NCBI RefSeq assembly: GCF_030658505.1
Contig: NZ_JAUTXR010000094.1
Location: 1 to 45,333 of the forward strand
Source: Stenotrophomonas raiganjensis (SeqCode)
GTDB taxonomy: Bacteria; Pseudomonadota; Gammaproteobacteria; Xanthomonadales; Xanthomonadaceae
DNA length: 45,333 nucleotides
Direction of reading: 5' to 3'
Shown: one piece after another, positions 1-45,333 of the stretch
Layout: the number at the start of each line of letters is the position of its first letter
Position numbering within the stretch: position 1 is the stretch's first letter
Position numbers and translations under genes: made by a program
The notes under the pieces: model-generated
The model's input: the letters and a program-made list of their open reading frames with translations, nothing else
The model's database searches: none
What the model was told of the DNA's origin: nothing

Positions 1-91
1 CGTGGCGACGGGCAATGGCTTTGACCGATGTGGAGGTCTTGCAGGCCTCTTTGGCGACCTGCAGTTTGAAACGTGCGTCGTATCTGTTCAT
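1..91 (-). CDS. Transposase OrfA, N-terminal fragment (cut by window edge)
   Basis: The reading frame starts at ATG 91-89 on the minus strand and stays open for 30 codons to the window edge. It begins MNRYDARFKLQV and continues with a basic helix ending in VKAIARRH, the pattern of the helix-turn-helix domain that opens IS3-family OrfA proteins. A ribosome site (GAGGG) sits 5 bases upstream. In this family OrfA binds the element ends and is usually fused to the OrfB catalytic domain by a programmed frameshift; neither can be checked here. The call rests on a short peptide plus the adjoining inverted-repeat-like end. Confidence 0.68.
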   Translation of the reverse strand, partial: MNRYDARFKLQVAKEACKTSTSVKAIARRH

Positions 92-139
92 GTATCCCTC
101 GGGGTTGGATCTGGCGTCCAACTCCCGGGGGTCACTTCA
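1..139 (-). mobile_element. IS3-family insertion sequence, left end only
   Basis: On the minus strand a sequence starting TGAAGTGACCCCCGGGAGTT (positions 139 down to 120) resembles the terminal inverted repeat of IS3-family elements, which usually begin with TGA and a C-rich run. It lies 48 bases in front of a start codon that opens a transposase-like reading frame running off the left edge. The element therefore seems to end at about 139, next to the repeat-rich stretch upstream of folP. The other end, the second inverted repeat and the target duplication are outside the window. Confidence 0.7.
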
Positions 140-188
140 CCATGGGGGCTTGGCAGCCGCATCCATGCGGCTGACACCCCGCCCTCCG

Positions 189-388
189 ACACCGCCCCAC
201 CTCTGACAGATTCCTGCTGCTGTTGGTAGGTGTTGACCTTGGTCGACACGGTAAATCCACGCCGTGCGTGGATGAATCTTCATCGAATTCGAATATCTCG
301 AGAATTGAACGAAGAGCATCCACGCATGGCGTGGATCTACCGGCCCAATCCAACCGTCACCGGGAATCTGTCGGAGGTGGGGCGGTGT
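189..388. repeat. 26-bp inverted repeat enclosing a REP pair
   Basis: The 26 bases at 189-214 (starting ACACCGCCCCACCTCTGACA) are repeated in reverse complement at 363-388 with a single mismatch. The 148 bases between them hold two short REP-like palindromes and a further imperfect palindrome at 231-250 (GTGTTGACC / GGTCGACAC). Nothing in this interval looks coding. Confidence 0.85.
251..340. repeat. Pair of oppositely oriented GTAG/GTAA-type REP palindromes
   Basis: Two perfect 8-bp hairpins with 3-base loops share the same stem, ATCCACGC / GCGTGGAT, at 255-273 (loop CGT) and 318-336 (loop ATG). The first is preceded by GTAA on the plus strand and the second by GTAG on the minus strand, so they face each other. 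This is the arrangement of the SMAG (GTAG-headed) REP repeats known from Stenotrophomonas maltophilia. Confidence 0.8.
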
Positions 389-474
389 GGGGCTGCAGGA
401 CCGTTGGCGCCATGGATGGCGCCATCGAGCCCCCAAGGACGGGTTTACGGCGTGTCCTGCAGCCCCACACCGCC
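381..474. repeat. Nested inverted repeat upstream of folP
   Basis: Bases 381-400 (GGCGGTGTGGGGCTGCAGGA) are an exact reverse complement of 455-474. Inside lies a second perfect hairpin at 405-424 with arms TGGCGCCAT / ATGGCGCCA. The left arm overlaps the right arm of the 26-bp inverted repeat, so the two structures are mutually exclusive in part. The inner core GGATGGCGCCA recurs between recA and recX, which suggests a dispersed repeat family. Confidence 0.8.
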
Positions 475-531
475 ACGCCAGACCATCAGCCATCCAGAGC
501 TGCTTTGGCTTTGGATGTTGCCTCTGCGGGT

Positions 532-548
532 GCAGGGCGCCGCCCTGC
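532..548. repeat. 7-bp hairpin GCAGGGC / GCCCTGC upstream of folP
   Basis: A perfect hairpin with a 3-base loop (GCC) sits 40 bases before the folP start. The same stem with loop TGC occurs at 45218-45234 after the lysR-type gene, so it is probably another small dispersed palindrome. No clear sigma-70 promoter for folP was seen in 475-587. Confidence 0.6.
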
Positions 549-587
549 CGAACTAAACTACCCGCCGTTGTCCCAGCAGGATTGCCC

Positions 588-1484
588 ATGTTCGATACCT
601 CGCCCCAGCTCGATTGCGCCGGCCGCATCCTGCGCCTGGACCGTGCCCGGGTCATGGGCATCGTCAACGTCACCCCGGACTCGTTCTCCGACGGCGGCGC
701 ACACGACACTACCGAGGCCGCGGTCGCGCACGGCATGAAGCTGGTGGAGGAGGGCGCCGACCTGCTCGACATCGGCGGCGAATCGACCCGCCCGGGCGCT
801 GCGCCGGTACCGACCGAGGAAGAACTGCGCCGTGTGATTCCGGTGATCGAGCAGCTGGCCGCCCGCACTACCGTGCCGGTCAGCATCGACACCTTCAAGC
901 CGGAAGTGATGCGCGCGGCGGTGGCGGCCGGTGCCGGCATGATCAATGACATCTACGGCCTGCGCCAGGAGGGTGCGCTTGAAGCTGCCGCTGCCGCCGG
1001 CGTGCCGGTGGTGCTGATGCACATGCAGGGCGAGCCGGGCCACATGCAGGCCGATCCGCACTACGACGACGTGGTCGCCGAGGTGCATGGTTTCCTGGTC
1101 CAGCGTCTGTTCGCTGCCGAGATGGCGGGCATTGCGAAGAAGAACCTGCTGATCGATCTCGGTTTCGGCTTCGGCAAGACCACCGCCCACAACATGACCC
1201 TGCTGGCACGTTCCGAGCGCTTCCTCGAACTGGGCGTGCCGATGCTGGCCGGGCTGTCGCGCAAGCGCAGCCTGGGAGAACTCACCGGCCGCGACGCGCC
1301 CTCCGAACGGGTGGCGGCGTCGGTAGCCGCGCACCTGATCGCGGTCCAGCGCGGCGCGCGCATCGTGCGCGTGCATGACGTCGCGGCCACCGTCGATGCA
1401 CTGAAGATCTGGCAGGCGGTGGAAGCCGTGCCGACGCCGCGTGCCGTTGCCGCGCCGACGCTCCGCTGGCCGGACGAAGACTGA
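588..1484 (+). CDS. folP: Dihydropteroate synthase
   Basis: This 298-residue cytoplasmic enzyme condenses 6-hydroxymethyl-7,8-dihydropterin diphosphate with 4-aminobenzoate to give dihydropteroate in folate synthesis, and it is the sulfonamide target. The two family signatures are visible: [15 protein letters not shown] at residues 23-37 and [10 protein letters not shown] shortly after, followed by SIDTFKPEV and a C-terminal [13 protein letters not shown] loop involved in substrate binding. The frame is open further upstream, but the ATG at 588 has a ribosome site (CAGGA) 6 bases before it and gives the normal family length. Its TGA overlaps the miaA ATG by one base, so the two genes are probably co-translated. 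Confidence 0.95.
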
Positions 1485-2437
1485 TGGGCGTCGATCGGCG
1501 GCCACTGGCGATCGCCGTGATGGGGCCGACTGCCAGCGGCAAAACCGCCACCGCGATCGCCCTGGCACAGCAGCTGGATGGCGAAATCGTCAGCGTTGAT
1601 TCGGCGCTGGTCTACCGCCACCTGGACATCGGCTCGGCCAAGCCCGACGCCGCCGAGCGTGCACAGGTGCCGCATCATCTGCTGGACCTGCGCGATCCCT
1701 GGCAGACCTATTCGGCGGCCGAATTTGCCGCCGATGCCGGCCGGGTCGTGGCCGACATCGTGGCACGTGGCAGGATGCCGATCCTGGCCGGCGGCACTGG
1801 CCTATACTTCCGGGCGCTGCTGCAGGGCCTGTCACCGATGCCGGAGGCCGATCCGGCGACGCGCGAAGCGATCAGCGCCGAGGCAGTCGAGCGTGGCTGG
1901 ACGGCACTGCACGCAGAACTGGCCAAGGTCGATCCAGCCGCGGCCGCGCGTATCCACGCGACCGACCCGCAGCGCATCCAGCGGGCGTTGGAGGTCTATC
2001 GCCTGACCGGCACGCCGATCACGGAATGGCAGCGCCGCCCGGGCGTAGCGCCGTTGCCGGTGCGTACCCTGAAGCTGATCCTCGCCCCGCGCGACCGCGC
2101 AGTGCTGCACCAGCGCATCGAGGCGCGCTTCGATGCCATGCTGGCGCAGGGCTTCCTCGACGAGGTGCGCGCACTGCGCTCGATGCCGGAAATGGCTGCC
2201 GTGGCGGCGCCCCTGGACCTGCCGGCGGTGCGCGCGGTCGGCTACCGCCAGGCCTGGGAGTACCTGGGCGGGGAGGGCGATGCTGCCCGTTTCCGTGACA
2301 AGGCAATCTTCGCCACCCGGCAGCTGGCCAAGCGCCAGCTGACTTGGCTGCGCGGGGAGCTTGATGCGCGCTGGTTCGACCCCCATGTCGATGGGGAGCG
2401 CCTGGCCGGCGCGGTGTCGACCTTCGTCGCACGCTGA
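1484..2437 (+). CDS. miaA: tRNA dimethylallyltransferase
   Basis: MiaA transfers a dimethylallyl group to N6 of adenosine-37 in tRNAs that read codons starting with U, the first step toward ms2i6A. The 317-residue product has the P-loop GPTASGKT at residues 14-21, the substrate-recognition stretch [16 protein letters not shown], the motif [15 protein letters not shown], and RVYQ-like tRNA-binding features such as [16 protein letters not shown]. It overlaps folP by one base (TGATG) and is followed after 96 bases by hfq. The miaA-hfq-hflX order is widespread in gammaproteobacteria, which supports the call. Confidence 0.96.
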
Positions 2438-2533
2438 ACCCCCGCCAGCCGTGTAACATCATCGGTCGGCGGGCGGCTCGGGGGCCGTGGCAACCGTCGG
2501 CAACCCAATAAGAACAATAATCAGGAGTGTGCA

Positions 2534-2809
2534 ATGTCCAAGGGGCAATCGCTGCAGGATCCTTTCTTGAACGCACTGCGGCGCGAACGCGTGCCGGTTT
2601 CGGTGTACCTGGTGAACGGCATCAAGCTGCAGGGCACGATCGAGTCGTTCGACCAGTTCGTGGTCCTGCTGCGCAACACGGTCAGCCAGATGGTCTACAA
2701 GCACGCCATTTCCACGGTGGTTCCGGCACGCAATGTGAAGGTCGGTCCGGGCGGTGGTTATGTGCAGTCGGGTGAAGGTGGTCAGGCAGGTGATGAAGCA
2801 GACGAGTAA
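2534..2809 (+). CDS. hfq: RNA chaperone Hfq
   Basis: Hfq forms a hexameric Sm-like ring that pairs small RNAs with mRNAs. The 91-residue protein starts [20 protein letters not shown] and shows the Sm1 segment [20 protein letters not shown] and the Sm2 segment with [12 protein letters not shown]; the distal and proximal RNA faces are therefore intact. The C-terminal tail (after about residue 70) is Gly-rich then acidic, [10 protein letters not shown], shorter than in E. coli. AGGAG lies 7 bases before the ATG. hflX follows after 14 bases, so the two are likely co-transcribed. Confidence 0.97.
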
Positions 2810-2823
2810 TACCGGAGCGGTGA

Positions 2824-4134
2824 ATGTTTGACCGCTCGAAAAAGGGCGAACACGCCCTGTTGATCCAGCCCCATTTCGGCAAGCTGGAAGACGATGTGCT
2901 GGAAGAATTCGGTGATCTGGCCCGCTCGGCTGGGGCCAGCATCGCCGCGACGATCACGGCCCGCCTGGACCGTCCGAATCCGTCGACCCTGATCGGCAGC
3001 GGCAAGCTGGACGAGATCAAGGTGGCGGCCGATGCCAGTGGTGCCGACCTGATCCTGGTCAACCATGCGTTGAGCCCGGGCCAGGAGCGCAACCTGGAGC
3101 GCTTCCTGGAGCGCCGGGTGATCGACCGTACCGGCCTGATCCTGGACATCTTCGCCCAGCGTGCGCACAGCCACGAAGGCAAGCTGCAGGTCGAGCTGGC
3201 GCAGCTGCGCCACCTGGCCACGCGGCTGGTGCGCGGCTGGACCCACCTGGAGCGCCAGCGCGGTGGTTCGATCGGCCTGCGCGGCCCGGGTGAAACCCAG
3301 CTGGAAACCGACCGCCGCCTGCTGCAGAAGCGGGTCGAACAGCTGCAGAAGCGCCTGGAAAAGGTCGAAGTGCAGCGCACCCAGATGCGCCGCGCACGTG
3401 TGCGCAGCGAACTGCCGCGCGTGGCCCTGGTGGGCTACACCAACGCCGGCAAGTCGACCCTGTTCAATGCCATGACCGGTGCCGAGGCTTACGCCGCCGA
3501 CCAGCTGTTCGCCACGCTGGATCCGACCGTGCGCCGCATCGCGGTGCCCGGTGGCAACGTGGTGCTGGCCGACACCGTGGGCTTCGTCCGTGACCTGCCG
3601 CATGATCTGGTCGCCGCGTTCCGCTCGACGCTTTCGGAGGCACGCGAGGCTGATTTCCTGTTGCACGTGGTCGACGCCGCCGATCCGCACCGCGAGGAGC
3701 GCATTGCCCAGGTCGACGAAGTGCTGACTGCGGTCGGTGCAGGTGACCTGCCGCAGCTGCTGGTGTTCAACAAGATCGACCGCATTGACGGTGCCGAGGT
3801 TCGCCACGATGGTCAGGATGGCATTCCGGATGAGTCGCGCCGCGAACGGGTGTGGATTTCCGCGCGTGACGGCAAGGGCCTGGACCTGTTGCAGGCGGTG
3901 CTGGGCAAGCGCCTGGGCCTGCAGCATGTCACCGGCGAACTGCGCCTGCCGCCGGATGCCGGCCGCCTGCGCGCGCGCCTGCACCAGCTCGAAGTGATCC
4001 GCAGCGAGCAGGCCGATGAAGACGGTTGGCTGCTGCAGGTCGACCTGCCGATCGCCGAAGCCGAGAAGTTGGCCGCCAGTGCCGACGGCGCGCCGATCCG
4101 GGCGCTGCTGCCGGAAAAGCTGCCGGAGTGGTGA
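2824..4134 (+). CDS. hflX: Ribosome-associated GTPase HflX
   Basis: HflX is a GTPase that binds the 50S subunit and splits or rescues stalled ribosomes, notably in heat stress. The 436-residue product has the N-terminal HflX domain with the signature GGSIGLRGPGETQLETDRR, a coiled-coil linker (LLQKRVEQLQKRLEKVEVQ), and then the G domain with G1 GYTNAGKS at residues 204-211, G3 DTVGF and G4 NKID. A C-terminal domain of about 60 residues follows. The start at 2824 is 14 bases downstream of hfq and the length is normal for the family. Confidence 0.95.
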   Translation: MFDRSKKGEHALLIQPHFGKLEDDVLEEFGDLARSAGASIAATITARLDRPNPSTLIGSGKLDEIKVAADASGADLILVNHALSPGQERNLERFLERRVIDRTGLILDIFAQRAHSHEGKLQVELAQLRHLATRLVRGWTHLERQRGGSIGLRGPGETQLETDRRLLQKRVEQLQKRLEKVEVQRTQMRRARVRSELPRVALVGYTNAGKSTLFNAMTGAEAYAADQLFATLDPTVRRIAVPGGNVVLADTVGFVRDLPHDLVAAFRSTLSEAREADFLLHVVDAADPHREERIAQVDEVLTAVGAGDLPQLLVFNKIDRIDGAEVRHDGQDGIPDESRRERVWISARDGKGLDLLQAVLGKRLGLQHVTGELRLPPDAGRLRARLHQLEVIRSEQADEDGWLLQVDLPIAEAEKLAASADGAPIRALLPEKLPEW

Positions 4135-4141
4135 GGTAACG

Positions 4142-4188
4142 CCGGGCAATGCCCGGTCCTGCCAGGCCGTGCCGGCTGCTGGCCGGCA
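4142..4188. repeat. Two adjacent hairpins after hflX
   Basis: CCGGGCA / TGCCCGG (4142-4156, one-base loop) and TGCCGGC / GCCGGCA (4170-4188, five-base loop) are perfect palindromes directly after the hflX stop. There is no T-run, so they may stabilise the mRNA end or act as a Rho-dependent end rather than as an intrinsic terminator. Confidence 0.5.
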
Positions 4189-4260
4189 GCTGCCAAGCCG
4201 TGGCGCGCGACATCAGCCTGTCATCTGCGGTACAACGTGCAGGTTCTTCACCCCACCGTC

Positions 4261-4761
4261 ATGCCGATGTCCATCCCAACCGACGCCGATCTCAACGCCC
4301 AGTCCGCCGCGCTCGGGCAGCGCCTGCAGCAGGCCTCGCTGCAGCTGGTGACCGCTGAAAGCTGCAGTGGCGGCTGGATCGCCAAGTGCATGACCGATAT
4401 CGCCGGCTCCTCGGCGTTCTTCGACTGCGGCATGGTGGTCTACAGCTATGAAGCCAAGCAGCGCCTGCTCGGCGTGCGCGCGCAGACGCTGGAACAGTTC
4501 GGCGCAGTCAGCCGCGAAACCGTGCTGGAAATGGTGTCCGGTGCGCTGGTCAACTCCGGTGCTGGCATTGCCGTCGCGGTGACCGGCATCGCCGGCCCCG
4601 GCGGTGGCAGCCCGGACAAGCCGGTCGGAAGCGTCTGGATCGGTTGGAAGCGTCGTGGTGGCTATGCCCGCGCCGAGCTGTTCCAGTTCGACGGCGACCG
4701 CGAAGCCATCCGCCGGCAAACCGTGGCGGCGGCATTGCGCGGCATCGACGCCCAGCTGTGA
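4261..4761 (+). CDS. pncC: Nicotinamide-nucleotide amidohydrolase (CinA C-terminal domain protein)
   Basis: PncC deamidates nicotinamide mononucleotide to nicotinate mononucleotide, recycling the NMN made by NAD-dependent DNA ligase. The roughly 166-residue product corresponds to the stand-alone CinA C-terminal domain: TAESCSGGWIAKCMTDIAGSS, VYSYEAKQRLLGV and VTGIAGPGGGSPDKPVG are the characteristic blocks. The N-terminal MoaB-like domain of full CinA is absent, as usual for this form. The frame is open from a GTG at 4237, but 4261 and 4267 (both ATG) give a better N-terminus; none has a strong ribosome site, so the exact start is uncertain. Confidence 0.88.
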   Translation: MPMSIPTDADLNAQSAALGQRLQQASLQLVTAESCSGGWIAKCMTDIAGSSAFFDCGMVVYSYEAKQRLLGVRAQTLEQFGAVSRETVLEMVSGALVNSGAGIAVAVTGIAGPGGGSPDKPVGSVWIGWKRRGGYARAELFQFDGDREAIRRQTVAAALRGIDAQL

Positions 4762-4766
4762 CATGC

Positions 4767-4789
4767 TGCTCCGGTAATCGTCCGGAGCA
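4767..4789. repeat. Hairpin between pncC and the ABC1 kinase gene
   Basis: TGCTCCGG (4767-4774) and CCGGAGCA (4782-4789) form a perfect 8-bp stem with a 7-base loop. The right arm contains the GGAG that would serve as ribosome site of the next gene (ATG at 4793), so folding could hide it. Confidence 0.5.
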
Positions 4790-4792
4790 CGC

Positions 4793-6478
4793 ATGATGTG
4801 GGAAACGCTGGGCACGGTCCGTGACCTGGGCCGACTGCAGGAAATCGCCGTCGTCCTGATCCGCTATGGCTTCGCCGACGTGGTGCGGCGCATCGGCCTG
4901 GCCACCACGCTGGAGCGGGCAGGGCGCCTGCTGCACTGGAACGAGGAGCGGCAGGAACTGCTGCGGATGACTGCGCCGGTGCGCGTGCGCAGCGCGATGC
5001 AGGATCTCGGCCCGACCTTCGTCAAGCTCGGCCAGGTGCTGGCGACGCGTGTCGACCTGCTACCGCCGGAATGGATCGCCGAGCTCTCCGAACTGCAGAA
5101 CGCAGTGCCGGCGCTGCCGTACGCGGATATCCGTGAGCAGCTCGAAGCCGACCTTGGCGCCTCGCCGACGCAGGTGTTCGCCTTCCTCGATGAAATCCCG
5201 ATGGCCGCCGCTTCGTTGGCGCAGGCCCATCGCGCGCGCCTGCATGATGGTCGCGAGGTGGTGCTGAAGGTGCGGCGCCCCGGCATCCGCGATGTGGTCG
5301 AGGCCGACCTGCGGCTGCTGGCCCGCCTGGCCGAGATCGTTGAAGCGCGCCTGCCGGACCTGCGTCGTTACCGCCCGGCCGAAGTCGTGCAGCAGTTCAC
5401 CGTGTCGCTGCGCCGCGAGCTGGATTTCGCCGCCGAATGCCGCAATGCCGAGCGCATCGCGCGCAACTTCAGCGGCCGTGACGACATACTGATCCCCAGC
5501 GTGCACTGGCAGTGGACCTGCGAAAGCCTGAACGTCCAGGACTTTGTCGATGGCATTCCCGGGCGTGACCTGGCCGGCGTCGATGCGGCAGGCCTGGACC
5601 GGCGCGAACTGGCCCGGCGCGGTGCCGACATCGTGCTGAAGATGGTGCTGGAGGACGGCAGCTTCCACGCGGACCCTCACCCCGGCAACATCATCTACCT
5701 GCGTGACGGACGCATCGGCGTGATTGACTTCGGCATGGTCGGCGCGCTGTCCGAAGTACGGCGCTTCCAGGTCGCGCAACTGCTGCACGGCCTGGTCGAG
5801 CAGGACCCGCAGGGCGTGGCCGATGTGCTGCTGGACTGGGCCGGTGGCGTGGAAGTGGACGAGAACCGCCTGCAGCACGACATCAGCCAGTTCGTCGACC
5901 AGTATCGCGGCGTGCCGCTGAAAGACCTGCGCATCGGCCTGATGCTGGGCGATATCACCCAGCTGCTGCGCAGCTACAGCTTGACCCTGCCGGCTGACCT
6001 GGCGTTGATGATCAAGGCGTTCCTGACCCTGGAGGGGATGGGCCGCCAGCTGGACCCGGATTTCGACATGGCCAGTGCCGCGCGCCCGTTCCTGGAGCGG
6101 GTGGTGCTGCAGCGCTATGCGCCCAGGGCGCTGCTCAAGCGTGGCCGACGCAGCCTGCTGGGCCTGGTCGACTTCGCCGGGGAATTGCCGCGCGACCTGC
6201 GCAAGCTGGTCCAGGCCGCACGCCGCGGCCGTCTCCAGCTGAAGGTGGAAACCACTGCGCTGCAGGGCTTCGGCGAACAGGTGAATCGGGCAGCGAACCG
6301 GCTGGTGATGGGTATCGTCACCGCCGCGCTGATCATCGGGTCCTCGATCGTCATGCACAGCGTTGGCGGGGTCTCCAGTCGCTGGCTGCTGGCGCTGGGG
6401 GTGTGCGGGTTCATCGGCGCCGGCTTCTGTGGCGTGTGGATCCTGTTCTCGATATGGAGAAGCGGCAAGCACACATAG
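4793..6478 (+). CDS. ubiB: ABC1/ADCK (UbiB) family atypical kinase
   Basis: UbiB-family proteins are membrane-bound atypical kinases/ATPases needed for ubiquinone synthesis. The 561-residue product shows the family hallmarks: the KxGQ motif in PTFVKLGQVLATR, the Ala-rich loop PMAAASLAQAHRA that replaces the Gly-rich loop of normal kinases, the catalytic-lysine strand VVLKVRRPG, FHADPHPGN at about residue 291, and the metal-binding IDFGMVG. Two hydrophobic segments close the C terminus, as in UbiB. Length is close to E. coli UbiB (546). A related ABC1 kinase with another lipid role cannot be excluded. Its last codons and TAG stop lie inside the first of four hairpins. Confidence 0.82.
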   Translation: MMWETLGTVRDLGRLQEIAVVLIRYGFADVVRRIGLATTLERAGRLLHWNEERQELLRMTAPVRVRSAMQDLGPTFVKLGQVLATRVDLLPPEWIAELSELQNAVPALPYADIREQLEADLGASPTQVFAFLDEIPMAAASLAQAHRARLHDGREVVLKVRRPGIRDVVEADLRLLARLAEIVEARLPDLRRYRPAEVVQQFTVSLRRELDFAAECRNAERIARNFSGRDDILIPSVHWQWTCESLNVQDFVDGIPGRDLAGVDAAGLDRRELARRGADIVLKMVLEDGSFHADPHPGNIIYLRDGRIGVIDFGMVGALSEVRRFQVAQLLHGLVEQDPQGVADVLLDWAGGVEVDENRLQHDISQFVDQYRGVPLKDLRIGLMLGDITQLLRSYSLTLPADLALMIKAFLTLEGMGRQLDPDFDMASAARPFLERVVLQRYAPRALLKRGRRSLLGLVDFAGELPRDLRKLVQAARRGRLQLKVETTALQGFGEQVNRAANRLVMGIVTAALIIGSSIVMHSVGGVSSRWLLALGVCGFIGAGFCGVWILFSIWRSGKHT

Positions 6479-6555
6479 TGTGCTTGCCGCAGCGGTTCCC
6501 TCTGGGAACCGCGGAATCGCGCAGCGATTCCTGTAGAGCCGACCGCTGGTCGGCT
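6462..6555. repeat. Array of four perfect 3-base-loop hairpins (last one GTAG-headed)
   Basis: Four perfect hairpins follow one another almost without gaps: GCGGCAAGCACAC stem, loop ATA (6462-6490); GCGGTTCCC stem, loop TCT (6492-6512); GGAATCGC stem, loop GCA (6513-6531); AGCCGACC stem, loop GCT (6537-6555). The fourth is preceded by GTAG (6533-6536), the head of SMAG-type REP repeats. The first overlaps the end of the ABC1 kinase gene, with its stop codon around the loop. The array probably ends or protects that mRNA. The remaining bases to 6652 hold nothing further that I recognise. Confidence 0.85.
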
Positions 6556-6652
6556 GCCTTCGCCTTTGCATTTGCCGCCCGGCCATTCGCCTGATCACCG
6601 AGCATGGCCCGGCACTACAGATCCCCCATCGTCTGTCTGTCGTCTCCGGCAC

Positions 6653-6680
6653 TTGCAGTCCTGTGCGTTAGTAGTAATAC
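6653..6680 (+). promoter_or_regulatory. Putative sigma-70 promoter of lexA
   Basis: TTGCAG (6653-6658), a 16-base spacer and TAATAC (6675-6680) make a plausible sigma-70 promoter. Transcription would start about 7-9 bases after the -10 box, that is at or within a base or two of the lexA ATG (6689). The -10 box lies inside the LexA operator. Confidence 0.6.
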
Positions 6681-6686
6681 TACTAA
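6668..6686. promoter_or_regulatory. LexA operator (SOS box)
   Basis: TTAGTAGTAATACTACTAA is a perfect palindrome around a central A. It matches the LexA operator described for Xanthomonas rather than the E. coli CTGT-N8-ACAG type. It covers the -10 region and ends two bases before the lexA ATG, so LexA represses its own gene by blocking polymerase. Confidence 0.9.
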
Positions 6687-6688
6687 CC

Positions 6689-7324
6689 ATGGACCTGACC
6701 GACACCCAGCAGGCGATCCTGCAGTTGATCGCCGAGCGTATCGAGAGCGAAGGCGCACCGCCGTCGCAGACTGAAATCGCACGCGCGTTCGGCTTCAAGG
6801 GCGTGCGCGCGGCCCAGTACCACCTGGAAGCCCTGGAGCAGGCCGGTGCGATCCGTCGCATCCCGGGCCAGGCCCGCGGCATCCGCCTGGTGCAGGCACC
6901 GCCGGTCGAAAAGCTGGCCGAGCCCGGCCTTCCGGACAGCGTGCTGCGCTTGCCAGTGCTGGGCCGGGTCGCAGCCGGCCTGCCGATCGGTGCTGACATC
7001 GGCTCCGACGATTTCGTGGTGCTGGACCGGGTGTTCTTCTCGCCGGCGCCGGACTACCTGCTGAAAGTGCAGGGCGACTCGATGATCGATGAGGGCATCT
7101 TCGACGGTGACCTGATCGGCGTGCATCGCACCCGCGACGCCCATTCCGGGCAGATCGTGGTGGCCCGCATCGATGACGAGATCACCGTCAAGCTGCTGAA
7201 GATCGCCAAGGACCGCATCCGCCTGCTGCCGCGCAATCCCGATTACAAGCCGATCGAGGTGCTGCCGGACCAGGACTTCGCGATCGAAGGCCTCTATTGC
7301 GGCCTGCTGCGCCCCAACCGTTGA
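6689..7324 (+). CDS. lexA: SOS repressor LexA
   Basis: LexA represses SOS genes and cleaves itself when RecA filaments form on single-stranded DNA. The 211-residue protein has an N-terminal winged helix (MDLTDTQQAILQLIAERIE ... SQTEIARAFGFKGVRAAQYHLEALEQAG) and a C-terminal S24 peptidase domain. The self-cleavage bond is Ala96-Gly97 in RVAAGLPIG, the nucleophile is Ser131 in QGDSMID, and the general base is Lys168 in ITVKLLK. The frame is open upstream to 6566, but that would translate through the operator; ATG 6689 is the family start. No ribosome site fits between the operator and the ATG, which suggests a leaderless message. recA follows on the same strand. Confidence 0.96.
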   Translation: MDLTDTQQAILQLIAERIESEGAPPSQTEIARAFGFKGVRAAQYHLEALEQAGAIRRIPGQARGIRLVQAPPVEKLAEPGLPDSVLRLPVLGRVAAGLPIGADIGSDDFVVLDRVFFSPAPDYLLKVQGDSMIDEGIFDGDLIGVHRTRDAHSGQIVVARIDDEITVKLLKIAKDRIRLLPRNPDYKPIEVLPDQDFAIEGLYCGLLRPNR

Positions 7325-7528
7325 CCCGTCCCATAGCGCATTACCCCGCAGTCTTTTGTAGCGATTCTCTGGTTCCACTGAGGTTGGTACGGATGTCCGA
7401 TAATTCTTTTCAGAGCGCCGGGCAGAATCTCAGCCTGTGCGATACGTCCGACTTAAAGTGAACCCATGGCAAAGAAGACCCCCAAAGACAGCACCCCCAA
7501 CGACATGACCTCTGCAAGGACCAATACG

Positions 7529-8566
7529 ATGGACGAGAACAAGAAGCGCGCCTTGGCTGCTGCTCTGGGCCAGATCGAGAAGCAGTTCGGCAAGGGCTCG
7601 GTGATGCGCATGGGCGACCGCGTGGTCGAGCCCGTTGAAGCCATCCCGACCGGTTCGCTGATGCTCGATATCGCACTGGGCATTGGCGGTCTGCCGAAGG
7701 GTCGTGTCGTCGAGATCTACGGGCCGGAATCCTCGGGCAAGACCACCCTGACCCTGCAGGCCATCGCCGAATGCCAGAAGATGGGCGGTACCGCGGCCTT
7801 CATCGACGCCGAGCATGCGCTGGACCCGATCTACGCCGCCAAGCTGGGCGTGAACGTGGACGACCTGCTGCTGTCGCAGCCGGACACCGGTGAGCAGGCG
7901 CTGGAAATCGCCGACATGCTGGTCCGTTCGGGCTCGGTCGACATCCTGGTGATCGACTCGGTCGCCGCGCTGACCCCGAAGGCCGAAATCGAAGGCGAGA
8001 TGGGCGACCAGCTGCCCGGCCTGCAGGCCCGCCTGATGAGCCAGGCGCTGCGCAAGCTGACCGGCAACATCAAGCGCTCCAACACCCTGGTGATCTTCAT
8101 CAACCAGCTGCGCATGAAGATCGGTGTGATGATGCCGGGCCAGAGCCCGGAAACCACCACGGGTGGCAACGCGCTGAAGTTCTACGCCTCGGTCCGCCTG
8201 GACATCCGCCGTATCGGCGCGATCAAGAAAGGTGACGAGATCATCGGTAACCAGACCAAGATCAAGGTCGTCAAGAACAAGCTGGCACCTCCGTTCAAGC
8301 AGGTCATCACCGAGATCCTGTATGGCGAAGGCATCAGCCGTGAAGGCGAGCTGATCGACATGGGTGTGGATGCCAAGCTGGTCGAGAAGGCTGGCGCCTG
8401 GTACAGCTACGGTGAAGAACGCATTGGCCAGGGCAAGGACAACGCCCGCGGCTACCTGCGCGACAACCCGACTGTCGCCGCCAAGCTCGAGGCCGAGCTG
8501 CGCGAGAAATTCCAGCCGGCCGAAGCGGCGCGCGAGGAAGGCGACGACGAAGGCGAAGACGAATAA
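7529..8566 (+). CDS. recA: Recombinase RecA
   Basis: RecA forms ATP-dependent filaments on single-stranded DNA for homologous recombination and triggers LexA self-cleavage. From ATG 7529 the protein has 345 residues, the usual length, starting [20 protein letters not shown]. Walker A is GPESSGKT at residues 65-72, Walker B is in [12 protein letters not shown], and the L2 loop [18 protein letters not shown] and acidic C-terminal tail ([10 protein letters not shown]) are present. AAGGA lies 8 bases before 7529. An in-frame ATG at 7466 would add 21 residues of low-complexity Lys/Thr sequence with no good ribosome site. I see no LexA box in 7325-7528; SOS control would then come by read-through from lexA or by a separate unrecognised site. 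Confidence 0.96.
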
Positions 8567-8582
8567 GGCTTGCTGTGGGGCA

Positions 8583-8665
8583 GGGTGGCGCCGTCAGTGA
8601 CGTCGCCCTGTCCCGCAGGTTCGAATCGCCCAGGGATGGGCTGGGCGCCACGGATGGCGCCACCC
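8583..8665. repeat. Inverted repeat between recA and recX
   Basis: GGGTGGCGCC (8583-8592) and GGCGCCACCC (8656-8665) form a perfect 10-bp stem around a 63-base loop that contains further short palindromes. In E. coli a hairpin between recA and recX limits read-through so that recX is made in small amounts; this element may do the same. Its GGATGGCGCCA core is shared with the repeat upstream of folP. Confidence 0.6.
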
Positions 8666-8676
8666 TTGGAGTACCC

Positions 8677-9168
8677 ATGTCCGACGCCGAAGACATTCCG
8701 ACCGGCCGCAAGCGCCGGCCGCGTGAGCAGACCCCCGTGCAACGGGCGCTGGGCCTGCTGGTCCGCCGTGAGCATTCGCGCAAGGAGCTCACCCGCAAGC
8801 TCACTGCCCGTGGCATCGAAGATGAGGCAGCGCAGGCCGCTGTAGCCAAGCTGACCGAAGCCGGTTGGCAGGACGACACCCGATTTGCCGAGAACCTGGT
8901 ACGGATGCGCGCCAACACCGGTTATGGACCGATCCATGTCCGTGCCGAACTCGGGACCCACGGCCTGGACAGTGCTGCGATTGCCGCAGCGATGGACAGC
9001 TACGAGGGCGACTGGCAGGAAAACGCTCGTGATCTGGTCCGCCGACGCTTCGGCGAAGCCGGCCCGCAGGACTTGACGCAGCGGCGCAAGGCCGCCGATC
9101 TGCTGGCCCGACGGGGCTTCGACGGCGACAGCATCCGCCGGGCGACCCGCTACGACCCGGATGACTGA
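8677..9168 (+). CDS. recX: RecA regulatory protein RecX
   Basis: RecX binds RecA filaments and blocks their extension and ATPase activity. The 163-residue product is made of the helical repeats typical of Rec[58 protein letters not shown] and then [16 protein letters not shown] basic N-terminal extension (GRKRRPREQ) precedes them. The ATG at 8677 has GGAG 6 bases upstream; a GTG at 8575 in the same frame would translate the intergenic repeat and is rejected. Position directly after recA is diagnostic. Confidence 0.93.
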
Positions 9169-9277
9169 GACTGGCGGCGCCGGGCCTGATACCCTTTAGG
9201 TTTTCGGCGGTCCCTCGCGACCCTGGCCAACGCGGCCGGTGGTCCGGGTCCGCCGGCCCGCAGACTGCCAGCCCCCA

Positions 9278-11926
9278 ATGAACGCATCCGCCAAATTCAC
9301 GACTTCCCAGATCCGCAGCGACTTCCTTGAATTCTTCAAGGGCAAAGGCCACACCATCGTGCCGTCGGCGCCGCTGGTGCCGGGCAATGATCCGACCCTG
9401 CTGTTCACCAACTCCGGCATGGTGCAGTTCAAGGACGTGTTCCTTGGTGCGGAGAAGCGCAGCTACGTGCGCGCGGCTGACGTCCAGCGCTGCCTGCGCG
9501 CGGGCGGCAAGCACAACGATCTCGACCAGGTGGGCTACACCGCGCGCCACCACACCTTCTTTGAAATGCTGGGCAACTGGTCGTTCGGCGACTACTTCAA
9601 GAAGGACGCGATCGCCTGGGCCTGGGAACTGCTGACCCAGGTCTGGAAGCTGCCGGCCGAGCGCCTGCTGGTCACCGTCTACCAGACCGACGACGAAGCC
9701 TACGCGTTGTGGCGTGACATGGTCGGAGTGCCGGAAGAGCGCATCGTGCGCATCGGCGACAACAAGGGCGCGCCGTTCGCTTCGGACAACTTCTGGCAGA
9801 TGGCCGACACCGGTCCGTGCGGCCCGTGCACCGAGATCTTCTACGATCACGGCGATCACATCGCCGGCGGCCCCCCGGGCTCCCCGGACGAGGACGGGGA
9901 CCGCTTCATTGAAATCTGGAACCTGGTGTTCATGCAGTTCGATCGCCAGCCCGACGGCACCCTGGTGCCGCTGCCGGCGCCGTGCGTGGATACCGGCATG
10001 GGCCTGGAGCGCCTGGCGGCGATCCTGCAGCACGTGCACACCAACTACGAGATCGACCTGTTCCAGGCACTGATCCGCAAGGCCTCGGAGCTGACCGGCA
10101 CCGCAGACCTGGAAAACAAGTCGTTGCGCGTGATCGCCGATCACATCCGCGCCTGTTCGTTCCTGATCGTTGATGGCGTGCTGCCGTCCAACGAAGGCCG
10201 CGGCTACGTGCTGCGCCGTATCATCCGTCGCGCCCTGCGGCATGGCTGGATGCTGGGCGTGCGCCAGCCGTTCTTCAGCAAGCTGGTGCCGACTCTGGTC
10301 GAGCAGATGGGCGAGGCCTATCCGGAGCTGCCGGCAGCGGTGGACACCGTCACCCGTGCGCTGCAGGCCGAGGAAGAGCGCTTCGCTGAAACCCTCGACG
10401 CCGGCATGAAGATCTTCGAGGACGTGGCCGGCAAGGCCAGCAACGGCGTGATCCCGGGCGTTGACGCTTTCCGCCTGTATGACACCTATGGCTTCCCGCT
10501 CGACCTGACCCAGGACATCGCCCGCGAGCGCGACCTGACCGTTGATATCGCCGGCTTCGATGCGGCGATGGAACAGCAGCGCGAGACCGCGCGTGCAGCC
10601 GGCAAGTTCGGCGGCGGCGTGACCCTGCCGGCCGAACTGGTGGCCACCCTCAGCCCGACCCTGTTCCTGGGGTATGACCGCCTGCAGGCCGACGACCTGA
10701 CCGTGTTGGCCCTGCTCAAGGACGGTCGCCCGGTGCAGTCGGCCGATGCCGGCGATGCGGTCATCGTTATCACCAACCAGACCCCGTTCTACGCCGAGTC
10801 CGGTGGCCAGGTCGGCGACACCGGCGTGCTGGCCGGCAACGGCGTGCGCCTGGCGGTGGAAGATACGCAGAAGTTCGCCGGCCAGTTCCATGGTCATGTC
10901 GGCACCCTCTCCGAAGGCGGCCTGAAGGTCGGCGACGTGCTGTCCGGCCAGGTCGATGGCGAGCGCCGTGGCGCCACCATCCTTAACCACTCGGCCACCC
11001 ATCTGCTGCACGCCGCCCTGCGCGAAGTGCTGGGCACCCACGTGCAGCAGAAGGGCTCGCTGGTCGCGCCGGACCGACTGCGCTTCGACTTCTCGCACTT
11101 CCAGCCGATCAGCGCGGATGAGCTGGCGGTGATCGAGCGCAAGGTCAACCAGCAGGTGCGTGCCAACAACGCCGCCGAGGTGCACAACATGGGCATGCAG
11201 GAAGCCCTGGACTTCGGTGCGATGGCCCTGTTCGGTGAAAAGTACGGCGAGCACGTGCGCGTGCTGAAGATGGGTGACTACTCGACCGAGCTGTGCGGCG
11301 GTACCCACGTCAACCGTACCGGCGACATCGGCCTGTTCAAGATCACCTCCGAGGGCGGCGTCTCGGCCGGCGTGCGCCGCATCGAGGCCGTTACCGGCCA
11401 GGGCGCCCTGGACTACGTGGACGCCGAAGAGGCCCGCCTGGCCGAGGCCGCCGACCTGCTCGGCGGTAGTGCTGCCGACGTGGTGGAGAAGATCCGTGCC
11501 CTTGGCCAGCGCCAGAAGCAGCTGGAGCGCGAACTGGACGCCGTGAAGGCCAAGGTTGCCGCGGGCGCTACCGCCGATCTGTCCGGCCAGGCCGTCGAGG
11601 TCGCCGGCGTGAAGGTGCTGGCGGCCCGCCTGGAGGGCTTCGACGCCAAGGCCCTGCGTGACGCTATGGACCGCCTGAAGCAGCAGCTGGGCGACGCGGT
11701 GATCGTGCTGGCCGGTGCCCAGGACGGCAAGGCTGCGCTGGTCGCGGGTGTGAACGGCAGCGCAATGGGCAAGGTCAAGGCCGGGGAACTGTTGTCCCAT
11801 ATCGCCAGTCAGATCGGGGGCAAGGGCGGCGGACGCCCGGACCTCGCCCAGGGTGGTGGCGAGGACGGGCCCGCCCTTGCCACTGCGCTGGCTGCCGTCG
11901 TCGAATGGGTCAGCCCCCGCCTGTGA
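9278..11926 (+). CDS. alaS: Alanyl-tRNA synthetase
   Basis: AlaRS attaches alanine to tRNA-Ala and edits mischarged Ser and Gly. The 882-residue product begins [20 protein letters not shown] and shows the class II catalytic core ([39 protein letters not shown]), the editing and zinc-binding domain with [11 protein letters not shown] and [13 protein letters not shown], and a C-terminal oligomerisation domain with a coiled coil and the Gly-rich segment [15 protein letters not shown]. All parts are present at normal spacing (E. coli AlaRS is 876 residues). The start at 9278 fits the family; the frame is open 39 bases further upstream. The 109-base leader shows no clear riboswitch. Confidence 0.97.
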
Positions 11927-11934
11927 TGAACCGT

Positions 11935-11965
11935 GCCGTCCCCCTCCTTGTAGGAGCGGGACGGC
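11935..11965 (+). terminator. Hairpin after alaS
   Basis: GCCGTCCC (11935-11942) pairs with GGGACGGC (11958-11965), with an inner CTCC/GGAG stem. The stem starts nine bases after the alaS stop. No T-run follows, so termination would be Rho-assisted or partial. Confidence 0.45.
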
Positions 11966-12010
11966 TGACGGTACCATTGCGAATCTTTTCCCTTTGTCGT
12001 GGTAGCGCTT

Positions 12011-12041
12011 CTTGACGGAGCGTCAAGCCGGTGGGGGATAC
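12011..12041 (+). promoter_or_regulatory. Putative csrA promoter with a palindrome on the -35 box
   Basis: TTGACG (12012-12017), an 18-base spacer and GGATAC (12036-12041) form a plausible promoter ahead of csrA. The -35 box is half of a perfect palindrome, CTTGACG-GAG-CGTCAAG (12011-12027), which could be the site of a regulator or simply a small hairpin if transcription starts further upstream. Confidence 0.5.
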
Positions 12042-12073
12042 CCTTCCACACGGTTCCATGGAGACTTGCAAAA

Positions 12074-12277
12074 ATGTTGATCCTGACTCGCCGCGTCGGC
12101 GAAACCCTGATGATCGGAGACTCGGTGAGCGTCACCGTGCTTGGCGTCAAGGGTAACCAGGTGCGTATCGGCATCACCGCGCCGAAGGACGTCGCAGTGC
12201 ATCGCGAAGAGATCTATCAGCGCATCCAGCGTGGTGACGAAGCCGGTGGCACCGGTAGCGAAAATTCTGCCGAATAA
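12074..12277 (+). CDS. csrA: Carbon storage regulator CsrA (RsmA)
   Basis: CsrA is a homodimeric RNA-binding protein that binds GGA motifs near ribosome sites and controls virulence, motility, biofilm and carbon metabolism. The 67-residue product [16 protein letters not shown]... contains the conserved beta strands and the RNA-contacting residues of the family (LTRR near the N terminus, [12 protein letters not shown] at the C terminus). GGAG lies 10 bases before the ATG. The in-frame upstream extension to 11999 would translate through the promoter and is rejected. The alaS-csrA-tRNA-Ser order is common in gammaproteobacteria. Confidence 0.96.
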
Positions 12278-12280
12278 CGC

Positions 12281-12310
12281 TTTACCTTCGCACTCGATTA
12301 ACGTTATGAT
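12281..12310 (+). promoter_or_regulatory. Putative promoter of tRNA-Ser
   Basis: TTTACC (12281-12286), 18 bases and TATGAT (12305-12310) form a reasonable promoter about 46 bases before the tRNA. A GC-rich stretch (CACGCCCCG) follows the -10 box, as in promoters under stringent control. Confidence 0.55.
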
Positions 12311-12355
12311 TCACGCCCCGCTGAGGTGCAACGCACCAGACGCGGAGAAAACCCC

Positions 12356-12448
12356 GGAGTGATGCCCGAGTGGCCGAAGGGGCTCCCCTGCTAAGGGAGT
12401 ATAGGGTCAAAAGCTCTATCGAGGGTTCGAATCCCTCTCACTCCGCCA
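12356..12448 (+). tRNA. tRNA-Ser (anticodon GCT)
   Basis: The sequence folds as a class II tRNA: acceptor stem GGAGTGA / TCACTCC, D-arm starting GCCCGAGTGGCC, anticodon stem CTCCC / GGGAG around the loop CTGCTAA (anticodon GCT, reading AGC and AGT), a long variable arm, and the T-arm GAGGGTTCGAATCCCTC. The discriminator base is G and CCA is encoded. Length is 93 bases with CCA, normal for tRNA-Ser. Confidence 0.97.
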
Positions 12449-12460
12449 GATACAAAGAAG

Positions 12461-12496
12461 CGCCTGCAGATCCCCGATCTGCAGGCGTTTTTCTTT
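12461..12496 (+). terminator. Intrinsic terminator after tRNA-Ser
   Basis: CGCCTGCAGAT (12461-12471) and ATCTGCAGGCG (12477-12487) form a perfect 11-bp stem with a CCCCG loop, followed by TTTTTCTTT. This is the clearest Rho-independent terminator in the window. Confidence 0.92.
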
Positions 12497-12532
12497 ATCC
12501 GACACCCGAGAGTACAGCCGGCGTGGAGCTGA

Positions 12533-12994
12533 CTATCCTGGCTGATCGGTGCCGGTGGCAGGCGTTGGCATGGGCGCGGGCGTCGCCGCTGGTGCCGTAG
12601 CGGGCGCACCGGGCAGCTGTGGCGGTTCTACATAGCGAGGTGGGGTTTCCCGCCACAGCAAGGCAAGCGTGCATTCGTTGGCACGTTCCCTGCACATTCT
12701 TTCGGCCTTCCGCTGCGCGGCGTCCGCGGTCTTCTCACCCAGTGCATAGCCCAACGCAATCGTGCCGGTCGCTATGGCCGAATAGCCTTCGCTGCTGGTG
12801 CTGGCGGACTGACCGCAATTGCGCGATCGCGCTGCGCAGTAGTGCAGCGACTGCTGCATCGCAGTGGTGAGGGAAGATTGGTTCATCGAATAGCCGTAGC
12901 GGCCATCCTTGTCGTAGGTGATCGCAGACGCGGCACTTGCGCCTGATGAAACGGACAACAACAGCGCCAGTGAAACTGCATGCTTCCAGTTCAT
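12533..12994 (-). CDS. Secreted small Cys-containing protein (DUF4189-like)
   Basis: The 153-residue product starts MNWKHAVSLALLLSVSSGASA, a clear signal peptide, so the protein is exported. The mature part has a pattern of AxxxSLxxC and C residues (SLHYCAARSRNC ... AERMCRERANEC) with a Gly/Ala-rich middle, resembling the DUF4189 pattern in which short A-x3-AL-x2-C units repeat; this assignment is by eye. The last 30 residues are rich in Pro, Ala and Thr (APATAPAATPAPMPTPATG). AAGGAGA lies in front of the ATG at 12994. It follows the zinc-type receptor on the same strand but two hairpins separate them. Function unknown. Confidence 0.75.
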   Translation of the reverse strand: MNWKHAVSLALLLSVSSGASAASAITYDKDGRYGYSMNQSSLTTAMQQSLHYCAARSRNCGQSASTSSEGYSAIATGTIALGYALGEKTADAAQRKAERMCRERANECTLALLWRETPPRYVEPPQLPGAPATAPAATPAPMPTPATGTDQPG

Positions 12995-13044
12995 CACGCT
13001 CTCCTTTTCTGCCGATGGTGAATCAACCGGGGAGCGTGGCGCAA

Positions 13045-13094
13045 CCACGCATGGGGTGCGTGGACGACGCCTGCAGGCCGTCTGCCTGCAGGCG
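13045..13094. repeat. Two hairpins between the receptor gene and the small secreted protein gene
   Basis: CCACGCA / TGCGTGG (13045-13063) resembles the REP stems upstream of folP; CGCCTGCAGGC / GCCTGCAGGCG (13068-13094) is a perfect 11-bp stem with a 5-base loop. They lie after the stop of the TonB receptor on the minus strand and may end its transcript, though there is no T-run. Confidence 0.6.
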
Positions 13095-13114
13095 TGTACC
13101 GATGCATCCGGTTG

Positions 13115-15445
13115 TCAGAGCCTCACCGTCACCCCCACCTGGAACCCACGCCCCGGCAAGGGCGCGATGTATTTCAGCGGCGAGTTGTGCGGGCGTGCTT
13201 CCTCGTTGAGCAGGTTGCTGCCATTGACGAACACCTCCATGCCGGCGATGTAGCTGTTGCGTACCGGCAGCTCGCGACTGACCTGCAGGTCGACCAGGTT
13301 GAAGGCATCCAGCGGCACTTCCTCGCTCACGTTGCGGCCGAGGTACTTCTGCGTGTCGTAATAGGTGCTGGACAGCTGTGCCTTCCAGCCTTCGCGCTGC
13401 CACTGCAGGTTGGCGCCGTAGCGGTTGGTCGGCATGTTCGGCAGGTACTCGCCATCGTTGTGGGCGCGCAGCGAATCGGGGCGATCGGCCTTGTTCTTCA
13501 CCAGGTCGGCGAAGGCCGAGATGTTCAAGCTGCCGTAGCGGCCCAGCTCCAGCGCCTGTGATGCGTCGATCTCGAAGCCCTTTACCGTGGTATCGGTCTG
13601 TTTCCAGTATTTCAGCGGCAGGCGGTTGGCCATCTGCGCGCCGGAATGGCCGAGGTAAAGATAGTTCTCGTAGCGCATCCGGTAGGCGGTGGCTGACAGT
13701 TCGAAACCGCCGACGTGGAACAGGCCGGTCAGCTCCAGGTTCTTCGCACGCTCAGGTTGCAGATTCTGGTTGCCTTCCTCCTGGGTCATCACCGAGTAGT
13801 GGGCGTTGCTGGCATACAACTCGTTGATCTCCGGTGCACGCTGCGAGGATGCGTAGCGGACCTTGGCGGCGAACAACGGACCCAGCTCGACATACGACCC
13901 CACGCTGTAACTGTTGAGCCGGTAGGAACGATTCTGCAGTTTCGTGTTGGCGGCATTGCGCGCGGTCTTGAAGCGGCTCGGCTGCAGTTCGTGATCGACA
14001 CGCTCGTGGCGCACGCCGGCATCGAAGGTGGCCCAGCCGACGTCCAGCGTTTCCTTCAGGAACACCGCGTTGCTGCGGGAATCCACATCAGGCAGATAGC
14101 GCAGAGAGCCGCTGCCGGTCACGTCACGCGACTGGTGGCTGAAACCGAGCAGGCCGCTGAGCGGTCCGACACGCTGATGGCTCAACAGCAGTTCGGCCTG
14201 GGTGCTCTCGAAATCGTAGTCGTTGGCCCGGGTGGCACCCAGCCGTTCGCCCGAGGTGTTGTCCAGCTTGGAAACACGCAGTTCGGCGCGCTCGAACCAC
14301 GGCAGCGGGTCGCGCAACAGGGCTTCCAGTGCGTAGCGTTCCTGCTTGATCACCACGCCCACCGGCAATGCGTTGGCGTAGTTGGAACCGAACGACAGGT
14401 TCTGCATCGAGAACCCGGGCACGCCGTACTCGCTGTCCTTGGCATCGATGCTGATGCCCACGTAGCCACGGTCGAAGAACAGGGTTGACCCGAACGCCAC
14501 CTGCGAGTTGCGCGCGTAGCTGTTGCCCAGCCGGTGATGGTAGTCGGGCGTCACATCGTTGTTGATCTGTTTCTGCACGTATGAGGGCGTGCCAGCGACA
14601 TAGGCAGGATTGACCGGGTTGATGTAGGTGCGGCGCTGCCAGACCGAGGTCGGGTTGTTGGTGTAGAAGGAGAAATCACCGTCGGCCCAGTCCGGGTTCT
14701 CGGTCATGAACTGGTCGATGTACGGCTGCGAGGCCTTGTTGTAGATCTGCTGCACACGCGCTTCCTTCTGGCAGCTGTCGGCCAGTGCGGAATTGACACC
14801 GCCGGTGGCGGGGAACAGCCGGGTGTTGCAGACACTGGCCTTGCTGTTGCCGGGAATGTCGTAGTGCGAGATGCGCTGTCGCGAAACCTGCAGATTGGTG
14901 GAAATGTTGCGCTGGTTGTTGAAGTTCATGCGGAAGCCCTGCGCGTCGGCCGCATTGAAGCCCTTGCGCAGGACCAGCTCCATCGACTGCTCCTTGTCTT
15001 CCATGCTGCGCGAGATCAGGCCCGAATCGATCTCAACACTGCCGCCGATCGCGTTGCCGCCGTAGCGCACGGTGTCGGAGGACTTGTTGACGGTGACGCT
15101 GCGCACGAACAGTGGATCGAACGGGATGTTGATGTCGCCGCTGATCGCGTTCATGCCGAGGATGGACTGGCCGTCCTGCAGGATCTGCACGCGGTTGCCA
15201 CCGAGGCTGCGGATGACCGGCGCGCCGGCATTCGGCCCGAAGGCGGTGCTCTGCACGCCGGAGACGTGCTCAAGCAGGGAGCCCAGGGTGGGGTTCTGCG
15301 CCAGCGGGTTGTCGACGGTGACCCGGCTGTCGATGCGCGAGGGTTGGGTGGCCTCGACCCGGAGGGTGGGAAGGGTGGGTTCGTCCGCGGCCTGGGCGGA
15401 CTGGACGGCGAACAGAATGGCTGCAGCAAGGAGATGACGACGCAT
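13115..15445 (-). CDS. znuD: TonB-dependent receptor, probably ZnuD-like zinc receptor
   Basis: This outer-membrane receptor of 776 residues has a signal peptide (MRRHLLAAAILFAVQSAQA), a plug domain (LPTLRVEATQPS ... GSLLEHVSGVQSTAFGPNAGAPVIRSLGGNRVQILQDG) and a 22-strand-type barrel ending FQVGVTVRL. The closing segment NLLNEEARPHNSPLKYIAPLPGRGF resembles ZnuD-type zinc receptors. A Cys pair in an external loop region (SVCNTR ... LADSCQK) is also visible. A Zur-type box sits 24 bases upstream of the start, which supports zinc as substrate. The start is ATG 15445, before the signal peptide; the longer frame to 15586 would run through the operators. Confidence 0.8.
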   Translation of the reverse strand: MRRHLLAAAILFAVQSAQAADEPTLPTLRVEATQPSRIDSRVTVDNPLAQNPTLGSLLEHVSGVQSTAFGPNAGAPVIRSLGGNRVQILQDGQSILGMNAISGDINIPFDPLFVRSVTVNKSSDTVRYGGNAIGGSVEIDSGLISRSMEDKEQSMELVLRKGFNAADAQGFRMNFNNQRNISTNLQVSRQRISHYDIPGNSKASVCNTRLFPATGGVNSALADSCQKEARVQQIYNKASQPYIDQFMTENPDWADGDFSFYTNNPTSVWQRRTYINPVNPAYVAGTPSYVQKQINNDVTPDYHHRLGNSYARNSQVAFGSTLFFDRGYVGISIDAKDSEYGVPGFSMQNLSFGSNYANALPVGVVIKQERYALEALLRDPLPWFERAELRVSKLDNTSGERLGATRANDYDFESTQAELLLSHQRVGPLSGLLGFSHQSRDVTGSGSLRYLPDVDSRSNAVFLKETLDVGWATFDAGVRHERVDHELQPSRFKTARNAANTKLQNRSYRLNSYSVGSYVELGPLFAAKVRYASSQRAPEINELYASNAHYSVMTQEEGNQNLQPERAKNLELTGLFHVGGFELSATAYRMRYENYLYLGHSGAQMANRLPLKYWKQTDTTVKGFEIDASQALELGRYGSLNISAFADLVKNKADRPDSLRAHNDGEYLPNMPTNRYGANLQWQREGWKAQLSSTYYDTQKYLGRNVSEEVPLDAFNLVDLQVSRELPVRNSYIAGMEVFVNGSNLLNEEARPHNSPLKYIAPLPGRGFQVGVTVRL

Positions 15446-15468
15446 GACACGATCCGTGAAGTTGACGT

Positions 15469-15491
15469 GAAATGTTATAACGTAACTATTT
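15469..15491. promoter_or_regulatory. Zur-type operator
   Basis: The left half GAAATGTTATA matches all 11 bases of the gammaproteobacterial Zur half-site, and the right half CGTAACTATTT matches 6 of 11. It lies just upstream of the ZnuD-like receptor gene (start at 15445 on the minus strand), where zinc-bound Zur would repress it. Confidence 0.7.
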
Positions 15492-15530
15492 ATGTCAACA
15501 AGGGCGGATTGGGCCTTGCCATGAGGACTG

Positions 15531-15553
15531 GATATGAGAATGGTTCTCATATC
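15531..15553. promoter_or_regulatory. Fur box upstream of the AraC regulator
   Basis: GATATGAGAA (15531-15540) and its exact reverse complement TTCTCATATC (15544-15553) flank TGG. The ATGAGAA-N3-TTCTCAT core fits Fur boxes of Xanthomonadaceae. It ends 31 bases before the AraC-type gene. Confidence 0.78.
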
Positions 15554-15584
15554 AAAATGGCCGCGGATTCTCTGCAGGCGCACC

Positions 15585-16523
15585 ATGCACAGCCTCTCCC
15601 TTGCCGACCTTGATCGACTGGGCCGCAGCAGCGGCTTCCACTACCGGTTGCCTGCAGTGGCCTCAGCCGATGGCTCGGTGGAGCATTGCGTGGTGCAGGG
15701 CAGGGTGGAGCAGCGTTGCCTGCGCCCGGGGATCACCCTGGCGCTGTCGGACGTGATCGCCCATCAGCCGTTCGAGGCGACGTCGGAATCGCCGCCGGCC
15801 TTCTCGGCGATCGTGATGCTGGAGGGACGCGCTGGAGCGCGGCTGGCGGGGCAGGCGGTGACCGGCATGCGTCCAGGTGCCGGTGCGATGGTGCTGGCCG
15901 AGGAGGCGCCGATGACTGCGATTCATCCGGCCGGGCAGCGGATGCGCAGCCTGAATGTCTCGCTGGATGCAGCCGCCGGGATCGACGATCCGGTGATCAG
16001 CGAACTGCTGTCCACTGCGCGTCGCGGCGGTCAGCCGCGGTTGCGGGGTTGGCAGGTGCCCGGGCATCTGGAGCGCGCCGCCGATCAGGTGCTGTCGGGC
16101 ACCTGGCACGGCGCGATGCATGCGTTGCTGTGCGAGGGTATCGGCCTGCAGATGCTGGCACAGGCGCTGGGCGCACCTGCAGGGGATGCCCTGCCGGACC
16201 TGCGTGTTTCAGCGCGTGACCGCCGCATGCTGCAACGGGTGATCGATTGCCTGCAGGCGGCACCGGCCGCCGACCACAGCCTGGAGGAGCTGGCGCGCCT
16301 GGCCTGCATGAGCCCGAGCAACCTGCGCCTGAAGTTCCAGCAGGTGCACCAGTGCTCCGTGTTTGGCTGGCTGCGCGAGCGGCGCCTGCAACTGGCCTGC
16401 GAGCAGCTGCGGCAGGGCAGCAGCGTGCAGCAGGCCGCACATCAGGTCGGCTATCGGCACGCCACCAACTTCGCGACCGCGTTCCGTGCACGTTACGGCA
16501 TCGCCCCCAGCCAGTTCCGCTGA
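15585..16523 (+). CDS. AraC-family regulator, PchR-like
   Basis: The 312-residue protein has a divergent N-terminal ligand domain of about 200 residues and a C-terminal AraC double helix-turn-helix (HSLEELARLACMSPSNLRLKFQQVHQCSVFGWLRERRLQLACEQL ... VQQAAHQVGYRHATNFATAFRARYGIAPSQFR). PchR-type regulators bind a ferric siderophore in the cytoplasm and activate the matching receptor gene. That role is suggested by the Fur box in front and by the siderophore-type receptor gene 111 bases downstream on the same strand. An in-frame ATG at 15534 lies inside the Fur box, so 15585 is the better start. Confidence 0.85.
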   Translation: MHSLSLADLDRLGRSSGFHYRLPAVASADGSVEHCVVQGRVEQRCLRPGITLALSDVIAHQPFEATSESPPAFSAIVMLEGRAGARLAGQAVTGMRPGAGAMVLAEEAPMTAIHPAGQRMRSLNVSLDAAAGIDDPVISELLSTARRGGQPRLRGWQVPGHLERAADQVLSGTWHGAMHALLCEGIGLQMLAQALGAPAGDALPDLRVSARDRRMLQRVIDCLQAAPAADHSLEELARLACMSPSNLRLKFQQVHQCSVFGWLRERRLQLACEQLRQGSSVQQAAHQVGYRHATNFATAFRARYGIAPSQFR

Positions 16524-16590
16524 ATCCGGGTCATCGTCGGCAGCACGCATACACCTGCCGCGTCCGCGCATACGTGCGCCCACGCTCAAA

Positions 16591-16605
16591 TGACAATAAT
16601 TCTCA
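16591..16605. promoter_or_regulatory. Fur box upstream of the siderophore receptor
   Basis: TGACAATAATTCTCA agrees with the 7-1-7 Fur core (TGATAAT-A-ATTATCA) at 13 of 15 positions. It ends 29 bases before the receptor's ATG. The receptor would thus be repressed by iron-loaded Fur and activated by the upstream AraC-type protein. Confidence 0.72.
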
Positions 16606-16634
16606 TCCGGCCTTTCCCTCCTGCTGGATCTCCC

Positions 16635-18806
16635 ATGCCTGCCTGTATCCGCCCGAGTGCCCTGGCAACCGCCATCGGCGCGACCCTGGCGCTGTTCAAC
16701 GCCGCCCATGCCGCCGAGCGCGCCCCGTCCGCGACGACCTCCCAGCTCCCAACCGTGCAGGTCACTGCCGACCTCGATGGCAGTACCGAAACGTCGCGTT
16801 CCTACACCACCGATTCCATGGGTACGGCGACCGGCCTGTCGCTGACCTCACGGCAGACCCCGCAATCGGTCAGCGTCATCACCCGCCAGCAGATCGAGGA
16901 CCGCGGGCTGCTCAGCACCGCCGATGCACTGGCCACCGCTCCGGGAATCTCGGTCACGCGCAGTGATGCCAACCGCTACTCGTTCTCGGCACGTGGCTTC
17001 GACATCGATAACTACCAGTTCGACGGTGTGGTCATGCCAGTGCTGTCGCCGTGGAATTTCGGCGAAAACAACCTGGACATGGTGGTGTACGACCGCATCG
17101 AGATCGTGCGCGGCGCCAATGGCCTGATGACCGGTGCCGGCAACCCCTCGGCGGCGGTGAACTATGTGCGCAAGCGTCCGCTGCGTGATTTCGCTGCCAG
17201 CGGTGGCATCAGCCTCGGCAGCTGGGACGCGCGCCGCGCCTGGGTGGACGTGTCCAGCCCACTCAGCCGGGAAGGGCGCGTGCGTGGCCGCGTGGTCGCC
17301 GCGCAGGCCGAGGGGGACAGCTATACGGCGGGCCTGGACAGCACCGCGAAGACGTTCTACGGCGTGGTCAGCATGGACCTGGGCGAGGACACCGGATTGA
17401 TCGCCGGTATCTCCTACCAGGATAACGACAACCGCGGCTTCGGCAGTGGCTTCGCGCTGTTCAATGCCGACGGCACGCGTACCCGCTTCGATCGTTCGGT
17501 ATCGGCCACCGCGCCGTGGGCCCGGATGACCACCGACACCCGCAACGGCTTCTTCGATTTCAATCATCGCTTCAGCAATGACTGGCAGGCGCGCGTGTCC
17601 TACAGCCGTTCGCACACCGACATGGAAATGAAGCATCTCTACCGCGGCGGCTATCCCGATCCGGTCACGGGTGCCATGCCCAATGGCAACAGCTTCACCC
17701 GCTACGACGGTCCGGTGCGCCGCGAGGCGGTCAGTGCCAGCCTGAGCGGTCCGTTCCAGCTGTTCGGCCGCCAGCACACTGCGTCGGTGGGCTGGTCGCG
17801 CTCGCGAGATCAGATCGCACTGGGGCAGTACCGCGCACTGGCGCCGTTGCCACCGTTGGCCAGCTATTTCGACTGGCACGGGCCGGGCACGCCCGAGCCG
17901 GTGTGGGCCGGCAACACGACCCAGGCCGATGATCTGGACAATCATCAGAGTGGTGCCTATGCCGTGGCGCGGTTGTCGCTGGCCGATCCCCTGCATGTGA
18001 TCGTCGGTGGCCGCCTGAGCAACTGGGAGACCGACCAGGTCTACTTCGGCAGCAAGCGGAAGTACCGCTACCGAAACGAGTTCGTACCGTATGCCGGCGT
18101 GGTCTGGGACCTGAACGGCTACGGCAGCGCGTATGCCAGTTACACCGGCATCTTCAAACCACAGAACAACCGCAATGAATCCGGGCAGATCCTCGACCCG
18201 ATCAGCGGCCGCAGCTATGAGCTGGGCCTCAAGGGCAGTTGGTTGCAGGAGCGCTTGAATGCCTCGGCGGCACTGTTCCGCACCCAGCAGGACAACCTCG
18301 CCGAAGCTACCGGTGGGCTGGTCGAGGGCAGTACGCAGGCGGCGTATCGTGCGGTGAAGGGCGCAACGGTGGACGGCCTGGAACTGGAACTGGCCGGTGA
18401 GCCGCTGCCGGGTTGGAGCCTGGGCACCAGCTTCACCACCTTCATCGCGCAGGACGCGCAGGGCAGGGCGATCAACACCGCCAAGCCGCGCAGCCTGTTC
18501 AAGCTGTTCACCACCTGGCGGCTGCCCGGTGCCTGGGATCGGCTGACCATCGGCGGTGGCGTGGATTGGCAGAACCGCATGTACCAGACCGCCACCGCGC
18601 CAGGGAACCGGCGGGTGCCGGTGCAGCAGTCCAGCTACGCACTGGTCAACCTGATGACACGCTATCAGTTCAGTTCCAACGTGTCGGCAACGGTCAACAT
18701 CAACAACCTGTTCGATCGCCATTACTACTCGCAGATCGGCTTCTACAACCAGGGCTGGTACGGCGCACCACGAAACGTGATGTTCGCCGTGAAGGTCGGC
18801 TATTAA
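16635..18806 (+). CDS. TonB-dependent ferric-siderophore receptor
   Basis: The 723-residue outer-membrane receptor has a signal peptide (MPACIRPSALATAIGATLALFNAAHA), a TonB box region around LPTVQVTAD, a plug with LTSRQTPQSVSVITRQQIEDRG and FSARGFDIDNYQFDGVVMP, then VYDRIEIVRGANGLMTGAGNPSAAVNYVRKRP, and a barrel ending in aromatic Tyr (FAVKVGY). These plug motifs are those of the FhuE/FpvA/PupB type receptors for hydroxamate or mixed siderophores. There is no N-terminal signalling (STN) domain, consistent with control by the adjacent AraC protein instead of a sigma factor. The in-frame ATG at 16590 overlaps the Fur box, so 16635 is chosen. Confidence 0.92.
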   Translation: MPACIRPSALATAIGATLALFNAAHAAERAPSATTSQLPTVQVTADLDGSTETSRSYTTDSMGTATGLSLTSRQTPQSVSVITRQQIEDRGLLSTADALATAPGISVTRSDANRYSFSARGFDIDNYQFDGVVMPVLSPWNFGENNLDMVVYDRIEIVRGANGLMTGAGNPSAAVNYVRKRPLRDFAASGGISLGSWDARRAWVDVSSPLSREGRVRGRVVAAQAEGDSYTAGLDSTAKTFYGVVSMDLGEDTGLIAGISYQDNDNRGFGSGFALFNADGTRTRFDRSVSATAPWARMTTDTRNGFFDFNHRFSNDWQARVSYSRSHTDMEMKHLYRGGYPDPVTGAMPNGNSFTRYDGPVRREAVSASLSGPFQLFGRQHTASVGWSRSRDQIALGQYRALAPLPPLASYFDWHGPGTPEPVWAGNTTQADDLDNHQSGAYAVARLSLADPLHVIVGGRLSNWETDQVYFGSKRKYRYRNEFVPYAGVVWDLNGYGSAYASYTGIFKPQNNRNESGQILDPISGRSYELGLKGSWLQERLNASAALFRTQQDNLAEATGGLVEGSTQAAYRAVKGATVDGLELELAGEPLPGWSLGTSFTTFIAQDAQGRAINTAKPRSLFKLFTTWRLPGAWDRLTIGGGVDWQNRMYQTATAPGNRRVPVQQSSYALVNLMTRYQFSSNVSATVNINNLFDRHYYSQIGFYNQGWYGAPRNVMFAVKVGY

Positions 18807-18841
18807 GGCAGGGCGTTGCCATACGTTCAGCGCCCTGCCTT
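18805..18841 (+). terminator. Hairpin at the end of the siderophore receptor gene
   Basis: AAGGCAGGGCG (18805-18815) and CGCCCTGCCTT (18831-18841) form an 11-bp stem around a 15-base loop, starting in the receptor's stop codon. The T-run is minimal, so efficiency is uncertain. Confidence 0.55.
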
Positions 18842-18929
18842 GTGCAGGGCGCCGACGCTGTGCACGATCCGGGGTGCTGCGCCCCACAGCGCTTCACGCA
18901 GCGCCTTCTTCACGGGAATGGAGCAACGT

Positions 18930-19412
18930 ATGAAGCTGCTGTCCGCTGTGTTGTTGTCTGCGCTTTCGCTGCCGGCCGCTTCGGCGTTCGCGGTGGAAGC
19001 TTCGCCCTCACCGCTGCTGGGGCGCTGGTCGCTGGATGTTGCCACCTCGGCGCTGCCCGAGGCGCAACGCCCGAAGCAGGTGGTGCTGGAATTCAAGGAC
19101 GCCGGTGCGGGGCGTTGGAGTTCGCACGTGGACATCGTCCTGCACGATGGCAAGACCATGAGATCCGACGGCACGCTGGCCCTGGATGGTACGCCGGGCG
19201 CCCTGTCCGGCACCTATGGCGCGGACAAGGCCAACCTGAAACTGCCAGCGCCGAACACCCTGGTGATGCAGCTGGTGGACCACGGCACGCCGGCCTCCAC
19301 CCGCATCTATACCGTGGCGGCCGATCGTACGACGATGACCGAAACCAAGGCGTTCTACGGTCACGACGGTACGCCGATCCTGCAGACCAACCTGTTCAAG
19401 CGGATGCCGTAG
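18930..19412 (+). CDS. Exported protein of unknown function
   Basis: The 160-residue product starts MKLLSAVLLSALSLPAASAFA, a signal peptide with a likely cut after the AxA, so it is periplasmic or secreted. The mature part reads LLGRWSLDVATSALPEAQRPKQVVLEFKDAGAGRWSSHVDIVLHDGKTMRSDG..., predicted beta-rich, with no cysteines or known catalytic motif that I recognise. GGAG lies 7 bases before the ATG; the frame is open to 18816 but without a signal peptide there. It follows the siderophore receptor after a hairpin and may belong to the same iron-regulated unit, but this is only suggested by position. Confidence 0.75.
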   Translation: MKLLSAVLLSALSLPAASAFAVEASPSPLLGRWSLDVATSALPEAQRPKQVVLEFKDAGAGRWSSHVDIVLHDGKTMRSDGTLALDGTPGALSGTYGADKANLKLPAPNTLVMQLVDHGTPASTRIYTVAADRTTMTETKAFYGHDGTPILQTNLFKRMP

Positions 19413-19424
19413 CGGCGTCCTCTG

Positions 19425-19451
19425 CACCACGCCCGCACAGCGGGCGTGGTG
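19425..19451. terminator. Bidirectional hairpin terminator
   Basis: CACCACGCCCGC (19425-19436) and GCGGGCGTGGTG (19440-19451) form a perfect 12-bp stem with loop ACA between two convergent genes. It probably serves both, although no T-run is present on either side. Confidence 0.65.
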
Positions 19452-19463
19452 ACTGCGGCCGCC

Positions 19464-22136
19464 CTACACCGCGGCCGGGTCGCGCTTGCCAGCGTCGATG
19501 CCGTACTTGTCGATGGCGTCCTGCATCCGCGAGCGCTCGATGCGGCCTTCGTCGGCCAGCGACTTCAGCGCCGCCAGCACGATGAAGTGACGATCCACTT
19601 CGAAGAACGTGCGCAGTGATTCACGCGTGTCGGAACGGCCGAAGCCATCGGTGCCGAGTGCAGTGAAGCGGCGGTCGTTGATGAAGGGACGGATCTGGTC
19701 GCCGACGATCTTCATGTAGTCGGTGGCCACCACCACCGGGCCTTCATGGCCCTGCAGGCACTGCTGCACGTAGGGCACGCGCGGCTCCTCGGCCGGATGC
19801 AGCAGGTTCCAGCGCTCGGCGGCCAGGCCATCGCGGCGCAGTTCGGTCAGGCTGGTCGCGCTCCACACATCGCTGGCGATGCCGAAGTCCTGCAGCAGCA
19901 GTTCTGCCGCGGCTTCCACTTCGCGCAGGATCGAACCGCTGCCCATCAGCTGCACGCGTGGCTGCGAGGCGCTGTCGGCGGCCGCCGGGTGCAGCAGGTA
20001 CAGGCCCTTCAGGATGCCGGCCTCGGCGCCCTCGGGCAGTGCCGGCTGCGGGTAATTCTCGTTGAGTACGGTGATGTAGTAGTAGATGTCTTCCTGCTCG
20101 ACGTACATGCGGCGCAGGCCGTCGTGGATGATCACCGCCAGCTCGTAGTTGTAGGTCGGGTCGTAGGACACGCAGCTCGGGATCACCGACGACAGCACGT
20201 GGCTGTGGCCATCATCGTGCTGCAGGCCTTCGCCCATCAGCGTGGTACGGCCCGACGTGGCACCGAGCAGGAAGCCGCGCGTACGTGCATCGGCAGCAGC
20301 CCAGGCCAGGTCGCCGACGCGCTGCAGGCCGAACATCGAGTAGAAGATGTAGAACGGAATCGTGGCCAGGCCGTGGTTGCTGTAGGCGGTGCCGGCGGCG
20401 ATCCACGAGCAGATCGCACCGGATTCGTTGATGCCTTCCTGCAGGATCTGGCCGTCCTTGGCTTCCTTGTAATAGCTCAGCTGGCCGGCATCCTGCGGGG
20501 TGTACAGCTGGCCCAGGTAGGAATGAATGCCGATCTGGCGGAACAGGCCCTCCATGCCGAAGGTGCGCGATTCATCGGGCACGATCGGAATCACCAGCCT
20601 GCCCAGGTCCGGGTCCTTCAGCAGGCTGGTGAGGATGCGCACGAAGCCCATTGTGGTGGACTGGCCACGATCGCCGCTGCCCTGCAGCTGGGTGTTGAAG
20701 ATCGACAGCGGTGGCAGCGGCAGCGGGTCGACCTTGGCCAGGCGTGCGGGCAGCTGCCCACCCTGGATGCGGCGGCGTTCGGCGAAGTAGGCCGCCTCGG
20801 CGCTGCCCGGTTCCGGGCGCAGGTAGGGCATCTCTTCCAGCTGTTCGTCGCTGACCGGCAGGTTGAAGCGGTCACGGAAGGCGCGCACCGCGTCGGCGCT
20901 CATCTTCTTCAGCTGATGGTTGATGTTCTGGCCTTCGCCGGCCTCGCCCATGCCGAAACCCTTGACCGTCTTGGCCAGGATCACCGTCGGCCGGCCGCTG
21001 GTGTTCACCGCCTGCTGGTAGGCAGCGTACACCTTCTGCGGATCATGGCCGCCACGTGCCAGCGCCCAGATGTCGTCGTCGCTCATGTGCGCGACCAGCT
21101 CCAGCAGCTCGGGGTAACGGCCGAAGAAGTGTTCGCGCACGTAGGCGCCGCTCTGCGACTTGAAGGTCTGGTAGTCGCCATCCACGCATTCCATCATGCG
21201 CTGGCGCAGCAGGCCGCTGTGGTCGCGCGCCAGCAGGTCGTCCCAGCCGCCGCCCCAGATCAGCTTGATCACGTTCCAGCCCGCCGCGCGGAAGGTGCCT
21301 TCCAGCTCCTGGATGACCTTGGCGTTGCCGCGCACCGGACCGTCCAGGCGCTGCAGGTTGCAGTTGACCACGAACACGATGTTGTCCAGCCGCTCGCGGC
21401 CGGCCAGCGAGATTGCTGCCAGCGATTCGGGCTGGTCCATCTCGCCGTCGCCGAGGAAGGCCCAGACCTTGCGTCCCTGGTGCTGCTTCAGGCCGCGGTA
21501 TTCCAGGTAACGCATGTAGCGCGCCTGGTAGGCCGCGGTGAGCGGGCCCAGGCCCATCGACACGGTGGGGAACTGCCAGAACTCCGGCATCAGGCGCGGA
21601 TGTGGATACGAGGACAGGCCCTCGCGTCCGGCTTCGCGGCGGAAGTTGTCCATCCGCGCCTGATCGATGCGGCCTTCCACGTAGGCGCGGCCATAGATGC
21701 CGGGCGCGGAATGGCCTTGGATGTAGATCATGTCGCCATCGAAGGTGTCGGTGCGGCCACGGAAGAAATGATCGAAGCCCACGTCGTACAGCACTGCTGC
21801 CGACTGGTAGGTGGCGATGTGGCCACCGACGTTGGAGTGCTTGCCTGCACGCAGCACCATCACCATCGCGTTCCAGCGGATCATCGCGTTCAGGCGGCGC
21901 TCGATGGCCAGGTCACCGGGATAGGCCGGCTGGCGTTCGGGCGGGATGGTATTGACGTAGGCCGTCCATGCGCGGGTATGCAGGTCGCCGTGCTGCTGCG
22001 CGTCCAGATCGCTCAGCTGGTCGATCAGGTAGTGCGCGCGTGGCCGGCCTCCGGCCTGCATCACCGCCTCCAGCGATTCACGCCATTCCCGAGTTTCCAG
22101 CGGGTCGGTATCGAAGGGGATGAGGGCTTGGTTCAT
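19464..22136 (-). CDS. aceE: Pyruvate dehydrogenase E1 component, homodimeric type
   Basis: AceE decarboxylates pyruvate with thiamine diphosphate and passes the acetyl group to the lipoyl E2 subunit of the pyruvate dehydrogenase complex. The 890-residue protein (E. coli AceE 887) has the thiamine-diphosphate motif GDGEMDQPES ... NCNLQRLDG, the His-containing GKHSNVGGHIATYQSAA, and the transketolase-like central and C-terminal domains (MEGLFRQIGIHSYLGQLYTPQD; ATDYMKIVGDQIRPFI). It stands alone here, so aceF and lpd must lie elsewhere. The ATG at 22136 (MNQALIP) has GGAG in TCTGGAGACAGTC upstream; the longer frame to 22202 is rejected. Upstream 22137-22380 shows no operator that I can name. 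Confidence 0.95.
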   Translation of the reverse strand: MNQALIPFDTDPLETREWRESLEAVMQAGGRPRAHYLIDQLSDLDAQQHGDLHTRAWTAYVNTIPPERQPAYPGDLAIERRLNAMIRWNAMVMVLRAGKHSNVGGHIATYQSAAVLYDVGFDHFFRGRTDTFDGDMIYIQGHSAPGIYGRAYVEGRIDQARMDNFRREAGREGLSSYPHPRLMPEFWQFPTVSMGLGPLTAAYQARYMRYLEYRGLKQHQGRKVWAFLGDGEMDQPESLAAISLAGRERLDNIVFVVNCNLQRLDGPVRGNAKVIQELEGTFRAAGWNVIKLIWGGGWDDLLARDHSGLLRQRMMECVDGDYQTFKSQSGAYVREHFFGRYPELLELVAHMSDDDIWALARGGHDPQKVYAAYQQAVNTSGRPTVILAKTVKGFGMGEAGEGQNINHQLKKMSADAVRAFRDRFNLPVSDEQLEEMPYLRPEPGSAEAAYFAERRRIQGGQLPARLAKVDPLPLPPLSIFNTQLQGSGDRGQSTTMGFVRILTSLLKDPDLGRLVIPIVPDESRTFGMEGLFRQIGIHSYLGQLYTPQDAGQLSYYKEAKDGQILQEGINESGAICSWIAAGTAYSNHGLATIPFYIFYSMFGLQRVGDLAWAAADARTRGFLLGATSGRTTLMGEGLQHDDGHSHVLSSVIPSCVSYDPTYNYELAVIIHDGLRRMYVEQEDIYYYITVLNENYPQPALPEGAEAGILKGLYLLHPAAADSASQPRVQLMGSGSILREVEAAAELLLQDFGIASDVWSATSLTELRRDGLAAERWNLLHPAEEPRVPYVQQCLQGHEGPVVVATDYMKIVGDQIRPFINDRRFTALGTDGFGRSDTRESLRTFFEVDRHFIVLAALKSLADEGRIERSRMQDAIDKYGIDAGKRDPAAV

Positions 22137-22380
22137 GACTGTCTCCAGAGGGCGCCGTTTGGACGTCTGCCTGAGCGACAACACCATCAGGGCGCACAGC
22201 ACTGGAGCGGGGTCGCAACGGCAAGGCCGTGACGCGAAGAGCGACCGTCGCGGTCACCGAGGAGGCAAGCGTAGGCCCGGCTTCGCGCCTTCGATAGGCG
22301 GGCCCGGCTTGGGTCTCTGGCAAGCAAGGGTTGGCGCGGAGCGCCGTATCATGGGCGGGCGTGCTGGGTGCGGCCGCTGA

Positions 22381-22680
22381 TCAGGCCGGGGACAGGCCCG
22401 GGAAGAACATCGGGATGACCGCCACACCAACGCCCAGCAGGCACCAGGCCACGATCGGCAGCCAGCCCGCCAGACGTTGGGCGGGTTCCGGTGCACGACG
22501 GCCGCCGATCCACAGCAGCAGCGTCAGCACACCTAGCGCATAGGCGAGGGCGACGATCACCGGATGCACGTGGACGACCCGGCTGGGCGGCCACATCTGC
22601 TGCTGGTAGGCGGTGGTGTGTGCGACCAGCAGCAGGAACAGCAGGCTGCTGAGGGTGTTGATGGCGGTACGGGCGTTCAT
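22381..22680 (-). CDS. Small inner-membrane protein, unknown function
   Basis: The 99-residue product MNARTAINTLSSLLFLLLVAHTTAYQ... has three hydrophobic segments: near residues 8-24, about 38-58 (VIVALAYALGVLTLLLWIGG) and about 72-92 (LPIVAWCLLGVGVAVIPMFF). The first could be an uncleaved signal anchor. AAGGAG precedes the ATG at 22680 at a good distance, which supports translation. It is divergent from the ECF sigma gene and shares a 138-base intergenic region with it. No family recognised. Confidence 0.7.
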   Translation of the reverse strand: MNARTAINTLSSLLFLLLVAHTTAYQQQMWPPSRVVHVHPVIVALAYALGVLTLLLWIGGRRAPEPAQRLAGWLPIVAWCLLGVGVAVIPMFFPGLSPA

Positions 22681-22749
22681 TGCGGGGCACTCCTTGTGCC
22701 GGCTGCCGGAAATTGCAGGGGCGGCATTCTAGCGGTTGCCTGCCAGCAG

Positions 22750-22767
22750 TTGAAACGCCACTGTCAT
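22750..22767 (+). promoter_or_regulatory. Possible Pho box upstream of the ECF sigma gene
   Basis: TTGAAAC-GCCA-CTGTCAT has the 7-4-7 spacing of a PhoB site; the second heptamer is a perfect CTGTCAT and the first matches at 3 of 7 positions (10/14 in total). It lies 52 bases before the GTG start. On its own it is weak; it gains weight from the phosphatase genes downstream. Confidence 0.35.
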
Positions 22768-22818
22768 CGATGGCCGTCACCCTGCGGGGCTTTCCAGCCT
22801 CGGGGTGGTTGGCCGGCC

Positions 22819-23334
22819 GTGAACAGCGTGAGGATCTGGGAGAAGAGCTATGCGCTGCGGCGGCGGCTGCTGCGCGGCTTCTTCCTGCGTCGCGGTTCGG
22901 CCAGCGAGGATGCCGAAGACCTGGCGCAGGAGGTCTACCTGCGCCTGCTGCGCAGCACCGGCGAGGATGCCGATGCGGTCGAGAACCCGGAAGCCTACCT
23001 GTTCACCGTGGCGGCCAACCTGGCGCGCGAGCATGCGCGCGCGCGTTCGTCGTTGCCGCCACTGGAAGACGTCGACCTGCTGGCCGAAGTGCTGAAAAGC
23101 GAAGAAGACATCGAAGGCGAATTCGAGCGTGCGCAGCGCTGGAACGATATCCGCAGCACCATCGCACGGTTGCCGGCGACTACGCGGCGAGTGATGGAGC
23201 TGCACTACCGCGACGGGCTGGACTGCCCGGCCATCAGCCAGCAGCTGCAGGTTTCGGTGCACATGGTGCGCAAGCATATCGGCAAGGGGCTGGAAGCCTG
23301 CAGGAAGGCGCTGGGGGCCAGGGAATTCACATGA
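22819..23334 (+). CDS. ECF sigma factor, FecI-like
   Basis: The 171-residue product has sigma region 2 (LRRGSASEDAEDLAQEVYLRLLRS ... ENPEAYLFTVAANLAREHAR) and region 4 (TIARLPATTRRVMELHYRDGLDCPAISQQLQVSVHMVRKHIGKGLEACRKAL). Such sigma factors are held or activated by a FecR-type membrane protein and switch on the gene of the partner receptor. The only suitable start is GTG 22819, with a poor ribosome site, which suggests low expression; GTG 22828 is an alternative. Its stop overlaps the fecR start (ATGA), so the two are translationally coupled. The adjacent receptor carries the matching STN signalling domain. Confidence 0.92.
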   Translation: MNSVRIWEKSYALRRRLLRGFFLRRGSASEDAEDLAQEVYLRLLRSTGEDADAVENPEAYLFTVAANLAREHARARSSLPPLEDVDLLAEVLKSEEDIEGEFERAQRWNDIRSTIARLPATTRRVMELHYRDGLDCPAISQQLQVSVHMVRKHIGKGLEACRKALGAREFT

Positions 23335-24353
23335 ACCCGTATCCATCACGCAGGCCTGACGACGAGATCGCCCGTGAGGCGGCGCACTGGTTCGTCTGCA
23401 ATCGGGAGGGGGCGCTGGATGAGGCCGGGCGCCTCGCGTTCCTGGACTGGATGAAGCGCTCGCCGGAGCATGTGCGCGCCTACATGCGCACCGTCGCGTT
23501 GCACCGGCAGGTGGGCGAGGCGCTGCAATTGCCGTTGCCTGACGAGGCGGTGGTTCCACCGCGGCAGGTCGCCGCCAAGGTGGTGCCGCTGTTCGGTAGC
23601 GTGCACGCGCCGCCGCGCGCTGTGCCGCGCCGCGGTCGTGCGCGCTGGTGGGTGGCGGCTGCCGCAGCCTGTATCGCCCTGCTCGGCGTGGGCCTGGTAC
23701 CGCAGCTGATACCCACCGAGCAGCTGTACAGCGCCGACCATGGTGAGCTGCGTGACCTGGTGCTGCCCGACCAGACCCAGGTACGGCTCAACGCGGACAG
23801 TCGCCTGCGGGTACGCATGGGCGGGTTCAGCCGCAAGGTGGAGCTGCTGCAGGGTGAGGCCACATTCGACATCGCCCGCGACCGCCGTCCGTTCGAGGTG
23901 CAGGTGAACGGCCTGGAGATCCGGGACATTGGCACGGTGTTCGATGTCTCGCGACGGCTGCAGAGCACGCGCATCGGCGTGGTTTCCGGCGAGGTGGAAG
24001 TATGGAGCCAGGGTGTGGACGGCCGGCGTCTTGCGCAACTGGGCGAAGGCCGGGTGGTGCAGGTCGACGCGCGCAGCCATGCGGTCGAGCCATTGGACCT
24101 GCCATTGTCGATGCTGCTGGATTGGCAGCAGCGCAAAGTGTCCTTCCTCGATGAGCGGCTGGACGAGGTGGCCGCTGCCTTCAACCGCCACAACCAGGTG
24201 CAGGTGCGGGTGCTGGATGAAGGTGCGGCGTCGGCGCGGCTGTCCGGCAGCCTGGATGCACATCGTATCGGTGCGTTGCAGGCGTTCCTCGAGCGCGACC
24301 CGCGTTTCGTGGTGAGGCGCGAAGGCGACACGGTGCGGGTCGGCAGTCGCTGA
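23331..24353 (+). CDS. FecR-type anti-sigma / sigma regulator
   Basis: The 340-residue inner-membrane protein relays a signal from the outer-membrane receptor to the sigma factor. The N-terminal cytoplasmic domain (residues 1 to about 100) has the FecR-N pattern EIAREAAHWFVCNREG ... RLAFLDWMKRSPEHVRAYM. One membrane segment spans about 106-124 (WWVAAAAACIALLGVGLVP). The periplasmic FecR domain follows (STEQLYSADHGELRDLVLPDQTQVRLNADSRLRVR resembles the family core), and the C-terminal 80 residues (DERLDEVAAAFNRHNQVQV ... FVVRREGDTVRV) form the receptor-contacting domain. ATG 23331 overlaps the sigma gene by 4 bases. Confidence 0.92.
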   Translation: MNPYPSRRPDDEIAREAAHWFVCNREGALDEAGRLAFLDWMKRSPEHVRAYMRTVALHRQVGEALQLPLPDEAVVPPRQVAAKVVPLFGSVHAPPRAVPRRGRARWWVAAAAACIALLGVGLVPQLIPTEQLYSADHGELRDLVLPDQTQVRLNADSRLRVRMGGFSRKVELLQGEATFDIARDRRPFEVQVNGLEIRDIGTVFDVSRRLQSTRIGVVSGEVEVWSQGVDGRRLAQLGEGRVVQVDARSHAVEPLDLPLSMLLDWQQRKVSFLDERLDEVAAAFNRHNQVQVRVLDEGAASARLSGSLDAHRIGALQAFLERDPRFVVRREGDTVRVGSR

Positions 24354-24369
24354 GGGCGGCGGCCGTGCA

Positions 24370-24419
24370 CTGTCAGAAAAAATTCATCGAATCCGCGTTC
24401 TCCACTTCGGTGGACGCGG
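24370..24419 (+). promoter_or_regulatory. Putative promoter of the signalling receptor, with a TTCG hairpin
   Basis: Between fecR and the receptor gene lies CTGTCAGAAAAAATTCAT (24370-24387), an A-rich GAAAAAATTC block of the kind seen at -35 in promoters read by FecI-type sigma factors; it also fits a 7-4-7 Pho box at 10 of 14 positions. Just after it, CCGCG-TTC-TCCAC / GTGGA-CGCGG closes on a TTCG tetraloop (24393-24419), a stable mRNA 5' hairpin. Which of these is used cannot be told from sequence alone. Confidence 0.45.
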
Positions 24420-24492
24420 GCTCTTACATGGGAGAAGCCGCTGTCGAGATGCACAGCGGCACCTGCTGCTTTCTCTCTTCCAAGGACCCGTG

Positions 24493-27426
24493 ATGCGCAA
24501 CACGCTTTACCTGTCGATCATCCTCGCCCTGTCTCCGTGCAGCGTACCGTCGGCTTTCGCGGCCGGTAGCGATGGGCTGGAGGCGCGAGTGTCTACCCCG
24601 ATCGCGGCGCAGCCGTTGGCGCGTGCGCTGGAGCAGTTGTCGCGCAGTTCCGGGGTGCAGTTCCTGTACTCGGCCGGCGGTGATGCCCGTATGGCCGGTG
24701 CGGTGCCGCGCGGTGCCACCGTCAAGCAGGCGCTGGACGCGCTGCTGGCAGGGACCGGCCTGGGCTACACCGTGGTGGATGGCAATGTCATCGCCATCGA
24801 TCCGGCGCCAGCACGCAACCAACCGAAACCGGCCGCGCCGAAGCCACGGGAGGCCGAGGCGGTGGTGGCACCGACCCTGGGTACGGTGAAGGTGATCGCC
24901 GCGCATGAGGTGATCGACCAGAAGAAGACCTCGCCGGTGATCAAGGATTCGGTGGTCTACGATGAGATGGACAGCTACGGTGACGAGACCCTGGCCGAAA
25001 GCCTGATGGCCGCGCCGGGCCTGAGCGCGGTGGAGGATGCCGGCGAGCCCCGCTATGTGACGGTGCGGGGCGTACAGGCCAATCTGAACTACACCACCAT
25101 CGATGGCATCGCGATTGCCAGCGTGGGCGGTAGCGGCTCGGGCGAGCGCATGAACAACCTGCAGCTGATTCCCAGCGATATCGGCACCCGCACCGACATC
25201 TACAAGAGCTTCAGCGCCGAGCAGGCGCCGGATGCAATCGGCGGCGTGATCGACATCATCAGCCGCAGTGCCTTCGACCGTTCCGGCAGGTACGTGTTCG
25301 CCGATGTGGCCGGCATCCATTCCACGGCCGAGACCAACGTCGAGCGCAGTGCCGGTGGCAACCACGAGACCCTGGGTCACTTCGGCAAGAGCGCCAAGTT
25401 GGTGTTCTCCAACCAGTTCGGTGCCGAGCAGGAATTCGGCCTCGTTGCGGTAGCGCGCTATGAGCAGCGTTCGCGCAACAGCGTCAAGCGCTGGGTGGAG
25501 TCGAACTACTACTACAACGACGCCGGCAAGTACCTCACCGACGGCACCACCGGGCCGGACGAGGCCAAGGGCTGGAACGGCCTGCGTGCGCCCGGCAATT
25601 TCAGCACCGGCACCTACACCAATTTCATCACCAATTTCGGTGGCTCGGCCAAGCTGGAATGGAAGCCGTCGGACGATCCGTTCTATGCGTCGCTGCTGTT
25701 GTATTCGTATCGGTTCTACGAGAACTCGACGATGAACAAGACCGACCTGTACGGCAATGCCAAGTTTCCGATCCGCAACCAGACCGAAGACAGCGGCACC
25801 ACCCAGATCAACAGCATCTACATCAAGAACCGGCACGACCGCTGGGACCGCAACAACCGCGGTGCCATCGCCAGCTTCAACTGGGATATCGGTGATCGCT
25901 CGCGGCTGACCCTGCGTGGCGGCCACACCGAAGAGACCTTCCACAACAGCCAGGTCTACTGGGGCGTGCGCGCTTACCCCAGCAACCTGTTCGTCGACTA
26001 CGAGAACGACAGCCACGGTTTCCCGAACGCAGTGGCGGTTTCCGATTCCAGCCTGCTGGCCAGCTCGGCGTTCAAGCTCAACCCGGCACAGGCCTATGTC
26101 TCGCCGCGTGATGCCAAGGAGAGCATCGACAACCTGCGCGCGGACTTCAGCTACAACATCGACGCCGACGCGCATGGCTTCGGCCTGGCGGCCGGTGCCG
26201 AGTACCGCCACCTGAAGATCTGGCAGGACATCGACTTCGACTACTACAAGAGCAGTGCGACGCTGAACGACTATCTGTACCCCGGCTCGACCCTGCTGGG
26301 CAGCGTGCCGGGGTTCCCGTTGATCGACAACCGCAAGTGGAACGAAGAGCTGGCGCCGAAGCTGGGCAGCAACAACGCGGCCTACCCGAATGCCGATTTC
26401 ACCAGCGACTACAGGTACGTGGAGAACATCACCAACGCCTATGCCTCGGCGCACTACGCCTGGGACCGGTTGCTGCTGATCGGAGGCCTGCGCTACGACC
26501 ACACGCGCTTCGATGCGTACAGCCCGTTCAGCGATAACGGCGGTACCACCTACACGTCGGCCTTCCGCAGGACCGGCGGCGGCTACAATAACCTGCTGCC
26601 GTCATTGAATGCGACGTTCAAGCTGAGCGAGGACCAGCGCCTGCGCTTCTCCGCCAGCCGCACGCTGGGCCGGCCGACGCCCAGCAACATTGCCCAGGCC
26701 ACCAGTACCAGCTGTGGCGATGACGAGGAGGGCAGGGGCTTCTGCAGCATCAAGCAGGGCAACGCCAACCTGCAGCCGCGCCGTTCCACCAACATCGACC
26801 TGGCGTGGGACCTGTACTTCAACGGCAACAATGGGTTGGTCTCGGTGGCGCTGTTCGACAAGGTGATCAAGGACGACATCTACACCCTCACCACGTTCGA
26901 GAACGTGGGAGACACCCGCTACCGGGTCACCCAGCCGATGAACACCGACGAGTCGAAGCTGCGTGGCGTCGAGTTCGCGGTGGCCAATCGCAATCTGCAG
27001 CGGGGCCGCCAGCGCTTCGACATGTATTTCAATGCAACCCGGCTGGAAGGCCAGACCAACTACCGCATCAGCGACGGCACCGAGCGACGCCTGGACCGCC
27101 TGCTCTATCAGCCGGACTGGTCGCTCAATGGCTCGGTGATCTGGCGCATGCCGTGGAAGAGCGCACAACTGCGCCTGTCCGGAACCTACCGCAGCCGGAT
27201 GCTGGTCGACTTCGGTGACACCGAATGGCTGGATTCGTACTACGACCCGTACGTGACCTTCAACATGGCCTTCAGCCACAAGGTCAGCAAGCACGTGACG
27301 CTGAAGTACGAGGCCAAGAACCTGTTCAACACCCAGCCGACCTACAGCACCGGCCCGAACGGGCGCTTCCGCACCGAGATCGACGACTACGGCCGCTTCT
27401 TCTACTTCCACATCATCTACAACTGA
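24493..27426 (+). CDS. FecA-type TonB-dependent receptor with STN signalling domain
   Basis: The 977-residue outer-membrane receptor has a signal peptide (MRNTLYLSIILALSPCSVPSAFA), an STN domain at about residues 29-103 (ISTPIAAQPLARALEQLSRSSGVQFLYS-like; VKQALDALLAGTGLGYTVVDGNVIAI), a plug (ESLMAAPGLSAVEDAGEPRYVTVRGVQANLNYTTIDGI) and a large barrel. The STN domain touches FecR in the periplasm, so substrate binding would activate the upstream sigma factor. Length and the long loops are those of receptors of the Caulobacter/Xanthomonas type rather than classic siderophore receptors. phoD follows after 10 bases, which links the substrate to phosphate esters. Start is ATG 24493 (a GTG lies one codon before). 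Confidence 0.9.
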   Translation: MRNTLYLSIILALSPCSVPSAFAAGSDGLEARVSTPIAAQPLARALEQLSRSSGVQFLYSAGGDARMAGAVPRGATVKQALDALLAGTGLGYTVVDGNVIAIDPAPARNQPKPAAPKPREAEAVVAPTLGTVKVIAAHEVIDQKKTSPVIKDSVVYDEMDSYGDETLAESLMAAPGLSAVEDAGEPRYVTVRGVQANLNYTTIDGIAIASVGGSGSGERMNNLQLIPSDIGTRTDIYKSFSAEQAPDAIGGVIDIISRSAFDRSGRYVFADVAGIHSTAETNVERSAGGNHETLGHFGKSAKLVFSNQFGAEQEFGLVAVARYEQRSRNSVKRWVESNYYYNDAGKYLTDGTTGPDEAKGWNGLRAPGNFSTGTYTNFITNFGGSAKLEWKPSDDPFYASLLLYSYRFYENSTMNKTDLYGNAKFPIRNQTEDSGTTQINSIYIKNRHDRWDRNNRGAIASFNWDIGDRSRLTLRGGHTEETFHNSQVYWGVRAYPSNLFVDYENDSHGFPNAVAVSDSSLLASSAFKLNPAQAYVSPRDAKESIDNLRADFSYNIDADAHGFGLAAGAEYRHLKIWQDIDFDYYKSSATLNDYLYPGSTLLGSVPGFPLIDNRKWNEELAPKLGSNNAAYPNADFTSDYRYVENITNAYASAHYAWDRLLLIGGLRYDHTRFDAYSPFSDNGGTTYTSAFRRTGGGYNNLLPSLNATFKLSEDQRLRFSASRTLGRPTPSNIAQATSTSCGDDEEGRGFCSIKQGNANLQPRRSTNIDLAWDLYFNGNNGLVSVALFDKVIKDDIYTLTTFENVGDTRYRVTQPMNTDESKLRGVEFAVANRNLQRGRQRFDMYFNATRLEGQTNYRISDGTERRLDRLLYQPDWSLNGSVIWRMPWKSAQLRLSGTYRSRMLVDFGDTEWLDSYYDPYVTFNMAFSHKVSKHVTLKYEAKNLFNTQPTYSTGPNGRFRTEIDDYGRFFYFHIIYN

Positions 27427-27436
27427 GGGTTCATCC

Positions 27437-29032
27437 GTGGAGACGATCAATCGCAGGCGATTCCTGGCCTTGGCCGGCTTGTCGGCCGCCGGGGCCTGGA
27501 TGGGCACGGCGCGCGCACTGGCCGCGCAGACCGACGCCACTGCACTGAACCCACGCAACCTGCTGGCCTCGCCGCGCTTTGCCAGCACGCCGTTCACCAT
27601 GGGCGTGGCCTCGGGTGATCCCTCGGCCGATGGCATGGTGCTGTGGACGCGGCTGGCGACCGAGCCGCTGGTGTTCGGTGGTGGCATGCCGACCCGGCCG
27701 ATGGTGGTCGAGTGGCAGCTGGCAGCAGACGAAGGCATGCGCAGGGTGCTACGCCAGGGTTCGGCAATGGCGCATCCCGAGCTGGGCCATGCCGTGCATG
27801 TGGAACTGGAGGGGCTGGCACCGGGCCGGCCCTACTGGTACCGCTTCACGGTAGGGGGGCATGCCAGTGCGGTGGGCTGTACCCGCACGCTGCCCGCCGC
27901 TACGGCCGCGGTCGATCGGGTCCGCTTCGCGGTGGCCGGGTGCCAGCACTACGAGGAAGGCCACTACACCGCGTGGCGGCGCATCGCCGAGGAACCGCTG
28001 GATTTCGTCTTCCACTACGGTGATTACATCTACGAGGGTGAAAGCCAGCCGGGCCTGCGGAAGATGAACGGCCAGCCGTTCACCAACCTGCGCAACCACA
28101 TCGGCCCGCAGACCTATACGCTGGACGACTACCGCCGCCGCTACGCGCAGTACAAGAGCGATGCCGACCTGCAGGCCGCGCATGCGTCGGCACCGTGGTT
28201 CGTCACCTTCGATGACCACGAAGTGGACAACAACTGGGCCGGCGCCGAGGACCAGGACGATACGCCCAGCGAAGTGTTCCTGCTGCGCCGCGCGCAGGCG
28301 TTCCAGGCCTACTACGAGAACATGCCGCTGCGCCGTTCGGCGTTCCCGCGCGATGGCCACATGCAGATGTACCGGCGCGCACGCTACGGCACGCTGATGG
28401 ACCTGCACCTGCTCGACACCCGCCAGTACCGCAGCAAGCAGGTGAACATGGCACGGCGTGAGGACGTGGAATCACCGGAGCGCAGCATCGTCGGTGCGAA
28501 GCAGGAACGCTGGCTGTTCGACGGCCTGGCCGATGCCGCGCCGCGCTGGCATACCATCGCCCACCAGGTGGCGCTGGGCAACTACATGCGCGAGAAGGAC
28601 GGGGTGGTGCAGTCGTCCGATGACCAGTGGTCGGGCTATCTGGGCAGCCGCCGGCGCCTGCTCGACCACATCCAGAAGGTCGGCTTCGGCAACGTGGTGA
28701 CCGCCTGTGGCGACGCGCACCGCCACTACGCCAGTGATCTGGTGCAGGATCACCGTGACTCAGGGGTGATCTCCAGTGAGTTCCTCGCCACCTCGATCAC
28801 CTCCGGGGCCGATGGCCAGGGCGTGGACGCGTATGCCAGGAACCAGCTTGCACACAGCCCCTATCTGAAGGCGACCACCGACAAGCGTGGCTATGTGCTG
28901 TGTGATGTCACCCGTGATGCCTGGATCGGCGACATGAAGACGCTCGATTCCGTGATGCAGCCAAACGGAACCCTGCAGAGCTGGAAGCGCTATGGGGTGG
29001 AACATGGTCGGCCAGGGCTGCAGGAGGCCTGA
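27437..29032 (+). CDS. phoD: Alkaline phosphatase D (PhoD), Tat-exported
   Basis: PhoD enzymes are Ca/Fe-dependent phosphatases/phosphodiesterases that free phosphate from organic esters outside the cytoplasm. The 531-residue product has a twin-arginine signal (NRRRFLALAG at the N terminus), an N-terminal Ig-like domain (FTMGVASGDPSADGMVLWTRL) and the catalytic metallophosphatase domain with DYIYEGE, FVTFDDHEVDNNWAG, and VTACGDAHRHYASDL plus EFLATSITSGADG. Start is GTG 27437 with GAGGG 7 bases upstream. It lies 10 bases after the receptor, so it is almost surely in the same operon and under the same sigma factor. Confidence 0.93.
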   Translation: METINRRRFLALAGLSAAGAWMGTARALAAQTDATALNPRNLLASPRFASTPFTMGVASGDPSADGMVLWTRLATEPLVFGGGMPTRPMVVEWQLAADEGMRRVLRQGSAMAHPELGHAVHVELEGLAPGRPYWYRFTVGGHASAVGCTRTLPAATAAVDRVRFAVAGCQHYEEGHYTAWRRIAEEPLDFVFHYGDYIYEGESQPGLRKMNGQPFTNLRNHIGPQTYTLDDYRRRYAQYKSDADLQAAHASAPWFVTFDDHEVDNNWAGAEDQDDTPSEVFLLRRAQAFQAYYENMPLRRSAFPRDGHMQMYRRARYGTLMDLHLLDTRQYRSKQVNMARREDVESPERSIVGAKQERWLFDGLADAAPRWHTIAHQVALGNYMREKDGVVQSSDDQWSGYLGSRRRLLDHIQKVGFGNVVTACGDAHRHYASDLVQDHRDSGVISSEFLATSITSGADGQGVDAYARNQLAHSPYLKATTDKRGYVLCDVTRDAWIGDMKTLDSVMQPNGTLQSWKRYGVEHGRPGLQEA

Positions 29033-29049
29033 ATCTGCCGATCTGCCAC

Positions 29050-29077
29050 GTAGAGCCGAGCGTGGGCTCGGCTCTAC
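29050..29077. terminator. GTAG-type REP palindrome as bidirectional terminator
   Basis: GTAGAGCCGAGC (29050-29061) and GCTCGGCTCTAC (29066-29077) form a perfect 12-bp stem with loop GTGG, a textbook SMAG-type palindrome. It sits between the convergent phoD and phospholipase genes and probably ends both transcripts. Confidence 0.8.
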
Positions 29078-29087
29078 AGAGGGCTCC

Positions 29088-31208
29088 TCAATCATGCTCG
29101 AACCGCAATGGCTCGGTGCCCATCGCCGGGTCGCTGGTGCCGGGGCGTCCATCCTCGGCACGTCCGGCCAGGCGCAGCTCGCTCTCACCGGCGCCGATCT
29201 GCAGGTCGTACCAGCCTGCGGTGGGCGCCGCTTCCCAAGCCACCGTGGTCTCGGCATGCGCCGGCAGCGCCAGTGCCTGCCCGGGCATGTGCCCGGCATA
29301 GGCGCCGGCCCGCACCTGCAGGTGCTGCGGGCTGTCACCCAGGTTGCGCAGGCGCAGCCGCAGCTGGCCCTCCGTGCGCTCGACGGTGGCCTCGATCGCG
29401 GATGCCCTGGCGCTGCCCTTGATGTGTCGGTGGAAGCCGTTCGGGCCCAGCAGCCACAGGTCGTATCGACCCTGGGCGTCCAACGGCCAGCGCTCGCGCA
29501 GCGGCGTACCCGGCGCCAGCGTGTAGCGGCGCGGTACCGCATCAAGCCGCAGCCGGTCGTACACATGCAGCACCGCCGGTGCGCCTTCGCAGGACAACGT
29601 CAGCTCCACGCCCGACGTGCCGACCGCAGCAATCGATGCCTGTGGCCGATAGGGCAGGGCACGCGCTGGGCGCACGCCGCTTTCCTGCTTCGCCGGCTTC
29701 AGTCCCTCCGGCAGTGCGGGCACGGTGCGTCCCGGCAGGGCGGCCGCACGTGCCGCCACCGCGCTCACGTCCGGCAGGCCACGCACGAACGGTCGGGTAT
29801 CGCGCTGGGCGAAGTCGAAGGCATTGCTCAAATCGCCGCAGACCGCTCGGCGCCACGGTGAGATGTCCGGTGCGGCCACGCCGAAGCGGCGTTCGATCAG
29901 CCGTATGACCGAGGTGTGGTCGTACACCTGCGAATCAACCCAGCCGCCGCGGCTCCACGGCGAGATCACGTACAGCGGCACGCGCGGGCCCAGGCCGTAG
30001 GGGCGGCCGCGCAGCTCGGTGGCGTCGTGTTTTTCATCACCCGGCGCCGGATGACGGTGATATTCGCCCTCGGTGCTGATTGAGGATGCGCCCGCCCAAC
30101 CGCCGTCCACCGGCGAAGGCGGGGCTGGTGGCGGCATGTGGTCGAAGAAGCCGTCGTTCTCGTCGAACATCAGCAGTAGCGCGGTACGGCTCCACACCTG
30201 CGGATCGGCGGTCAGCGCGTCCAGCACGCGCGCGGTATAGGCCGCGCCCTGTGCCGGGCTGGACGGGTCGGGATGTTCGCTGCCGGCGGCATCGGCGATG
30301 ATGAAGCTCACCTGCGGCAGGCGCCCGCCGATGACGTCCTGGCGCAGCTGCGCCAGTCCGCGCGTGCTGACCCCGCGAGCGCGCAGCTGCGGATCATGCC
30401 CGGGTGCCGCGCTGTAGGCCCGACGGAATGCCTCGAAGCCGGCCAGCGGGTTGTCGGTGAAGTTGTCGGCCATGTCCTGGTAGATCTGCCAGGATATTCC
30501 GGCGTCCTGCAGGCGCTCGACATAGCTGGTCCAGCGGTATGACCCCGGATGACCGCCGTGCTCGGGGAAGTTGTCGTGCGAGTTGGCGATGACCGGGCCA
30601 CCGGCGCGCGCCTGGGCATCGTTGTGCCCGGTCCACAGGAACACCCGGTTCGGGTTGGTGCCGGCCTGCATCGCGCAGTGGTAGGCGTCGCAGATCGTGA
30701 ACGCATCGGCCAGCGCGAACTGGAACGGCATGTCGCTGCGCTGGAAGTAGCCCATGGAGTGGTTCTGCTTGGCCTTCGGCCAGTGCCCCATGCGGCCGTG
30801 GTCCCAGGCGCGCTGCGCATCGGGCCAGGTGTGCGGCGTGCCTTCCACCCGCATGTAGCCGAAGTGCGCGGCGGTATCCAGCGGGAACGGTGCGATCGCC
30901 CGCGTGCCACTGGCATCGGGCTGCAGCCACAGGTTGCGCGCGCGGCCACCGGCCTGCAGCGCGGGGGCCGGGGCCACGAAGCGGTCACCGAAACCACGTA
31001 CGCCCGGCAGCGTGCCGAAGTAGTGGTCGAACGAACGGTTCTCCTGCATGAACACCACGATGTGCTGCAGGTCTTCGAGGCTGCGCGTCTGCGCGGCGGG
31101 GGCGATCGCTGCGGCCCGTGCGATGCTGGGCAGCAGCGGAGAAAGGCCGGCGGCAACGCCGGCCTGCAACAACCGGCGTCGGCCGATATCGGTCACGGGC
31201 TCACTCAC
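29088..31208 (-). CDS. plcN: Phosphocholine-type phospholipase C, Tat-exported
   Basis: The 706-residue enzyme belongs to the phospholipase C / acid phosphatase family that hydrolyses phosphatidylcholine and related lipids. A twin-arginine signal (GRRRLLQAG) precedes the catalytic domain with HIVVFMQENRSFDHYFGTL, TGHNDAQARAGGPVIANSHDN, and FDENDGFFDHMPPP. Two C-terminal beta domains of the DUF756 type follow (GVELTLSCEGAPAVLHVYDRL; RTEGQLRLRLRNLGDSPQHLQVRAG). Length fits P. aeruginosa PlcN (about 690). The start is GTG 31208, overlapping the stop of the upstream receptor by 4 bases (GTGA), so the pair is translationally coupled. Released phosphocholine or diacylglycerol could feed phosphate and carbon supply. 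Confidence 0.93.
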   Translation of the reverse strand: MSEPVTDIGRRRLLQAGVAAGLSPLLPSIARAAAIAPAAQTRSLEDLQHIVVFMQENRSFDHYFGTLPGVRGFGDRFVAPAPALQAGGRARNLWLQPDASGTRAIAPFPLDTAAHFGYMRVEGTPHTWPDAQRAWDHGRMGHWPKAKQNHSMGYFQRSDMPFQFALADAFTICDAYHCAMQAGTNPNRVFLWTGHNDAQARAGGPVIANSHDNFPEHGGHPGSYRWTSYVERLQDAGISWQIYQDMADNFTDNPLAGFEAFRRAYSAAPGHDPQLRARGVSTRGLAQLRQDVIGGRLPQVSFIIADAAGSEHPDPSSPAQGAAYTARVLDALTADPQVWSRTALLLMFDENDGFFDHMPPPAPPSPVDGGWAGASSISTEGEYHRHPAPGDEKHDATELRGRPYGLGPRVPLYVISPWSRGGWVDSQVYDHTSVIRLIERRFGVAAPDISPWRRAVCGDLSNAFDFAQRDTRPFVRGLPDVSAVAARAAALPGRTVPALPEGLKPAKQESGVRPARALPYRPQASIAAVGTSGVELTLSCEGAPAVLHVYDRLRLDAVPRRYTLAPGTPLRERWPLDAQGRYDLWLLGPNGFHRHIKGSARASAIEATVERTEGQLRLRLRNLGDSPQHLQVRAGAYAGHMPGQALALPAHAETTVAWEAAPTAGWYDLQIGAGESELRLAGRAEDGRPGTSDPAMGTEPLRFEHD

Positions 31209-33583
31209 AGGTCCACGCGGAAGGAGATGCCGACGGTGCGCGGGGCGCCGATGAAGGCGTTGTCGCGGCCGTCCACCCCCGCAAGATACCGCTTATCGGT
31301 GAGGTTGCTCACCACCAGGTTGGCACCCAAGCCCTTCAGGCGCGGCGACAGGCCCTGCAGGTCGAAACCGATGTTGGCATTGAACACGGTGGCCGAGGGC
31401 AGCGTGTTGACGTTGGCGGCATCAAGGTAGCGCGTGCCCAGGTAACGCCCGGACAGGCCGAAGTTCCAGTTGGCGCCCTGCCAGTCGGCCGACAGCACCA
31501 GGGTGTTCTCCGGCTGGCCGATCACCTTGGCACCGTCGACGATGCCGAGCTGCGTATCGCGTGCGGCATTGCCACTGCCCAGGTATTTGGAGCGGTTGTA
31601 GGTGTAGGCCGCGTTGATCCGCCAGCCATTGTCCCACCCATAGCCGAACGCCGCTTCCAGGCCGTTGCTTTCCACGCCACCGAAGTTCTCGTAGACGCCG
31701 TCGGTCTCGCCCAGGTAGTCGATGCCGCTGACGAAGCCCGCCGGCAGGTAGACGATGCGGTTGTCGAACTTGATGTTGTACAGGGTCACCGAGGCGGTCA
31801 GCGGCCAGCGGCTGATACGCATGCCCACTTCGATGTTGTCGGCGGTCTCCGGTTCGACATTGCGGAAGCGCTGCGGGTCGGTCTCGCCGAGCACGCCGGA
31901 GGGAATCGCGGCGAAGTTCTGCGAGAAGCCGGCGAACAGCTCCATGCCTTCCACGCCGGGTGCCCAGGTGAAGCCGGTGGAGAGCAGCGGATCGGACCTG
32001 GAATCGGAGGTGACGTGCTCGCTGGCGCCGATCACACGGCGGCGCGACTGGTCGACGAAGAACTGCTTCACGCCCAGGCGCGCGCTGAACGGGCCGAAGC
32101 GGGCCACGTCCTCGATGTAGTACATCTGCTCATCAACCTTGTACTTGTCCTCGAACTGCACCCAGTACGGCTGGTGATCGAAGGCGATGTCCTGGCCGAC
32201 GTTGAGCAGTCGGTGCCAGTCGCGGCGCGCCGAGCGGTCCAGCTTCTCCACCCACAGGCCGCCGCGAATGGTGTTGTCGATGGCGCCGAAAGTCTGCCGC
32301 CACTCGACGTCGGCGGTCACGCCCATGCGGTCGTTGTCGTAGTGGGTATGGCGATACGATTGCGCGCCCAGCACGTTGCCGGCGTAGCAGTCCGGATCAT
32401 ATTCGGCAGTGAACCCCAGCCGCGGTGTGCAGTTGGCCAGGCGCTGCGCGGCGCTGCCGTCGGGATTGACGAAGAAGATCTGGCCGCGGTTGCTGCCGCC
32501 ATACACGGTCTTTCCACCGATGTACTCCGACTCGGGGCGGCCCGCACCGTCATCGCTGACCTGCGCCAGGTACGGTGGCAGCCAGTCGCCGCGGCCTTGC
32601 ATGCGGTGCCCGTAGGCGGCCACCGAGGCCTTGAATCCATTGCCGCCATCGAACGCAGCGCGCAGGTAGCCGAAGGTGTTCTCGCGCAGGGCGCGCGAAC
32701 CGGAGCGGTAGTTCTGGTCCAGGTACGGAATGCCGGTGAGGGTGCCGACCAGGTTGTCGCGTTCCGGGTTGGTGGCGAAGCCCTTCGGCGAAACGCTGGT
32801 GTATTCCGGCTCGTCGGCATCGTTGTAGGACAGGTAGCCGGTCAGCGTCCAGCGGTCCAGCTCGGTGATGAACTTGCCAGCGATGTGGTCGTTGCTGGCG
32901 TGACCGGTGCCATCGATCCAGTCGTGTACTTTTGCCGAAGAGGCGCTGACCCAGGCACGGGTGTGGCCACCGAGCAGGCCGGTGTCGTAGCGCACGTAGT
33001 ACTTGCGTGCCTCGTTGTCGCCGGCACCGACGACGAAGCGCAGCCGGCTGTCCTGCAACGGGTCGCTGGTGAGGAAGTTGAGCGTGCCACCCAGCGCTTC
33101 GTTCGAGCGCGAGGAAATATCGGCCGTGCCTTGGCTGACTTCCACTGTTTCCAGGTCCAGAGTGTCGATGTAGCGGTTGGCCAGCGAGCCGCCGCCGTAT
33201 CCCGAGCCGCCATTGGGCAGGCCATCGATGGTGGTGCCGATCTGCTGCGTATCACGATTGGTGACGAATCCACGCATGCTGATCTGTGTGCCCCACACCG
33301 ACGAACCGGTGGCATCGGCCTCGCTGACCACCACGCCCGGCACTTCGTTGAGTGCATCGTTGACGCTGCTCATCACGGTCTGCCGGTTCAGCGTTTCCGT
33401 GCGCACCGAGGTCTTGGCGTAGCTGGTGGCCTGGCCGATCACCTGCACCTGGTCCAGGGTACGGGCATCACTGCTGCGTGCCTCGGCCGCGTCGCCCTGC
33501 GGTGCTTCGGCCAGGGCGTCCAGTGCGGGGGCGATCAGCAGGGCAAGCAGCGAGACACGGGGAAAGCGCGCAATCGTTCGCAT
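31205..33583 (-). CDS. TonB-dependent receptor coupled to phospholipase C
   Basis: The 792-residue receptor has a signal peptide (MRTIARFPRVSLLALLIAPALDALA), a TonB-box region LDQVQVIGQ, a plug (NDALNEVPGVVVSEADATGSSVWGTQISMRGF ... IDGLPNGGSGYGGGSLANRYIDTLDLETVEVSQGTADISSRSNEALGGTLNF) and a barrel ending ISFRVDL. It lacks an STN domain, so it transports but does not signal. GAAGG is placed before ATG 33583 and a good Pho box lies 49 bases further up. The phospholipase C gene overlaps its end, which suggests that it imports a product of lipid or phosphoester breakdown. The substrate itself is not known. Confidence 0.9.
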   Translation of the reverse strand: MRTIARFPRVSLLALLIAPALDALAEAPQGDAAEARSSDARTLDQVQVIGQATSYAKTSVRTETLNRQTVMSSVNDALNEVPGVVVSEADATGSSVWGTQISMRGFVTNRDTQQIGTTIDGLPNGGSGYGGGSLANRYIDTLDLETVEVSQGTADISSRSNEALGGTLNFLTSDPLQDSRLRFVVGAGDNEARKYYVRYDTGLLGGHTRAWVSASSAKVHDWIDGTGHASNDHIAGKFITELDRWTLTGYLSYNDADEPEYTSVSPKGFATNPERDNLVGTLTGIPYLDQNYRSGSRALRENTFGYLRAAFDGGNGFKASVAAYGHRMQGRGDWLPPYLAQVSDDGAGRPESEYIGGKTVYGGSNRGQIFFVNPDGSAAQRLANCTPRLGFTAEYDPDCYAGNVLGAQSYRHTHYDNDRMGVTADVEWRQTFGAIDNTIRGGLWVEKLDRSARRDWHRLLNVGQDIAFDHQPYWVQFEDKYKVDEQMYYIEDVARFGPFSARLGVKQFFVDQSRRRVIGASEHVTSDSRSDPLLSTGFTWAPGVEGMELFAGFSQNFAAIPSGVLGETDPQRFRNVEPETADNIEVGMRISRWPLTASVTLYNIKFDNRIVYLPAGFVSGIDYLGETDGVYENFGGVESNGLEAAFGYGWDNGWRINAAYTYNRSKYLGSGNAARDTQLGIVDGAKVIGQPENTLVLSADWQGANWNFGLSGRYLGTRYLDAANVNTLPSATVFNANIGFDLQGLSPRLKGLGANLVVSNLTDKRYLAGVDGRDNAFIGAPRTVGISFRVDL

Positions 33584-33631
33584 CCAAACCGGACCTTCAG
33601 AGGGGGAAGCCCTGGAGTGTCGGCAGCGCCA

Positions 33632-33649
33632 ATGACATCGGCATGACGT
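33632..33649 (-). promoter_or_regulatory. Pho box upstream of the receptor-phospholipase operon
   Basis: Read on the minus strand the sequence is ACGTCAT-GCCG-ATGTCAT, two direct heptamers at 11-base period matching CTGTCAT at 5/7 and 6/7. It ends 48 bases before the receptor start. PhoB would activate the operon when phosphate is scarce. Confidence 0.65.
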
Positions 33650-33732
33650 GGCGGCGCACGAACGATGGCACTGTAGGGACGGTCACGGCCTTCAGGTATG
33701 CTCGGCGCTTCAATGGACCTGAGGTGGTGGCA

Positions 33733-35265
33733 ATGCAGAAGCGGTCGAAGATCTGGCTGGGGGGCGCAGCACTGGTGCTGTTGGCAGGATGCAACCGGAC
33801 GCCGGCAGGCGAACCGGCGGCGGTACCCCCGCCACCGGCGCCGGCAAGCGGGGATGCCGCATCTGCGGCTTCAGTGGCGGGTGCATCGGCGGCAGCTGAT
33901 GGTGCCGTACTCACCGATCGTGATGGCAAGCCGGTGCCGCAGGTACCGTTTGATACCGGCAGCGTGCCGCTGAGCGACGCCGCGCTGGGCGAACTACCGT
34001 TCTTCAGTCTGCCGCAGGGCTATGCGCCGCAGAACGCACCGCACCCGCGGGCATGGGCCCGCTTCCCGTTCCGCATGGGCGAGGGGGTGCATTGGGTGGA
34101 AGGCCCGAGCTGGTCGGCGCGCATCGTGGCCGACAGCAACAACGCACCGGACAAGACATTCTCCGCACTGGAAGTGCAGCGCAACTTCGATGGCGTGATC
34201 ACCGCTGCCGGTGGCCGCAAGGTGTTCGAAGGCAAGCTGCTGCGCGACATCTACTACGGCCCTCAACTGGAAGGCGAGATTGGTGGTGGCTTCATCGACG
34301 CAGTGAACGGTGAACAGGACGCGCCCACCACGGTCTATGTACTGCGCCAGGCCGACCGCACCGTGTGGGTGCAACTGGCGGTGGACAGCAATGGCGCCGG
34401 CCTGGTGGTCGTGGATGAAGTGCCGTTCAAGGCCACCGCGCAGTGGTCGGACAGCTTCCCGCATCTGTCCCTGCCCGCCGGTTATCGTGACCGCAACAAG
34501 GCCGAGCAACGTGATTTCGATGCCTTCCCGTTCTGGACCGGTGATCGGTTCGAACAGGTCGAGGGCCGCACCTTCGCGGCTGATTTCGACAAGGGTGAGC
34601 GCGAGTACTCGATGCACGAAGTGCGCCGCAACCTTGAGGCGATGATGGCCCAGGCCAACGGCACCAAGGTATTCGAGGGGCGCATTCCGCATGAGGCGGC
34701 CGAGAGCGTGCCGAAGCAGGTGCAGTCGTCCTACGGCAACGCGGCCAGCTACAGCTGGGACAACCATGACACCGTGGTCTACCGCGTCGATCTGGCCGAC
34801 GGCCGCCAGGTCTGGGTACACGCCCGCCTGGAATACCTCAGTGCCGGCTGGGTGGTGGCCGAGCGCAAGGGCTTCACCCAGACCGCGGCGCTGTTGCCGG
34901 CCGATGCGCTGAAGAAGAAGCTGGACAGCGACGGCCGCGTGGCGATCCAGGTCAACTTCGCCACGGACAAGGCGCAGATCCTGCCAGCCTCCGAACCACA
35001 GCTGGCGCAGGTGCTCGAGCTGCTGCGGGCTGATCCGGCGTTGAAGCTGTCGATTGAAGGCCACACTGACAACAGTGGTGCTGCCGCGCACAATCGCAGC
35101 CTCTCCGAGGATCGTGCCCGGTCGGTGGTGGCTGCGCTGACCGCAAAGGGCATCGCCGCCGACCGCCTGCAGGCGGCCGGCTTCGGCGCCGACAAGCCGG
35201 TGGCCGACAATGGCAGCGAGGAGGGCAAGGCACGCAACCGCCGCGTGGAGCTGGTCAAGCGCTGA
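33733..35265 (+). CDS. OmpA-family lipoprotein with a duplicated N-terminal domain
   Basis: The 510-residue product has a lipoprotein signal (MQKRSKIWLGGAALVLLAGC, lipid-anchored Cys20), a Pro/Ala-rich linker and a C-terminal OmpA/Pal peptidoglycan-binding domain (VNFATDKAQILPASEPQLAQ ... IEGHTDNSGAAAHNRSLSEDRARSVVAAL). Between them two related segments follow one another, starting FFSLPQGYAPQN and FPHLSLPAGYRDRN; each continues with FPF..G...V EG and ...EV(Q/R)RN followed by KVFEG, so the region is an internal duplication of about 150 residues. It probably ties the outer membrane to the cell wall; the duplicated part is unknown. GAGG lies 8 bases before ATG 33733. Confidence 0.88.
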   Translation: MQKRSKIWLGGAALVLLAGCNRTPAGEPAAVPPPPAPASGDAASAASVAGASAAADGAVLTDRDGKPVPQVPFDTGSVPLSDAALGELPFFSLPQGYAPQNAPHPRAWARFPFRMGEGVHWVEGPSWSARIVADSNNAPDKTFSALEVQRNFDGVITAAGGRKVFEGKLLRDIYYGPQLEGEIGGGFIDAVNGEQDAPTTVYVLRQADRTVWVQLAVDSNGAGLVVVDEVPFKATAQWSDSFPHLSLPAGYRDRNKAEQRDFDAFPFWTGDRFEQVEGRTFAADFDKGEREYSMHEVRRNLEAMMAQANGTKVFEGRIPHEAAESVPKQVQSSYGNAASYSWDNHDTVVYRVDLADGRQVWVHARLEYLSAGWVVAERKGFTQTAALLPADALKKKLDSDGRVAIQVNFATDKAQILPASEPQLAQVLELLRADPALKLSIEGHTDNSGAAAHNRSLSEDRARSVVAALTAKGIAADRLQAAGFGADKPVADNGSEEGKARNRRVELVKR

Positions 35266-35277
35266 GCCAGGGCCTCC

Positions 35278-36204
35278 TCAGTACCGCGCGTCCTTGGGTT
35301 TCGGGTCGCGCGGCCAGTCCTTGCTCTTGTTGGCGAAGTCCGGCCGCGGCTGGTTGATGAAGTAGCTGGCGATGTCCACCGCATCCTGGTCGGGCATCAC
35401 CTGCTGCCCCAGCGGAGGTTCGCGGGTCACTGCCGGCGGCATGTTGTGCTTGATGAAACCGGCCGCCTTGTACAGGCGCGCCATACCGGCGCCGATGTTG
35501 AAGCTGTGGTCGCCCCACAGTGGCGGGAACGCAATGTCACCGCTGGCGTCGCGCCGGCCTTCGCCATTGTCGCCGTGGCAGGCGGCACACTGCACGGCGT
35601 ACAGCGCCTGGCCGCGGATCGGGTCCGGCGTCAGTGTGCTGTCGATCGGTCCTTCGCTTGGGGCGGCGACCTTTGCACCGTCTGGTACAGGACTGCTCAG
35701 CCACGCCATGTAGTCGAGCATCGCGCGCATCTGCGGCGCGTCCTTCGGCAACGGCTTGCCGTTCATCGAGCGCTGCAGGCAGCCGTTGATGCGTTCGGTC
35801 AACCCGATCACCTTGCCCGGCCGCGGCATGTAGCGCGGATAGGCGCCGCCACCGGTGTTGAAGTAGTGATTGCCGAAAGGCCGCTTGCCTTCGGCCATGT
35901 GGCAAGAATTGCAGTTCAGATCGTTGCCCACATTGTCCGGCAGCAACCGTGCGGTCTCGTTGAGGATACGACGGCCGAGCATCACCGATCCGGCATTGCC
36001 GAGCCCGGCGATTTCTTCGGCGCTGGGCGCATGGTAGTGCCCGACCACCTTGCCCTGCGCATCGAGGATATCGATCGTGCTGGCCACGGCGGCATCCAGG
36101 TCCGGGTACAGATGACGGTAAGCGAGGGTACCGGCGCCGGCCAGCAGCACGAGGGTGATCGCACTGGCGATCAGCAGGCGGGAGCGTTTGCGCGAACGTT
36201 TCAT
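35278..36204 (-). CDS. Di-heme c-type cytochrome, TsdA-like thiosulfate dehydrogenase
   Basis: The 308-residue protein has a basic N-terminal membrane anchor or signal (about residues 10-30) and two heme c sites, CNSCH (98-102) and CAACH (206-210). The stretch from the first site through YPRYMPRPGKVIGLTERINGCLQRSMNGKPL fits TsdA, in which two thiosulfates are oxidised to tetrathionate. Cys142, 40 residues after His102, sits where TsdA has the Cys ligand of heme 1 (about 43 residues after the His in Allochromatium). Met255 and Met270 are candidate ligands of heme 2. The ATG overlaps the stop of the tri-heme cytochrome gene (ATGA). Related di-heme cytochromes of other function are possible. Confidence 0.75.
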   Translation of the reverse strand: MKRSRKRSRLLIASAITLVLLAGAGTLAYRHLYPDLDAAVASTIDILDAQGKVVGHYHAPSAEEIAGLGNAGSVMLGRRILNETARLLPDNVGNDLNCNSCHMAEGKRPFGNHYFNTGGGAYPRYMPRPGKVIGLTERINGCLQRSMNGKPLPKDAPQMRAMLDYMAWLSSPVPDGAKVAAPSEGPIDSTLTPDPIRGQALYAVQCAACHGDNGEGRRDASGDIAFPPLWGDHSFNIGAGMARLYKAAGFIKHNMPPAVTREPPLGQQVMPDQDAVDIASYFINQPRPDFANKSKDWPRDPKPKDARY

Positions 36205-37547
36205 GGTGCGGCCTCCTGCGGAACGTAGTGCACCGGCTTGTCGCGCACCACCCGGCGCATGCGCGCCACGTCGACCTCGCTCACCGTGCTGGCCTGGTTA
36301 CCCCAGCTGCTGCGGATGAAGGTCAGGATCTGTGCCAGCTGCGCATTCGGCAGCTGCTCGAAGCCGGGCATGGTAAAGGCCATGCGGTCATGCGGTGTGT
36401 GCGGGGTGCGGCCGCCGATCAGGGTTACCTGTACCAGCGAGCTGGGATCGTCGGCGAACACGATCGAATTGCCGGCCAGGGCCGGGTAGACGCGGGGCAT
36501 GCCGCGGCCGTCTGCGCGGTGGCAGGCCTGGCAGTGCTCGGCATAGGCCAGCGAACCGGCCACGCGGTAGTCGCCGCTGCGCAACGCGGCGGTGGTGGTA
36601 TCCGTACCGGCCGACCACTGCGCACTGCGGCCTTCGCGTGCCGGAAGCTGTTTCAGGTAGCGCGCCATTGCCAGCAGGTCGGCATCGGACAGGTACTGCG
36701 TGCTGTGCTCGACCACATCAGCCATGCCGCCAAAGGCCGCCGAGCGGTCGGTACGGCCGGTGCGCAGGAAGTCGACGATCTCGCCCTCGCTCCAGCTGGC
36801 CAGGCCGGTCGATTCATTGCGCAGGTTCTTCGCGTACCAGCCTTCCAGCACCGAACCGGACAGGAACTGGCGGCCGCCATCGTCGGCCATCGCCTTTTCC
36901 TGGAAGGCCAGGCCGCGTGGCGTGTGGCACGCGCCGCAATGGGCCAGGCCTTCCACCAGTTCGGCGCCACGCTGCTGGCCGGCATCCAGCGATGGATCCG
37001 GGTTGAAGCTGCGCGGGCGTGCGAACAGCAACTGCCACCATGCCAAGGGCCAGCGCATGTTGGCTGGCCACGGGATCGTGCTGTCGGCGTTGCTCTGGTT
37101 CACTGGCTGCACCGAGCCCATGAAATACGCATACAACGCCTTGATCTCGGCATCGCTGGCGATCACGTACGAGGCGTACGGCATTGCCGGATACAACGGC
37201 TGCCCATCGCGGCGGATGCCACGGCGCACCGCGCGCTCGAAGTCGGCGTAGTCGTAGGCACCGATGCCGGTCTGCGGATCGGGTGTGATGTTGGTCGAGT
37301 AGATCGTGCCCATCGGTGTCTGCATGCCCAGGCCGCCGGCGAACGGCTTGCCGCCCGGCGCGGTGTGGCAGGCCGCGCAGTCGGCCGCGCGCGACAGGTA
37401 TTGTCCCTGCGCGATCAATGCCGGATCGTGGATGTCGACCTGCGCGGCCTGTCGCGGTGCGAACCAGTAGGGCGTGGTGCGGGCGACGCCGAAGGCGGCG
37501 GCCAGCGTGGCGGCCAGGGCAATGGCGAGCTTGAACGAGGTGCGCAT
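36201..37547 (-). CDS. Tri-heme c-type cytochrome (alcohol/gluconate dehydrogenase cytochrome type)
   Basis: From ATG 37547 the product has 448 residues: a signal peptide or anchor (MRTSFKLAIALAATLAAAFG) and three heme c sites, CAACH (57-61), CGACH (204-208) and CQACH (339-343). This three-domain pattern, with GQYLSRAADCAACHTAPGG and IYSTNITPDP, is that of the cytochrome subunits of membrane alcohol and gluconate dehydrogenases, which pass electrons to ubiquinone or oxidases. No flavin or quinoprotein partner is adjacent; instead it overlaps the TsdA-like gene by 4 bases, so it may be that protein's electron acceptor. The longer start at 37595 is inside the FNR box and is rejected. Confidence 0.85.
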   Translation of the reverse strand: MRTSFKLAIALAATLAAAFGVARTTPYWFAPRQAAQVDIHDPALIAQGQYLSRAADCAACHTAPGGKPFAGGLGMQTPMGTIYSTNITPDPQTGIGAYDYADFERAVRRGIRRDGQPLYPAMPYASYVIASDAEIKALYAYFMGSVQPVNQSNADSTIPWPANMRWPLAWWQLLFARPRSFNPDPSLDAGQQRGAELVEGLAHCGACHTPRGLAFQEKAMADDGGRQFLSGSVLEGWYAKNLRNESTGLASWSEGEIVDFLRTGRTDRSAAFGGMADVVEHSTQYLSDADLLAMARYLKQLPAREGRSAQWSAGTDTTTAALRSGDYRVAGSLAYAEHCQACHRADGRGMPRVYPALAGNSIVFADDPSSLVQVTLIGGRTPHTPHDRMAFTMPGFEQLPNAQLAQILTFIRSSWGNQASTVSEVDVARMRRVVRDKPVHYVPQEAAP

Positions 37548-37581
37548 GGCGGCACTGTGGGCAATCCCGCGCGCGCGTTCA

Positions 37582-37595
37582 TTGATCCGGATCAA
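37582..37595. promoter_or_regulatory. FNR/ANR-type operator
   Basis: TTGATCCGGATCAA is a perfect match to TTGAT-N4-ATCAA. It lies 34 bases upstream of the tri-heme cytochrome start. If it acts at -41.5, transcription would begin at the start codon itself. Confidence 0.75.
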
Positions 37596-37641
37596 TGACT
37601 GAACGGATACAGCTTGTACACCAAGCTGAATCGTTCCTGCG

Positions 37642-37659
37642 CTGTCATCAGGCCGTCAT
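37642..37659 (+). promoter_or_regulatory. Pho box upstream of the lipoprotein hydrolase
   Basis: CTGTCAT-CAGG-CCGTCAT matches the two CTGTCAT heptamers at 13 of 14 positions with the correct 4-base spacer. A -10-like TAGATG (37670-37675) follows 10 bases after the box. The hydrolase ATG is 73 bases downstream of the box. Confidence 0.75.
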
Positions 37660-37732
37660 CCGGGCGCGATAGATGACCGGCCAGTTGGGAGGGTAACGTC
37701 GCAACCTGCCTGATTCACCCCTATGACGTGAT

Positions 37733-38884
37733 ATGAAGCGCCTGCTGCTGTTGTTGCTGGCGTGCGCCGGCCTGTGGCTGGCTGCATGCTCCCCTTCGAT
37801 CAATGCCGGGTCCACATCGCTCGCCGATCGACTGATCGCGCCGGGTGGCGTATCGACCCTGCTTGATCGCCCGCGCATTGCTGCGGCCATTGCCGAACTG
37901 CCGAACCGCCATGGTTTTGCGCCGGGCCGTGATGGCGTGCCGATCTTCTGGCGGGTGTTCGACCCTGGCGACTACGGTGCGCGCTACCACTACCTGCCGC
38001 AGCGCCACGAGAACGGCCTGCCGCTGGATACCGGCCTGAGCCTGTCGGTGCCACAGCCGTTCAAGGCACAGGCGCCGCGTGGCACCGTGGTGCTGCTGCA
38101 CGGCTGGATGATGAACGGTGATTCGATGCTGCCGTGGTCACTGCAGTTGGCCGAATCCGGCTACCGCGTGGTCACCCTCGACCTGCGCAACCACGGCCAG
38201 TCTGGTGCCGGCCCGTCCGGCTACGGCACCTATGAGTCCGATGACGTGGTCGATGTGATCGGCGAGCTGCGTGCGCGTGGCGAAGTGACCGGCCCGCTGT
38301 ACCTGTTCGGCGTGTCCTATGGCGCCGCCACGGCCGTGTTCACCGCTGACAAGCTGGGCGACCAGGTGGCCGGTGTGGTGGCGATGGAATCGTTCGCCAA
38401 CGCGGGCGTGGCGATCCGCACCATGATCCCGCACCTGATGGGACTGCAGCCGGAAGGCCTGAAGGCGCAGGCGGTGGCGTCGTACGCGCGCTGGCGCTAC
38501 GGCGGCCAGGATATCAACCAGGTGATCGCCGCCGCCAGCCGCCGCATCGATGTTGACCTGGACCGCGTGGACGTGGCGCGCGCGCTGGCCGATACCCGCG
38601 CCTGCGTACTGCTGCTGCACGGGCAGGGCGACCAGCACATTCCGGTCAGCCAGGGGCGTGAACTCGCGCGGGCCAATCCGCGCGCGCACTACATCGAAAT
38701 GCGTGGCGAGGACCATATCACCCTGCCACTGCGACTTGATCTCCTGGCCGGCGTAGTCGATGACTGGATGGCACGCGACGAGCAGCACCCGAAGAGCGTG
38801 TGCCCGGCGCCACAGCTCCCCGCCCAGGCCGAATGGCTGGTGCGCGGCGTCGACATGCCCGCCCGCCCTCCAGCCCGCAGCTGA
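37733..38884 (+). CDS. Alpha/beta-hydrolase lipoprotein, probably phosphate-starvation regulated
   Basis: The 383-residue product starts MKRLLLLLLACAGLWLAAC, a lipoprotein signal with lipid-anchored Cys19. An alpha/beta-hydrolase domain follows, with the oxyanion block VVLLHGWMMNGDSMLPW and a complete triad: Ser195 in GVSYG, Asp300 in GQGDQHIP and His328 in GEDHITL. The substrate is not evident; carboxylic esters or lipids are likely. A near-perfect Pho box upstream suggests that it is made when phosphate is short. The reading frame ends just inside the 20-bp inverted repeat that follows. The ribosome site is weak (GTGAT before ATG 37733). Confidence 0.87.
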   Translation: MKRLLLLLLACAGLWLAACSPSINAGSTSLADRLIAPGGVSTLLDRPRIAAAIAELPNRHGFAPGRDGVPIFWRVFDPGDYGARYHYLPQRHENGLPLDTGLSLSVPQPFKAQAPRGTVVLLHGWMMNGDSMLPWSLQLAESGYRVVTLDLRNHGQSGAGPSGYGTYESDDVVDVIGELRARGEVTGPLYLFGVSYGAATAVFTADKLGDQVAGVVAMESFANAGVAIRTMIPHLMGLQPEGLKAQAVASYARWRYGGQDINQVIAAASRRIDVDLDRVDVARALADTRACVLLLHGQGDQHIPVSQGRELARANPRAHYIEMRGEDHITLPLRLDLLAGVVDDWMARDEQHPKSVCPAPQLPAQAEWLVRGVDMPARPPARS

Positions 38885-38885
38885 A

Positions 38886-38957
38886 AAAAGGGGACGGAGG
38901 GGATTGGGTCGTTTGTGCCCAGGTCGGTTTGCGACTTAATCCCCTCCGTCCCCTTTT
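38886..38957. repeat. 20-bp perfect inverted repeat between convergent genes
   Basis: AAAAGGGGACGGAGGGGATT (38886-38905) is repeated exactly in reverse complement at 38938-38957, with a 32-base loop that includes GTCG/CGAC. The A-run and T-run at the outer ends make it a terminator in both directions between the hydrolase and MFS genes. From memory a sequence of this kind recurs in Xanthomonadaceae genomes, so it may be a dispersed element. Confidence 0.88.
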
Positions 38958-38962
38958 CTCTG

Positions 38963-40102
38963 TCAGGGCAATCGGCGTGCCAGCGACTGCGCCGATGCGG
39001 CTACGCCGAGCAGCAGGGCGGCCACGCACAGGAAGGCGAAGCCGAGGCTGGTGGCGTGTGCCAGCGCGCCGATTGCTGCTGGACCGGCGAGGATGCCGGC
39101 GTAACCCAGTGTGGTCACCGCAGTGATGGCAATGCTCTCCGGCATCGCCCGCTGCTGGCCGGCCATCGAGAACAGCGCCGGCACGATGTTCGCGCAGCCC
39201 AGCCCGACCAGCACGTAGCCGGCCAACGCCACCGGGAACGAGGGCACCAGCGTAGCCAGGGTGAATCCCGCAGCGGCGGTGATGCCGCCGAACACCATGG
39301 TACGGGTCCGGCCCAGGCGCTCGACGATGCTGTCGCCGAACAGGCGCATCGCGGTCATTGCCAGGGTGAACACCGCAAAGCCAGCCCCGGCCTGGTCGCG
39401 TGGCACCTGTCGCACTTCGGCCAGGAACACCGCGCTCCAGTCCAGCATCGAGCCTTCGCCGAGGAACACCACGAAGGCCAGCACGCCGATGAACAGCACC
39501 ACGCCATGCGGCAACGCCAGCAGCGGGCCTTCATGCAGGATCCGTTGCGGACGCCAGTGCGGCGCCGAGAGCGCTGCCACCAGCAGCAGAGCAGCCACCG
39601 CAACCAGAGCGGCCAGCCACAGCGGCGTGCCGAGGATCAGCAGCCCGGTCATGCAGCCGGCGCCAACGAGCCCGCCGATGCTGTAGAAGGCGTGGAAGCC
39701 GGACATCATCGCGCGCCCGGCGTCGCGTTCGACCGCTACCGCTTGCATGTTCACCGTGCAGTCCATCGCGCCCACGCCGGCGCCGAACACGAACAGGGCA
39801 GTGCCCAGTGCGAGTGGCGAGGGGGCCAGCGCCAGCATCGGCAACGCCAGCAGCACCATCGAGCAGGTGGCCACCAGCAGTCGGCGGCATCCCAGTCGCC
39901 CAGTCAGCGCACCCGCCAGCGGCATCGCCAGCAGCGAGCCGAGCCCCAGGCACAACAGCACGGCGCCGAGGCTGGCGTCGGACAAGCCGGCCTTGGCTTT
40001 GGCGTAGGGCACCATCGGCGCCCACGCGGCGGTGGCGAATCCGGGAATGAAGAAGGCAGCACGGGTTGCGTGCTGCTGGGCACGGGGGGTTGAAGGCGTC
40101 AT
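38963..40102 (-). CDS. MFS transporter
   Basis: The 379-residue product is an integral membrane protein with about 12 hydrophobic segments and two halves, as in the major facilitator superfamily. Visible family traits include AGALTGRLGCRRLLVATC between segments 2 and 3 and the matching RLFGDSIVERLGRTRTMVFGG in the second half. The general layout (short N terminus, FFIPGFATAAWAPMVPYAKAKAGL) is that of the sugar-permease-like YbjJ/FucP branch, but the substrate is not clear. ATG 40102 is preferred because an earlier ATG at 40132 overlaps a LacI-type palindrome and has no ribosome site; that start remains possible. Confidence 0.88.
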   Translation of the reverse strand: MTPSTPRAQQHATRAAFFIPGFATAAWAPMVPYAKAKAGLSDASLGAVLLCLGLGSLLAMPLAGALTGRLGCRRLLVATCSMVLLALPMLALAPSPLALGTALFVFGAGVGAMDCTVNMQAVAVERDAGRAMMSGFHAFYSIGGLVGAGCMTGLLILGTPLWLAALVAVAALLLVAALSAPHWRPQRILHEGPLLALPHGVVLFIGVLAFVVFLGEGSMLDWSAVFLAEVRQVPRDQAGAGFAVFTLAMTAMRLFGDSIVERLGRTRTMVFGGITAAAGFTLATLVPSFPVALAGYVLVGLGCANIVPALFSMAGQQRAMPESIAITAVTTLGYAGILAGPAAIGALAHATSLGFAFLCVAALLLGVAASAQSLARRLP

Positions 40103-40131
40103 GCGTGATGCGAAGCTCCGGGGAGTACTCA

Positions 40132-40145
40132 TGGAAACGTTTTCA
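40132..40145. promoter_or_regulatory. LacI-family-like operator upstream of the MFS gene
   Basis: TGGAAACGTTTTCA is palindromic at 6 of 7 base pairs with the central CG typical of LacI/GalR-family operators. It lies 30 bases before the preferred MFS start. No LacI-type regulator gene is in the window. Confidence 0.5.
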
Positions 40146-40286
40146 AGCAAGATCGGCAAGTGCCATGCATGACATGGAACGACGCATACGATTGCAGTGA
40201 CCCGATTGCGTCACCAGTGATTAACGCCATGCACGGACAGTGGCTGCACGGTCGGCATCCCGCCGGCCGCTGCCGGAGATCCGTAC

Positions 40287-40982
40287 ATGAGCACGACACC
40301 GACCATCCTCCTCGTCCATGGATTCTGGGGCGGGGCCGCACACTGGGCCAAGGTGATCCTGGAACTGCATCGCAACGGCCACGACCGTGTGCAGGCGGTG
40401 GAACTGCCGCTGACCTCGCTGGCCGACGACGCAGGGCGCACCCGGAAAATGATCCGGCAGATCGACGGGCCGGTGCTGCTGGTCGGCCACTCCTATGGCG
40501 GCGCGGTGATCAGCCAGGCCGGTAACGAGCCCAACGTGAAGGGCCTGGTCTACATCGCCGCGTTCGCGCCTGATGCTGGCGAGAGTCCCGGTGGCATCAC
40601 CCAGCAGCACCTGCCGGAGGCGGCGCCGAACCTGGCACCGGACAGCGATGGCTACCTGTGGCTGCGTGCGGACAAGTTCCATGAGAGCTTCTGCCAGGAT
40701 CTGAGCGACGACGAGGGCCGGGTGATGGCGGTGACCCAGAAGGCGCCGCTGGCCAGCACCTTCGGCGATACGGTGAGCGACCCTGCATGGAAGCACAAGC
40801 CAAGCTGGTACCAGCTCTCCCGCCATGACCGCATGATCGCACCGGAAAACCAGAAGGCCATGGCCGCAAGGATGCAGCCCAAGCACCTGCTGGAGCTGGA
40901 TGCCAGCCATGCCTCGCTGGCATCGAAGCCCAGGGAGGTAACCGCGTTGATCCTGGAGGCCTGCGCCGCCATCGGCGGTTGA
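40287..40982 (+). CDS. Alpha/beta-hydrolase (small esterase type)
   Basis: The 231-residue cytoplasmic protein has no signal peptide. It begins MSTTPTILLVHGFWGGAAHW, the oxyanion-hole segment, and has the nucleophile elbow GHSYGG (Ser69) and a plausible triad with Asp181 (SRHDRMIAP) and His208 (DASHASL). The size and compact layout fit the methylesterase/hydroxynitrile-lyase-like branch found in many soil bacteria. GGAG lies about 8 bases before the ATG. It is divergent from the MFS gene, with 184 bases between them that show only the LacI-type palindrome. Substrate unknown. Confidence 0.88.
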   Translation: MSTTPTILLVHGFWGGAAHWAKVILELHRNGHDRVQAVELPLTSLADDAGRTRKMIRQIDGPVLLVGHSYGGAVISQAGNEPNVKGLVYIAAFAPDAGESPGGITQQHLPEAAPNLAPDSDGYLWLRADKFHESFCQDLSDDEGRVMAVTQKAPLASTFGDTVSDPAWKHKPSWYQLSRHDRMIAPENQKAMAARMQPKHLLELDASHASLASKPREVTALILEACAAIGG

Positions 40983-41024
40983 GCCCCAGCGGCGCAGCAC
41001 GACGGCACGCTGCACGACAGCCGG

Positions 41025-41050
41025 GGCGCAGGGGAGTACACTCCTGCGCC
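41025..41050. repeat. Imperfect palindrome upstream of the third receptor
   Basis: GGCGCA-GG-GGAGT pairs with ACTCC-TGCGCC around AC, leaving a two-base bulge. It lies 77 bases before the receptor start. It may be an operator or a hairpin ending the hydrolase transcript. No Fur-type box was found in 40983-41126. Confidence 0.35.
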
Positions 41051-41126
41051 TGCGGCCGTCCGGCCGCGTTCCCATCCTGCCTCCAGCCGCCGCCAGAGGA
41101 TCCCACCCGATCGTGGAGGTCCTGCC

Positions 41127-43331
41127 GTGCTGTACGTGCCCGTTGTCCGTCTTCCGTCCTCATTGCCGCGTCGCCGCGTGCTGCCGCAGGTGCTCGCGCA
41201 GAGCCTGCTGATCGCACTGTTGGGCAGCAGCGCAATGGCTGCCGCGCAGTCCGCCTCTGAACCGGACAAGGATCGCCAGGCGCCGGCCTCGCAGACCCTG
41301 CAGACGGTGCAGGTCACCGCCAACCTGCTGGGCACCATCACCGAAGGCAGCGGCGCCTACACGCCGGGCACCATCGCCACCGCCACGCGCCTGGTGCTGA
41401 CGCCACGACAGACACCACAGACCATCAGCGTGATCACCCGCGCCGAGATGGATGACTTCGGCCTGCACGGCATCGATGACGTGATGCGGGTGACCCCGGG
41501 CATCAGCATCGTCACCTATGACAGCGAGCGCACCGAGTACTACGCACGCGGCTTTGCCGTGCAGAACTTCCAGTACGACGGCATCCCGATGTCGCGTGAC
41601 TCGGCCTATTCGGCGGGCAACACCCTCAGCGACACCGCCATCTACGACCGTATCGAAGTGCTCAAGGGCGCCACCGGTCTGTTGACCGGGATGGGAGATC
41701 CTGGTGCGACCATCAATCTGGTGCGCAAGAAGCCAGGCAAGGACTTCGCCGGCAGCGCGACGCTGGGCCTCGGCCGTTGGGATGACTACCGTGCCGAGAT
41801 CGATGTCGGCGGCCCGTTGACCGCCGATGGACGCGTGCGCGGTCGTGCAGTGGGCGCCTGGCAGGACAAGCATTCCAATCTCGATTACTACCAGCGCACC
41901 AGCAAGGTCGGCTATGCGGTGCTGGAAGCCGATCTGGGCGAGAACACGCTGCTGACCGTGGGCGGCGATGCGATGGACAGCGACCCGAAGGGCTCGACCT
42001 GGGGTGGCATTCCGCTGCTGGACAGTGCTGGCCACTTCAATGACAGGCCGCGCTCGTTCAACAACGGCACTCGCTGGAGTGGCTGGCGCCAGTATGTGCG
42101 CACCGGCTTTGCCACGCTGGAGCACACGTTCGCCAACGACTGGGTGGCCAAGCTGCAGCTCAACCACCAGGTCAACGGCTATGACGCGGCGCTGGCCGGT
42201 GCGGCCGGTGGCAATCCCGATCCGGTCTCCGGCGAAGGCGTGTCGTTGTGGCTGGGCAAGTACGTTGGCAAGACCGTCAGCAACGCGGCCGACTTCTACC
42301 TGAGCGGCCACTTCGGCCTGTTCGGCCGCGAGCACGAGCTGGTGGTGGGGGGCAGTGCGTCACGCAAGCGCTGGACCAATACCGGCTACGCGCCGCAGCC
42401 AGGCTACCCGACCGAGGTGCCCGACTACCGCGCATGGCAGGGCGACATCCCCGAGCCGCAATGGCAGCGGGGCTACGACAACAATGAAGTGACGCGCGAG
42501 AATGGCGTCTATGCGGTCGGTCGTTTCGACGTGGCCGATCCATTGAAGGTGATCGTGGGCAGCCGCCTGGCCAGCTACCGCTCGCCGGGCACGCACGAAA
42601 GCGGCGTGTTCGTGCCGTATGCCGGTGTGGTCTACGACCTTGGCGAGCACTATTCGGTGTACGCCAGCTACAGCACCATCTTCAAGCCGCACAGCGAGCG
42701 CGATGAGCAGGGCAAGGCGCTGGATCCGCTGGAAGGCCGCAGTTACGAGATGGGCCTGAAGGCCGAGTTCCTGGATGGGCGCCTCAATGCCAGTGCGGCG
42801 TTGTTCCAGCTCGACCAGGACAACTTCGCCCAGCCTACCGGCGGCAAGACGCCGGATGGGCAGGATGCGTATCGCGCGCTGATGGGCGTGCGTACCAAGG
42901 GCTACGAGCTTGAGATGTCGGGCCAGCTGGCGGAAGGCTGGCAGGTGCAGGGCGGGTTCTCGCACAAGATCGCCCGCCAGGCCGGCGCCAAGGTCACCAC
43001 GCTGGAACCGGAAAACCAGTTCAGCCTGCACACCAGCTATCGCCTGCATGGCGACTGGCAGGGCCTGACGCTGGGTGGTGGCGCGCGCTGGCAGGATTCC
43101 ACCTTCGGCGAGATCACCAACCCGGCCACCAGCGCGCAGGTGGTGCATCGCACCCAGCCGTACTGGCTGCTCGATGCGATGGCGCGCTATGAATTCAATG
43201 ATCGCCTGTCGGCCACGCTCAACGTCAACAATCTGCTCGACAAGCGCTACTACACGATCTTCAGCTGGTACAGCACCTACACCTGGGGCGAGCCGCGCAA
43301 TGTGCGGTTGAGCTTGAACTACAGGTTCTGA
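41127..43331 (+). CDS. TonB-dependent siderophore-type receptor
   Basis: The 734-residue receptor has a long basic N-terminus and signal sequence (PQVLAQSLLIALLGSSAMAAAQS), a TonB-box region QTVQVTANL, a plug with LTPRQTPQTISVITRAEMDDFG, YYARGFAVQNFQYDGIPMSR and IYDRIEVLKGATGLLTGMGDPGATINLVRKKP, and a barrel ending LSLNYRF with the usual terminal Phe. These motifs are shared with the receptor at 16635-18806 and with FhuE/FpvA-type siderophore receptors; the two are paralogues. There is no STN domain. The start is GTG 41127 with a strong ribosome site GGAGGT 7 bases before. No iron-type operator was seen upstream, so regulation is unclear. Confidence 0.9.
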   Translation: MLYVPVVRLPSSLPRRRVLPQVLAQSLLIALLGSSAMAAAQSASEPDKDRQAPASQTLQTVQVTANLLGTITEGSGAYTPGTIATATRLVLTPRQTPQTISVITRAEMDDFGLHGIDDVMRVTPGISIVTYDSERTEYYARGFAVQNFQYDGIPMSRDSAYSAGNTLSDTAIYDRIEVLKGATGLLTGMGDPGATINLVRKKPGKDFAGSATLGLGRWDDYRAEIDVGGPLTADGRVRGRAVGAWQDKHSNLDYYQRTSKVGYAVLEADLGENTLLTVGGDAMDSDPKGSTWGGIPLLDSAGHFNDRPRSFNNGTRWSGWRQYVRTGFATLEHTFANDWVAKLQLNHQVNGYDAALAGAAGGNPDPVSGEGVSLWLGKYVGKTVSNAADFYLSGHFGLFGREHELVVGGSASRKRWTNTGYAPQPGYPTEVPDYRAWQGDIPEPQWQRGYDNNEVTRENGVYAVGRFDVADPLKVIVGSRLASYRSPGTHESGVFVPYAGVVYDLGEHYSVYASYSTIFKPHSERDEQGKALDPLEGRSYEMGLKAEFLDGRLNASAALFQLDQDNFAQPTGGKTPDGQDAYRALMGVRTKGYELEMSGQLAEGWQVQGGFSHKIARQAGAKVTTLEPENQFSLHTSYRLHGDWQGLTLGGGARWQDSTFGEITNPATSAQVVHRTQPYWLLDAMARYEFNDRLSATLNVNNLLDKRYYTIFSWYSTYTWGEPRNVRLSLNYRF

Positions 43332-43344
43332 CGCGGGTCATGTT

Positions 43345-43406
43345 GTAGCGCCGAACCCACGCTCGGCTGGCGGTCACACCACAGCCGAGCATGGGCTTGG
43401 CTCTGC
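43345..43406. repeat. Degenerate GTAG-type REP pair
   Basis: The 24 bases at 43345-43368 (starting GTAGCGCCGAACCCACGC) and 43383-43406 are reverse complements at 19 of 24 positions, with a 14-base gap. The sequence is like the SMAG palindrome after phoD but eroded. Confidence 0.6.
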
Positions 43407-43411
43407 AGATG

Positions 43412-43441
43412 CGCCCGCGATGCCGGATGGCATCGCGGGCG
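43412..43441. terminator. Bidirectional hairpin terminator
   Basis: CGCCCGCGATGCC (43412-43424) and GGCATCGCGGGCG (43429-43441) form a perfect 13-bp stem with loop GGAT, followed by TTGTCGTT. It separates the receptor from the convergent pirin gene. Confidence 0.75.
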
Positions 43442-43447
43442 TTGTCG

Positions 43448-44149
43448 TTACAGCGGCAGGTCGAACACCAGCACTTCGGCGTCGTTGCCGTTCTCCAGGG
43501 TCAGCTGCGCTTCGTCGCTGACCTGCAGCGCATCACCGGCTTCCAGGGTGATGCCGTTCACCTGCAGCTGGCCACGCGCCACCTGCACATAGGCGCCACG
43601 GCCGTTGCCGAGTGCATGGTGCAGCTTCTGGCCGCCGTCGAGGATGGTGGCGAAGATGCGGGCATCCTGGTGGATGCGCAGCGAACCGTCGGCACCGTCC
43701 GGCGAAGCGATCAGGCGCAGCTGGCCACGCTTGGTCTCCGGCGCGAAGTGGGTTTCCTCGTAGGACGGCGCGATGTTCTCGGTGTCCGGGAAGATCCAGA
43801 TCTGCAGGAAGTGCACGGTCTCGTCGGCCGAGTGGTTGAACTCGCTGTGGGTGACGCCGCTGCCGGCGCTCATGCGCTGCACGTCGCCGTAGCGCAGCAC
43901 CGAGCCGGTGCCCATCGAGTCCTTGTGTTCCAGCGCACCGCCCAGCACGTAGGAGATGATCTCCATGTTGCTGTGGCCGTGGGTGCCGAAGCCCTGGCCG
44001 CCGATCACCTTGTCTTCGTTGATCACCCGCAGCGGGCCGAAGCTGACGTAGCGCGGGTCGTAGTAGTTGGCGAAGGAGAAGGTATGGCGCGAGGACAGCC
44101 AGCCATGCTCGGCCAGGCCACGGGTAGCGCTCTTGCGGATCTGCAGCAT
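43448..44149 (-). CDS. Pirin-family protein
   Basis: Pirins are cupin-fold proteins with a metal site; bacterial members include quercetinases and regulators of central metabolism. The 233-residue product has both cupin halves and all four metal ligands at the standard positions: His57 and His59 (GTHGHSNME), His101 and Glu103 (VTHSEFNHS). The core RTFSFANYYDP-like segment RHTFSFANYYDPRYVSFGPLRVINED is typical. AAGGAG lies 9 bases before ATG 44149. The divergent LysR gene with a shared 140-base region suggests that LysR controls it, as is common for such pairs. Confidence 0.93.
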   Translation of the reverse strand: MLQIRKSATRGLAEHGWLSSRHTFSFANYYDPRYVSFGPLRVINEDKVIGGQGFGTHGHSNMEIISYVLGGALEHKDSMGTGSVLRYGDVQRMSAGSGVTHSEFNHSADETVHFLQIWIFPDTENIAPSYEETHFAPETKRGQLRLIASPDGADGSLRIHQDARIFATILDGGQKLHHALGNGRGAYVQVARGQLQVNGITLEAGDALQVSDEAQLTLENGNDAEVLVFDLPL

Positions 44150-44276
44150 GATGGAATCTCCTTGTTCGATGGTTTCGATGGGGCGGGGTGGGCTGGCAGC
44201 CGCTGTGTTTCCCCGTTGGAGAGAAGTATCCGCTTGCGCCCTGGGTTTGAAAAACGGATAGTTTTGACAGCCATCA

Positions 44277-44289
44277 TCGAAAAATTCGA
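44277..44289. promoter_or_regulatory. Palindrome at the lysR start codon
   Basis: TCGAA-AAA-TTCGA is a perfect palindrome ending directly before the ATG of the LysR gene. A similar TTCGATGG is repeated near the pirin start (44165-44182). It could be an autoregulatory LysR site, but this is a guess from position. Confidence 0.35.
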
Positions 44290-45210
44290 ATGCTCAAGCT
44301 CAGCCTCGATGCCCTGCAGATCCTGGATGCCATCGACCGCCGTGGCTCCTTTGCCGGCGCCGGCAAGGCCCTGCACAAGGTGCCCTCGACCATCTCCTAC
44401 ACCGTGGCCAAGCTGGAGGAGGATCTGGGTGTACAGCTGTTCGACCGGGTCGGCCCGCGTGCCGAGCCGACCGAGGCCGGCCGCGCGCTGCTGGACGAGG
44501 GCCGGCACCTGCTGCGGGCGGCCCGCGAGCTGGAGCTGCGGGTACGCCGGGTGGCCTCCGGCTGGGAAACCGAACTGACCTTGGCAGTGGACTCGGTATT
44601 TCCGACCTGGCTGCTGGGCCCGGACATCGCCGCCTTCCGTGAGGCCGAGGCGCCGACCCGGCTGCGGCTGATCGGCGAGGCCCTGTCCGGTACCTGGGAG
44701 GCCTTGCTGGATCGGCGTGCCGACCTGCTGGTCGGTGCGCCGGGCGAGGGGCCCAGTGGTGGCGGCTACGTGGTCGAGCCGCTGGGCACAGTGGCGTTCG
44801 TATTCGCGGTGGCGCCCGATCATCCCCTGGCCGCGGTGGAAGGTGTGCTTGGGCGCGAACAGTTGGTCGAGCACTGCGCGATCGCCGTCTCCGATTCGGC
44901 ACGGCGGCTGCTGCCGCGCACCGTGGGCCTGTTGATGGGGCAGGAGATGCTGACGGTGCCGGACATGGCCAGCAAACTGAAGCTGCAGTGCGAAGGCGTG
45001 GGATTCGGTTTCCTGCCCGAACCGTGTGCGCGCGCTGCGGTGGCGCGCGGCCAGTTGGTGATCCGTGAGGTGGAGGAACACAAGCCGGAAGAGACCTTCT
45101 GGCTGGCCTGGCGCACCGGTGAGGACGGCGCCGCACTGCGCTGGTGGCGCGAGCGCCTGCGCAGGCCGGAGCTGTTGTCGCAGTGGTGGCAGGCAATGGC
45201 CAGGGGGTAG
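44290..45210 (+). CDS. LysR-family transcriptional regulator
   Basis: The 306-residue protein has the N-terminal LysR winged helix (LSLDALQILDAIDRRGSFAGAGKALHKVPSTISYTVAKLEEDLGVQLFDRVGPRAEPTEAGRALL as separate blocks) and a C-terminal periplasmic-binding-like effector domain. It is divergent from the pirin gene, the classic LysR arrangement, so it probably activates or represses pirin. No ribosome site fits before ATG 44290, which follows directly on a palindrome; the message may be leaderless. The TAG stop is followed by in-frame sequence that includes a Gln-rich repeat. Confidence 0.9.
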   Translation: MLKLSLDALQILDAIDRRGSFAGAGKALHKVPSTISYTVAKLEEDLGVQLFDRVGPRAEPTEAGRALLDEGRHLLRAARELELRVRRVASGWETELTLAVDSVFPTWLLGPDIAAFREAEAPTRLRLIGEALSGTWEALLDRRADLLVGAPGEGPSGGGYVVEPLGTVAFVFAVAPDHPLAAVEGVLGREQLVEHCAIAVSDSARRLLPRTVGLLMGQEMLTVPDMASKLKLQCEGVGFGFLPEPCARAAVARGQLVIREVEEHKPEETFWLAWRTGEDGAALRWWRERLRRPELLSQWWQAMARG

Positions 45211-45217
45211 GTGTACG

Positions 45218-45234
45218 GCAGGGCTGCGCCCTGC
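45218..45234. repeat. 7-bp hairpin GCAGGGC / GCCCTGC after the LysR gene
   Basis: A perfect hairpin with loop TGC lies eight bases after the LysR stop. Its arms are identical to those at 532-548. It may end the transcript. Confidence 0.5.
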
Positions 45235-45253
45235 ACCCGCTACGAGCTGGAGG

Positions 45254-45289
45254 ACCAGCACCAGCACCAGCAACAGCAACAGCAACAGC
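45254..45289 (+). repeat. Hexamer microsatellite (ACCAGC)3(AACAGC)3
   Basis: Three copies of ACCAGC are followed by three of AACAGC, 36 bases in all. In the plus frame that continues the LysR gene it would encode a Gln/His-rich run. No gene that uses it is visible up to the window edge at 45333. Confidence 0.8.
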
Positions 45290-45333
45290 AGAAGCTGGTT
45301 TGCTGAGGGATGGCGGGGTGGGTCCGGTTGCGG

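Follow-up and report, generated by a model that had tools for sequence, protein, structure and literature searches.

The window, the whole 45,333-nucleotide stretch of Stenotrophomonas raiganjensis DNA analysed here (contig NZ_JAUTXR010000094.1), probably encodes a two-step, phosphate-gated cell-surface signalling system. A complete FecIRA-type set (ECF sigma factor, FecR and STN-domain TonB receptor) lies within one locus (Table 1), and surface signalling of this known kind, which usually goes with iron, appears here to be coupled to the regulator of phosphate starvation and to an enzyme that releases phosphate. We read the locus as PhoB-linked signalling for organic phosphate because of its gene content, its conserved Pho half-sites, the absence of a Fur-like box, a FecI-type promoter candidate that occurs once in the genome and the linkage of such genes to phosphatases in other genera. 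Gene content, conserved Pho boxes and phosphatase linkage likewise support, as a predicted function, the PhoB-linked signalling for phosphate esters that a first-pass annotation had put forward.

Table 1 Features of the phosphate-linked signalling locus and its surroundings in the window
Feature	Position	Strand	Basis or context
Pho box 5' of sigma gene, TTGAAAC-GCCA-CTGTCAT, 12/14	22750..22767	+	Pattern scan, shuffles, conservation
FecI-type ECF sigma factor, 171 aa, GTG start	22819..23334	+	Pfam Sigma70_r2 and r4_2
FecR-type regulator, 340 aa	23331..24353	+	Pfam FecR (64 bits), DUF4880
FecI-type promoter candidate AAAAAATTCATCGA-N5-CGTTCTCC, 5' of receptor-PhoD	24377..24403	+	Genome pattern search
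STN-domain TonB-dependent receptor (receptor 1: signal transducer + barrel)	24493..27426	+	Pfam STN, Plug, barrel
PhoD-family phosphatase, Tat-like N-terminus	27437..29032	+	Pfam PhoD (339 bits), above cut-off
Phosphocholine-type phospholipase C (PLC), Tat-like N-terminus	29088..31208	-	Pfam Phosphoesterase, PLipase_C_C
Second TonB-dependent receptor (receptor 2), without STN match	31205..33583	-	4-base overlap with PLC
Pho box 5' of receptor-PLC, ACGTCAT-GCCG-ATGTCAT, 11/14	33632..33649	-	Pattern score, conservation
Further Pho box, CTGTCAT-CAGG-CCGTCAT, 13/14	37642..37659	+	5' of alpha/beta-hydrolase gene
Alpha/beta-hydrolase, lipoprotein-like N-terminus	37733-38884		3' of Pho box 37642..37659

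The gene arrangement described in the first-pass annotation was borne out: the sigma and FecR genes are joined by a 4-base overlap (ATGA), receptor 1 and PhoD follow in the same direction, and a second receptor is coupled to PLC on the opposite strand. The sigma product exceeds the cut-off of the ECF superfamily model, with FecI models among the sub-cut-off matches of the profile search. Receptor 1 passes the TIGR01782 TonB-Xanth-Caul cut-off (384 versus 310 bits), and its only PDB match at E ≤ 0.1 is 2a02, a ferric-pseudobactin 358 receptor fragment, at the N-terminal domain (E = 0.0014). PhoD matches the solved structure 2yeq at 440 bits, and C169, GDYxYE, DDHE and GDxH, which we take to be the conserved metal-site motifs of PhoD, are invariant across six aligned proteins and align to 2yeq; its score with NCBIfam NF058638 AlkPhosPhoDBac (515) is under that model's cut-off of 1000. 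PLC lies well within TIGR03396 PC_PLC (832 bits versus a cut-off of 580). The N-termini of PhoD (containing NRRRFLALAG) and PLC (GRRRLLQAG) are putative Tat signals, a reading made from the motif alone. The region had been proposed as a single island, of which the sigma–FecR–receptor–PhoD core stands; the receptor–PLC pair is not adjacent to PhoD in locus L038 (8.7 kb examined) and is absent from the 1.5 kb beyond PhoD in L039, and is therefore a companion outside the island core.

The sigma-gene Pho box reaches its score with C or T accepted at both ends of each half, and none of 300 dinucleotide shuffles scored as high; across 23 island copies, 9 of the 14 half-site columns do not vary, versus 9 of 78 other columns (Fisher P = 6.6e-5). 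Its first half-site (TTGAAAC) is poor, and its first base is also the start of the region delimited in the first-pass annotation. The box before receptor–PLC had been called good: its site and score were confirmed, and across 20 island copies 12 of the 14 half-site positions never vary, as against 26 of 108 upstream columns outside the half-sites (Fisher P = 1.2e-5), but by itself it is not clearly above chance (300 dinucleotide shuffles, P = 0.087). Around both boxes the flanks vary while the half-sites stay constant (23 and 20 copies). No remarkable Pho box was found 5' of the STN receptor (best score 10, P = 0.525) or PhoD (best score 9, P = 0.86), and the genome's own second PhoD locus reached at best 9/14 in a scan weakened by its anchoring on a late domain start. 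PhoB is encoded in the genome (368 bits versus a cut-off of 296), and the only mismatch-free Pho box in the genome lies 5' of a Porin_O_P-type gene that adjoins genes for a permease and two PstS-like binding proteins. Genome-wide counting of Pho-pattern matches at ≤2 mismatches was discarded as uninformative, with hardly any excess over the reversed control (125 versus 109).

The promoter candidate before receptor–phoD is the single match to its pattern in the genome when as many as 3 mismatches are tolerated, and the reversed pattern gave 0 matches; AAA(A/G)ATTCATCGA stands at this position in 23/23 copies, and the second element shows a few substitutions. We propose that at low phosphate PhoB would activate the sigma–fecR pair and, separately, receptor–PLC, as the conserved sites suggest. 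By homology to known FecIRA systems, the sigma factor would stay under FecR control for as long as the STN receptor has no phosphorus-containing substrate bound; once freed, it would transcribe receptor–phoD from the conserved promoter candidate, which has no second match in the genome. Receptor 1 would import organic phosphate too large or too scarce for porins, PhoD would cleave it in the periplasm or close by, and the Pi would then enter via Pst, the cost of receptor and enzyme being paid only if phosphate is short and substrate present.

Of 80 named PhoD loci, 12 have sigma and FecR genes close to PhoD; apart from Stenotrophomonas, eight genera are represented among them. Sigma factors related to the window's occur with histidine phosphatases. 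A Pho box scoring at least 11/14 precedes 21 of 26 phosphatase-linked FecI-type sigma genes versus 0 of 42 other FecI-type sigma genes; these are raw counts, at a threshold fixed after the first scores had been seen and with kinship handled only in a sigma-tree pair test. That test held only four independent supported pairs (mean 2.5 concordant, 0 discordant; median sign test P = 0.25): the association between Pho box and phosphatase is not free of ancestry effects, and the phylogeny-aware test is not significant. A box of at least 11 is missing in 5/26 phosphatase-linked cases and likewise from L238, whose sigma factor is, of those without a linked phosphatase, most closely related to the window's; a histidine-phosphatase set picked afterwards has one in 9 of 10. 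The first comparison had given 8/11 phosphatase-linked genes versus 2/39 controls, and both control matches later proved to be L224, with a histidine phosphatase, and L223. L224 was reassigned to the phosphatase group, as were L258 and L262 from later control sets. The MBL-like partner of L223 (score 11) gave only one Pfam match, below cut-off, and nothing in the PDB at E ≤ 0.01; it was left uncounted as a phosphatase and L223 was kept out of the main comparison, which becomes 1/43 if the locus is entered as a control. Also left out was L287, which scored 10 and has both its receptor and its histidine phosphatase upstream of sigma. The genus, with 23 island copies, contributes only three rows (the window, L036 and L039), L042 and the named loci L087, L088 and L091 were omitted as near copies, and the Pho scan of L268 covered merely 101 bases upstream. 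Pfam searches of 31 genes near the receptor at 28 of 35 control loci reported no phosphatase family; five of these genes (L237, L247, L248) gave no family or were the sole evidence at their locus. Loci L233, L242, L243, L245, L250, L251 and L257 and six own loci were screened by PhoD, histidine phosphatase and PLC profiles and N-termini only, and the controls L250 and L251 have sigma genes without a clear FecR. Sigma-less receptors linked to PhoD (13) or histidine phosphatase (12) mostly had no convincing Pho box, with shuffle P < 0.05 in 3/25 (L098, L277 and the second receptor of L272), in a scan that was weak, several being anchored on a late domain start.

A Fur-controlled, iron-type FecIRA system, with PhoD a mere passenger or dependent on imported iron as cofactor, was tested and is very unlikely. 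The FecI/FecR/FecA architecture would fit it, PhoD uses Fe3+, and Fur-like boxes (13, 13 and 15 of 19, scored with an E. coli consensus) precede three of the six other own FecI-type sigma genes examined; the siderophore receptor of the same window also has one (score 13). However, Fur-like boxes are unremarkable at sigma, receptor 1 and receptor 2 (9, 9 and 8 of 19; P = 0.73, 0.885 and 0.995), with Pho boxes present in their place, and receptor 1, which passes the TIGR01782 cut-off, has no match at E ≤ 0.001 to any siderophore-receptor model, whereas the FauA-type receptor of the window does. Phosphatase linkage, moreover, recurs across several lineages. The first-pass statement that FecIRA systems normally serve iron is too narrow here: in related genomes, genes for PepSY proteins, peptidases, subtilase autotransporters and histidine phosphatases lie 3' of such receptors. 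We give very little credence to the idea of an operon that responds to substrate alone and has spurious Pho boxes. The motif is short and degenerate, the window's boxes are imperfect, the genome-wide excess is small and the phylogeny-aware test falls short of significance, but the conserved half-site columns and the contrast of 21/26 with 0/42 argue for genuine sites.

PUMA3 (VreA–VreI–VreR) of Pseudomonas aeruginosa has a PhoB-controlled surface-signalling ECF sigma/anti-sigma pair, and according to the available text PhoB binds the sigma-VreI targets pdtA and phdA and also vreA, while target expression stays at wild-type level after vreA deletion (PMC4971064). The first-pass comparison with this system, read here from sequence, is upheld by the Pho box before the sigma-containing unit, and other features differ: VreA lacks a barrel and vreAIR form one operon, whereas a full STN receptor lies downstream of fecR here; secretion systems and secreted proteins are among the PUMA3 targets, while the receptor here sits beside a phosphatase in an apparently separate unit; and Pho boxes stand at sigma-dependent targets in PUMA3, in contrast to a best score of 10/14 (P = 0.24) before receptor 1. 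On the PUMA3 precedent, PhoB might also bind the receptor–PhoD promoter beside the sigma −35, and low phosphate would then suffice with no substrate signal. A TGTCA stretch directly abutting the −35-like element in 21/23 copies favours such co-activation, but the second half-site is missing and receptor 1, in contrast to VreA, combines STN with a complete barrel; we consider it unlikely and prefer substrate-dependent release of the sigma factor.

Flavobacterium phosphate-utilisation (PUS) loci also have FecR-like and ECF sigma genes, with SusCD-like transporters and expression up on phosphate depletion; theirs is the Bacteroidetes SusCD architecture, and PhoD coupling is not described in the available text (PMC8115612). 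The ferric citrate FecIRA system shares the ECF sigma, FecR and STN receptor and differs from the present locus, which has Pho boxes, no Fur-like box and a phosphatase gene after the receptor. In the sphingomonad organophosphate hydrolase–TonB complex, a Tat-targeted phosphoesterase is similarly tied to TonB-dependent uptake and, in the available text, linked to organophosphate use as a phosphate source; the enzyme differs, and 'FecR' and 'sigma' are absent from the main text (PMC7142613).

The window's receptor clusters with PhoD-linked receptors of other genera, though some PhoD-linked receptors fall outside this group, and its sigma factor clusters with histidine-phosphatase-linked ones, a difference in grouping that fits re-paired modules. 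Possibly, though we stop short of calling it probable, these loci form a general class of PhoB-licensed cell-surface signalling in alpha- and gammaproteobacteria, in which FecI/FecR lineages are re-paired with differing receptor–phosphatase cassettes (PhoD, histidine acid phosphatase and perhaps an enzyme of the MBL fold), and each system would detect and take up a single large organic phosphate; among the papers listed in a literature search, no name for such a class was met. Given the activity of B. subtilis PhoD, a candidate substrate for PhoD would be teichoic-acid-like polymers made by neighbouring Gram-positive bacteria. If the proposed system is real, Proteobacterial surface signalling would serve phosphorus through an AND gate that combines starvation with substrate, candidate functions would emerge for receptors and sigma factors commonly presumed iron-related, and a route would open to outer-membrane transporters for organic phosphate, relevant to soil phosphorus cycling. 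Farther along the window, the box before the alpha/beta-hydrolase gene has a counterpart in 18 of 22 scanned loci of relatives, and the hydrolase gene follows in 15 of those 18, the 15 whose available stretch reaches it.

The gene content proposed in the first-pass annotation, with an ECF sigma/FecR pair, an STN-domain receptor and PhoD in one direction and a receptor–phospholipase C (PLC) pair opposite, was recovered in full. The sigma and fecR genes overlap, as do those for receptor 2 and PLC, and the motifs common to the window PhoD and the solved structure 2yeq are conserved. The surrounding genome comprises 4.7 Mb in 192 contigs, and the best named relatives of the PhoD, among the best 80 of 562 matched, are from Stenotrophomonas. 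PhoD was found at ≥86% identity in 23/61 genus genomes searched (own genome and one split-frame copy included), invariably with the sigma gene, fecR and receptor 1 upstream. In the split-frame locus (L040, genome G054), sigma, fecR, both receptors and PLC matched at approximately full length. Receptor 2–PLC follows PhoD in 20/23 genomes; it was absent from the stretch covered past PhoD, 8.7 kb for L038 and 1.5 kb for L039, and is not visible in L034 because the contig ends there.

Genes of the island and candidate Pho boxes in the window (score, matches over two 7-base half-sites)
Feature	Position	Strand	Score
ECF sigma gene	22819-23334	+	
fecR	23331-24353	+	
Receptor 1, STN-domain TonB receptor	24493-27426	+	
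PhoD, Tat-like N-terminus	27437-29032	+	
PC-type PLC	29088-31208	-	
Receptor 2, TonB-type, without STN match	31205-33583	-	
Pho box before sigma gene	22750-22767		12/14
Pho box before receptor 2–PLC	33632-33649		11/14
Pho box before alpha/beta-hydrolase gene	37642-37659		13/14

None of 300 shuffles equalled the score of the sigma-gene box, and 9/14 of its half-site columns are invariant across 23 copies, as compared with 9/78 of the remaining upstream columns. The receptor 2–PLC box, previously called good, does not stand out by score alone (P = 0.087) but does so by half-site invariance, since across 20 island copies 12/14 half-site columns are invariant, against 1/4 in the spacer and 26/108 of the remaining upstream columns. 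The upstream scan revealed no comparable site before receptor 1 or PhoD. Between fecR and receptor 1 lies the motif AAAAAATTCATCGA-N5-CGTTCTCC, which occurs once in the genome at up to three mismatches; the first of its two elements, AAA(A/G)ATTCATCGA, recurs in 23/23 copies, and the second is retained with a few substitutions. This distribution of sites suggests a cascade in which PhoB would activate the sigma gene, the sigma factor would activate receptor 1–PhoD, and PhoB would act directly on receptor 2–PLC. The PhoB gene lies elsewhere in the genome, and the sole mismatch-free Pho box precedes a Porin_O_P-type gene adjoining PstS-like genes; thus, the pattern does single out a phosphate locus. 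The hydrolase box was matched in 18/22 relatives' loci scanned, and the hydrolase gene follows it in all 15 of those 18 whose covered stretch extends far enough. The window hydrolase (box and gene, 37642-38884) has a lipoprotein-like N-terminus, and in relatives a GCGATAGATG stretch close behind the box may be its -10 region.

In the proposed cascade, FecR would control the sigma factor, and receptor 1 would import the substrate of a putatively Tat-exported PhoD; this substrate should be organic phosphate too large or too scarce for porins, while PLC and its own receptor 2 would serve phosphatidylcholine-like lipids. FecR-like and ECF sigma genes are listed, in a passage of a Flavobacterium study, in loci induced by phosphate depletion (PMC8115612). 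By term search, phosphate, PhoB and VreI are absent from the main text of a review of ECF-controlled iron transport (PMC9249621), and open-access titles and abstract openings, with most subscription literature outside the search, yielded no PhoB-governed proteobacterial system that combines sigma, FecR and a receptor with PhoD or a phytase. This literature negative is no proof of absence.

An alternative interpretation is that the island responds to iron. Scored against the 19-base E. coli Fur consensus (the Xanthomonas form is described in PMC1790865 as only weakly similar), the regions upstream of sigma, receptor 1 and receptor 2 gave 9, 9 and 8 matches, no better than shuffles. The same scan gave 13/19 before the window's FauA-like receptor, and of six further sigma genes in the own genome three scored 13, 13 and 15. 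Iron promoters are thus within reach of the scan here, and the island does not resemble one. The FauA-type alcaligin siderophore receptor lies at 16590-18806 (NCBIfam NF049960, 1268 bits).

Pho boxes were compared among FecI-type sigma genes using the best score in the 260 bases upstream of each sigma domain (threshold ≥11). Initially, 8/11 PhoD-linked sigmas reached the threshold versus 2/39 others (Fisher, P = 1.2e-5); both high-scoring controls came from one genome, the receptor being followed by a histidine phosphatase in L224 (Pfam His_Phos_2) and by an MBL-like protein in L223. Two histidine phosphatases used as queries against 149 family genomes gave 29 hits in 17 genomes, three in regions already included. 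Among the other 26 regions, ten held sigma–FecR–STN receptor–phosphatase and nine of these scored ≥11, but the ten fall in two sigma lineages and are hence not independent cases. Combined, and with two ambiguous loci (L223, L287) and near copies set aside, 21/26 phosphatase-linked and 0/42 other sigmas reached the threshold (Fisher, P = 3.5e-13, ignoring kinship). In the sigma tree, phosphatase linkage changes six times, and only four independent supported pairs were available (mean 2.5 concordant, 0 discordant; median P = 0.25). None of these results contradicts the association, yet it is not proved independent of ancestry. Pfam searches assigned no phosphatase family to 31 near-receptor genes in 28/35 control loci. 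In L272-L280, L286 and L288, receptors are encoded close to histidine phosphatases with no accompanying sigma/FecR pair, suggesting that receptor–phosphatase cassettes are common in family genomes.

Of the PhoD loci in named genomes (the best 80 of 562), 12 have sigma and FecR genes close by: four in Stenotrophomonas (L087, L088, L091, L147) and one each in Acetobacter (L090), Novosphingobium (L092), Gluconacetobacter (L093), Komagataeibacter (L094), Croceibacterium (L095), Phenylobacterium (L125), Sphingobium (L148) and Sphingomonas (L160). Gene order varies, and an STN receptor was seen in all but L094; the other 68 showed no sigma/FecR pair within the flanks covered, which are short for some. 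In a quick PhoD tree, sigma-linked copies require seven label changes and fall inside one 23-row group (support 82), with L042, which has sigma and FecR, unlabelled. A second own receptor–PhoD pair (L018:5397-9253, contig C178) has a one-base overlap, a PhoD 40% identical to the first and no sigma/FecR within the stretch covered.

The window sigma falls in a fully supported 17-row group with 16 phosphatase-linked rows, three from the island's PhoD loci and 13 linked to histidine phosphatase; the exception, L238, has no Pho box. Receptor 1 groups instead with PhoD-linked receptors of Acetobacter, Croceibacterium, Sphingomonas, Phenylobacterium, a Lysobacterales bin and L041 (10/10 rows PhoD-linked; FastTree, with long-branch warnings). 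In this island, receptor and phosphatase thus seem to have travelled together, consistent with a receptor handling the phosphatase's substrate, and the sigma/FecR pair seems to have a different history. Further PhoD-linked receptors do not follow a simple rule: in the FastTree analysis they form a separate group (L043, L147, L148, L044), lie beside a histidine-phosphatase-linked receptor (L092, L160, L098) or fall among controls (L093, L018). Elsewhere in the own genome, a FecI/FecR-type pair (L017, C182:37000-52500) adjoins a gene for the type II secretion protein GspG (Pfam T2SSG, 134 bits) and further pseudopilin-like genes, and in L239, L240 and L255 FecI/FecR/STN receptor genes are followed by subtilase autotransporters (Pfam Peptidase_S8, Autotransporter).
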